Under the pieces are notes generated by a model, which ran no database searches, was not told the DNA's origin, and saw nothing but the letters and a program-made list of their open reading frames with translations. A stretch of DNA of 36,130 nt from a virus: IMG/VR virus record IMGVR_UViG_3300011253_000543, positions 1 through 36,130 of that record; one strand, written 5' to 3'. Within the stretch, counting starts at the first letter, position 1; each line of letters opens with the position of its first letter. A program made the translations under genes and the position numbers. Positions 1 to 36,130 of the stretch are shown here, in pieces.

Positions 1-180
1 AGCAATATAAGCATTAGTGTTGGCGAGCGCAGCATTGAATGTGGTAGTGAGTGTTACTCCTGTTAAATAAGTAGCAGATAATCTATCACCACTTTCAAAT
101 TCACCAAGTGCAGTGACATCGCCAGTCGCCTGACTTCCTGTTCGTATTGCCTTTAGTGGAATAATTGCGGTATTTGCCAT
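1..180 (-). CDS. Tail-fibre/structural protein, N-terminal part only (runs off window)
   Basis: An open frame begins with ATG at 178-180 and stays open to base 1, so only the first 60 residues are visible. They start MANTAIIPLKAIRTGSQATG and end with ALANTNAYIA. The last motif recurs in the next two genes, which places this gene in the same fibre/adhesin family. It is the last visible member of the minus-strand fibre cluster. A late-type promoter core (TAATAAATAG, 206-215) lies about 26 nt upstream, so it may have its own late transcript. No clear Shine-Dalgarno is seen, only a purine stretch AAAAGA. A tail-fibre role is inferred from context and the shared motif; no catalytic domain is visible in this fragment. 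Confidence 0.6.
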   Translation of the reverse strand, partial: MANTAIIPLKAIRTGSQATGDVTALGEFESGDRLSATYLTGVTLTTTFNAALANTNAYIA

Positions 181-205
181 AATAGTCTTTTCTGTTTAGT
201 TTAAT

Positions 206-215
206 CTATTTATTA
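206..215 (-). promoter_or_regulatory. Late-type promoter core TAATAAATAG
   Basis: Read on the minus strand the decamer is TAATAAATAG, seven of eight bases matching the T4 late core TATAAATA when aligned on TAAATA. The identical decamer occurs on the plus strand at 22789-22798 before gp4. It overlaps the stop codon of the upstream fibre gene and precedes the partial gene starting at 180. T4-type late promoters have only this -10-like element. Confidence 0.5.
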
Positions 216-1661
216 TGATTTTTTCTCTAATTCTTGAACTCTTTCTGTGAGTTCTTTCACTGCTTGTACTAACAAACCAGTTACAGCATCATACTCTACA
301 ACATAATACTTATCGTCTGTTCCAGTTTGTAGTGGTAATGACTTTTCCTTTACTGCCTGAGGCAATATGTTCAATATATCCTGAGCAATAATACCTGCTG
401 ACTCATCACCACCTTTACGTGTGAATGTAACACCTTTGATGCGACTTACTTTATCTGCAGCATTTGATATTATCTCAATGTTTTCTTTTAATCGTTCATC
501 TGAAACAGTGGTTGAAAACGCAACAACATCACCGTTTGCATGAAGATCGCCATCATTTTCAAATCTAAATTGATTGACGTTGTTTACATAAACATCAAGT
601 TGTGTGTTGTCAGTGTACTTTAGATAATCGGTAGCATCTCCACCAAACTTATTTGTTCCTACAAAAACATCTCCTGTGAATGTTTGACCATCAATAATCG
701 AAGCAATGTATGCGTTTGTGTTTGCTAACGATGATCTTTCGGTTGCCGCAGTAGTCGCAATGTATGCATTAGTATTAGCAAGTGCTGAATTGAATACGGT
801 GTTGTTTGCATATCGTGTATCTGAATCTTGACCCTTCAACTCAAACGTCGTTCCGTTTAATAGTTTAAGTGTAGTAGAAGTAAATCTAGCACTGATGTTT
901 TGAGAACCTGCTTTAACGTGAGCAATCTCAAGGATACCGTCTTCAGTACCATCAGAAGCATCACCTATCTTACCTGTAATCTTTACATATAGTTGATTTT
1001 GCCCAGCGTCGTTTTCACCTTCAAACCTAAGTTGTCCTAAGTAATCTGCATCTGCTGGACTAGAACTATTTCTATACAGTGTCAACTCTGGTGCCGCAGT
1101 ACTGCCAGCGTCAGTACTAATCAGATCAAAATTACCTGTATTAGTAATATTGCCTGTTCCAGTATAGTTGCCTGTTATTGTAATATTACCTGTGCCAGTA
1201 ATATCTCTTGAATTTAAATCTAAGTTACCACCAAGTTGTGGTGTTGTGTCTGTTACAAAATCAGCAGATGCGCCAATGTTATCTGCATTTCCAGCACTAT
1301 TAAAGAAAGGAACAACACCACTAGAAATTGGGATGGTTGCTACTGAAGATCCTCCAACGAAAAAGGGGAATGTAGTACTACCAGAATCTGCAAATGATAA
1401 TGTTCCAGAACCATTTGTTTTTAAAAATTGATCAGCAGAACCATCTGCCGTTGGAAGTGTATATGCACCATTGGCGAAAGTCGCACCACCTGCACCAACA
1501 AAAAGAGAATGGTTGTTTGCGCCAATCTCGAATACCATGGTGCCTTTAGAGTATAAACGACCATCTTTCGTGTTTAACGCAAGTTCGCCTACTTCTAAGT
1601 TGCCTGTGGTTGGCGATTTGCCGTGAACAGCAGAACGCTTGACCTTAATGGTTGACGCCAT
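213..1661 (-). CDS. Tail fibre protein with S74 intramolecular chaperone domain
   Basis: 482 residues. The N-terminus (IKVKRSAVHGK, then GELALNTKDGRLY) is an anchor segment common in marine T4-like fibre proteins and is echoed in the genes at 1750 and 3008. The middle is low-complexity beta-rich sequence with N-I-T-G repeats around 150-180, then two LANTNAYIA motifs. Residues 388-482 form a Peptidase S74/endosialidase intramolecular chaperone domain: SDERLKENI, GIIAQD, VVEYDAV and a terminal coiled coil. In that family the domain trimerises the fibre and then cuts itself off between Ser and Asp, here S387 and D388. A Shine-Dalgarno AGGAAG lies about 10 nt before the ATG. The product is probably a trimeric receptor-binding or accessory fibre; receptor unknown. 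Confidence 0.85.
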   Translation of the reverse strand: MASTIKVKRSAVHGKSPTTGNLEVGELALNTKDGRLYSKGTMVFEIGANNHSLFVGAGGATFANGAYTLPTADGSADQFLKTNGSGTLSFADSGSTTFPFFVGGSSVATIPISSGVVPFFNSAGNADNIGASADFVTDTTPQLGGNLDLNSRDITGTGNITITGNYTGTGNITNTGNFDLISTDAGSTAAPELTLYRNSSSPADADYLGQLRFEGENDAGQNQLYVKITGKIGDASDGTEDGILEIAHVKAGSQNISARFTSTTLKLLNGTTFELKGQDSDTRYANNTVFNSALANTNAYIATTAATERSSLANTNAYIASIIDGQTFTGDVFVGTNKFGGDATDYLKYTDNTQLDVYVNNVNQFRFENDGDLHANGDVVAFSTTVSDERLKENIEIISNAADKVSRIKGVTFTRKGGDESAGIIAQDILNILPQAVKEKSLPLQTGTDDKYYVVEYDAVTGLLVQAVKELTERVQELEKKS

Positions 1662-1707
1662 ATATATGACTTCCTATGTTCAAATGCCTATGTAGGCGAT
1701 ATAAAGT

Positions 1708-1738
1708 GGAGAGACCTCTATATAGAGGATATCTCTCC
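1708..1738 (-). promoter_or_regulatory. Strong 5'-UTR hairpin before the S74 fibre gene
   Basis: An inverted repeat: GGAGAGA pairs with TCTCTCC on the outside, and CCTCTAT pairs with ATAGAGG inside, with a 3-nt bulge. It gives about 14 base pairs. It begins about 8 nt downstream of the late-type core at 1746-1755, so the predicted transcript would start almost on the hairpin. There is no U-tract after it on the minus strand, so it is unlikely to be an intrinsic terminator. A 5'-terminal stabilising stem is the better reading. Confidence 0.5.
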
Positions 1739-1745
1739 GTGTATT

Positions 1746-1755
1746 CTATTTAGTA
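1746..1755 (-). promoter_or_regulatory. Late-type promoter core TACTAAATAG
   Basis: On the minus strand the decamer reads TACTAAATAG, a one-base variant of the T4 late core TATAAATA. The same decamer recurs at 2712-2721, again overlapping a stop codon and upstream of a fibre gene. Here it contains the TAA stop of the 308-residue gene and lies about 85 nt upstream of the S74 fibre start. Confidence 0.4.
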
Positions 1756-2676
1756 CGTTCCACCATCGATGATAGCATCGACTTGCGCTAATGCATAACC
1801 AGTGCCACCAGTATTAACTGTTGTTGTTGGTTCTGCTTGTAAATCTTTGTAGAACTTAAACACACCACTATCACTTGCGTCACGGAAATATCCAGCATAC
1901 TTGGCAGTTGATGAAACAATATATTTATTGTAGACACCAGAATCAACAGTATCTGCTGCATTATTAGCGTTCAACTTAAGCATGCCGTCATCGGTATAAA
2001 CGGTAGACGTTGATAAGTAAGTTGTTGAACCCTCAACAGTTAAGTTTCCATCAATATGCGTATTACCTGAAACTGTTAGATTGTTAGCAATCGTGATGTT
2101 ATCTTCAAGTTGACTTCCATCAACTGAGTTTGCTGCGATTGTCGTTGCTATTGATGCAGCGTTAGAACTGAATGCCGTAGCACTCGCAGTTACATCACCT
2201 GTAAGAGCAATCGTTGCAGTTTGTCCAAGACGATTTGTAGCAATTGTTTTTACGTTAGCAATGTAAGAGTTGGTGTTAGCAAGTCTTGATAGAGCAGTAC
2301 TTTCTGTCGTCTTAGTTGCTATGTATGCGTTGGTATTGGCAAGTCTTGATAGTGCGGTAGATTCAGTTGTCTTAGTTGCTATGAATGCGTTAGTGTTAGC
2401 AAGTCTTGAATTTTCTGTTGCGGCAACAGCATAGTAAGAACCGTGTTGACCATCAAGTTTGTCAGCATCTAATCCTGTGCCAGCACCATCAACAGTTAGA
2501 AGTTCCGTTAGAATCTCAGAAGCAAAACCACCTACGCCACCAATAGCAGTAACGCCAGTAGAGTTACCAGCATACAGTTTCCTACTAAACAGGTTGATCG
2601 CTATTTCGCCTTCTGCAAGGCTACTTGGAGCACCTGCTGCGTCGCTTTTGCGTTTTACTTTAATAATCGATGACAT
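1750..2676 (-). CDS. Tail fibre/structural protein with 20-residue repeats
   Basis: 308 residues, ATG at 2674-2676, with a late-type promoter core 36 nt upstream. The N-terminus MSSIIKVKRKSD, then GEIAINLFSRKLYAG, is the shared anchor segment of this cluster. Residues about 91-140 hold tandem 20-residue units RLANTNAYIATKTTESTALS (two whole, one partial). Then comes a beta-rich region with GNTHIDGNLTVEGSTTYLST, typical of phage fibre beta-prism repeats, and a C-terminal segment ending VDAIIDGGTY. No S74 chaperone domain is present. It is probably a fibre or adaptor working with the neighbouring fibre genes. Function is inferred from context and repeat type; no receptor-binding domain is recognisable. 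Confidence 0.7.
   Translation of the reverse strand: MSSIIKVKRKSDAAGAPSSLAEGEIAINLFSRKLYAGNSTGVTAIGGVGGFASEILTELLTVDGAGTGLDADKLDGQHGSYYAVAATENSRLANTNAFIATKTTESTALSRLANTNAYIATKTTESTALSRLANTNSYIANVKTIATNRLGQTATIALTGDVTASATAFSSNAASIATTIAANSVDGSQLEDNITIANNLTVSGNTHIDGNLTVEGSTTYLSTSTVYTDDGMLKLNANNAADTVDSGVYNKYIVSSTAKYAGYFRDASDSGVFKFYKDLQAEPTTTVNTGGTGYALAQVDAIIDGGTY
2257..2406 (-). repeat. Tandem 60-nt coding repeats (20-residue units)
   Basis: Two full in-frame units at 2347-2406 and 2287-2346 encode RLANTNA(F/Y)IATKTTESTALS, followed by a partial unit RLANTNSYIAN down to about 2257. The copies differ mostly at silent sites, so the repeat is old and kept at the protein level. Related LANTNAYIA units lie in the genes on either side, near positions 1-25 and 700-790. 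Confidence 0.8.
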
Positions 2677-2711
2677 TATTAATTCCTCATTCTTTCGTTA
2701 TCTTTATTATA

Positions 2712-2721
2712 CTATTTAGTA
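2712..2721 (-). promoter_or_regulatory. Late-type promoter core TACTAAATAG
   Basis: Same decamer as at 1746-1755, on the minus strand, overlapping the TAG stop of the coiled-coil gene and 36 nt upstream of the 308-residue fibre gene. It resembles the T4 late core TATAAATA. The match to a stop-codon context (AAATAG) could be partly chance. Confidence 0.4.
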
Positions 2722-2999
2722 GTTTTGAGGTTTTTACTCAAACCTCTTCTTGTCCTATTTTTATTTTGTTCTTGTTCAACTATTTTTCTAGGGACATAAT
2801 TTTCGTATATTTCAATTTGTCTTTCTAACTTATCCACCTTATTTGTTAGTTCTGCAAACTGCACTGCAACAAGAAGGGGTATTTTCATTTCATTCTGTAT
2901 ATCTATTTGACCACGTAACTTTTCGATAACATTTTTTTGTTCATCGATAGTCTTTGTCAATTTACTAATTAGTGCAGCATAATCATCAACCTTATTCAC
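2712..2999 (-). CDS. Small coiled-coil structural protein
   Basis: 95 residues beginning MNKVDDYAALISKLTKTIDEQ. Heptad-like spacing of I, L and V through residues 10-70 (ISKLTKTIDEQKNVIEKL, then FAELTNKVDKLERQIEIYE) predicts a coiled coil with a gap around PLLVAVQ. The C-terminus is basic (NKNRTRRGLSKNLKTTK). It sits between two fibre genes, with 8 nt to the upstream gene. It may be an adaptor, trimerisation or chaperone-like protein for fibres. I do not recognise a named family. Confidence 0.6.
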   Translation of the reverse strand: MNKVDDYAALISKLTKTIDEQKNVIEKLRGQIDIQNEMKIPLLVAVQFAELTNKVDKLERQIEIYENYVPRKIVEQEQNKNRTRRGLSKNLKTTK

Positions 3000-3007
3000 A
3001 ATGTCTC

Positions 3008-3415
3008 CTAAAATGAACCCCCATCTAAATCATTAAATGCTGGTGTATTATTTGACGCTATTTGTAACACTTTGCCACTTGATCCACTAACAAAATCTAT
3101 AACACCACCTGCCTTCGCAAACAATACCGCATTGTTTGTGGCATTCGATATGGTAAATGAACTTGTTACCGATAGATCTGCATGTGTGAAACTGCCGTCG
3201 GTAATATTCGCAACAGTAGACTCTAGATTAGCAATCTTATCTACAACAAGTTTACCACCAATCCACTCTACGCTAGTTGCTGAAGTAGAAGAATCAGTTT
3301 GACCAATGAATAGTTTATTCGAAGAAAACGAATACGCTATCTCACCATTTGCCAGATTCGGTGGAACATTGGTAGATTGACTTCTTCGTACTTGTATGAG
3401 AGTGTTTGCTGGCAT
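3008..3415 (-). CDS. Small tail structural protein with fibre-anchor N-terminus
   Basis: 135 residues starting MPANTLIQVRRSQSTNVPPN, then GEIAYSFSSNKLFIGQT. This matches the anchor pattern (I-x-V-[KR]-R ... GE[IL]A ... [KR]L[FY]) of the two larger fibre proteins. The rest is a short beta-rich region ending FNDLDGGSF. The start codon overlaps the stop of the upstream 87-residue gene by one base (TAATG), so translation is probably coupled. Likely a virion structural protein attaching at the same site as the longer fibres, or a shortened fibre. No enzymatic motif is seen. Confidence 0.6.
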   Translation of the reverse strand: MPANTLIQVRRSQSTNVPPNLANGEIAYSFSSNKLFIGQTDSSTSATSVEWIGGKLVVDKIANLESTVANITDGSFTHADLSVTSSFTISNATNNAVLFAKAGGVIDFVSGSSGKVLQIASNNTPAFNDLDGGSF

Positions 3416-3678
3416 TAAAATCCATCCTCACCACCATCAAGTTTAAATGCTCCTGCATCATTGTCAAAAGACAATACATCTCTTTGAACATAGGTGTCTG
3501 TTTTGTTATTGTATATCAGTATTGCACCATTTGCAGAGTTAGATACGTCAACATCACCCAAGTTATCTATTCTTGTTCCAGCACCAGCACCAGTGTTCTT
3601 TAGTGTCAAAGTATTTGAACCACTAGTCAATTTTGCACTTAATGCTGATCCACTGCTTAATTTAGCGACTATTGTCAT
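3415..3678 (-). CDS. Small tail structural protein
   Basis: 87 residues, MTIVAKLSSGSALSAKLTSG, rich in S, T, G and N, with TLTLKNTGAGAGTRIDNLGDVDVS and a C-terminus LDGGEDGF like the LDGGSF end of the neighbour. Small beta-rich proteins of this kind are common between baseplate and fibre genes in marine T4-like phages. It overlaps the next gene by one base. Function unknown; the structural role is inferred from its place in a tightly packed late operon. Confidence 0.55.
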   Translation of the reverse strand: MTIVAKLSSGSALSAKLTSGSNTLTLKNTGAGAGTRIDNLGDVDVSNSANGAILIYNNKTDTYVQRDVLSFDNDAGAFKLDGGEDGF

Positions 3679-3682
3679 GGTG

Positions 3683-4018
3683 TTACCTCGTGACTTGTGG
3701 TGTTACTGTTACAATTCCCTCTGCCAATCGAATAGTAGTGTTTCCTGCACTTGTTAATTCTACATCATAAACGTATCTTCCTGCTTCCAAGTTTGCAGTT
3801 TGAACTTTATTTAATGCTAATACTACTTCCCCACCAGATCTAGGACTATTAAATGATAATGAAAAATCAAGTTTAGTTGTTGAAGCATAATGTTTTCTTA
3901 TCTGACCAGCACCAGTGTATCCAGTAAGATTTACAGCAGTTCCGTCATTATCCGTCACCGTAATTGTAGTGTTGAAGTCTGTTCCCTGATCAACTACTAT
4001 GTTTGCTTTGGTTCCCAT
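3683..4018 (-). CDS. Small structural protein with Ig-like beta-sandwich pattern
   Basis: 111 residues, MGTKANIVVDQGTDFNTTIT. The pattern DQGTDF...ITVTDNDGTAVNLTGYTGAGQIRK, then a central polar stretch, then EAGRYVYDVELTSAGNTTIRLAEGIVTVTP resembles the N-terminal beta-sandwich of phage baseplate and tail accessory proteins (BppU-like or phage Ig-like). It lies between small fibre-cluster genes, with 4-nt gaps on each side. Probably a virion decoration or adaptor. The family assignment is from pattern recognition only. Confidence 0.55.
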   Translation of the reverse strand: MGTKANIVVDQGTDFNTTITVTDNDGTAVNLTGYTGAGQIRKHYASTTKLDFSLSFNSPRSGGEVVLALNKVQTANLEAGRYVYDVELTSAGNTTIRLAEGIVTVTPQVTR

Positions 4019-4021
4019 ATC

Positions 4022-4810
4022 TTATCCTACTGCAATAGCTAGTGCTAAAATATCATCAGCAGTTGCAAGTGATATACCACCAGCAACAACAGAGTTAGCA
4101 GTTAAAATACCTTGACTAGAAATTGTTGCCATAGTCGTATTTGCTCTGTTTGCGATCCTTAATTTAGAATCGCCAGTGTTATCTGCCAACTGAATCGTTA
4201 AATCTGCATCACCAGTCGAACCTTCTGCATTTAAGAACACATCAATCTTATCAGCATCGCTTGCACCGCCACGAAATCTCAACTGTGGAGTATCACCATT
4301 ATCACTAAATGTAGAGTTTGCTGAAGATAATATTATGTGAGCAGAGTTCGATGAAAGATCAGTAACATCCCTCAACGTGAAAGATTTAAAGTCTACCTCA
4401 TTCGTACCACCAAATCGTAAGAACTGACCCTTCGTTCCACCAGTAAGTCTCCATCGAGAAATGTCACCAAAGGTTACACGGTCTGTTCCTGCGGAATTAA
4501 ATACCACATTGCCATGAAACGTAGTGTTTGCATAAACCTGAACCGCTGAAGCATTAACTGAAAGGTTCGACTTTAATGTCAGCAAAGATGACGCAGTAGT
4601 AGTGTTTCCTGCTCTAAGAGTGTTTGTTCTCAGATCAGTGGCAGAAAACACGCCTGTTATATGCGCATTACCTAGTGAGTCTCCGTTGCGACCATCTGGA
4701 CCTTTTACCGTTACAGCATTGTTTGCTATGATAGTTGCGAGTAGATTGGTGTTTAGACGCCAAGTATTAAATGAGTCCGCAAGATTAGTATTTGATACAG
4801 TTATTGTCAT
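4022..4810 (-). CDS. Tail fibre-like structural protein
   Basis: 262 residues, MTITVSNTNLADSFNTWRLN. N-terminal SFNTWRLNTNLLA is a motif I associate with marine T4-like phage structural proteins. The body is beta-repeat-like (SLLTLKSNLSVNASAVQVY, then TTFHGNVVFNSAGTDRVTFG), as in fibre shafts. There is no S74 domain or other enzyme. The gene starts 2 nt after the stop of the 71-residue gene. Likely a fibre or baseplate-attached structural protein; the binding partner is unknown. Confidence 0.6.
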   Translation of the reverse strand: MTITVSNTNLADSFNTWRLNTNLLATIIANNAVTVKGPDGRNGDSLGNAHITGVFSATDLRTNTLRAGNTTTASSLLTLKSNLSVNASAVQVYANTTFHGNVVFNSAGTDRVTFGDISRWRLTGGTKGQFLRFGGTNEVDFKSFTLRDVTDLSSNSAHIILSSANSTFSDNGDTPQLRFRGGASDADKIDVFLNAEGSTGDADLTIQLADNTGDSKLRIANRANTTMATISSQGILTANSVVAGGISLATADDILALAIAVG

Positions 4811-4812
4811 AT

Positions 4813-5028
4813 TTAATCTCTATTTACAAGTTTATGTAACAAGGTTTTTATTTCAGACATATCGTGTTTCATCTGTTCAAACTCTTGCCTCATTTGTCTA
4901 TCTTTTTCTCTCTTTGCTCGATACTTTTGTAAAGAACTTAGATCTTTATTCAACACAGCACCATTTTTAGTATCACGAATAAGTGCATCTTCATTTTCTA
5001 TTGGTGCAAATTCAGGTTTCTGTTCCAT
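4813..5028 (-). CDS. Small coiled-coil protein
   Basis: 71 residues. The N-terminal half (MEQKPEFAPIENEDALIRDT) is extended and polar. The C-terminal half is strongly helical and charged (KYRAKREKDRQMRQEFEQMK, then MSEIKTLLHKLV) and likely a coiled coil. The start overlaps the gp10-like stop by one base (TAATG), so it is translated with the large baseplate protein. It could be an assembly partner of that protein. No named family recognised. Confidence 0.55.
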   Translation of the reverse strand: MEQKPEFAPIENEDALIRDTKNGAVLNKDLSSLQKYRAKREKDRQMRQEFEQMKHDMSEIKTLLHKLVNRD

Positions 5029-8000
5029 TATTTTTGTAATGCTATCGCTCTAATATTTTCAACTTTAGGAGTAATATGTGTCCCAGTTGCAGTCATAACA
5101 ATCTTCAGTGCGAATGTCTTATAGGTATGGTAAACTGAACCGTCTGTTCCACGATACGCTACAACATTGCTGTTAGCACTATTTAGTCTCGCGTGATTAT
5201 TTGCTCCTGCTAAGAAGTTTTGACCATTAGTGTTCGCAGAGAAACCAAACTCAAACTCTTTAATATCTGTTCCATCAATACCAGAAGAGAAAGTATTTGA
5301 AGAAGTTACTTGAGTCATAAGTGTAAAGTCTTTATCATCAAGTGTTTCTCCATCTTCAGCATTCATTAATCTAGCGTAAACTGATATCTCACTACCTTGC
5401 GGTTTGAACGCATCCATAAATATAGTCATGTCTTCAGCATCTTGTCCATCTTCTAATGTCACAGGTTTGCTGATGTATCTTGATTGAGCATTACCAAAAG
5501 TCTTTTGCTCGTCAGTCGCGTCATTATTGATAACATTTTCGATAGTTAACATATTAGCACGACTCAAATCAATTTGCGGTGAAACATAATCGTCTGTAGT
5601 AGTCAGTGTTCCTTTTAGAACAAAAGTTTTCTTAGAACCTGTTACCGCACTGAGTGCAGTTTCATTGGACTTTGAGAATATTTTCTTTTCAGCATCAAAG
5701 AAGGTGTTTTCTGTACTCAACTGTATTGACTTATATGTTGGTGATATTACACCAGCACTAGAAGCAGTTCTAACACCCCAGTTTGAAGTAGTATTCGCAT
5801 GAGTAATTTGTGGTATCTTAGGTACAAGTGTGTTCATAACTAGGTTGTCGACGCTTGTAACACGCGCAGACGCTCCTGAACTTTGTCCCCTAACATATCC
5901 ATTAGAGTAACCTCCCGCACTTCCTTCGAGGTGCATCTGCCCTCCTAGACCGTAATAGAAGGATACAGTACCTTGCGCTGTATTAGCAGTGTATGCGGTA
6001 GTGTTACCAACCCATGTAGAACCAACATATAGATTGTTAGTATTACCAGTCGATGTCGCAGAGAATGTGCCGTAGGGGTCAACCTTAACAGTCACTTTAT
6101 CAGTCGTTGCGTTATATCCTACAACCTCACGAATCACACCATTAGCGTATCCTGCGTGTTCAACTGAGTTATTGTTAGCAGCATGTTTAGACTTGAGTAC
6201 CTGACCAACAGTTACTGCTTGATTGTTAGCAAAAGTCAATACTGATTCAGCAATAGTATTTTCGCCAATAACGAAGTTGCTATCAAGTTCGTCGATAGAC
6301 AAGTACTCCATATCTTTCTGCTCAACATATACTGTACCAGTGCTCTTTGTAAACTTAGCACAGTGAATTGTATACTTCATATCCTCATCTTGGAACTGTC
6401 TCCAAGTTGAATCATTTGCTGAAGAGAACAATATACCTGTAGCAGTTTGCTTACTGATCTTGGTATTGGGTAGAAGAACGTCATCACCACCCATCTGAGC
6501 AACCCAAACTTGATACTGATCACTATTACCACCAGGAATAGCAACAAAAGCATACTCCTCTTGATTACTCAAGAACACTAGATTATCAAAAGTAAACGAT
6601 GTTGCAGTAGCACCAGTTGATGAAGTATTGACTGCTGATGCAGCAAGCGTCTTAGATGCAATAACCTCAGTTGTTGGAAATCCGTTTTCCATCTTTCTTA
6701 TCTGTAGCGTGATCGGTAGACTACTATCTTTCTTAGCAAAGAACAGATCAATCTTGTTTACATATGCTCCAGAAGTCAGATCGTCTAGAGTCACAAAGAA
6801 AGATTGTGCTAGTGGATCACCACCCTTATTGTGCGCTAATATATCGTTACCGAAATATGTCTTATTGCCGTCTAGTGTAAAGTTATAAACTTGCAACTCT
6901 TCATCATCAGCAAATACCTCAATTGTTTCAATCTCAGTCCACTCACCAGCAGTATTTAAAATCTTATCACCGATAGCAAGAGTGCCTGCCATATCCATAT
7001 GAGGATAAAGTTCTTTTGTTGTCTCTAGATCATGCGCCTTCCATCCATCCTGAGTCCACAATGGGTGATCAGCAGTAACAAATGCGCCACTACCATTTAT
7101 TCCCATAAGTTGTCTCTGACCAAGTTTTGGTCTAACAAAGTTTAGAACTGTATTATGATGGTTATCTTTTCCGAGTAGCACGTCACCAACTTCAACATCC
7201 TCAATCTTCTTAGTGCTTCCGTCTGACATAGTGACAAGAGTGCCAGCAATAAAGCAACACCCTTGGAATGCCACGCGACGAATAGCAGGTCTTGGTCTTG
7301 GGATAGGTGTAACTGATGTAGTTGTTTGAGTAGTTTGAGTTGTTGTAACTTGAGGAACACGAAGATTAATACTGCGATCTCTTTGTGTTACATCAAGTGC
7401 TTGTGATGTAAAGTCACCATGCGCTGCTGTTGTAATCAGATTAATTTTAGTGATAGGATCGTCAATATCTTGTAGTAAGAATCGCTTTGTACCAACTCTA
7501 AATTTTAGATCATCATCATTTGGTATTCTAAAGTTTCCATAAACTGTACCTGTGCTATCAGTTACAAGGTTTGCACCTTCAACACCAGTAGCAACAAAAC
7601 TTGAGTTTGTTGGAGTTACATAATCAAATACCTTTTCTTTATCAAAGTAGGCAAACACTCTAGTGTTAGGTCTCATTCTAACGCCAGTGAAACGAATCAC
7701 ACGTGAACGCATAAACTCACGGAGCGATACGCTCTCGACTGAGTTTCCTAACGATATCGTTTCAGTAACTGAACCCAAAGTAGACGTCGTTACAGTTCTA
7801 TTGTTAGTCGTAGTTCTAAGTGTTCTATTCGCATTTACACTGGTTGTTGTTTCCCATCCACCAAATGTGGTTCTAACAGGACTTGCTCCTTGAATTCGTA
7901 GAGACTCAAGCACACCATTGAAGAATCCATCAAAGTCAACTTGCAACTCTGGTAATGTTGTCAAATCATTGTCATTGTCCATAGGTGGATCAAGTACAAC

Positions 8001-11000
8001 TTCACCCTCCCAGTTGAACAACAATTCTTGAACACAATTTCTACGCTTAGATGCATATGGTTGTTTCTGAAGTTCTCTGCTTGTATAAGCAAGCGTGATC
8101 ATATCACCTGTTTTGGTGACATTTGCTGTATCCATTGAAGCAGTGTCAACTAATGTTTTACTAATTGGTACAGTGCGTTGCTGGAATCCTGGTCGTAGAT
8201 GCCCTTTGTTTATATCAATCGATGCTTTCAATGCTGGACTTGAAGTATCAGCAAAGTTTAGATTAACAAAGTTATCTACAAAGAATCCATTTTTAAATCG
8301 ATCCGAACCTGCAGCATTGAACACTTGTTTGTTCAGTGTTAGATTTTCTAACAGATTCAACGATGAATAGTATTCCAAACTCTTAACACGACTATCAACA
8401 GCACGCAAGTCTTGCATAGTATAGCGTCTGTTATTATCTAGATCTAGTTTAACTTGTAGATCTGTTCTTGCATACTGCTCAGCAAAGAATGGCGCAAGAG
8501 ATGGGAAAGGTGGAATTGATAATGTCCCAAGTGACATTGATGGCAATGGCGCATCAGGTGTCTTAGGTGACAGATCAGGAACACCCTTCACAACATTAAA
8601 GTTTCCTGCAGGTGTTACTACTATTCTATCTTTTCGTGGCAAGTAAAACTGAATATCTGCTTGGAAGTTCTCATCAGGTGTAGGCATATGTGCGCCATCA
8701 CTGTCGATGCTAAACGCAGTCGAAGCAGCAGGATTAGTAATACTTGGAGTTTGCGTTGCAACACCGTTCGCAGAAGGTGTCACACTATTTGTTTTGATTG
8801 GTCTGAAATCAACACTGTTTCTTAGGTCCCTAACAATACCTGTAGTCGGAGAACGGAATAGTGGTATTTCCTGTGTGGTAATAGCAGTTGTGTTCGCTGT
8901 ATTTGCGTCGTCGATTGGATATGAATCAACACTTAGATATCCAATACCAGCAGAACGATCGCGTCCGAAGAAACTGAACTTGACGAGCAAACCTGAGTTT
9001 GTTATATTGAGACTACTAGTTGCCTTCTTGCGCAAATATGCAGTATCGTAAAATGCGTCTTTTTGTCCGTCATCAAGTTCGAAGTGTGTCGTAACATCTG
9101 TATCTGAAGAACTTACTCCAGTGTTTGATCCTTTGTAAACTGCCTCAATCTTAAATACATCAGAAGTACCAAGTGGCCATGGACCATTTTTGCTTGCGCT
9201 ATGCGATCCAGTATTAAGGTGAACGAACTTGTTTTTGTTTACAGTTTTACTTGTTGGAACTGCAGCACTTCTAAGTCTATTGAAGTACACTGAAGCAGAA
9301 AAAGTTGAAGCAAGGTTTGCTTGCTGCAAGTTAATCGTATGCGAACTTGAAGTAGAGGTAATCGTTCCGTTTGCAGTTGTATCAAAGATATAACCAATAG
9401 GGAATGTTGTTGCATGAGCAGCAGCAGAACCTTGAGTTGCAGTATTTGCTGTTTTGATTACTGTGTCACTGGTGATCTCAGTAATACGCATTGGATCAAG
9501 ACCACCAACTTTAATGAAGTCACCAACTTGATATGCTGTTGTAAATACCGTTGATGAACCTGTTACGGTATTTCCAGACTGAGTAACTGTACCAGTATGA
9601 GGAACAGTAGATACTGTTTCCCTTGCGACTACAATAATATTTCGTTCTTCAGTATTCGATAACGGAGAACCAGTTTCATTCATCGTTTCCGTAGCACCTG
9701 CATGAGCAGTGTTAGCAGTTACAGTAGCAGCACCAGCAGTTGTAAAGTTTACTGTTTTTTCTGTACGATATACAAACTGTGTATCATTAGTACCAGCAGA
9801 GTCGGTATATTTTTTAACTGCTGTTATTCCTGTTGGGAACACCATAGTGTTTAGATTTGGTTCTTGGATCTTAGCACTACCGTTTGTTTCTAAAACGATA
9901 TCTGCCATAGACTTTGGACCAGCAGCATTATTCACATATAGTCCACGAACAGATGAGAATGACTTACCACTGTTCATTTGAACATCGAACAAATATATTC
10001 TAAATTGTGCGTTGTAAGTTCCTGGTGTTCCAGAGTCGTATTGGAAACCACGCACTTTAGCAGTACCGATTTCAGTTCCGCTTACTGCTTGTGCACCTAA
10101 GTTTTCACCTGATATGCCGTGTTGTATTGTATCACGCAAAGAAACTGTTCGTAATCCTTGAAAGTCCCAAGTACCAACAACCTCTTTAACATTTACATAG
10201 TTACCAAACTGTTGACCAACTACTACAGCATCAGAAGTATCAAAGTCAGTTGCTTTGTCTACGTCTAAGAATATCGGAGTAGTAAGTCGTATTTTTTCTC
10301 CATGAACATAAGCAGAACCAGTTTCAATTTCAGCAACAAGTTTATTTGAGTCACCGTTTTCTGCAACAGTATATCTACCAAGTGAGTCTGTTTTCTTCAA
10401 ATGCTCACGAACACGAATATTAAATGGTTCAATGGCAAAGTTACCGCTAGAGTCATACACCCTCTCAGCAACAAACTTACCAAGTGTAGAAAGATTTCTA
10501 TCTAGTGGACGTTCAATAGTTTGTCCATCTATAATTTCCGCAACACGGAAAAACGAAGCAGTGTTAGCAAAACCGAAAGACTTAACAGTAAGAACTGGAT
10601 CAATCTTTAAACGATTAGCACCTGGAGCGGTGAAGTTAGTTGCGCCAGTTGCGTTGTCTAGCAATGTTTGATCAGCATTAGAATCTATAATTGATTCTGA
10701 TGTAGTAAAACCAATATAAGCATTTGGTTGCGGATCAAACTTACTTACGATGATACTTTGATCAGCAAATCTAACGAAGTTTTCTTTATGGTATAGAATA
10801 CCATCTTGAATGTTTGCCTTTAGACCGAAACCAGTTGCACTAGAAGATATTGCGTTTGCTGCAACTATGAATGCGTTGTCAGATGATTGGCGTAATATAA
10901 GTGTTTCACCATCAGCAAACTCTTTAGTTGTGCTGTTCGTTCCAGAATTAGTATAATGAACATGAAGTGTGAAATTATCAGGTGCTGCTGCCTCAGAACC

Positions 11001-11369
11001 AGTGGTAGCAAATACAAGTTTACCAGTAACGCCACTGGTAACACCAGTGATTACTGCATTCGCAATCTTTGTATTACCACTATCAGAGAAAAAGTCTGAT
11101 ATTGCTATAACACGATTGTTAGCATCTTTGTCTCTCAATTTGACATATGCTATTTCTTGAGTCGTAAGTCCACCGCCAGTAACTATAATGCCATCGATGT
11201 AAACTTCGTCAGCAAGTCTACCTAATTGGTTTTGTAGTATAGACTGGAGTTGCGTCAGTTCTCTTGCTTGAACTGCAAATCCTGGCCTGAACAAAACTCG
11301 ATGAAAATTCTTATCTTCATCGAAATCATCGAAATATGGACTTTGATTGAGATTTGTTTCAATGCTCAT
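5028..11369 (-). CDS. Giant gp10-like baseplate/fibre protein with DUF4815 start and Hint insertion
   Basis: 2113 residues, the largest gene here. The N-terminus (NLNQSPYFDDFDEDKNFHRV, then PGFAVQARELTQLQSILQNQ) is the DUF4815 segment found in large T4-like marine phage structural proteins. It follows gp8 as gp10 follows gp8 and gp9 in T4. The middle is long and beta-rich. Residues 1372-1514 form a Hint domain (separate entry). The flanking sequence GGDPLAQSFFVTLDDLTSGA, then KIDLFFAKKD, belongs to the structural protein itself. The C-terminus ends VENIRAIALQK. It probably links the baseplate rim to fibres. Symbol not given because gp10 orthology is by position, not by close sequence. Confidence 0.75.
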   Translation of the reverse strand: MSIETNLNQSPYFDDFDEDKNFHRVLFRPGFAVQARELTQLQSILQNQLGRLADEVYIDGIIVTGGGLTTQEIAYVKLRDKDANNRVIAISDFFSDSGNTKIANAVITGVTSGVTGKLVFATTGSEAAAPDNFTLHVHYTNSGTNSTTKEFADGETLILRQSSDNAFIVAANAISSSATGFGLKANIQDGILYHKENFVRFADQSIIVSKFDPQPNAYIGFTTSESIIDSNADQTLLDNATGATNFTAPGANRLKIDPVLTVKSFGFANTASFFRVAEIIDGQTIERPLDRNLSTLGKFVAERVYDSSGNFAIEPFNIRVREHLKKTDSLGRYTVAENGDSNKLVAEIETGSAYVHGEKIRLTTPIFLDVDKATDFDTSDAVVVGQQFGNYVNVKEVVGTWDFQGLRTVSLRDTIQHGISGENLGAQAVSGTEIGTAKVRGFQYDSGTPGTYNAQFRIYLFDVQMNSGKSFSSVRGLYVNNAAGPKSMADIVLETNGSAKIQEPNLNTMVFPTGITAVKKYTDSAGTNDTQFVYRTEKTVNFTTAGAATVTANTAHAGATETMNETGSPLSNTEERNIIVVARETVSTVPHTGTVTQSGNTVTGSSTVFTTAYQVGDFIKVGGLDPMRITEITSDTVIKTANTATQGSAAAHATTFPIGYIFDTTANGTITSTSSSHTINLQQANLASTFSASVYFNRLRSAAVPTSKTVNKNKFVHLNTGSHSASKNGPWPLGTSDVFKIEAVYKGSNTGVSSSDTDVTTHFELDDGQKDAFYDTAYLRKKATSSLNITNSGLLVKFSFFGRDRSAGIGYLSVDSYPIDDANTANTTAITTQEIPLFRSPTTGIVRDLRNSVDFRPIKTNSVTPSANGVATQTPSITNPAASTAFSIDSDGAHMPTPDENFQADIQFYLPRKDRIVVTPAGNFNVVKGVPDLSPKTPDAPLPSMSLGTLSIPPFPSLAPFFAEQYARTDLQVKLDLDNNRRYTMQDLRAVDSRVKSLEYYSSLNLLENLTLNKQVFNAAGSDRFKNGFFVDNFVNLNFADTSSPALKASIDINKGHLRPGFQQRTVPISKTLVDTASMDTANVTKTGDMITLAYTSRELQKQPYASKRRNCVQELLFNWEGEVVLDPPMDNDNDLTTLPELQVDFDGFFNGVLESLRIQGASPVRTTFGGWETTTSVNANRTLRTTTNNRTVTTSTLGSVTETISLGNSVESVSLREFMRSRVIRFTGVRMRPNTRVFAYFDKEKVFDYVTPTNSSFVATGVEGANLVTDSTGTVYGNFRIPNDDDLKFRVGTKRFLLQDIDDPITKINLITTAAHGDFTSQALDVTQRDRSINLRVPQVTTTQTTQTTTSVTPIPRPRPAIRRVAFQGCCFIAGTLVTMSDGSTKKIEDVEVGDVLLGKDNHHNTVLNFVRPKLGQRQLMGINGSGAFVTADHPLWTQDGWKAHDLETTKELYPHMDMAGTLAIGDKILNTAGEWTEIETIEVFADDEELQVYNFTLDGNKTYFGNDILAHNKGGDPLAQSFFVTLDDLTSGAYVNKIDLFFAKKDSSLPITLQIRKMENGFPTTEVIASKTLAASAVNTSSTGATATSFTFDNLVFLSNQEEYAFVAIPGGNSDQYQVWVAQMGGDDVLLPNTKISKQTATGILFSSANDSTWRQFQDEDMKYTIHCAKFTKSTGTVYVEQKDMEYLSIDELDSNFVIGENTIAESVLTFANNQAVTVGQVLKSKHAANNNSVEHAGYANGVIREVVGYNATTDKVTVKVDPYGTFSATSTGNTNNLYVGSTWVGNTTAYTANTAQGTVSFYYGLGGQMHLEGSAGGYSNGYVRGQSSGASARVTSVDNLVMNTLVPKIPQITHANTTSNWGVRTASSAGVISPTYKSIQLSTENTFFDAEKKIFSKSNETALSAVTGSKKTFVLKGTLTTTDDYVSPQIDLSRANMLTIENVINNDATDEQKTFGNAQSRYISKPVTLEDGQDAEDMTIFMDAFKPQGSEISVYARLMNAEDGETLDDKDFTLMTQVTSSNTFSSGIDGTDIKEFEFGFSANTNGQNFLAGANNHARLNSANSNVVAYRGTDGSVYHTYKTFALKIVMTATGTHITPKVENIRAIALQK
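6828..7256 (-). other. Hint (intein-like) domain inside the gp10-like protein
   Basis: Residues C1372 to N1514, 143 residues. Block A: CFIAGTLVTMSDGSTKKIED, then VGDVLL. Block B: VTADHPLW, with the T-x-x-H of inteins. The end is YFGNDILAHN with the terminal His-Asn pair. The core size leaves no room for a homing endonuclease. The residue before it is also Cys (C1371). The residue after the Asn is Lys, not the Cys/Ser/Thr needed for standard splicing, as in bacterial intein-like domains that cleave or splice by alternative chemistry. Confidence 0.85.
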
Positions 11370-11380
11370 TTATTTTACCT

Positions 11381-13183
11381 TTAGAAATCTAATATGATTT
11401 TTATATCTTCAACTTGATCAGGATCTCGCAATACTGCCTGAACATTTTCGGTGTAAAGTATTTCACCAGAATAAGTATTTGCTTCTGGACCTTGCACATC
11501 TGATATTGTTGCTATTTCTGTCTCACCTGTGCTTTTAAGTATAACGTCATTATCTAAAAATGCTGCATATCCATTATAACTTTCTACATTATTTATATAC
11601 ATAGAATAGATAGAATTATCAGTCTCATCCTCTGCATCACGAATAAATGTTACCGTTGCATTTGCTGCACGTAAAGCATTAGTAAGACCAGCAGTATTTC
11701 TTTCACTTGGTCCTAATTCTGTAACAAACTCTAGTGCGCCTGATTTTGCTACATCTAATAATCGTTTATTTGTAATTACATCATTAACTGCAAAAGCATT
11801 AACTGGAGTAGAACCATCCATTTGTGAATATGCAACTTTTAGTTTGGTTGACATTCTTAATGTTGTTGGTGCGTTTGATGTGTTAGCAACCTTTTCTACT
11901 GCGATTGGTGCGTTTGCTGAATCAACCTTCAACATAGGATTTTTAAATACGCTAATTGTTCTAAACTCAGTGTTTGAAGGAATGTAACCTTTACCGTTTA
12001 CCGATGTTCCTAAATTATCATCTAACTGAATATTGATCATAACTTTGTCTGATCCAAGTTCACGAACAGGATTTCTTCCATGACCTCCAGGGAATGTCAT
12101 GACTGCATTAGCAGTTGCTCCTGAACCATGAATAGAGTTAGCAGTAATATATGCTCTAGCAGTCGTAAATCCTGATCCCCTTGATATTACACTGATGCCA
12201 GAAACAGAACCAATAGAAGTATTTACAGTACAATATGCCTTTGCACCAGAACCATCACCGACAATCGTAAGAGTTGGTGAAATAACAACACGTGAATCAG
12301 TATTCGGTGTTGTAGCAAAAGCAGTGTTAACAGTCAATGTTCTTGTTGAACCGCTATAATCAATGATTCTACGCAACTGACCAGAACCTGTTCCACTTGA
12401 TATGTAAATCGATGAACCATTGTAAAAGTTATCTATAGAAGATGCTCCTGTTGCAGCAGCAGTCGATAAGGAAAGTGATATCTTACCACCAGCACTTACC
12501 ACACCATTCGCCACTGTTTCATATCCTGAACCGACATTTACCGTCTCAACAATCTCAATCGCGCCATTTACTGATGCATTTTGAACTGCTAATTGTCGGT
12601 CTACCTCAGCAGTTCCGTCGGCTGTTGTAAGTTTTCTAACAGGCATATATGAAGTTGTTAGGAACTTGTTTGCTAATCCAAGAGGGATTGTGTACAAATA
12701 CTTCCAAACATACCCGTCAGAGGTCTCAAACGCAAGCGTAGAGAATCCTGTCGGTTTAACCGTAGAAGTAGCACCTTTATTATTAAAGAGGCATGTGTAG
12801 ACGTTGAGTTGGTCTGTAAGGACATACCATGCACGATCATACATATCTTCATCAGTATCGCGCCACATTGAATAAACTGTTCCTGACGTCCAGTTGTAAC
12901 GAGTAGTTACAGAACATATATCAGTTGTTCCAACTTTTTTAGCACCAAACATTTCTCGATGCGTTTGGTAGTTTAAACTTTGTGTATTTTCTTCAACAAA
13001 GTCTGGATTTGGTTCGTTTGTCCAATTTTCTGTTCTACCTATACCAACATAAAGTATAGTAGAGTTTTTTACAGTGCTGGTGTCATCATTGAAATCACCA
13101 GAAGCGATGGTAGCATCTTCAATAAATGCCTCAGCATTATTGATTGACAATTCTTTTGTAGGGTATCTATAAACTGTTGTCAT
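11381..13183 (-). CDS. 8: Baseplate wedge subunit gp8-like
   Basis: 600 residues, longer than T4 gp8 (334). The N-terminus has the gp8 signature of marine T4-like phages: YVGIGRTENWTNEPNP, then REMFGAKKVG, CSVTTRYNWTSGTVY, MYDRAWYVLTDQLNVYTCLF and DGYVWKYLYTIP. The remainder adds beta-rich segments with GSGSGQLRR-like and GRNPVRELG motifs. In T4 gp8 joins gp10, gp7, gp6 and gp53 in the wedge. The gene overlaps gp7 by one base and lies 11 nt upstream of the gp10-like gene. Extra length is typical of the marine group and may replace other T4 wedge parts. Confidence 0.85.
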   Translation of the reverse strand: MTTVYRYPTKELSINNAEAFIEDATIASGDFNDDTSTVKNSTILYVGIGRTENWTNEPNPDFVEENTQSLNYQTHREMFGAKKVGTTDICSVTTRYNWTSGTVYSMWRDTDEDMYDRAWYVLTDQLNVYTCLFNNKGATSTVKPTGFSTLAFETSDGYVWKYLYTIPLGLANKFLTTSYMPVRKLTTADGTAEVDRQLAVQNASVNGAIEIVETVNVGSGYETVANGVVSAGGKISLSLSTAAATGASSIDNFYNGSSIYISSGTGSGQLRRIIDYSGSTRTLTVNTAFATTPNTDSRVVISPTLTIVGDGSGAKAYCTVNTSIGSVSGISVISRGSGFTTARAYITANSIHGSGATANAVMTFPGGHGRNPVRELGSDKVMINIQLDDNLGTSVNGKGYIPSNTEFRTISVFKNPMLKVDSANAPIAVEKVANTSNAPTTLRMSTKLKVAYSQMDGSTPVNAFAVNDVITNKRLLDVAKSGALEFVTELGPSERNTAGLTNALRAANATVTFIRDAEDETDNSIYSMYINNVESYNGYAAFLDNDVILKSTGETEIATISDVQGPEANTYSGEILYTENVQAVLRDPDQVEDIKIILDF

Positions 13184-15996
13184 TATGTGACCTGATAGTA
13201 AATATTAGCACTACTTGCCGAAGTTGTATAGTACAAATTGGCAGTAGTAATGTTTGAATTTGACCACGCTGTAGTGGTATTTGCAAAAGTTGTATTCGTT
13301 ACCTTATTTAGTCTCATCGTATAGAAAGTAGATGGGGCGATAGCAATAATTATTTCGCCACCATTAGCATAATGTGATGTCAATGAAGTGCCAGTTCCTG
13401 TTATATTGAAACTGTTTTGCGCCACAGCAATTGTTCCATTTGCTTTCTCTCTTCTCTTACTTTCGCTTACTGTAGCAACATTTAAAAATACGTTAGATTG
13501 TAATCTGTATTTACCGAACAGTGCTTGACCTGCAGGGTGAACAAGTTTAAGTGCGATATCTCTATATCGTGCCAAAGCAACAGGTGCTATAATTTCATAT
13601 GAGAACTCTTGATAGAATCTACTGTCTTGTATTATACCGCGAGAAGTAGACAAGTGACTCTTTGAAGAAGAATAATATCCTTCTGAGTTTGCAGCACCTG
13701 ATAGTGTAACGACGCCAGTTGATTCTTCTGCCAACGCACGACCAGATGAAGCAATCGTTACAGTTTCTCCATCTTCATAATTAAATCCTGAGTCAGACAC
13801 CTTTACAGAAACAACAGATCCATTTGCTCCAATTGTAGGAGTGATTACCGCATTATCACCAAGCGTTCCATTATTTGTTAATAACACAAGTGTTGCAGTT
13901 CCATCATTAGTTTTTGTTCTAGTATCTCTCGAAGAACCACCTTGTGTATATGATCCAGCATAAGTTTCTATTTGAACTGCTGCGTTATTAGCAAAGTTTG
14001 CAATCACACCTAACTCTTGCCATACTCTGACTGAGGTTTCGTAGGTGTTGTTAGCAAGTTGAGTAACTTTGATAATCTCACCTGCTGTGTTAGAACCCAT
14101 AACGTATGCTTGTGCGCCAGTGCTTGCCTGAACTATTTTATCACCAGCAGATAGAACTGTAAAGTTTGAGTTTCCAGTTGAAAAATTTACGTTATTATTA
14201 TGTAATCTAAGAGTGAACTGTTTTATTTCTAGCGAAGAAACATCATTGTCCTTCAAAGTGACTGTTGGTGATGTACGGTATCCTGATCCTGCGTTTACAG
14301 TAGATAGTGATTGTACAGTTCCGATGCTATATGACTTGAACGTAAAAGAATCTGCGAGTCGAGTATGAACATCTTCAGTTTCAACATTCGATGTTCTATT
14401 TTTAGCAACACCCACCACCGTAGCGGAACCAACCTTACGAATATTCTCGTTATTTGCAAATGCTTTTATCGGTCCACTTGAAAACTGACTTGTTAGATTT
14501 GAAGTAGAGTTTGCTGATAAGTGAACAAAGGTGTTTGCTAATGTTGTGCCGATTACTTTAGTTACAGTTCCAAACGCTTTAGAAGTAACACCAACCAACT
14601 CATCACCAACAGAAATAGTAAACGTGTTTGCGATAGTCAATACATGACTGCCGAAAGTGTTTGCTGAGTATGATGTCACATTTCCAACAGTAACTGCACT
14701 AGCACCTGAATTGAAATTCATATTCAAACCTTCAAGTGCGGTAAACTTTTTGTATCCAGTAACTTTTAGATATGCGTTGCCAGCAGTACCACTGATAATA
14801 GACTGAACCGTTGCATTTGCTAATGAACTATTTCCAAATAAGGAAGCACCAACAGCTATTGCCTTTGTATTGGCAACACGCAATACAGAGTTAGCATATT
14901 CGTGATAGTCTGATCCACTTGGGATTCCATCAACTGTTACTTCTGGGAATCCATATCGAGGTGCAGCAATAATGGTATTAGCAAACCGACTCATACGTCT
15001 TGGTTTGCTGTCGGTATTCGTTATACGTGGCGCAAGAGTAGAAAACTGCGTGAAGTTGTTTATTTTATTGCTGTTAATGAATAACGCGAAAGAGTTTGTC
15101 AGGTCTGTTGAATTAACAGAAAATGTTGCATCAGTTCCAAGACCACCTGTAATAGTAACCTCACTTCCAGGTGATGACGTAGTTGTTCTATAACCAGAAC
15201 CACCTTCGGTAATGGTAAATGTCAACGCACCATTTAGTTGCTCAACATTTGTTACAATAACTTTACCAAATAGACCTGTTTTGTTAGAAACTAAATCAAC
15301 CACATCTCCTGCTTGATATCTCGCACCACCTGTAGATATTGTAATCGTACTGATGCCAGCATTAATAACTGGAGTTTGTCCATTTGAGTTGGTGTCAGTG
15401 GAAAGTCTAATGTTCTCCAAATTACCAAATGTGCCAATGATATTAGACAAAAGAATCTGCATAATATCTTTGCTATTAATTCTTCTGCGAATAATATCTT
15501 CTACTAGAGCAGTTGCGCCTGATTCTACACCAACTATTTCTTGACCAATTAAAGAATAGTTTGCGTCATCATATTGAGCTGTGACATAACGATCTATAAC
15601 CCAATCACCATCAGAAACAATCAATATCTGATCAGCAGGTAGATTGAGATCAATATCCTCACCAAACACTGCACGGAACATTAACTTATATGCTTCGAAT
15701 GTCCCTCGCGACTCGTTGAAATACTTTACATTTTTGACTGCAAGTTTCTTGTCTGCTAATATGCTTGTCGGAACAGAGGGTAAAAATGTTTTGGTGAAGT
15801 AATCAATGAAGTCGTTTGTTGTGGTGCTTATATCACGATATGATTCTAAATTACGAATCCCATCGGTCATCTGACCTGTAGTTTCCATCCAAGCATAATA
15901 TGCTTCTATGAACTGAAGAAAGTTTGCGCCATCTTCTTTATAGAATGATGGAAACTGAGATGCTACCAGTTTCGATATTTTGTCATTGACTGCCAT
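13183..15996 (-). CDS. 7: Baseplate wedge protein gp7-like
   Basis: 937 residues, close to T4 gp7 (1032). The N-terminus KISKLVASQFPSFYKEDG, then FIEAYYAWMETTGQ, and YFNESRGTFEAYKLMFRAVF match the first domain of gp7-like wedge proteins of marine T4-like phages. The rest alternates beta-rich repeats with GSGYRT motifs (GGSGYRTTTS near 265, NAGSGYRTSPTVTL near 573). It lies between gp6 and gp8 with one-base overlaps on each side, the T4 order 6-7-8. Assignment is by N-terminal motif plus synteny. Confidence 0.8.
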   Translation of the reverse strand: MAVNDKISKLVASQFPSFYKEDGANFLQFIEAYYAWMETTGQMTDGIRNLESYRDISTTTNDFIDYFTKTFLPSVPTSILADKKLAVKNVKYFNESRGTFEAYKLMFRAVFGEDIDLNLPADQILIVSDGDWVIDRYVTAQYDDANYSLIGQEIVGVESGATALVEDIIRRRINSKDIMQILLSNIIGTFGNLENIRLSTDTNSNGQTPVINAGISTITISTGGARYQAGDVVDLVSNKTGLFGKVIVTNVEQLNGALTFTITEGGSGYRTTTSSPGSEVTITGGLGTDATFSVNSTDLTNSFALFINSNKINNFTQFSTLAPRITNTDSKPRRMSRFANTIIAAPRYGFPEVTVDGIPSGSDYHEYANSVLRVANTKAIAVGASLFGNSSLANATVQSIISGTAGNAYLKVTGYKKFTALEGLNMNFNSGASAVTVGNVTSYSANTFGSHVLTIANTFTISVGDELVGVTSKAFGTVTKVIGTTLANTFVHLSANSTSNLTSQFSSGPIKAFANNENIRKVGSATVVGVAKNRTSNVETEDVHTRLADSFTFKSYSIGTVQSLSTVNAGSGYRTSPTVTLKDNDVSSLEIKQFTLRLHNNNVNFSTGNSNFTVLSAGDKIVQASTGAQAYVMGSNTAGEIIKVTQLANNTYETSVRVWQELGVIANFANNAAVQIETYAGSYTQGGSSRDTRTKTNDGTATLVLLTNNGTLGDNAVITPTIGANGSVVSVKVSDSGFNYEDGETVTIASSGRALAEESTGVVTLSGAANSEGYYSSSKSHLSTSRGIIQDSRFYQEFSYEIIAPVALARYRDIALKLVHPAGQALFGKYRLQSNVFLNVATVSESKRREKANGTIAVAQNSFNITGTGTSLTSHYANGGEIIIAIAPSTFYTMRLNKVTNTTFANTTTAWSNSNITTANLYYTTSASSANIYYQVT

Positions 15997-17765
15997 TATT
16001 CAAACTCGCTGATTGCTGTTACAACTGCATCAACAGATTGCATGATTAGTATCTGTTCCCTAAGTGGTGTAACATCTAAAGTATCTGGTGTAGCGTTTAT
16101 CTTTAGTTGTGTTCCAACGATGCTACTTACATTGAAGTTAGACAATGTAATCTTACCAGTTGTGTAGTTTATTGTTCCAACATTAGAGTTTTGTATAACC
16201 TTCGTATTCGTGTCATCAAACCGATAAATTCTCACCGTACCTAATCCATCGTCATCCAAGAAACAATTAAATGTTTCAAATACAAACTGAGTAGAAGATA
16301 GTGTAGATGTTCTAATAGGATTATTAAATAGTATATCAATACTTTGCGATATATTTAACAATGGTGATATGCGTTTTTGCATCTGAACCGAAGCATCGGT
16401 ATTTAATACTTCTGCAACAGTTAAATTATCTAAAACACGAACAAACCGCGAGAATCTAAATCGTTTATCAAACTGCTCTAAATTATTTGTAGAGAAGTTT
16501 GTAATAGCAGTTAATGCTGCACTTTGAACTTCTGATGTTGTTGCTGTACTTAAAGTTCTGTTGTAAAACACCTTCACAGTTGGTATAATATAGGTGTACT
16601 CTGGATCAATCATCACAGGGTCAACACCTAATGGCGTTCGGTCTGATATAGATGTCTTTATTTGCGCCTTCTTATTGTTAGTAGTCATCAACGCACCAAC
16701 AGGTTTCAACGCAATATACACCTTTCCGTATACTGCTGGATCAGCATCCTCGCCACCAAAAGCAATCACGGATTGTATATCTGCATTTTCAGTAGTAATG
16801 ATTCTTTCGTAATCGTTCTTAACGATAGCACGGTTTTGTGTTTGGAAGTTTCGTGGCGCATTAAATTTAATTGATTCTATAGCCTCTTGAGTGTTGCCAC
16901 CAGATGATGCTTTGTTGGTTGTGACAGCAACTGAAGTGTATGACACACCAAGATTTAAATTGTCAACCGTAAATGTTTTTGCTCCATTTGTGTCTTTAGC
17001 GTTACAAACCAAATATTCAATGATAACTATATTACCATTCTTTACAGGTTTGCCTAAAGTTCCTGGACTAAATACCACCTCATATTTTTTATCTGCAGAT
17101 TCCTCTAAGAAGTAAACTGCTGAAGTGCCTGTTATCTGTTTGGTATTGGTTGCACGTATGTATTCTGTAGTGGTCGTATCTGATGCAGACTCTTGCACTG
17201 TGACTTTAATGCTTGACGTATCAACATTAACATTCGGTATAATGTATCGCTCTGGGTTCGATGCGCTTACAGTGAACCTGTGAGTGAGCGGTGTGCCTTC
17301 TTTGATAATTAGTGAAGTGCTGAATGTATTACTTACATTTACAACAGTCTTTGCTGTAGGAACAACATAGGTATATGAAACATCATCTACCGTAGTGGTA
17401 AAGGTAGCATTACGTGGAATTGTAAACTGCGCATTTGTATTTGCTATACCTGTAAATGTAAGACTGACATTCGCCTGAGCACCAATCGCAGATGAAGGCA
17501 GATACCCAAGTTCCTTAGCACGTGATACAACCGAGTCTCTTTGCTGAGCAGTATCTAAGAACATCTCATTCGCAAGCATATTCAAATAGAATGCATTGTA
17601 ATGAGTATTGTATGCAAGAACATCTAAGAGAGTTGCTAATGCTGAACCCTCAAAGTTATAGTCTTGAAATTGATCTTGTGTACTTAGGTAACTTTTAAGA
17701 TTTGTTCTGATATCATCAAAATCTACTTCAGTTACCTTAAGATATGTATTTGCGCTGGTAGCCAT
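15996..17765 (-). CDS. 6: Baseplate wedge subunit gp6 (Baseplate J family)
   Basis: 589 residues against 660 in T4. The N-terminus is the gp6 signature: LKSYLSTQDQFQDYNFEGSA, then LLDVLAYNTHYNAFYLNM and EMFLDTAQQRDSVVSRAKELGY. Later NFQTQNRAIVKNDYERII and VIAFGGEDADPAVYGKVYIA are the typical Baseplate J core. gp6 forms the inner ring of the baseplate and ties the wedges together around the hub. The gene overlaps gp25 and gp7 by one base each, so the three are probably translated together from the late operon. Confidence 0.92.
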   Translation of the reverse strand: MATSANTYLKVTEVDFDDIRTNLKSYLSTQDQFQDYNFEGSALATLLDVLAYNTHYNAFYLNMLANEMFLDTAQQRDSVVSRAKELGYLPSSAIGAQANVSLTFTGIANTNAQFTIPRNATFTTTVDDVSYTYVVPTAKTVVNVSNTFSTSLIIKEGTPLTHRFTVSASNPERYIIPNVNVDTSSIKVTVQESASDTTTTEYIRATNTKQITGTSAVYFLEESADKKYEVVFSPGTLGKPVKNGNIVIIEYLVCNAKDTNGAKTFTVDNLNLGVSYTSVAVTTNKASSGGNTQEAIESIKFNAPRNFQTQNRAIVKNDYERIITTENADIQSVIAFGGEDADPAVYGKVYIALKPVGALMTTNNKKAQIKTSISDRTPLGVDPVMIDPEYTYIIPTVKVFYNRTLSTATTSEVQSAALTAITNFSTNNLEQFDKRFRFSRFVRVLDNLTVAEVLNTDASVQMQKRISPLLNISQSIDILFNNPIRTSTLSSTQFVFETFNCFLDDDGLGTVRIYRFDDTNTKVIQNSNVGTINYTTGKITLSNFNVSSIVGTQLKINATPDTLDVTPLREQILIMQSVDAVVTAISEFE

Positions 17766-18163
17766 TATCTTACTCTTTCTAGAATAATGCTTAAATTAAT
17801 CGGTTCGTTTGGTCGGTTTTTAATTCGGAAGATAATGGTCGCCTGTAAACGATTACGATCTTGATCTTCTTTCACATTTACTGTTTGCAACAACACACGT
17901 GGTTCGTAGTTCCTTATAACCTCGCCAATCGCATTTTCCATCATTTGTTTAGTTGCAGGTGTAAATAACTCAAACAACAGGTATCTTATTGAACAACCAA
18001 TATTAGGTTTAAATGGTCTTTCGAAAAAATCTGTCAAAACCAATGCCTTTACTGATTGTTTGATTGCTTCATCATCGGTTTTGCGTTGCAGATTTCCAGT
18101 AACTGGATGTGCGTTGAATCCCAGTGCAATATCGCTGAAGAAAGCTGCCTTTGGTTCTGCCAT
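17765..18163 (-). CDS. 25: Baseplate wedge subunit gp25
   Basis: 132 residues, the same length as T4 gp25. GFNAHPVTGNLQRKTDDEAI, then FFERPFKPNIGCSIRYLLFE and AIGEVIRNYEPRVLLQTV are the conserved GPW/gp25 family blocks. gp25 sits at the sheath-baseplate junction and helps start sheath assembly. The gene overlaps gp6 by one base. A likely promoter is the perfect late core TATAAATAG at 18416-18424, with a small gene between. Confidence 0.93.
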   Translation of the reverse strand: MAEPKAAFFSDIALGFNAHPVTGNLQRKTDDEAIKQSVKALVLTDFFERPFKPNIGCSIRYLLFELFTPATKQMMENAIGEVIRNYEPRVLLQTVNVKEDQDRNRLQATIIFRIKNRPNEPINLSIILERVR

Positions 18164-18167
18164 TTAT

Positions 18168-18338
18168 CTATCCGTTTTTTAAATTTTGTATTTCTGCTCT
18201 ACGTTCTTTACAAAGTTTTGCTATCTCAGCAAGTGCCTTTCGAGCACGTGTTCCTGCTGATTTGTTACCACTAGCAAACTTCTCACTTTCAAAAGTGTAC
18301 GTTTCAAATAAATTTACTATAGAATCATGAATATTCAT
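18168..18338 (-). CDS. 56-residue basic helical protein (Hc1-like pattern)
   Basis: A short frame with ATG at 18336-18338 and AAGGA about 7 nt upstream. The product MNIHDSIVNLFETYTFESEK continues with FASGNKSAGTRARKALAEIA and KLCKERRAEI. The GNKSAGTRARKAL segment resembles bacterial histone H1-like (Hc1) proteins and small proteins of marine T4-like phages in the same place next to gp25. It is probably all-helical and positively charged, and could bind nucleic acid or assist assembly. The stop is 4 nt before the gp25 start. Function not established from sequence. Confidence 0.6.
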   Translation of the reverse strand: MNIHDSIVNLFETYTFESEKFASGNKSAGTRARKALAEIAKLCKERRAEIQNLKNG

Positions 18339-18347
18339 AAAAAATCC

Positions 18348-18376
18348 TTGACTTCAATTCGCCTTCGCGTTATAAT
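18348..18376 (+). promoter_or_regulatory. Consensus sigma70-type promoter, antisense to the late operon
   Basis: TTGACT at 18348-18353, 17 nt spacer, TATAAT at 18371-18376 on the plus strand. The same hexamers and spacing occur before gp32 and inside gp59. All annotated genes nearby are on the minus strand, so a transcript from here would run antisense to the PAAR, gp5 and hub genes. No plus-strand gene of convincing length follows. Confidence 0.6.
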
Positions 18377-18415
18377 AAGGATGTCCCCTTTAAAGAGAGA
18401 ACAGTTTGTTTAGTC

Positions 18416-18424
18416 TATTTATAC
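18416..18424 (-). promoter_or_regulatory. Late promoter core TATAAATAG
   Basis: On the minus strand TATAAATAG matches the T4 late consensus TATAAATA exactly. It touches the stop codon of the PAAR gene and precedes the 56-residue gene and gp25 by about 80 nt, so it can drive the gp25-gp6-gp7-gp8 block. The antisense TTGACT/TATAAT promoter lies within its leader. Confidence 0.65.
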
Positions 18425-18720
18425 TACCCACCAGCAAAAGTATTAGGTGATCCTGAAGCAGATGCATTCGGAACCCAACTTTGGTGACCACCTGTCGCAT
18501 CACCTAGTCTATGTACACCAATACCATTTATAATGACTGTAGAACTACCACCCACCGCTGGATCGCCACAAGAAGTTAGATCACCAATACGAACTGCAGC
18601 AGCACCATTTACGAATACATTAGGTGAACCAGTTGCATATGATGTTTTGTGGAATGGATTAGGAGTAGGACTTGCATGTCCTATATGAGTATCTAATCCA
18701 ACTCTTGTAATTGCTGGCAT
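18424..18720 (-). CDS. PAAR-repeat spike tip protein (gp5.4-like)
   Basis: 98 residues. The PAAR signatures are clear: ATGSPNVFVNGAAAVRIGDL, then GSSTVIINGIGVHRLGD and GSPNTFAGG at the end. His and Cys residues (HIGHAS, CGDP, HRLGD, GGHQSW) can supply the zinc site that holds the conical tip. PAAR proteins cap the spike; in T4 gp5.4 does this on gp5. The gene directly follows gp5, 6 nt apart, which fits that partnership. Confidence 0.93.
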   Translation of the reverse strand: MPAITRVGLDTHIGHASPTPNPFHKTSYATGSPNVFVNGAAAVRIGDLTSCGDPAVGGSSTVIINGIGVHRLGDATGGHQSWVPNASASGSPNTFAGG

Positions 18721-18726
18721 AATCGT

Positions 18727-19629
18727 TTATGGGTTTAGATTAATATTTGGTCCACCGACAATGGTAATATCACCACCAGCAGTAGTTTGTTGAGTCTTTG
18801 CAAAAGTTTCAGTCACCGTTCCTTGAACAGTTTCTGTTTTATTTCCGTCTACCTTTATATCCCAATTGCCTTTGATGTAAGTAGTGCAGTTCTGATCAAT
18901 CGTTAGATTGCAGTTACCCTTTATGTTTACATCGTTGCCTTTAGCAACAATCATATAGTTTTCTCCAACTACACGTGTTACTTTGGTTCCATCAGGTTGA
19001 ACCTCATAGAATGTACCACTTTTGTGATACTCGTGTATGCGTTCACTGCCTGAAGTATCATCAAACTCTTTAATGTGCCCTGATTCAGTTTCCTTTACAT
19101 GATTGTAAGGATACGTTGCCTTGTATGCTGAAGCAGGTTCACTCCAAGTTCCACCAGTAGCAGTTGTAACATTTGTTGTTCTTCCGCTTTCTTTACTGGC
19201 AAGTACGGCATGAGGTTTATCGCTGTCGTTTCTTGATAGACGGTTTACGTCAGGTTCGTCGACCACCTGCGGATACTTTCCGTTAGGATCGTAGAATCCT
19301 TCCTGAGTATTTGCTAACTCGGAAGGGATAGTAGCAAGTGTTCCCATAACAACAGGTTCTTGCGCACGATCACCATCTAAAAAGAATCCTATAACCCAAG
19401 CACCCTCAACTAATCCTGTCGGTGATATTCCAATGTTATTAGTTTGTGCTGAGTTAATGCTATTCATCGGCATCGCCCAAGGAAGTTTATCCGTTGGAAT
19501 CTGTCCCTTATCTTCTGTATGCCAACCAAAGCATCGTACACGCAGTCGTCCAAGTTTTACAGGATCATTTCTGTCCTCTATAACTCCAACAAACCACGTG
19601 AAACCTTTTCTACCAATAAACTCGCGCAT
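18727..19629 (-). CDS. 5: Baseplate central spike gp5-like, without lysozyme domain
   Basis: 300 residues against 575 in T4. Residues about 10-100 form the OB-fold of gp5/VgrG (TWFVGVIEDRNDPVKLGRLR, then CFGWHTEDK and GAWVIGFFLDGD). A linker follows, and residues about 215-300 hold the repeating beta-helix pattern (DVNIKGNCNLTIDQNC, then IKGNWDIKVDGNKTETVQG). The T4 lysozyme domain normally between them is absent. The spike pierces the outer membrane and carries the PAAR tip. The cell-wall cutting step may have moved to the tape-measure protein, which has a muralytic-like domain. It starts 2 nt after the 59-residue gene. Confidence 0.88.
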   Translation of the reverse strand: MREFIGRKGFTWFVGVIEDRNDPVKLGRLRVRCFGWHTEDKGQIPTDKLPWAMPMNSINSAQTNNIGISPTGLVEGAWVIGFFLDGDRAQEPVVMGTLATIPSELANTQEGFYDPNGKYPQVVDEPDVNRLSRNDSDKPHAVLASKESGRTTNVTTATGGTWSEPASAYKATYPYNHVKETESGHIKEFDDTSGSERIHEYHKSGTFYEVQPDGTKVTRVVGENYMIVAKGNDVNIKGNCNLTIDQNCTTYIKGNWDIKVDGNKTETVQGTVTETFAKTQQTTAGGDITIVGGPNINLNP

Positions 19630-19631
19630 AT

Positions 19632-19811
19632 TTACTCAGCGTCGTCCTCTGGGATTTGATTTTCTGGTTCTACAACCTCTTGCAAAAATGCAGGTTTAAT
19701 AGTAGATTCTGTTACCGTAGCAGTTCTGCGTGTTCGCTTTGGTTTTGGTGCTTCGTTAGTTACGATTTCTGCAAGCATTTGTTTTGCTCTTTTTGAATCT
19801 GGTAATGGCAT
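19632..19811 (-). CDS. 59-residue basic/acidic hypothetical protein
   Basis: ATG at 19809-19811 is chosen over the upstream ATG at 19853 because a strong AGGAG lies about 7 nt before it and it then no longer overlaps the hub gene. The product begins MPLPDSKRAKQMLAEIVTNE, has a basic centre (KPKRTRRTATV) and an acidic tail (ENQIPEDDAE). It looks mostly unstructured. It sits between hub and spike genes and may be a scaffold or assembly factor. No family recognised. Confidence 0.55.
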   Translation of the reverse strand: MPLPDSKRAKQMLAEIVTNEAPKPKRTRRTATVTESTIKPAFLQEVVEPENQIPEDDAE

Positions 19812-19822
19812 TTCTTTCTCCT

Positions 19823-21178
19823 TTAGTCTTCTTTTATACCATCTCTGGTACATTCTATTACAGTTACATAATCAACACCTGTTTTCGCCCCAGTAAGTTT
19901 TTGGCGAACTTTGGTAATTAAATATTTTCCACTAAGATATTTATCGTACTCATTTAAACTTACTTCATCACCAATTGTGCGATAAAACATTAGTTCGATC
20001 ATTTGACCAACAATTATAGTGTCACTTCCAGGAACTATCACTTCCATTACAACATTAAATACAGATCTTTTGTAACTATCAGTAATCGGTTTAGTTTGAT
20101 CCGTTCTTTTTGGTAGGTGATTTTCTACAGACAATAATTTGTCAGATTCATGACCTTTTCTACTAGTTCTTAAAGATAATACTGGCGATCCATCTGAACT
20201 ACCTAAAATTTTATTTTGAATAAACTTAAACTTGTCAGAGTACTTATCATAGTCAAATGTTGAAACAGTTGTTTTTCTTCGATGAAGGTCAATATCTACC
20301 GATTTACTTTTATACATTCCATAATTTGTATTTTGTAAAATATTATTTTGCTTGACTACATTATACGATATAATTTTAAATGTGTCATCGAAGTTTTGCA
20401 AAGAGTCATTCTGACTATTGTTAATTTCATCTCTTGCTGCCGCATCAATTTTTGTGGGCAAATGATGATAAGTTGCAGCGATAGGTTGTGATATTAAATT
20501 AGAAATATTTCTAAAGTTAAATCCATTTGCGTCTTCATAAAAAGTATAAAACGGAATATGATCACTAGAGTCTGATTCACTAGACAAAAAATCTATTGCA
20601 TCGTCTACCGTTAAATTTGGTATAACATACTGAAACTGACCACTTGTTTCGTCAAATATACCTTCTTTCGTTTTAGTATAATTTGTTATTTTAGAAATTT
20701 CTCTATAAAAATCTTTAGCAGAATCATTATAAATAAATTCTGAATTTATTTTCTGCACCATATCTTTGATAGATGATGGTCCATATGATCGACTAATCTT
20801 TTCTGGAATTGTTTGATATCTTTCGAAACTAATACAATTCATAATGTATGCTTCTTTAAATTCAGATATTCTTTGTTTATCTGTAATTTCATACACAAAG
20901 AAAATATGACGAATAAATTCTGGTTGTGGTGATGCCTCTGGGCCAACTTTATTTCTAAATGATATTTCTACTATCTCTGTGCCAGAACATCCCTGAGCAA
21001 AAAGATTGAAAGAATCATTCATCACAAAATCTGCTTCGATGTAGTGATTAAATAAGTCTTGGTATATGTTAGTTTCGGCAACAAGTTCTGATATATCAAT
21101 AACCTGTTGATTGGAAAGTATCAGTGTTACAGATTCTACCTCAACATCACCAGCGTGCCTGTATCCATCAGATGCCAT
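19823..21178 (-). CDS. Baseplate hub protein, gp27-like
   Basis: 451 residues. VESVTLILSNQQVIDISELV, then NHYIEADFVMNDSFNL and GTEIVEISFRNK match the first domain of gp27/VgrG-type hub proteins. HIFFVYEITDKQRISEFKEA follows. The C-terminal part has VIVPGSDTIIVGQMIELMF and SGKYLITKVRQKLTG, as in hub proteins where the last domain closes the ring. gp27 forms the trimeric adaptor between tail tube and gp5 spike. It lies between gp53 and gp5, overlapping gp53 by 11 bases. T4 itself has gene 27 elsewhere, so the symbol is left blank. Confidence 0.75.
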   Translation of the reverse strand: MASDGYRHAGDVEVESVTLILSNQQVIDISELVAETNIYQDLFNHYIEADFVMNDSFNLFAQGCSGTEIVEISFRNKVGPEASPQPEFIRHIFFVYEITDKQRISEFKEAYIMNCISFERYQTIPEKISRSYGPSSIKDMVQKINSEFIYNDSAKDFYREISKITNYTKTKEGIFDETSGQFQYVIPNLTVDDAIDFLSSESDSSDHIPFYTFYEDANGFNFRNISNLISQPIAATYHHLPTKIDAAARDEINNSQNDSLQNFDDTFKIISYNVVKQNNILQNTNYGMYKSKSVDIDLHRRKTTVSTFDYDKYSDKFKFIQNKILGSSDGSPVLSLRTSRKGHESDKLLSVENHLPKRTDQTKPITDSYKRSVFNVVMEVIVPGSDTIIVGQMIELMFYRTIGDEVSLNEYDKYLSGKYLITKVRQKLTGAKTGVDYVTVIECTRDGIKED

Positions 21179-21743
21179 CTTTTAAAATACCTTGTACTTG
21201 TTTTCGCACTTCTGACACATATCTTGGTTTTAATATTTTTATTTCTGATTTCTCATCATTTAGTTCTTCTTCGTAATCATACTTTGATATCGACTCTCTT
21301 ACAGATTCACTCAATGTGTTATATGTAGTTAAATCTATGGTGACTGTTCTTTTTCCGATAATAGTTCCATCAAACTTAACTGATTTTTTAGTTAACACCT
21401 TGCGATACTCATGAACAGTGCCTTTTGCGCTTGATATACTGCCATATTTACCAACTATAAAGTCATCAAACTCTTTGTTGAATAATGGCCATCCAAATAT
21501 TGGATCGTCAATCTCGTTGAATAATAAAATCAACCAAGCATAACTAGGATCATCATAAAACTTGTCTGCTACGATATCAGGTCTTTCGCCTGCTTGTATA
21601 GAGTATTCATTATAAGCACGTGTATCTGCAAGTAAAGAACTCTTTACTTTAAATCTTCTAATGATATTAGTAAGATCAACTGTCTGACCAATATTAGTTA
21701 GATCATGTTGAACTGTAGGAAAATATGAAAAGTAATTGCTCAT
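21168..21743 (-). CDS. 53: Baseplate wedge subunit gp53
   Basis: 191 residues, near the 196 of T4. The conserved block GERPDIVADKFYDDPSYAWL, then ILLFNEIDDPIFGWPL and FDDFIVGKYGS is the gp53 LysM-like core. The C-terminal part contains IKILKPRYVSEVRKQVQ. gp53 bolts adjacent wedges together around the hub. A strong Shine-Dalgarno (GGAGGA) precedes the ATG. It follows the gp48 gene by 3 nt and overlaps the hub gene. Confidence 0.88.
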   Translation of the reverse strand: MSNYFSYFPTVQHDLTNIGQTVDLTNIIRRFKVKSSLLADTRAYNEYSIQAGERPDIVADKFYDDPSYAWLILLFNEIDDPIFGWPLFNKEFDDFIVGKYGSISSAKGTVHEYRKVLTKKSVKFDGTIIGKRTVTIDLTTYNTLSESVRESISKYDYEEELNDEKSEIKILKPRYVSEVRKQVQGILKDGI

Positions 21744-21746
21744 TTA

Positions 21747-22775
21747 TTATCCTCCTCCAACAATCAATGCATTGAGGGAATTTCTAGTTTCTAATTGCCT
21801 CACTTCTTCTGGATCTTGAACAATTCTACCGTCAAACTTCGGTTCTGCTTCAGATTCAGGATCCTTTTCTACTTCATAGTCTTCAGCATAATCACGTTTT
21901 GTAAATATCTTAGTCTCTTGAAACGACATTGAAATATCAATAGAAACTGGTCCGCCAACATCTTCAAAAAATAATGGCATACCTTCTCCATTATAATTAA
22001 CAGTCATGTCTGTCATTACACAATCTTTAATATTGAATAACCATTCTTTTCTATTTTGTGAAAACTCTATTCTAAACTCATCTGGATATTTAAATGCAAA
22101 GTTTCCAGCAAAATAATCTGGATGCATATGATAGTTTAGTTTTTTTATTATGTCACGCAGTTGATTAGATTCTTGTTGATTTCTAGCAACAAATTTATAT
22201 TGGAATGCAAATGTTCTTAATCCAACTCCCTTAAACAAAACAGCAAGATGTGGATTTACCGCAAGTCCTGCTTTTAGTCCTAATGATTCAACTACTGTGG
22301 CACCTGCTGCAGCACCAGCAAGACCACCAGCCCCCAAGGCACTAATCCCCATTTTCTTTCCTATCGATGAAGCAGCAAAAGACGAAATTCCTACTGCACT
22401 AACTGCCGCTGCTGTTTGCGTGTCAGAACCAGTATTAAGTCCTACACCATCAAGTACATCTCCTGCACCAGTCATAAGTGCATTAGCAACATCATCTAAT
22501 GCACCTGTGGTGTTAAGTCGCCCTGCGCCCATTGCGCCTAGCATCCCAAGACCTTTGTTTTCGTAATCTGTTTTAGAAGCAACTGATAGATTCGCAGGGA
22601 TTGGAAAAATAAAAACACGCCCAACTGATTTGCCTTCTTGAACCTGAAACTTATCACCACGAGATTTTTCCAACACTTGAAGCATCATATAGTTTTGATT
22701 GGTAACTTCTTGGGGGAAAAAGTAATAGAAAGATCCATCTCCTACTCTACCTTCTCGCTTCATCGCTGCAGACAT
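21747..22775 (-). CDS. 48: Baseplate tail-tube cap gp48-like
   Basis: 342 residues (364 in T4). NPHLAVLFKGVGLRTFAFQY, then KFVARNQQESNQLRDIIKKL and NYNGEGMPLFFEDVGGP, with SMSFQETKIFTKRDY are blocks of the gp48 family in marine T4-like phages. Residues about 105-175 are an Ala/Gly-rich hydrophobic insert (ISALGAGGLAGAAAGATVVE). gp48 caps the hub and starts the tube with gp54. It is the first gene of the minus-strand baseplate operon, with AAAGGTG before the ATG and a late promoter core at 22812-22820. Confidence 0.82.
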   Translation of the reverse strand: MSAAMKREGRVGDGSFYYFFPQEVTNQNYMMLQVLEKSRGDKFQVQEGKSVGRVFIFPIPANLSVASKTDYENKGLGMLGAMGAGRLNTTGALDDVANALMTGAGDVLDGVGLNTGSDTQTAAAVSAVGISSFAASSIGKKMGISALGAGGLAGAAAGATVVESLGLKAGLAVNPHLAVLFKGVGLRTFAFQYKFVARNQQESNQLRDIIKKLNYHMHPDYFAGNFAFKYPDEFRIEFSQNRKEWLFNIKDCVMTDMTVNYNGEGMPLFFEDVGGPVSIDISMSFQETKIFTKRDYAEDYEVEKDPESEAEPKFDGRIVQDPEEVRQLETRNSLNALIVGGG

Positions 22776-22788
22776 TTATACACCTTTG

Positions 22789-22798
22789 TAATAAATAG
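22789..22798 (+). promoter_or_regulatory. Late-type promoter core TAATAAATAG (rightward)
   Basis: On the plus strand TAATAAATAG matches the T4 late core in the TAAATA part and is identical to the decamer at 206-215. It lies 30 nt upstream of the gp4 start at 22829. Expected initiation is near 22804. Confidence 0.55.
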
Positions 22799-22811
22799 AT
22801 TTTTGTGTTAA

Positions 22812-22820
22812 CTATTTATA
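22812..22820 (-). promoter_or_regulatory. Late promoter core TATAAATAG (leftward)
   Basis: On the minus strand TATAAATAG is an exact T4 late core, 36 nt upstream of gp48. Expected initiation is near 22805, almost the same base as the rightward start, so each core lies in the first transcribed bases of the other. Confidence 0.65.
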
Positions 22821-22828
22821 CAGATTAT

Positions 22829-23266
22829 ATGAAGTATCATCAAGGAAGATTTAAACCTAAGTTCCCCGAAAAGTATAAAGGCGATCCAACCAATATTATA
22901 TATCGAAGTTCTTGGGAACTAAATGTGTGTTCGTATTTTGATAAAAATCCAGACATAATATGGTGGGGCAGTGAAGAGTTTGCTGTACCTTATCGCTCAC
23001 CCATAGATGGAAAGGTTCACCGATACTTTCCAGACTTTATTGTGAAGACTAGCAAAGGTGAGATAGTTGTATTTGAAGTAAAACCTGCTGCACAGTCTCG
23101 TCCTCCAGAAAAAAAGAGTCGTGTCACAAAGAAATACATTAACGAGGTAACTACTTGGGGTGTCAATCAAGCAAAGTGGGAAGCAGCAGTTCGTTATTGT
23201 AAGGATAGAAACTGGAAATTTCAGGTGTTAACTGAAGATCAATTATTCGGCAAGAAGGCTAAATAG
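22829..23266 (+). CDS. 4: Head completion protein gp4 (PD-(D/E)XK fold)
   Basis: 145 residues from the ATG at 22829. An upstream in-frame GTG at 22805 would begin at the predicted transcript start and adds residues not seen in the family. The pattern KFPEKYKGDPTNIIYRSSWE, then WWGSEEFAVPYRSPIDGK and RYFPDFIV...VFEVKP, ending VNQAKWEAAVRYCKDR and VLTEDQL, follows T4 gp4 along its length. P68-D69 and E83-V84-K85 make a PD-(D/E)XK nuclease site. gp4 is needed to finish filled heads before tail joining. It is the first gene of the plus-strand late block. Confidence 0.92.
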   Translation: MKYHQGRFKPKFPEKYKGDPTNIIYRSSWELNVCSYFDKNPDIIWWGSEEFAVPYRSPIDGKVHRYFPDFIVKTSKGEIVVFEVKPAAQSRPPEKKSRVTKKYINEVTTWGVNQAKWEAAVRYCKDRNWKFQVLTEDQLFGKKAK

Positions 23267-23270
23267 TATC

Positions 23271-23861
23271 ATGGCAACCTTATTCGACGACATATTAACA
23301 AAAGGACTTCGCGCTGGTCAAACACCTGCTCGAAGTCAAGAAGCACGCGATTGGTTTAGAAGAGCCGCTAAACGAACGGCAGGCGCAAATCCTGATAAGA
23401 TATTGTCGAACGCTGACGATAAAGATATGAGATCATCGCCAGCGGTGGGTAAAATGTATCATTTTTTCTATGACCCCAAAGGCAAGAAAACATTACCATA
23501 CTATGACAAGTTTCCTTTGATTTTTATGGTTGGTCCAGCATCAGGTGGTTTCTATGGTATAAACTTACATTATTTGCCACCAGTGTTGAGAGCAAAGTTG
23601 ATGGATAATCTTTATGGTATTGTATCAAATAAAAAATACGACAAAACAACAAGACTTAGACTATCATATGAAACATTACAAGGTGCATCAAAGTATAGAT
23701 TGTTCAAACCAACATTCAAACACTACCTTGCTTCAAATGTTAGATCTAGATTCTATAACGTGCCAGCAACCGAATGGGATATAGCGTTAATGTTACCGAC
23801 GCAGAGATTTGAAAAGGCAAGCACACAAAGAGTTTATAGAGACTCAAGAAGGGCACTATAA
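23271..23861 (+). CDS. Conserved T4-like structural protein, possibly DNA end protector gp2
   Basis: 196 residues, MATLFDDILTKGLRAGQTPA. The block LPYYDKFPLIFMVGPASGGF, then YGINLHYLPPVLRAKLMDNL is strongly conserved in marine T4-like phages in my recollection, where it is often labelled DNA end protector (gp2). In T4 gene 2 is next to gene 4, and here this gene follows gp4, which supports the label. It is shorter than T4 gp2 (274). The end is basic (QRVYRDSRRAL). If it is gp2 it would cap genome ends against RecBCD. The exact identity is uncertain; presence of a real gene is not. Confidence 0.6.
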   Translation: MATLFDDILTKGLRAGQTPARSQEARDWFRRAAKRTAGANPDKILSNADDKDMRSSPAVGKMYHFFYDPKGKKTLPYYDKFPLIFMVGPASGGFYGINLHYLPPVLRAKLMDNLYGIVSNKKYDKTTRLRLSYETLQGASKYRLFKPTFKHYLASNVRSRFYNVPATEWDIALMLPTQRFEKASTQRVYRDSRRAL

Positions 23862-24553
23862 TGGCATTTAACATAAGAAAGATGATTAGTGAAGGACTTA
23901 AAGATGGAGTTGCTAAGACTTCACACTTTGAAGTTTTGATTAGTCCACCATCTGCACTTAATTTAGATCCAGAGGAAATAAGAAATCTAACATATAGAGC
24001 GGATAGTGTTGAAATTCCTGGTCGAACAGCAATGACAATAGATCAAAGATTCTCTATGAATGGACCAGTTAATAAAGTTCCTTATGCCGCAGTGCATTCA
24101 GATGTAACGATTACATTTCTATTAAGTGAGAGTATGAGTGAAAAAATATTTTTTGAAAGATGGATGCAAAGTATGTTAGATACAACCCCACAAGGAATTG
24201 GTGGATCGTTTAATGTAAAGTATTTTGATAATTACAAATCAAATGTCTATATAAGGCAGTTTGATGTGACAGGAAAATTAAGAACCACAATAGAACTTGT
24301 CGATTCATATCCTATTATTATGAATGGAGTGCAAATGGGTTGGGGTGATGATAGTCTTGCTAAACTTTCGTTGCAGTTTGCGCATCGTTATTATAATATA
24401 ACAACACATAAGGAAGAGGTTGAAGAAAGCAAAGAGACCGTGATTCAACCAAACAATACAAATAAACCTATATTAATTGGATTAGAGCAAAGAGAAGCTG
24501 TAACGCCTGCTCCATCAAATAGAGTGTTTACAGGATTAGCATCTGGACAATAA
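23861..24553 (+). CDS. Tail-tube-fold protein (gp54/gp19-like)
   Basis: 230 residues, overlapping the previous stop by one base. SHFEVLISPP, then YRADSVEIPGRTAMTIDQRF and VPYAAVHSDVTITFLLSESM, with IFFERWMQSML and FNVKYFDNYKSNVYIRQFDV are tail-tube protein features shared by gp19 and its paralog gp54. The C-terminal 45 residues are extra and polar. Because the gene lies apart from the usual gp18-gp19 pair and close to hub genes, the tube initiator gp54 is the likelier identity. A tube protein just before tail chaperones and tape measure is the usual tail gene order. Confidence 0.65.
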   Translation: MAFNIRKMISEGLKDGVAKTSHFEVLISPPSALNLDPEEIRNLTYRADSVEIPGRTAMTIDQRFSMNGPVNKVPYAAVHSDVTITFLLSESMSEKIFFERWMQSMLDTTPQGIGGSFNVKYFDNYKSNVYIRQFDVTGKLRTTIELVDSYPIIMNGVQMGWGDDSLAKLSLQFAHRYYNITTHKEEVEESKETVIQPNNTNKPILIGLEQREAVTPAPSNRVFTGLASGQ

Positions 24554-24581
24554 ACAAACAATTTAATTATGGAGATTGAGA

Positions 24582-25283
24582 ATGTTACCTACATTATCTG
24601 TACCTGAGTTTAAGACCAAATTACCATCTACGAACAAAAATATAAAATTTAGACCATTTTTGGTAAAGGAAGAAAAGATACTTTTAATTGCATTAGAAGA
24701 TGGAGAAAAAGAAACGATTATTGGTGCAGTTAAAGATTTATTAAAAAATTGTATATTAACTAAAGGTATTGATATAGACAAACTATCAACATTTGATGTT
24801 GAATGGTTGTTTATGCAAATACGATCGAAGTCGGTAGGCGAGCAAATAGAAATGACTCTCAGTCACAATGGTGATAGTGAATGCAAAGCAAGAACAAAAT
24901 ATGTATTTGACATTGAAGATTTATCGATTACTGGTAGCGTGAGTGATGGCAAAATTGAATTAGATAATAGCATCGGAATTAAACTAACATATCCGACTTA
25001 CAGTGATGAAAAAATGATGGAAAGAACTGCTTCAAATCTATTTGCTATGGTGAAAGATAATGTTGAATATATTTACGATAATGATAATGTTTATGATGAG
25101 TTTACTACAGAAGAATTAGATGAATGGTTGGATCATTTAAATAAAGATCAGTTTGAAAAAATATTAGCATTTTTTACTGATGGTCCATCGTTAAGTCATT
25201 TGATTGAATGGGACTGTGCAGAGTGTGGGGAAAAAGATTATGCGTTGGTGGAGGGTCTCAAAGATTTTTTTATGTTGGTCTGA
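24582..25283 (+). CDS. Tail assembly chaperone / gp26-like (T4_baseplate family), short form
   Basis: 233 residues from ATG 24582, with GGAG 7 nt upstream; a TTG two codons earlier is rejected. PEFKTKLPSTNKNIKFRPFL, then VKEEKILLIALEDGEKETI and FDVEWLFMQIRSKSVGEQIE are the N-terminal pattern of the T4_baseplate (gp26-like) family, also seen in proteins thought to be tail chaperones. A CxxC pair (DCAECGEKD) lies near the end. It sits between the tube and tape-measure genes, where phages place a chaperone made in two lengths by frameshifting. A slippery site and hairpin near its end support that. Confidence 0.75.
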   Translation: MLPTLSVPEFKTKLPSTNKNIKFRPFLVKEEKILLIALEDGEKETIIGAVKDLLKNCILTKGIDIDKLSTFDVEWLFMQIRSKSVGEQIEMTLSHNGDSECKARTKYVFDIEDLSITGSVSDGKIELDNSIGIKLTYPTYSDEKMMERTASNLFAMVKDNVEYIYDNDNVYDEFTTEELDEWLDHLNKDQFEKILAFFTDGPSLSHLIEWDCAECGEKDYALVEGLKDFFMLV

Positions 25284-25312
25284 TGCATGAAAGTTTGATA
25301 AACATGTATCAG
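25265..25312 (+). promoter_or_regulatory. Programmed -1 ribosomal frameshift signal
   Basis: In-frame slippery heptamer T TTT TTT at 25265-25271 (codons GAT TTT TTT), an 8-nt spacer, then a hairpin: CTGATGCATG at 25280-25289 pairs with CATGTATCAG at 25303-25312 (ten pairs, one G-U) around a 13-nt loop. A -1 slip avoids the TGA at 25281 and continues to 25453, giving a 290-residue fusion. Confidence 0.8.
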
Positions 25313-25453
25313 ATGAATTTTGCTTTGGTTCATCATCATAAGTATTCATTGACAGAACTAGAAAATATGATACCATTTGAACGAGACGTGTATGTAACTT
25401 TATTGAAACAGCATTTACAAGATATAGAAGAACTCAATAACCAAAAAAGATAA
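25283..25453 (+). CDS. Chaperone extension ORF, fused by -1 frameshift (or separately started)
   Basis: In the -1 frame relative to the upstream gene. Its open frame extends upstream over the slippery site, so frameshifting adds YVGLMHESLINMYQMNFALV and onwards, 60 residues. It could also start by itself at ATG 25283, which overlaps the upstream TGA by one base (TGATG), giving 56 residues. MNFALVHHHKYSLTELENMI, then PFERDVYVTLLKQHL is the compact helical pattern of the second chaperone segment (the 'T' of lambda G-T) in many phages. The fused form would bind both tube protein and tape measure during tail assembly. The next gene is the tape measure, 9 nt downstream. Confidence 0.75.
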   Translation: MHESLINMYQMNFALVHHHKYSLTELENMIPFERDVYVTLLKQHLQDIEELNNQKR

Positions 25454-25462
25454 GAGTCAACT

Positions 25463-27895
25463 ATGGCACTACCATTTTTTAATTCAAAGACTAAAGAATA
25501 CCAAGAAAAGTCTCTAAAAAATCAAACTCAACTTTCGTCAAAGATAAAGAGTGGGTTCAATAATATTGGCGATAAACTAGATAATCAAACTCAAATATTA
25601 GGTAGAGTTGAAAATTGGTTAGATGAAACTTACGAACTTCATAGAGAATTCTACCAATCAGAAGATGAAGCACGTCGAGAAAGAATGCGACAACTTCGGA
25701 GACAAAAGTTAGCAGGTGCTAGTGTCGGTGCTACCACTGGCGGTAATGGTCAATCCGATGGTGGTAGTGGTGTTGGATCTTTTATCGCTAAAACTGTTGC
25801 TGGTGCTGTAGCAGGTGCATTTGGTCTCAAGCAAATAAGTAAATTTTTCAAAAGCACACCTAAAGCAACAGGTGCTATAGATGATCTTACTAAAAAAACT
25901 AAAAATCTTAGTAAGGCACAAGTAGAATCAAACAAAGCATTAAAGGAAGAAATAAAGGAAAGACGGGCAAATAACAAATCCTCAAAAGAAACTCGAAATA
26001 GACTTAAAGTTCAAGCAGATGCAGAAACAAAAATTCGTGATGAAAAAATTAGAAGTGGTAAAACAGGAAAAGTAACTGGATCATTAGCAGATGATGCAGT
26101 TAAAGCTGGAAAGGTTGCAGATACAGCATTAGATGCTAGCAAAGCATCAAAAATATTTGCTAGAATTTTCCCACCGTTAGCAATTGCAGAATCACTTGCA
26201 GTCAACATTAAAGATGGATATGATCTTTTCTCTGCTGGACTAGATAATAAAATTGAAACTGAACTACAAGGTGAAGATATTGGTGGAGTTATCGGTGGTG
26301 CTATTGGTGGGGCGATAGGTCTGATCGGTGGACCAATGGGTGCAGTACTCGGTGCATCATTAGGTAATATGGTTGGGGGATGGGTTGGTGATTACTTTGA
26401 TCCTAATTTTGATAAAGAGTTTATTCAATCTAGTGAAAATTTAATAGCAAGAAAAGAAGGATTAGCAGCAAATCTTGCAGCGTTAGAAGCTGACAAAGGT
26501 AATATGAGTGAGAGAGAATATAAACTAGAACATGATAAGTTGATGCGTGAAAAACAATTTTTAGATTCAGCGACTATTGAACAGGCTACTATTCAAAAAC
26601 TATTTGAGCAAAGACAATCTGCTGCAGATGAATATAACGAAATTGCTAGACAAGTTAAAGCAATTGAAGATGCTGGTGGTACTGCAGGTGAATCATTACT
26701 TCGATCACTTAAGGCTGCAGAAAATAGTTTTAATGAAGCGGATGATAGATTTGATGCGCAAGCAAAAGAATTTGAAAAACAATTAAACGAAAAACTTGCT
26801 TTAAAATCCGCTATCGATAAAGGTATATATGACCACGATTATATTGGAGCGAGTGAGATTGATGCATCACGTCTTGGTGAATTGTCCCAAGCTGAACTTA
26901 GAGGAATTTTAGCTCATGACGATTTACGAGATTCGGATAAATTGTTAGTGCAAAAAGCACTCAATATGTCAACTGGTATTGGTGGTGATCCAGGTGCAAT
27001 TGATAATACTGCAACTACACTACAAAAAGGATTTATTGCAGCACAAAAGACTGGCGATGGTGTCGCAGCGGGTCAGTTCGTAAAACAAGTACAAGGATTA
27101 GGTGGTGATGCAGCAGTAGCTGCTTTGGCAGCAGGTACACTAACTCAAGAAATGTTGAATAAACCACAACCAAAAGTTACTGGCGGTCAAGTTACATCTT
27201 CTTCTAGTTCTGGTGGATTTGATTACGCTTCATATAAAACTGCAATAGGTGTACGAGAAAGTAGTGGCAATTATGGTGCTGAAAATACCATAGGATATTT
27301 GGGTATGTACCAAATGGGTGCTATGGCACTACAAGACGCAGGATATGTTAAGTCAGGTGTTAATAGCAATAAAGCATTAAATGATCCTAAAAATTGGTTG
27401 AAGGGTAGCAAGGAAGAGTTTCTAAGAAATCCTGCTATGCAAGAAGATGCTATGAGAAAATATACCAATAAACAAATAGGATATTTGAAGAGCAAAAAGG
27501 TTATTGATAATCAGTCTAGTCCAGAAGAAGTTGCAGGATTTCTCGCTGCAGCACACTTAGTTGGAGCAGGTGGTGCAGCACAACTAAAAGCTGGTAATGT
27601 CAAACAAGATGCTTATGGAAGTAAGTCTAGTGAATATTATAACATAGGTGTTGGATCTCAAACTGGCGGAAATTTCGGTCCATCTGGAACAGGATCAGCA
27701 TCGGCTGGTGGTAGTGCGGTAAATTCTATATCTGCATCACAGGCACAATCTGGAAATGGAGTAACTGTGGTCGATAACAGCACAACAGTTACTGATAATT
27801 CTACCAGTGCGTCAAGTAGTAATTCGTATACTCAACAAGTTTCTCCGAGAAGAACAAATAATACTGGTGTAAGACAAGATATGGTGATGCCATGA
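25463..27895 (+). CDS. Tape-measure protein (gp29-like) with C-terminal muralytic-like domain
   Basis: 810 residues. The N-terminal third and centre are helical and charged with long coiled-coil stretches (130-200, 320-450). Residues about 272-310 form a glycine-zipper hydrophobic segment (GGVIGGAIGGAIGLIGGPMG). Residues about 588-730 resemble a phage tail transglycosylase-like domain: AIGVRESSGNYGAENTIGYL, then GMYQMGAMALQDAGYV, with E599 placed as the catalytic glutamate. The tail end is Ser/Thr/Asn-rich. Place after the chaperone pair fits a tape measure. The muralytic domain could replace the lysozyme missing from gp5. The stop overlaps the next start (ATGA). Confidence 0.75.
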   Translation: MALPFFNSKTKEYQEKSLKNQTQLSSKIKSGFNNIGDKLDNQTQILGRVENWLDETYELHREFYQSEDEARRERMRQLRRQKLAGASVGATTGGNGQSDGGSGVGSFIAKTVAGAVAGAFGLKQISKFFKSTPKATGAIDDLTKKTKNLSKAQVESNKALKEEIKERRANNKSSKETRNRLKVQADAETKIRDEKIRSGKTGKVTGSLADDAVKAGKVADTALDASKASKIFARIFPPLAIAESLAVNIKDGYDLFSAGLDNKIETELQGEDIGGVIGGAIGGAIGLIGGPMGAVLGASLGNMVGGWVGDYFDPNFDKEFIQSSENLIARKEGLAANLAALEADKGNMSEREYKLEHDKLMREKQFLDSATIEQATIQKLFEQRQSAADEYNEIARQVKAIEDAGGTAGESLLRSLKAAENSFNEADDRFDAQAKEFEKQLNEKLALKSAIDKGIYDHDYIGASEIDASRLGELSQAELRGILAHDDLRDSDKLLVQKALNMSTGIGGDPGAIDNTATTLQKGFIAAQKTGDGVAAGQFVKQVQGLGGDAAVAALAAGTLTQEMLNKPQPKVTGGQVTSSSSSGGFDYASYKTAIGVRESSGNYGAENTIGYLGMYQMGAMALQDAGYVKSGVNSNKALNDPKNWLKGSKEEFLRNPAMQEDAMRKYTNKQIGYLKSKKVIDNQSSPEEVAGFLAAAHLVGAGGAAQLKAGNVKQDAYGSKSSEYYNIGVGSQTGGNFGPSGTGSASAGGSAVNSISASQAQSGNGVTVVDNSTTVTDNSTSASSSNSYTQQVSPRRTNNTGVRQDMVMP

Positions 27896-28203
27896 TAGAA
27901 CTTACTGAAGCAGCAAAAAAGAAAATCTCTGACATTGCGCTAGAGCAATCTCTGACCACAATGAAAATTAGGTTATTCATTACAGGTGGCGGTTGTTCTG
28001 GTTATAACTATGGATTCACGTTTGAGGAGAAGGCAGAGGAGGATGACTTCGAAGTCGATAATCTTCTAGTAGACTCTATAAGTATGCAATATCTTCAAGG
28101 ATGCACAGTAGATTATCAGGATGATGGTCTCAATGCACAGTTTACCATAAAGAATCCAAACGCAACAGCAACCTGTGGTTGTGGACAAAGTTTCGCTGCA
28201 TAA
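27892..28203 (+). CDS. A-type iron-sulfur cluster carrier (ErpA/IscA/SufA family)
   Basis: 103 residues. MIELTEAAKKKISDIAL, then IRLFITGGGCSGYNYGFTFE and the end TCGCGQSF show the family's three cluster ligands, C35, C95 and C97, at normal spacing. These proteins accept Fe-S clusters from a scaffold and hand them to target enzymes. Such carriers are known as auxiliary genes in marine T4-like phages. The start overlaps the tape-measure stop by ATGA, so it is translated as part of the late tail block, which is unexpected for a metabolic gene. C71 is an extra cysteine. Confidence 0.95.
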   Translation: MIELTEAAKKKISDIALEQSLTTMKIRLFITGGGCSGYNYGFTFEEKAEEDDFEVDNLLVDSISMQYLQGCTVDYQDDGLNAQFTIKNPNATATCGCGQSFAA

Positions 28204-28209
28204 AAAAAC

Positions 28210-28238
28210 TTTACTTTTGGGTGTAAATCCTTTATAAT
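28210..28238 (+). promoter_or_regulatory. Early sigma70-type promoter before gp33
   Basis: TTTACT at 28210-28215, 17-nt spacer, TATAAT at 28233-28238. It lies in the 67-nt gap between the Fe-S carrier and gp33 and would give a leader of about 25 nt with an AAGGG ribosome site. Confidence 0.75.
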
Positions 28239-28270
28239 AGAGTCTATTGTAAACCAATAAGGGATTCCGA

Positions 28271-28495
28271 ATGATCGATGTAATGACGAAAGAAAAGTTC
28301 TCTATTATCTTAGAAGAACTAGTAAGAGATCATAAACTAACGTATCTCGATGCAGTACTACATTGGTGCGAAAAGAATCAAATGGAAGTTGAAACTGCAG
28401 CAAAACTCATATCACCACTGATCAAACAAAAAATGACAGTTGAGTGTCAAGAGTTGAGAATGATCAAAAGGGAAGGTGCAAAACTTCCTATATGA
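28271..28495 (+). CDS. 33: Late transcription co-activator gp33
   Basis: 74 residues, shorter than T4 gp33 (112) but the usual size in marine relatives. KFSIILEELVRDHKLTYLDA, then VLHWCEKNQMEVETAAKLIS and the C-terminal REGAKLPI are conserved in these small gp33 proteins. gp33 binds the RNA polymerase beta flap and connects it to the sliding clamp for late transcription. Position directly before gp59 and gp32 is the T4 order. Ribosome site AAGGG upstream; the stop overlaps the gp59 start (ATGA). Confidence 0.82.
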   Translation: MIDVMTKEKFSIILEELVRDHKLTYLDAVLHWCEKNQMEVETAAKLISPLIKQKMTVECQELRMIKREGAKLPI

Positions 28496-29097
28496 TACTG
28501 ATGACTGCGTTTGATACATACAGAATATATCTTGCGTTGAATCAACACTTCACTCGCAAGACTTATGATTACTTTAAATATAATGGCAAAGTGCGAGCAA
28601 GTGAAACTGCCTTTCTCAGTAGAAAGGATCGATACTTTTTTGAGAAGGCATCGCGCAAGTTTAAGAAAGAAGAATTTGTTCAGTTCCTTTTAGCGAACTA
28701 CACTTCTGGAACTGAGCACTGGATTGGGAATCTAATGTCAGGTGAGAATCTGATACAGATGAAGAAGTGGAAAAAGAAAATAGATTCCTTGACTTATACC
28801 TTTAAAGAGGATATAATAGGTATTGTGGATCAAGATGTATCTCTTGATTCGTGTTTGAAGATGCAAGACGGTAGACATCCATTGTTATATCGTTTGTATC
28901 TTCGTAAAAAGGTTTCGTTGGAAACACTTATCATTCTTGATGATTTGGTTGGATATTCTAAATTATGGTTAAAGTATGATGATAGAATGATGAATGATTT
29001 GTTGTTTCTAATGAATAAGTATCGTCCGTTTTTTCATCAGGCGATACAAATAGACAAAGGCAAGTATCGTAAAATAGTGCTTGACTCCTTTGCCTAA
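28492..29097 (+). CDS. 59: gp59-like replicative helicase loader
   Basis: 201 residues from ATG 28492, which overlaps the gp33 stop as ATGA; an ATG at 28501 (MTAFDTY) is an equally possible start. T4 gp59 has 217. MTAFDTYRIYLALNQHFTRK, then YDYFKYNGKVRASETAFLSR and KDRYFFEKASRKF are conserved in gp59 relatives, and the C-terminal half is helical and basic as in T4. gp59 loads the gp41 helicase on gp32-covered forks. An internal consensus promoter lies at 28789-28817 and the gp32 promoter at the gene's end. Confidence 0.88.
   Translation: MILMTAFDTYRIYLALNQHFTRKTYDYFKYNGKVRASETAFLSRKDRYFFEKASRKFKKEEFVQFLLANYTSGTEHWIGNLMSGENLIQMKKWKKKIDSLTYTFKEDIIGIVDQDVSLDSCLKMQDGRHPLLYRLYLRKKVSLETLIILDDLVGYSKLWLKYDDRMMNDLLFLMNKYRPFFHQAIQIDKGKYRKIVLDSFA
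28789..28817 (+). promoter_or_regulatory. Consensus sigma70-type promoter inside gp59
   Basis: TTGACT at 28789-28794, 17-nt spacer, TATAAT at 28812-28817. Hexamers and spacing are the same as for the gp32 promoter 292 nt downstream, so gp32 may be transcribed from two tandem starts. Confidence 0.65.
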
Positions 29098-29109
29098 ATG
29101 TAGTATAAT
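29081..29109 (+). promoter_or_regulatory. Consensus sigma70-type promoter for gp32
   Basis: TTGACT at 29081-29086, 17-nt spacer, TATAAT at 29104-29109, starting inside the end of gp59 and 62 nt before the gp32 ATG. This leaves a leader of about 55 nt, ending in a GAGGT ribosome site. Confidence 0.8.
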
Positions 29110-29171
29110 AGATGCTTATATTATGATATTGTGGATACGATTAACATACAACGAAAATACGAGGTAAACAT

Positions 29172-30074
29172 ATGTCTTTTGCAAGTCTAAAGAAGTCACG
29201 TGGCAGTTCTTTGTCACATCTAGTCTCTGAATCTAACAAACTATCTGCTGGCGCACAACAACAGTCGCGCAGTGGTGACGATCGCTTCTGGAAACCAGAG
29301 GTTGATAAGTCAGGTAATGGTTTTGCTGTGATTCGTTTTCTACCTGCTCCTGCTAATGAGGACGTGCCATGGGTGCGTATCTTTGATCATGGGTTCCAAG
29401 GTCCAGGTGGATGGTATATTGAAAACTCTCTTACAAGTATCGGACAAAAAGATCCAGTTGGTGAGTTTAATTCTACATTATGGAACAACGGAACTGAAGC
29501 GGGTAAAGAGCAAGCAAGGAAACAAAAACGTCGATTGAAGTATCATGCTAACATCTATGTTGTAAAAGATCCTGCTAATCCTGCCAATGAAGGTAAAGTT
29601 TTCTTATACTCCTTTGGTAAAAAGATTTGGGATAAACTCAACGAATCAATGAATCCTGAGTTTGAAGATGAAACGCCAGTAAACCCATTTGACTTCTGGG
29701 AAGGTGCTGACTTTAAATTGAAGATTCGTAAGGTTGAAGGATATCGGAACTATGATAAGTCTGAGTTTGATTCTACTTCGCCACTATTGGCAGGTGATGA
29801 TGACGAGTTAGAGAAAGTGTATAATCAACAGCATTCTCTACAAGAGTTCTTAGATCCAAAAAACTTCAAGTCTTATGTAGAACTCAAAGCAAAACTTGAT
29901 CGTGTATTAGGTTTGAATGCTCCTGCCTCTACAGCAGAAGATTATGAACCTGCACCAGTTGCTGCTGCACCTGCACCAAAAAGTGCGCCAGCACCTAAAG
30001 TAAGTGATGAAGTATCTTTCGGGGATGAGGATGACGAAAGTCTTTCTTTCTTTGAAAAACTAGCAGAGGAGTGA
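29172..30074 (+). CDS. 32: Single-stranded DNA-binding protein gp32
   Basis: 300 residues, same as T4 (301). The N-terminus has a basic LAST-like motif (KKSRGSS, 7-13) for cooperative binding. The core shows DRFWKPEVDKSGNGFAVIRF, then PWVRIFDHGFQGPGGWYIEN and YHANIYVVKDPANPANEG. The C-terminus has an Ala/Pro linker (about 250-275) and an acidic tail (DEDDESLSFFEKLAEE) for partner binding. No cysteine is present, so the T4 zinc site is missing, as in other marine relatives. It has its own consensus promoter and a strong terminator, as expected for an abundant protein. Confidence 0.95.
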   Translation: MSFASLKKSRGSSLSHLVSESNKLSAGAQQQSRSGDDRFWKPEVDKSGNGFAVIRFLPAPANEDVPWVRIFDHGFQGPGGWYIENSLTSIGQKDPVGEFNSTLWNNGTEAGKEQARKQKRRLKYHANIYVVKDPANPANEGKVFLYSFGKKIWDKLNESMNPEFEDETPVNPFDFWEGADFKLKIRKVEGYRNYDKSEFDSTSPLLAGDDDELEKVYNQQHSLQEFLDPKNFKSYVELKAKLDRVLGLNAPASTAEDYEPAPVAAAPAPKSAPAPKVSDEVSFGDEDDESLSFFEKLAEE

Positions 30075-30098
30075 TGACCTCTTCTATCCTACCCTTTG

Positions 30099-30124
30099 AG
30101 GAGACCTTCGGGTCTCCTTTTTTT
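30099..30124 (+). terminator. Rho-independent terminator after gp32
   Basis: AGGAGACC at 30099-30106, TTCG tetraloop, GGTCTCCT at 30111-30118, then a T-run to 30124. An eight-pair stem with a UUCG loop is a strong intrinsic terminator. The T-run overlaps the stop codon of the convergent nuclease gene. No T-run follows the stem on the minus strand, so it acts for gp32 only. Confidence 0.95.
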
Positions 30125-30563
30125 ATAGAACGACAATACCGTCTTTGATAAGTCTTTTTCTGTTTTCCATATGCATTTCCTCTAACTCTTCTTTCGAACC
30201 ACCGAAGTAAGGAACGCAAAACCCTTCATCAATCATAATATCAGTAACAAGACATTCTTCTTGTCCTTTATATTCAACAGCAAAGTCACCAAGTATTCTT
30301 CCGAACTTGCCTTTCATATCTTCGCCATTCTTATTGATTTGTGTTTTCAATATAGAGGTTTTACCTAATAAACTTTTGAGTTTTTCTTTTGCAGCAAGAC
30401 CAAACTTCTTTTCTACTTTATCACGAGTGCGCGACTCAGGTGTATCAATACCCATAACTCTTACACGCTCGTTAGCTAATACAATACCAAATCCTAAATC
30501 AATATCTACGTCAACTGTATCACCGTCAACTACTCTTCTTATTTTACATTTATATTCATACAT
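30123..30563 (-). CDS. Thermonuclease-like nuclease (SNase family)
   Basis: 146 residues. RRVVDGDTVDVDIDLGFGI, then NERVRVMGIDTPESR and KGKFGRILG are staphylococcal nuclease motifs; D15, R35, D40, T41, E43 and R89 match the calcium and catalytic positions. No signal peptide is visible, so it probably acts in the cytoplasm, for example in host DNA breakdown or repair. Such small nucleases are common in marine T4-like phages. It is the last gene of the minus-strand accessory block and overlaps the upstream membrane-protein gene by one base. Confidence 0.92.
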   Translation of the reverse strand: MYEYKCKIRRVVDGDTVDVDIDLGFGIVLANERVRVMGIDTPESRTRDKVEKKFGLAAKEKLKSLLGKTSILKTQINKNGEDMKGKFGRILGDFAVEYKGQEECLVTDIMIDEGFCVPYFGGSKEELEEMHMENRKRLIKDGIVVL

Positions 30564-30760
30564 TAGTTAGTTCCCCCCATCATACTCATTAGTTGAGGTC
30601 CAACTACCATAGCAACGCCACCTACTGCTGCGATTGCCGCAACCCCAAGTATCATCCATTTCATTTTGAAGTCATCAACCTTCATCTTGAAACCAAGTAA
30701 CTCGTTGCCTAATACTCTAAGCGATACTTCTAAACTTCCGTCATTATCTTCTATTGCCAT
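30563..30760 (-). CDS. Small membrane protein
   Basis: 65 residues. The N-terminal half is soluble (MAIEDNDGSLEVSLRVLGNE), then a short basic stretch DDFKMKW and one membrane helix at about 36-57 (ILGVAAIAAVGGVAMVVG). One-helix proteins of this shape are common in phages and can be holin-like or spanin-like, but no specific family mark is seen. Placed between the nuclease and the DUF1353 gene, overlapping the former by one base. Confidence 0.6.
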   Translation of the reverse strand: MAIEDNDGSLEVSLRVLGNELLGFKMKVDDFKMKWMILGVAAIAAVGGVAMVVGPQLMSMMGGTN

Positions 30761-30762
30761 TA

Positions 30763-31353
30763 CTAATCTCCAATCTGACTATTACGCTTTCGATGACCAT
30801 TCCATGCCATAAATCCACCGATGCGTAATGCCCAGTATGCAAGATAGTTTAATAAATGGAATCCATTTTGTTCGATATTGATATCGCGGAATATGATATC
30901 TGCACCTTTTTGAGTAAGTTTACCCATGGTGTCTTTTTTGTTTTTCTTGAGAAGCGTCTCATACTTGTATGCGTAGTCGTGTATCAGACCACCCATCAGT
31001 AGAACGCCAGTAGGAGATAACCATGATGCTAGAAACTTAGGAACACTAGCACCATCAAACTCGAATCCTTTTGGTATGATGTAGTTTTCGCCATTGATTG
31101 TATAGTGGAAGTCTTTATCTATTTCCCACTTTCTTGATCCTGTCAACCACAACCAAATAGCACCCCAAAAACCTTTACCAGAAGTTGCTATCTTTATTGG
31201 TTTCATTGAGGGCATATCTTTGTATGAGAACCCAATGAGTGTTTGTTCTTTTTGATCGACGCCAAACATATTAGCAATCCAACCAATTATAATTAAGATA
31301 CCTACAACAGTAAATTGCCACCACGTGGTCAACTGTTCTATTATAAAATCCAT
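30763..31353 (-). CDS. DUF1353 protein with N-terminal membrane helix
   Basis: 196 residues. A membrane segment at about 12-30 (WQFTVVGILIIIGWIANMF) is followed by a DUF1353 domain at about 70-170: KWEIDKDFHYTINGENYIIP, then KGFEFDGASVPKFLASWLSP, and GLIHDYAYK. DUF1353 is common in phages and prophages and has no known biochemical role; the conserved FDGAS and HDY suggest an enzyme-like site. The ATG has a good AGGAG before it. It could act at the envelope in lysis or exclusion; this is a guess. Confidence 0.75.
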   Translation of the reverse strand: MDFIIEQLTTWWQFTVVGILIIIGWIANMFGVDQKEQTLIGFSYKDMPSMKPIKIATSGKGFWGAIWLWLTGSRKWEIDKDFHYTINGENYIIPKGFEFDGASVPKFLASWLSPTGVLLMGGLIHDYAYKYETLLKKNKKDTMGKLTQKGADIIFRDINIEQNGFHLLNYLAYWALRIGGFMAWNGHRKRNSQIGD

Positions 31354-31398
31354 AATCTCTTCTCCTATTATATATTTTTATTATTATCATAATGAAGA

Positions 31399-31423
31399 TG
31401 GTGGGTTTTTAAGGAACCCACCA
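31399..31423 (-). repeat. Perfect inverted repeat between the 28-residue gene and DUF1353
   Basis: TGGTGGGTT and AACCCACCA, nine pairs with a 7-nt loop. It lies 37 nt after the stop of the 28-residue gene on the minus strand. The following minus-strand bases (TCTTCATT) are not a good U-tract, so it could be a weak terminator, a processing site or an mRNA stabiliser. Confidence 0.45.
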
Positions 31424-31459
31424 AAACCTTTGATTCATATATTTAACGTGGTTTGTGGT

Positions 31460-31546
31460 TTACCACCAACCTGTTGCATTACCTACTAAGTTAACAACTA
31501 CAGTAACGACAGCAACATGCACTGCTAAGTTCCAATCTAAAGACAT
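31460..31546 (-). CDS. 28-residue membrane microprotein
   Basis: ATG at 31544-31546 has a strong site TAAGGAGACTTAAA directly before it. The product MSLDWNLAVHVAVVTVVVNL ends VGNATGWW and is one hydrophobic helix (about 7-22) with tryptophans near both ends, as in tiny membrane proteins. It sits alone in a 262-nt gap between the adenylate cyclase and the DUF1353 gene, otherwise without a gene. It may modulate one of its membrane neighbours. No homolog recognised. Confidence 0.6.
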   Translation of the reverse strand: MSLDWNLAVHVAVVTVVVNLVGNATGWW

Positions 31547-31615
31547 TTTAAGTCTCCTTATGTTATTGAAAAATAGTATTTGTTTTTTGGTACAAGCACA
31601 AATACCAAAGCTTAT

Positions 31616-33685
31616 CTACTTTGTTGTGGCAACGAACACGCCATTCCAATCTTTTGGAAGTTTTTGCGTCTTCATAAACTTACATCGTTCAATCCACATA
31701 TCATAATAAGAATCCATTTGTCCATCAAATGAACCCTTTAACTTATTGCATACACCAATTGCCATTTGAAAATTTTTGTCTTGATAAAGTTTATGCATAT
31801 GATGGTGCAGTTCTTTATCAGCAGACCAATCTACCATATAGTGATTGGACCAAGAAAACGTATCTCCTTCTTTTCCTCGCAGCACTGTATATATATCTAA
31901 TCCGTATGACTTACCTTTTACTGCTAAATCATCAAGTTTTAAATAAAAGAAATCTTCTTTAGTTCTAGTATATGTTTCTGGACCAACAATTAACAACACA
32001 CCATAATTTTTACATTGACTTTCAAGTCTTGCGGTTGTACTTACAGCATCACCTAATACATCATAAGCATGACGAGAAGTTGAACCCATCTCGCCAATAA
32101 ATCCGAATCCTGAATTTATGCCAGCACCCATGCCAACTTCAGGTATTCCTTTGGTTTTCAAAAACTCATTGTATTTATCTACTGCAGAAAGCATATTTAG
32201 TCCTGTTTGAACTGCATTATATGCATGATTAGGGTCATCCATTGGTGCATTATGTATATGCATTGACGCATCACCAATATATTTAATTACCATACCGTTT
32301 GCATCGAGCACTGGTTGCGTAATTGCATCCATATAACCATTCATCACTTCAGTCAAACCCTTTACATCATCGCCATACTTTTCGCCTAGATTTGTGAAAC
32401 CTCGCAGATCACTGAAACAAATAGTAATGTCTTTCTTGATACCGTCTTGAACTAATGATGGATTCTCTTGCAATAGTTTCACCACCTCTGGTGAGCAATA
32501 TCCAGCAAATTGCTTCTTTATTGCTTGTTTCTCTAGATATTCTCTGACGAACTTGATGCCATAGGTGTGCAGTGCAACAAGTATTATAGTGATGGTTGGA
32601 GCGGTTGCATCCAGTAAAAAGAGGTTTTTATTGAAATAATACATGCTCAGAGGGACTACAGAAGCAGCCAGAACCACAGTTAGTCCTAACCCTACCCATA
32701 TCCATCGTGAGACGATAATGAGCGTCAGTGACGCTAAAAAGAGTCCTAGGATCTCTATATTCTCTGCCCAATAAGGACGCTCTATATTGGTTTGATTGAA
32801 CATAGTCCCTAACATAGATGCTTGTATCTCAGCAGGAAACATCGCTCCCATAGGAGTAGGAACTGGATTAGCGATACCTGCAGCAGTTACATCGACAATG
32901 ACCACTGCGCCACCGATATCCTCAGGCATATTTGCTACGGAAAATGACTTACTTCGTTGTGCCCAATCTATCCAAACTCTACCTTCAGCATCTGTGGTGA
33001 TTGGTCCAAACTGAGGAACACGCATCTTATCAATACCAAGCGGAGATAATTTTATTTGAAAACTAGGATCGCCTGCGATTATACGCAAAGTTTCTAATGC
33101 TAGACTGGGATACAATACACCGTCGACTACGGCAACTGTAGGTAGTCTACGATTTACACCGTCTATTTCTGGTTCAGTGGATACAATACCAGCACCAACA
33201 GCAGAGTTTTCTAACAAAGGAACATTAGCAATAATTCCAGCATAAGGCAATAATGTATCAAGATAATTATCGTTGATAATAACTGCACCTGGATTTACTG
33301 GTTCGTTCTTAGTTTTATCACTCGGTCTACTTGCTAAGATAACAGGATAATCCATCATGGTTGTAGATAACTGTTCATCACCACCAAAGCGATCTGCCTC
33401 AGGCATCATAATATTCCATATAACTAAACCAGCACCACTGTTATACAGATCTTCAATTATCTGAGCATAGACATCACGCGGAAATGGATACTGTCCATAT
33501 TTTTCTAATGCTAGTTCGTCAATGTTTGCTGTGTAGATATTATTTTCTACTGCATCACGAGAAGTAATCAACGAATCAAAGTAGTTGAGTTTTATACTTT
33601 CCGTGAAGTTTGGTTTTTGTAGAAATACAAACGTGAGCAACGCAAGAGTTATCAGTGCCCAATATGGTGATAATAGTTTTTTCAT
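31616..33685 (-). CDS. CHASE2-domain class III adenylate cyclase
   Basis: 689 residues. An N-terminal membrane helix (8-22) is followed by a CHASE2 sensor on the outer side (about 25-300: YFDSLITSRDAVENNIYTAN, then PFPRDVYAQIIEDLYNSGAG). Three membrane helices follow (about 311-372), then a class III cyclase domain (about 418-600). Metal ligands are D426 (CFSDLRGFT) and D472 (KYIGDASM). K468 and D542 are at the adenine-selecting positions, so the product should be cyclic AMP. R553 is present, but the transition-state Asn is Ser549 (GDAVSTTARLE). The end (WIERCKFM..DWNGVF) is typical of this group. The ATG overlaps the kdsA stop (ATGA). Rare phage cargo, likely host-derived. Confidence 0.92.
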   Translation of the reverse strand: MKKLLSPYWALITLALLTFVFLQKPNFTESIKLNYFDSLITSRDAVENNIYTANIDELALEKYGQYPFPRDVYAQIIEDLYNSGAGLVIWNIMMPEADRFGGDEQLSTTMMDYPVILASRPSDKTKNEPVNPGAVIINDNYLDTLLPYAGIIANVPLLENSAVGAGIVSTEPEIDGVNRRLPTVAVVDGVLYPSLALETLRIIAGDPSFQIKLSPLGIDKMRVPQFGPITTDAEGRVWIDWAQRSKSFSVANMPEDIGGAVVIVDVTAAGIANPVPTPMGAMFPAEIQASMLGTMFNQTNIERPYWAENIEILGLFLASLTLIIVSRWIWVGLGLTVVLAASVVPLSMYYFNKNLFLLDATAPTITIILVALHTYGIKFVREYLEKQAIKKQFAGYCSPEVVKLLQENPSLVQDGIKKDITICFSDLRGFTNLGEKYGDDVKGLTEVMNGYMDAITQPVLDANGMVIKYIGDASMHIHNAPMDDPNHAYNAVQTGLNMLSAVDKYNEFLKTKGIPEVGMGAGINSGFGFIGEMGSTSRHAYDVLGDAVSTTARLESQCKNYGVLLIVGPETYTRTKEDFFYLKLDDLAVKGKSYGLDIYTVLRGKEGDTFSWSNHYMVDWSADKELHHHMHKLYQDKNFQMAIGVCNKLKGSFDGQMDSYYDMWIERCKFMKTQKLPKDWNGVFVATTK

Positions 33686-34485
33686 TTGACTGCCTTGTCA
33701 ATTTTTATTATTGATTCTAGTATACCTTCTAAATTATCTAATCTTACTGAGTTTGGTCCATCACTTGCTGCATTATCAGGATCGTCGTGTACTTCCATAA
33801 ACAACCCTGCTATTCCTACCGCAGTTGCTGCACGTGCTAAGTGAGGAACCATAGTTCTATCCCCACCACTACTATCACCTTGACCACTCGGTGACTGTAC
33901 GCTATGTGTTGCATCAAAGATTATAGGGCAATTACTTTCGCGCATCTGAACTAAACCACGCATGTCGTTGACTAGATTGTTATAACCAAAGAACGTTCCA
34001 CGCTCTGTCAACCAAATGTTATCATTGCCTGTAGATTTGATTTTATTGACAACGTGCTTCATATCAAAGGGTGACATAAACTGCCCCTTCTTTACGTTTA
34101 CAATCTTGCCAGTTTTACCTGCAGCAATGAGTAGATCAGTTTGCCGTGATAACAGAGCAGGGATTTGTATTACATCTACAACTTCTGCTACTCTTTCTGC
34201 TTGCGATGGTTCGTGTATATCAGTTAGAACAGGGACACCATGAGCATGCTTACACGCATATAAAGCAGTTAATCCCTCTTGCATTCCAAGACCACGTTTA
34301 CCATTAATGCTAGTTCTGTTTGCTTTATCAAAACTTGCTTTAAAGATAAACTTCACATTTAATTTATCACATATCTTTTTAATTTCCGATGTCAAAAACA
34401 AAGCATGATTATAACTTTCTATTTGACATGGACCAAGTATGAATTGTATTTCTTTATCGTTAGATAGCGTCACTAATTGATTCAT
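33682..34485 (-). CDS. kdsA: 3-deoxy-D-manno-octulosonate 8-phosphate synthase, metal-dependent type
   Basis: 267 residues, a full-length KdsA. It joins phosphoenolpyruvate and arabinose 5-phosphate to make KDO 8-phosphate for lipopolysaccharide inner core. FKASFDKANRTSINGKRGLG, then IQIPALLSRQTDLL, VNVKKGQF, LTERGTFFGYNNLV and DATHSVQ are family motifs. C20, H194, E231 and D242 stand at a constant offset of 9 from the Aquifex metal ligands C11, H185, E222 and D233, so this is the metal-dependent class (E. coli KdsA has Asn for the Cys). It overlaps the secreted-protein gene upstream by 26 bases and the cyclase downstream by ATGA. Confidence 0.95.
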   Translation of the reverse strand: MNQLVTLSNDKEIQFILGPCQIESYNHALFLTSEIKKICDKLNVKFIFKASFDKANRTSINGKRGLGMQEGLTALYACKHAHGVPVLTDIHEPSQAERVAEVVDVIQIPALLSRQTDLLIAAGKTGKIVNVKKGQFMSPFDMKHVVNKIKSTGNDNIWLTERGTFFGYNNLVNDMRGLVQMRESNCPIIFDATHSVQSPSGQGDSSGGDRTMVPHLARAATAVGIAGLFMEVHDDPDNAASDGPNSVRLDNLEGILESIIKIDKAVK

Positions 34486-34768
34486 TACATTTTGCTTTCA
34501 CGGTTTCATATATTACTCTTGTATCATCTTCAGTTTTAATCATCTCTAACACTTCTGCCATAAGTTGATCTGCAAACTCTTTTGCTCTTTTTGCTTCTTC
34601 TGGACTTCTTACATTAGGAAACGCAAAGTTAATCTTACTTGGATCTAATCCCTGAAGAATTTGTGATGCCATGTCCCTTGCCAAGTGTCCTTTGGTCAAA
34701 CAATAAGGTGAATCGTCTGCTTGTGCTGTAAACGAAAACAGCAATAATAAACATGCTAGATATTTCAT
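34460..34768 (-). CDS. Small secreted protein
   Basis: 102 residues. Signal peptide MKYLACLLLLFSFTAQA with cleavage expected after AQA. The mature part is helical with two cysteines near its ends (C23 and C94), probably a disulfide in the periplasm. The pattern of N-terminal Cys-x-x-[KG]-x-x-A and C-terminal Cys resembles unnamed small periplasmic proteins of proteobacteria. The end overlaps kdsA by 26 bases, so the two are likely co-translated. Function unknown. Confidence 0.7.
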   Translation of the reverse strand: MKYLACLLLLFSFTAQADDSPYCLTKGHLARDMASQILQGLDPSKINFAFPNVRSPEEAKRAKEFADQLMAEVLEMIKTEDDTRVIYETVKAKCNESISDAI

Positions 34769-34772
34769 AATA

Positions 34773-35216
34773 TTATCCTCTTATACAAATTTTAGTTATA
34801 TGTTCTTGACTTATGAAAGACACTTCATCCCACTGAATCCATTCTTCTGCTCCAGGTGGTATTTGAATAATCTTTATCATAAAATTATCGATAGTTCCTA
34901 ATGCAATAGTAGCGAGCGCAACCTTTGGTGGTTGTGGCCCATCTTCTAAAAAATCATCCTCTTTCGAAAGGGGATTACAGTCGACGGTAAACATCATTCG
35001 TCGTTTGTATAACTTTACTTTTGAGGGATAGTGCCCGTAGATGCCCCAGTATGCTTCTTTTAAATCGGTTCCACGGATTGGTTTGATATCAGAATGATCA
35101 AACTTTAGTTCGTCAAGTCCTTCCCGCACTTGTAGTGCTGGGTCAAGTAACATTTCGTGAGAGTAAACAGGAAAACTTAACAGTGCTGCGAGTGCTACAC
35201 ATAACATTTTAAACAT
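34773..35216 (-). CDS. Secreted protein of unknown function
   Basis: 147 residues. Signal peptide MFKMLCVALAALLSFPVYS with likely cleavage before HEM. The mature part has EAYWGIYGHYPSKVKLYKRR, then MMFTVDCNPLSKEDDFLEDG and a C-terminal beta-rich stretch ending ITKICIRG; the two Cys could pair. No family recognised; no likeness to CsgE, CsgF or CsgG that I can see, though it lies next to a curlin-like gene. An AAGGAT ribosome site precedes the ATG. It follows the curlin-like gene by 40 nt and precedes the second secreted gene by 4 nt. Confidence 0.7.
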   Translation of the reverse strand: MFKMLCVALAALLSFPVYSHEMLLDPALQVREGLDELKFDHSDIKPIRGTDLKEAYWGIYGHYPSKVKLYKRRMMFTVDCNPLSKEDDFLEDGPQPPKVALATIALGTIDNFMIKIIQIPPGAEEWIQWDEVSFISQEHITKICIRG

Positions 35217-35232
35217 AATAATATCCTTATAA

Positions 35233-35252
35233 TAAAATTCGCTTTCGCAAAT
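35233..35252 (-). terminator. Possible weak terminator after the curlin-like gene
   Basis: On the minus strand TTTGC-GAAA-GCGAA forms a five-pair stem (one G-U) with a GNRA loop, followed by TTTTATT. The stem is short, so termination would be partial at best. Confidence 0.35.
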
Positions 35253-35256
35253 ATAT

Positions 35257-36130
35257 TTAGTCGCCTTGCGTGACGCTTAAACTGCACCCTGCTACGTTAG
35301 AGCAAGTTCCGCTAGTAGTGGTTCCATCACTCATACTATGCGGTAGACTATATGTTTTATTGTTCGTTCCACTTTGTATTAAATCAAAGTCCCAACCGCC
35401 ACCACTGTTTGTTAGTTCTACTGTTGCGGCATGATTACCAGATCCCTCTTGTAATACGTTTGCATTATGATCATCACCTATTAAATCAAGTTGTAGATAA
35501 TGACTACCACCATCTCTCTGTATTATATCAATCACATTATCATCCCCACCGATATCTACAAATGCAGCTTTGTTACCAGTGCCTGATTGTAGTAAATCTA
35601 AATCGTTTCTATCACCATCTATAAGCACCTCTGAATAATGCCCGAAATTTGAAGCACCAGTTGCGTCTTGATCGATATCAATCATATTTGTATTACCTAT
35701 TACATCTAATAGTAAATAACTCGGTTCCCCTGCCTGATCAATGTAAATAGTATTATCCATTCCTGTAATATCAACGTCTATCTTCGGTCCATCGCCACTA
35801 GTCGTAACATTAGATATAGCAGAGTTTATTCTAGTTTGTTGTGCAGAAGTTGGACCAGAAGAATATGATGGTGTTGGTGATGAACTACTAGATGATGTAT
35901 ACAATCCTTCTTCTTCGAGCACCCTTGCTAAAAATGCATCCATATTATTAGCATATGTATGAGTTGATAAAAATTGACCATAACCAAAAGTAACTGCTAC
36001 ACTTCCACCGTTAGATCCATAATCCCATTTGTACCATATTGAAATTGTACTTGATGAACCATTAGTTGCCATTGGTGTACCACCTGACATGTTGTACATA
36101 TATTTGTCTGATCCAGGGAGTGTATTTTCA
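35257..36130 (-). CDS. Curlin-repeat (amyloid-type) protein, N-terminus outside window
   Basis: The frame stays open through 36128, so the internal ATG at 36099 is probably not the start; about 290 residues are visible. Counting from that ATG, residues 1-65 are a globular beta-rich part (WYKWDYGSNGGSVAVTFGYG), 69-92 a Ser/Pro linker, and 107-250 six curlin-like repeats with conserved Gln at about 122, 144, 171, 194, 217 and 242. The clearest read LLQSGTGNKAAFVDI, VLQEGSGNHAATVEL and LIQSGTNNKTYSL, the Q-x-G-x-x-N-x-A pattern of CsgA/CsgB. The end has a Cys pair (GTCSNVAGCSL). Such repeats stack as beta-solenoids or amyloid. It may be an adhesin-like virion part or a secreted fibre subunit. 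Confidence 0.8.
   Translation of the reverse strand, partial: ENTLPGSDKYMYNMSGGTPMATNGSSSTISIWYKWDYGSNGGSVAVTFGYGQFLSTHTYANNMDAFLARVLEEEGLYTSSSSSSPTPSYSSGPTSAQQTRINSAISNVTTSGDGPKIDVDITGMDNTIYIDQAGEPSYLLLDVIGNTNMIDIDQDATGASNFGHYSEVLIDGDRNDLDLLQSGTGNKAAFVDIGGDDNVIDIIQRDGGSHYLQLDLIGDDHNANVLQEGSGNHAATVELTNSGGGWDFDLIQSGTNNKTYSLPHSMSDGTTTSGTCSNVAGCSLSVTQGD

Follow-up and report, generated by a model that had tools for sequence, protein, structure and literature searches.

A Hint domain with a basic +1 residue in a giant baseplate protein of uncultured phages

Genomic setting and host protein

We analyzed a viral DNA sequence of 36,130 nucleotides (IMG/VR record IMGVR_UViG_3300011253_000543), referred to here as the window. 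It encodes a 2113-aa protein that bears a Hint (intein-like) domain (Table 1). A profile match and a baseplate homolog place this protein in the DUF4815 baseplate family. Adjoining it are T4-like baseplate genes, including those for gp8-, gp6- and gp5-like proteins and two more wedge subunits. The predicted structure of the domain that follows the Hint matches residues 791-944 of the phi812 baseplate protein ORF65 (Z 19-21, 32-33% identity), and by sequence ORF65 also matches, from residue 791, the 2113-aa protein from residue 1517. A baseplate role is thus well supported. Elsewhere in the window, the tail-fibre gene region contains repeated segments of about 90 bp (positions 2250-2410) with multiple matches to the related loci L002 and L012.

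Table 1. Features of the Hint-bearing protein and neighbouring genes; positions are those of the window.
Feature	Position	Strand	Evidence or remarks
DUF4815 baseplate protein, 2113 aa, bearing the Hint domain	5028..11369	-	Pfam DUF4815 3.8e-50; phrog_358 E 0; phi812 ORF65 relative
Downstream beta domain, starts DPLAQSF, residues 1518-1674	6348..6818	-	Homologous to phi812 ORF65 791-944
Lys1515 (+1), then GG-DPLAQSF	6825..6827	-	Lys or Arg throughout copies at the DPLAQ site
Block G His-Asn, H1513-N1514	6828..6833	-	54/54 copies
Hint (BIL/intein-like) domain, residues 1372-1514, 143 aa	6828..7256	-	Motifs, Pfam, PDB match, AF2 model
Block B TxxH, T1432-A-D-H1435	7065..7076	-	His 54/54; Thr 44, Ser 10
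Cys1 (C1372), block A nucleophile, C1372-FIAGT	7254..7256	-	54/54 copies at the DPLAQ site
Disordered Pro/Arg-rich linker, residues 1324-1371, including C1371 at -1	7257..7400	-	AF2 pLDDT <50; Pro enrichment vs Hint-less orthologs
gp8-like baseplate wedge protein, neighbour	11381..13183	-	Profile matches
Baseplate wedge subunit, neighbour	13183..15996	-	Profile matches
gp6-like baseplate wedge protein, neighbour	15996..17765	-	Profile matches
Baseplate wedge subunit, neighbour	17765..18163	-	Profile match
gp5-like hub/lysozyme OB protein	18727..19629	-	Profile match

Anatomy and fold of the Hint domain

The initial annotation described a Hint/intein-like domain inserted in a giant baseplate protein, and this holds: the domain is intact, the interval runs exactly from C1372 to N1514 of the ORF, and both the Hint fold and DUF4815 were matched. 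The block A Cys, TxxH, terminal His-Asn and +1 Lys that it listed were all located (Table 1), and its view that ordinary, class 1 splicing would not be expected stands, as the +1 residue is Lys1515. The resemblance to a Hint is not due to chance: the Pfam match to Hom_end_hint (4.3e-8) exceeds the curated cut-off, and the top PDB sequence match is a bacterial intein-like (BIL) domain (2lwy, 1.2e-7). Block A resembles that of PI-SceI. An AF2 model of the domain (pLDDT 91) gives Z scores of 13-21 against Hint structures. The closest fold is that of Tetrahymena BIL2, from the BUBL1 locus (Z 20.6, 140 residues, 2.0 Å), and the next best are the gp41-1 intein (Z 16.8) and the Clostridium thermocellum BIL (Z 16.7). 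No homing endonuclease is present in the 143-aa domain, and a scan of the window identified no further Hints.

The Hint fold with blocks A and B identifies the domain as a member of the Hint superfamily. Its features are those of an A-type BIL domain, with an N-terminal Cys (C1372), a C-terminal His-Asn, and Lys1515 instead of Cys, Ser or Thr at +1. The placement is also typical, with a variable, disordered linker upstream, although the conserved DPLAQ motif comes directly after. Cys1, TxxH and His-Asn are shared with class 1 inteins; the Cys, Ser or Thr of that class at +1 is replaced here (Lys1515, and Lys or Arg across the site). Class 2 and 3 inteins lack the N-terminal nucleophile and B-type BIL domains lack block G, and both assignments were rejected given the presence of Cys1 and His-Asn. 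A Hedgehog (Hog) domain, which has a C-terminal sterol-recognition region and N-terminal chemistry only, was also rejected, because the Hint terminates in His-Asn and the phi812-ORF65-like beta domain comes directly after it. The identical Hint domain occurs in L002, a near twin of the window, which argues against an assembly artefact.

Conservation of the catalytic residues and of a basic +1 residue

Relatives were collected from viral contigs and from bacterial and archaeal genomes. In an alignment of 55 sequences (22-79% identity to the window), the only invariant columns are Cys1, the block-B His and the terminal His and Asn. Hints directly precede the motif DP(L/V/I)xQ(S/T)F in 38 distinct proteins of uncultured phages. 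Counting all Hints in these proteins gives 54 copies at the DPLAQ site, every one of which retains the four catalytic residues. The +1 residue is Lys or Arg in all 54 (Arg in about a third). These loci were retrieved with patterns that left out both the four catalytic residues and +1. One extra scan used the pattern HN[KR]C, and its listed DUF4815 carriers were also recovered by a pattern without those residues.

Beyond this site, Lys or Arg occupies +1 in 87% of 82 non-redundant viral relatives, whereas among the 67 relatives found in bacterial and archaeal genomes the share is 37%. Thus, the Lys at +1 is a feature of the family, and not the one-off oddity that it had appeared to be in the initial annotation. 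Homologs with mutated Cys, His or Asn, which that annotation had named as evidence against self-processing, are absent among the 54 site copies. Between near-identical copies dN/dS is 0.06-0.17, and this purifying selection indicates that the Hints are kept functional. A decayed intein is ruled out by these ratios and the invariant catalytic residues.

An unprocessed Hint might instead be displayed on the baseplate as a structural or binding module, its catalytic residues being kept for structural reasons. In favour of this explanation, the Hint has folded domains on either side and is preceded by a long, flexible, Pro-rich linker, and the number of Hint copies varies. However, it is precisely the catalytic residues that are invariant while the surface diverges, and we consider a displayed module very unlikely.

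Insertion site and cassette exchange

An AF2 model of the wider region, of moderate quality only (pLDDT 73, pTM 0.44), has the Hint flanked by a beta domain on each side; a disordered stretch leads into it, and the following domain adjoins it without a linker. In this model pLDDT is below 50 for about residues 1324-1369, a stretch of approximately 46 residues that precedes the Hint. The upstream flank had been taken for continuous structural sequence, but is instead a disordered, low-complexity linker. The unprocessed junction sequences of the 2113-aa protein are VAFQGCCFIAGTLVTMSDGSTK and the stretch ILAHNKGGDPLAQSF. The double Cys (1371-1372), earlier thought notable, was rejected as a key feature because the residue at -1 (C1371) varies among carriers: C, S, G, I, A, F, V and others occur there.

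Homologs lacking the domain were compared, as proposed at the outset. In these orthologs the chain passes directly into DPLAQ, with nearly no proline upstream, whereas linkers in Hint carriers are of low complexity and often Pro-rich. The mean number of Pro per 30 upstream residues is 4.4 in carriers and 0.1 in Hint-less sequences (Mann-Whitney p 4.5e-4, indicative only as the sequences are related). The Hint-less sequences in this linker comparison number ten, and all come without a Hint. The 168 aa that directly follow the Hint have matches in 1446 isolate records. In tblastn searches with natural sequences, no DUF4815 Hint was recognised in a cultured phage among the matches listed, a non-exhaustive set.

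Hint cassettes are exchanged between otherwise divergent proteins. The Hint DNA of L140 and L143 is 89% identical while the protein flanks are 42-49% identical, and for L012 and L007 the values are 90% and 60-67%. Conversely, L012 and L002 have flanks that are 94-95% identical but Hints that are only 54% identical, with two copies in L012 and one in L002. The element acts as a cassette that can be swapped at a single fixed location, the boundary preceding DPLAQ. Given this exchange and the direct entry of Hint-less orthologs into DPLAQ, the basic +1 residue belongs to the cassette and not to the host protein. The Hint element may be mostly neutral or selfish, and not a device for timing assembly as the initial annotation had suggested.

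Tandem arrays

Hint copies occur singly or in tandem, usually with one Lys or Arg between the His-Asn of one copy and the Cys of the next. We identified two copies in L012, L025 and L093, three in L096, and four in L014 and L020. At the DPLAQ site tandem copies number 2 to 4, and elsewhere up to 7; the longest array (seven Hints, L094) is not tied to a DUF4815 host protein. In L098 and L160 the DUF4815 frame is interrupted within or at the Hint array, which may reflect either naturally split Hints or misassembled repeats. Two archaeal proteins also have arrays with other spacers: a Thermoplasmata archaeon protein (L191, ORF at 1) has nine tandem Hints with T or TC as the usual spacer, and a Nanoarchaeota protein (L198, ORF at 5350) has four separated by KAG, KG and KC.

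Split genes

The N-terminal part of the host protein (N-part) together with the Hint or Hints, and the part after them (C-part), are encoded by separate ORFs in L015, L018, L147, L155, L138, L105 and L017. In L086 and L088 the two halves are separate genes without a Hint. A two-chain state is therefore viable. In L015, L018 and L147 the Hint is followed by a Peptidase S74 domain (the Pfam match was tested for L015). The Peptidase S74 chaperone of endosialidase is a self-processing C-terminal module of phage structural proteins. Its fold is unrelated to that of the Hint, and it is absent from the window protein.

Proposed processing

A-type BIL domains are proposed to act via an N-terminal thioester and cyclisation of the terminal Asn, and a free amine can ligate the flanks (PMC4031507). 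From the anatomy of the domain and this known BIL chemistry, we infer three steps. C1372, aided by T1432 and H1435, would attack the 1371-1372 peptide bond and form a thioester with the N-part. N1514, aided by H1513, would then cyclise and release the C-part, whose new N-terminal residue would be Lys1515. Finally, the amine of the Lys or Arg at +1 would close the thioester, yielding N-part-Lys-GG-DPLAQ and a free 16-kDa Hint; the ligated junction peptide would read VAFQGCK. If water wins at the last step, 149- and 65-kDa chains would result. The fragment masses given in the initial annotation were about right: we calculate 149.0 kDa for the N-part, 15.9 kDa for the Hint, 64.6 kDa for the C-part and 213.6 kDa for the spliced form.

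Complete self-excision of this A-type BIL-like kind is probable, with re-ligation by the Lys/Arg amine slightly favoured over permanent cleavage. We lean towards complete excision because both ends are kept in every copy, and because of the tandem arrays and cassette exchange. Excision using the +1 amine would best explain the intact ends together with the invariant basic +1 residue. Some observations count against it. Split-gene relatives indicate that an intact chain is not required everywhere. At Hints that end a protein as HNK-stop, ligation would append one Lys only. The long flexible upstream linker also exceeds what a clean intein insertion needs.

The strongest rival is self-cleavage at one or both Hint ends without ligation, after which the 149-kDa N-part and 65-kDa C-part would assemble non-covalently. 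BIL domains without a +1 nucleophile yield mainly cleavage products (PMC7664689; PMC4031507), relatives have the host protein as two genes with or without a Hint, and a cut in the flexible linker would be tolerable. However, plain hydrolysis has no need of an invariant basic +1. Cleavage at one end requires no second intact end, so that the other end and spare array copies could decay, and none of the 54 copies has done so; self-excision is favoured over one-end cleavage for this reason. We consider the two-chain outcome rather unlikely overall, although the split-gene relatives keep it plausible.

Cross-linking is highly improbable. Here a lysine side chain, either of Lys+1 or of a neighbouring subunit, would attack the N-part thioester and form an isopeptide bond that fixes baseplate parts, similar to what is reported for Tetrahymena BIL2 and ubiquitin-like domains. 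The nearest fold, BIL2, is reported to transfer its N-flank to lysine side chains (PMC8616854), Lys is present at +1, and Hints are found at protein C-termini. No acceptor site was identified, and the Arg at +1 in about a third of DPLAQ-site copies, which could not act as an amine side chain, disfavours cross-linking through Lys+1. The Lys+1 side chain as sole nucleophile is likewise unlikely, since Arg substitutes for it.

Returning to excision with ligation, it is possible, although doubtful, that Lys/Arg+1 Hints form a distinct splicing class. Closure of the thioester would then depend on the basic +1 in place of a side-chain nucleophile, and would be efficient enough for 2-7 back-to-back domains to remove themselves from one virion protein.

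Relation to known systems

The C. thermocellum BIL (2lwy) and the MafB BILs resemble the phage domain in the Hint fold (Z 16.7 for the former), Cys1, block B His and His-Asn, in the absence of Cys, Ser or Thr at +1, and in their position at a domain boundary. Unlike them, the phage site has an invariant Lys or Arg at +1, direct tandem arrays spaced by one residue and a baseplate host protein. Tetrahymena thermophila BIL2 (6y75, 6tmm) is the closest structure, also has no +1 nucleophile, and lies between independently folded domains. It differs in having ubiquitin-like flanks and in its reported product, an isopeptide on Lys (PMC8616854); we found no description of single-residue-spaced arrays for it. 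Class 1 mini-inteins (gp41-1, DnaB, Sce VMA) share blocks A, B and G and the exchange of cassettes at one site. In contrast to these, the phage Hint has neither a Cys, Ser or Thr at +1 nor a homing endonuclease, and is located before a conserved motif and behind a variable linker. The phi812 baseplate ORF65 (9euf, 9eui, 9euj) is a homolog of the host protein, and its residues 791-944 correspond to the post-Hint domain. It differs in having no Hint, the preceding strand entering DPLAQ directly.

Inteins are mostly known as single inserts in replication and metabolic enzymes, followed by a fixed Cys, Ser or Thr. The widespread Hint family of uncultured phages departs from these habits in its baseplate host, its strung copies and the basic residue at the nucleophile position, which points to an unusual kind of protein self-processing during virus assembly. 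The individual features, fold and chemistry are precedented, and the combination looks new. In the literature searched, which covered few subscription journals, we found no description of a baseplate protein that combines a fixed insertion site, cassette exchange, arrays spaced by one residue and an invariant Lys/Arg +1, and no paper on tandem or Lys/Arg+1 Hints in phage virion proteins; this is weak evidence of novelty. If active, the family provides dozens of natural sequences for studying splicing without a +1 nucleophile, and a means to ask whether phages use self-processing in building virions. Tandem Hints spaced by one residue could also serve protein engineering.

Hints at protein C-termini

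Hints that end a protein as HNK-stop were identified in L046, L053-L056, L072 and L076, and some of the host proteins are unrelated to DUF4815. Among these, L053 (4288-7200) and its relatives L054-L056 encode a phage protein that contains PKD and InlB-like repeats and terminates precisely at Hint-Lys-stop. In the cultured Erwinia phage pEa_SNUABM_22, a collagen-like virion structural protein (L265:1526-2968) has a C-terminal Hint with His-Asn-Thr.

A second Hint-derived C-terminal module occurs in phage structural or fibre proteins. It retains Cys1, has lost His-Asn, and has an end resembling VNGY..SSM.D.GG. This module was identified in L017 (residues 2180-2306, ORF at 4366), L024, L105, L264 (2054-3007) and L090 (3083-4525), and also in the cultured Providencia phage PSTNGR1 and Achromobacter phage 2-1.
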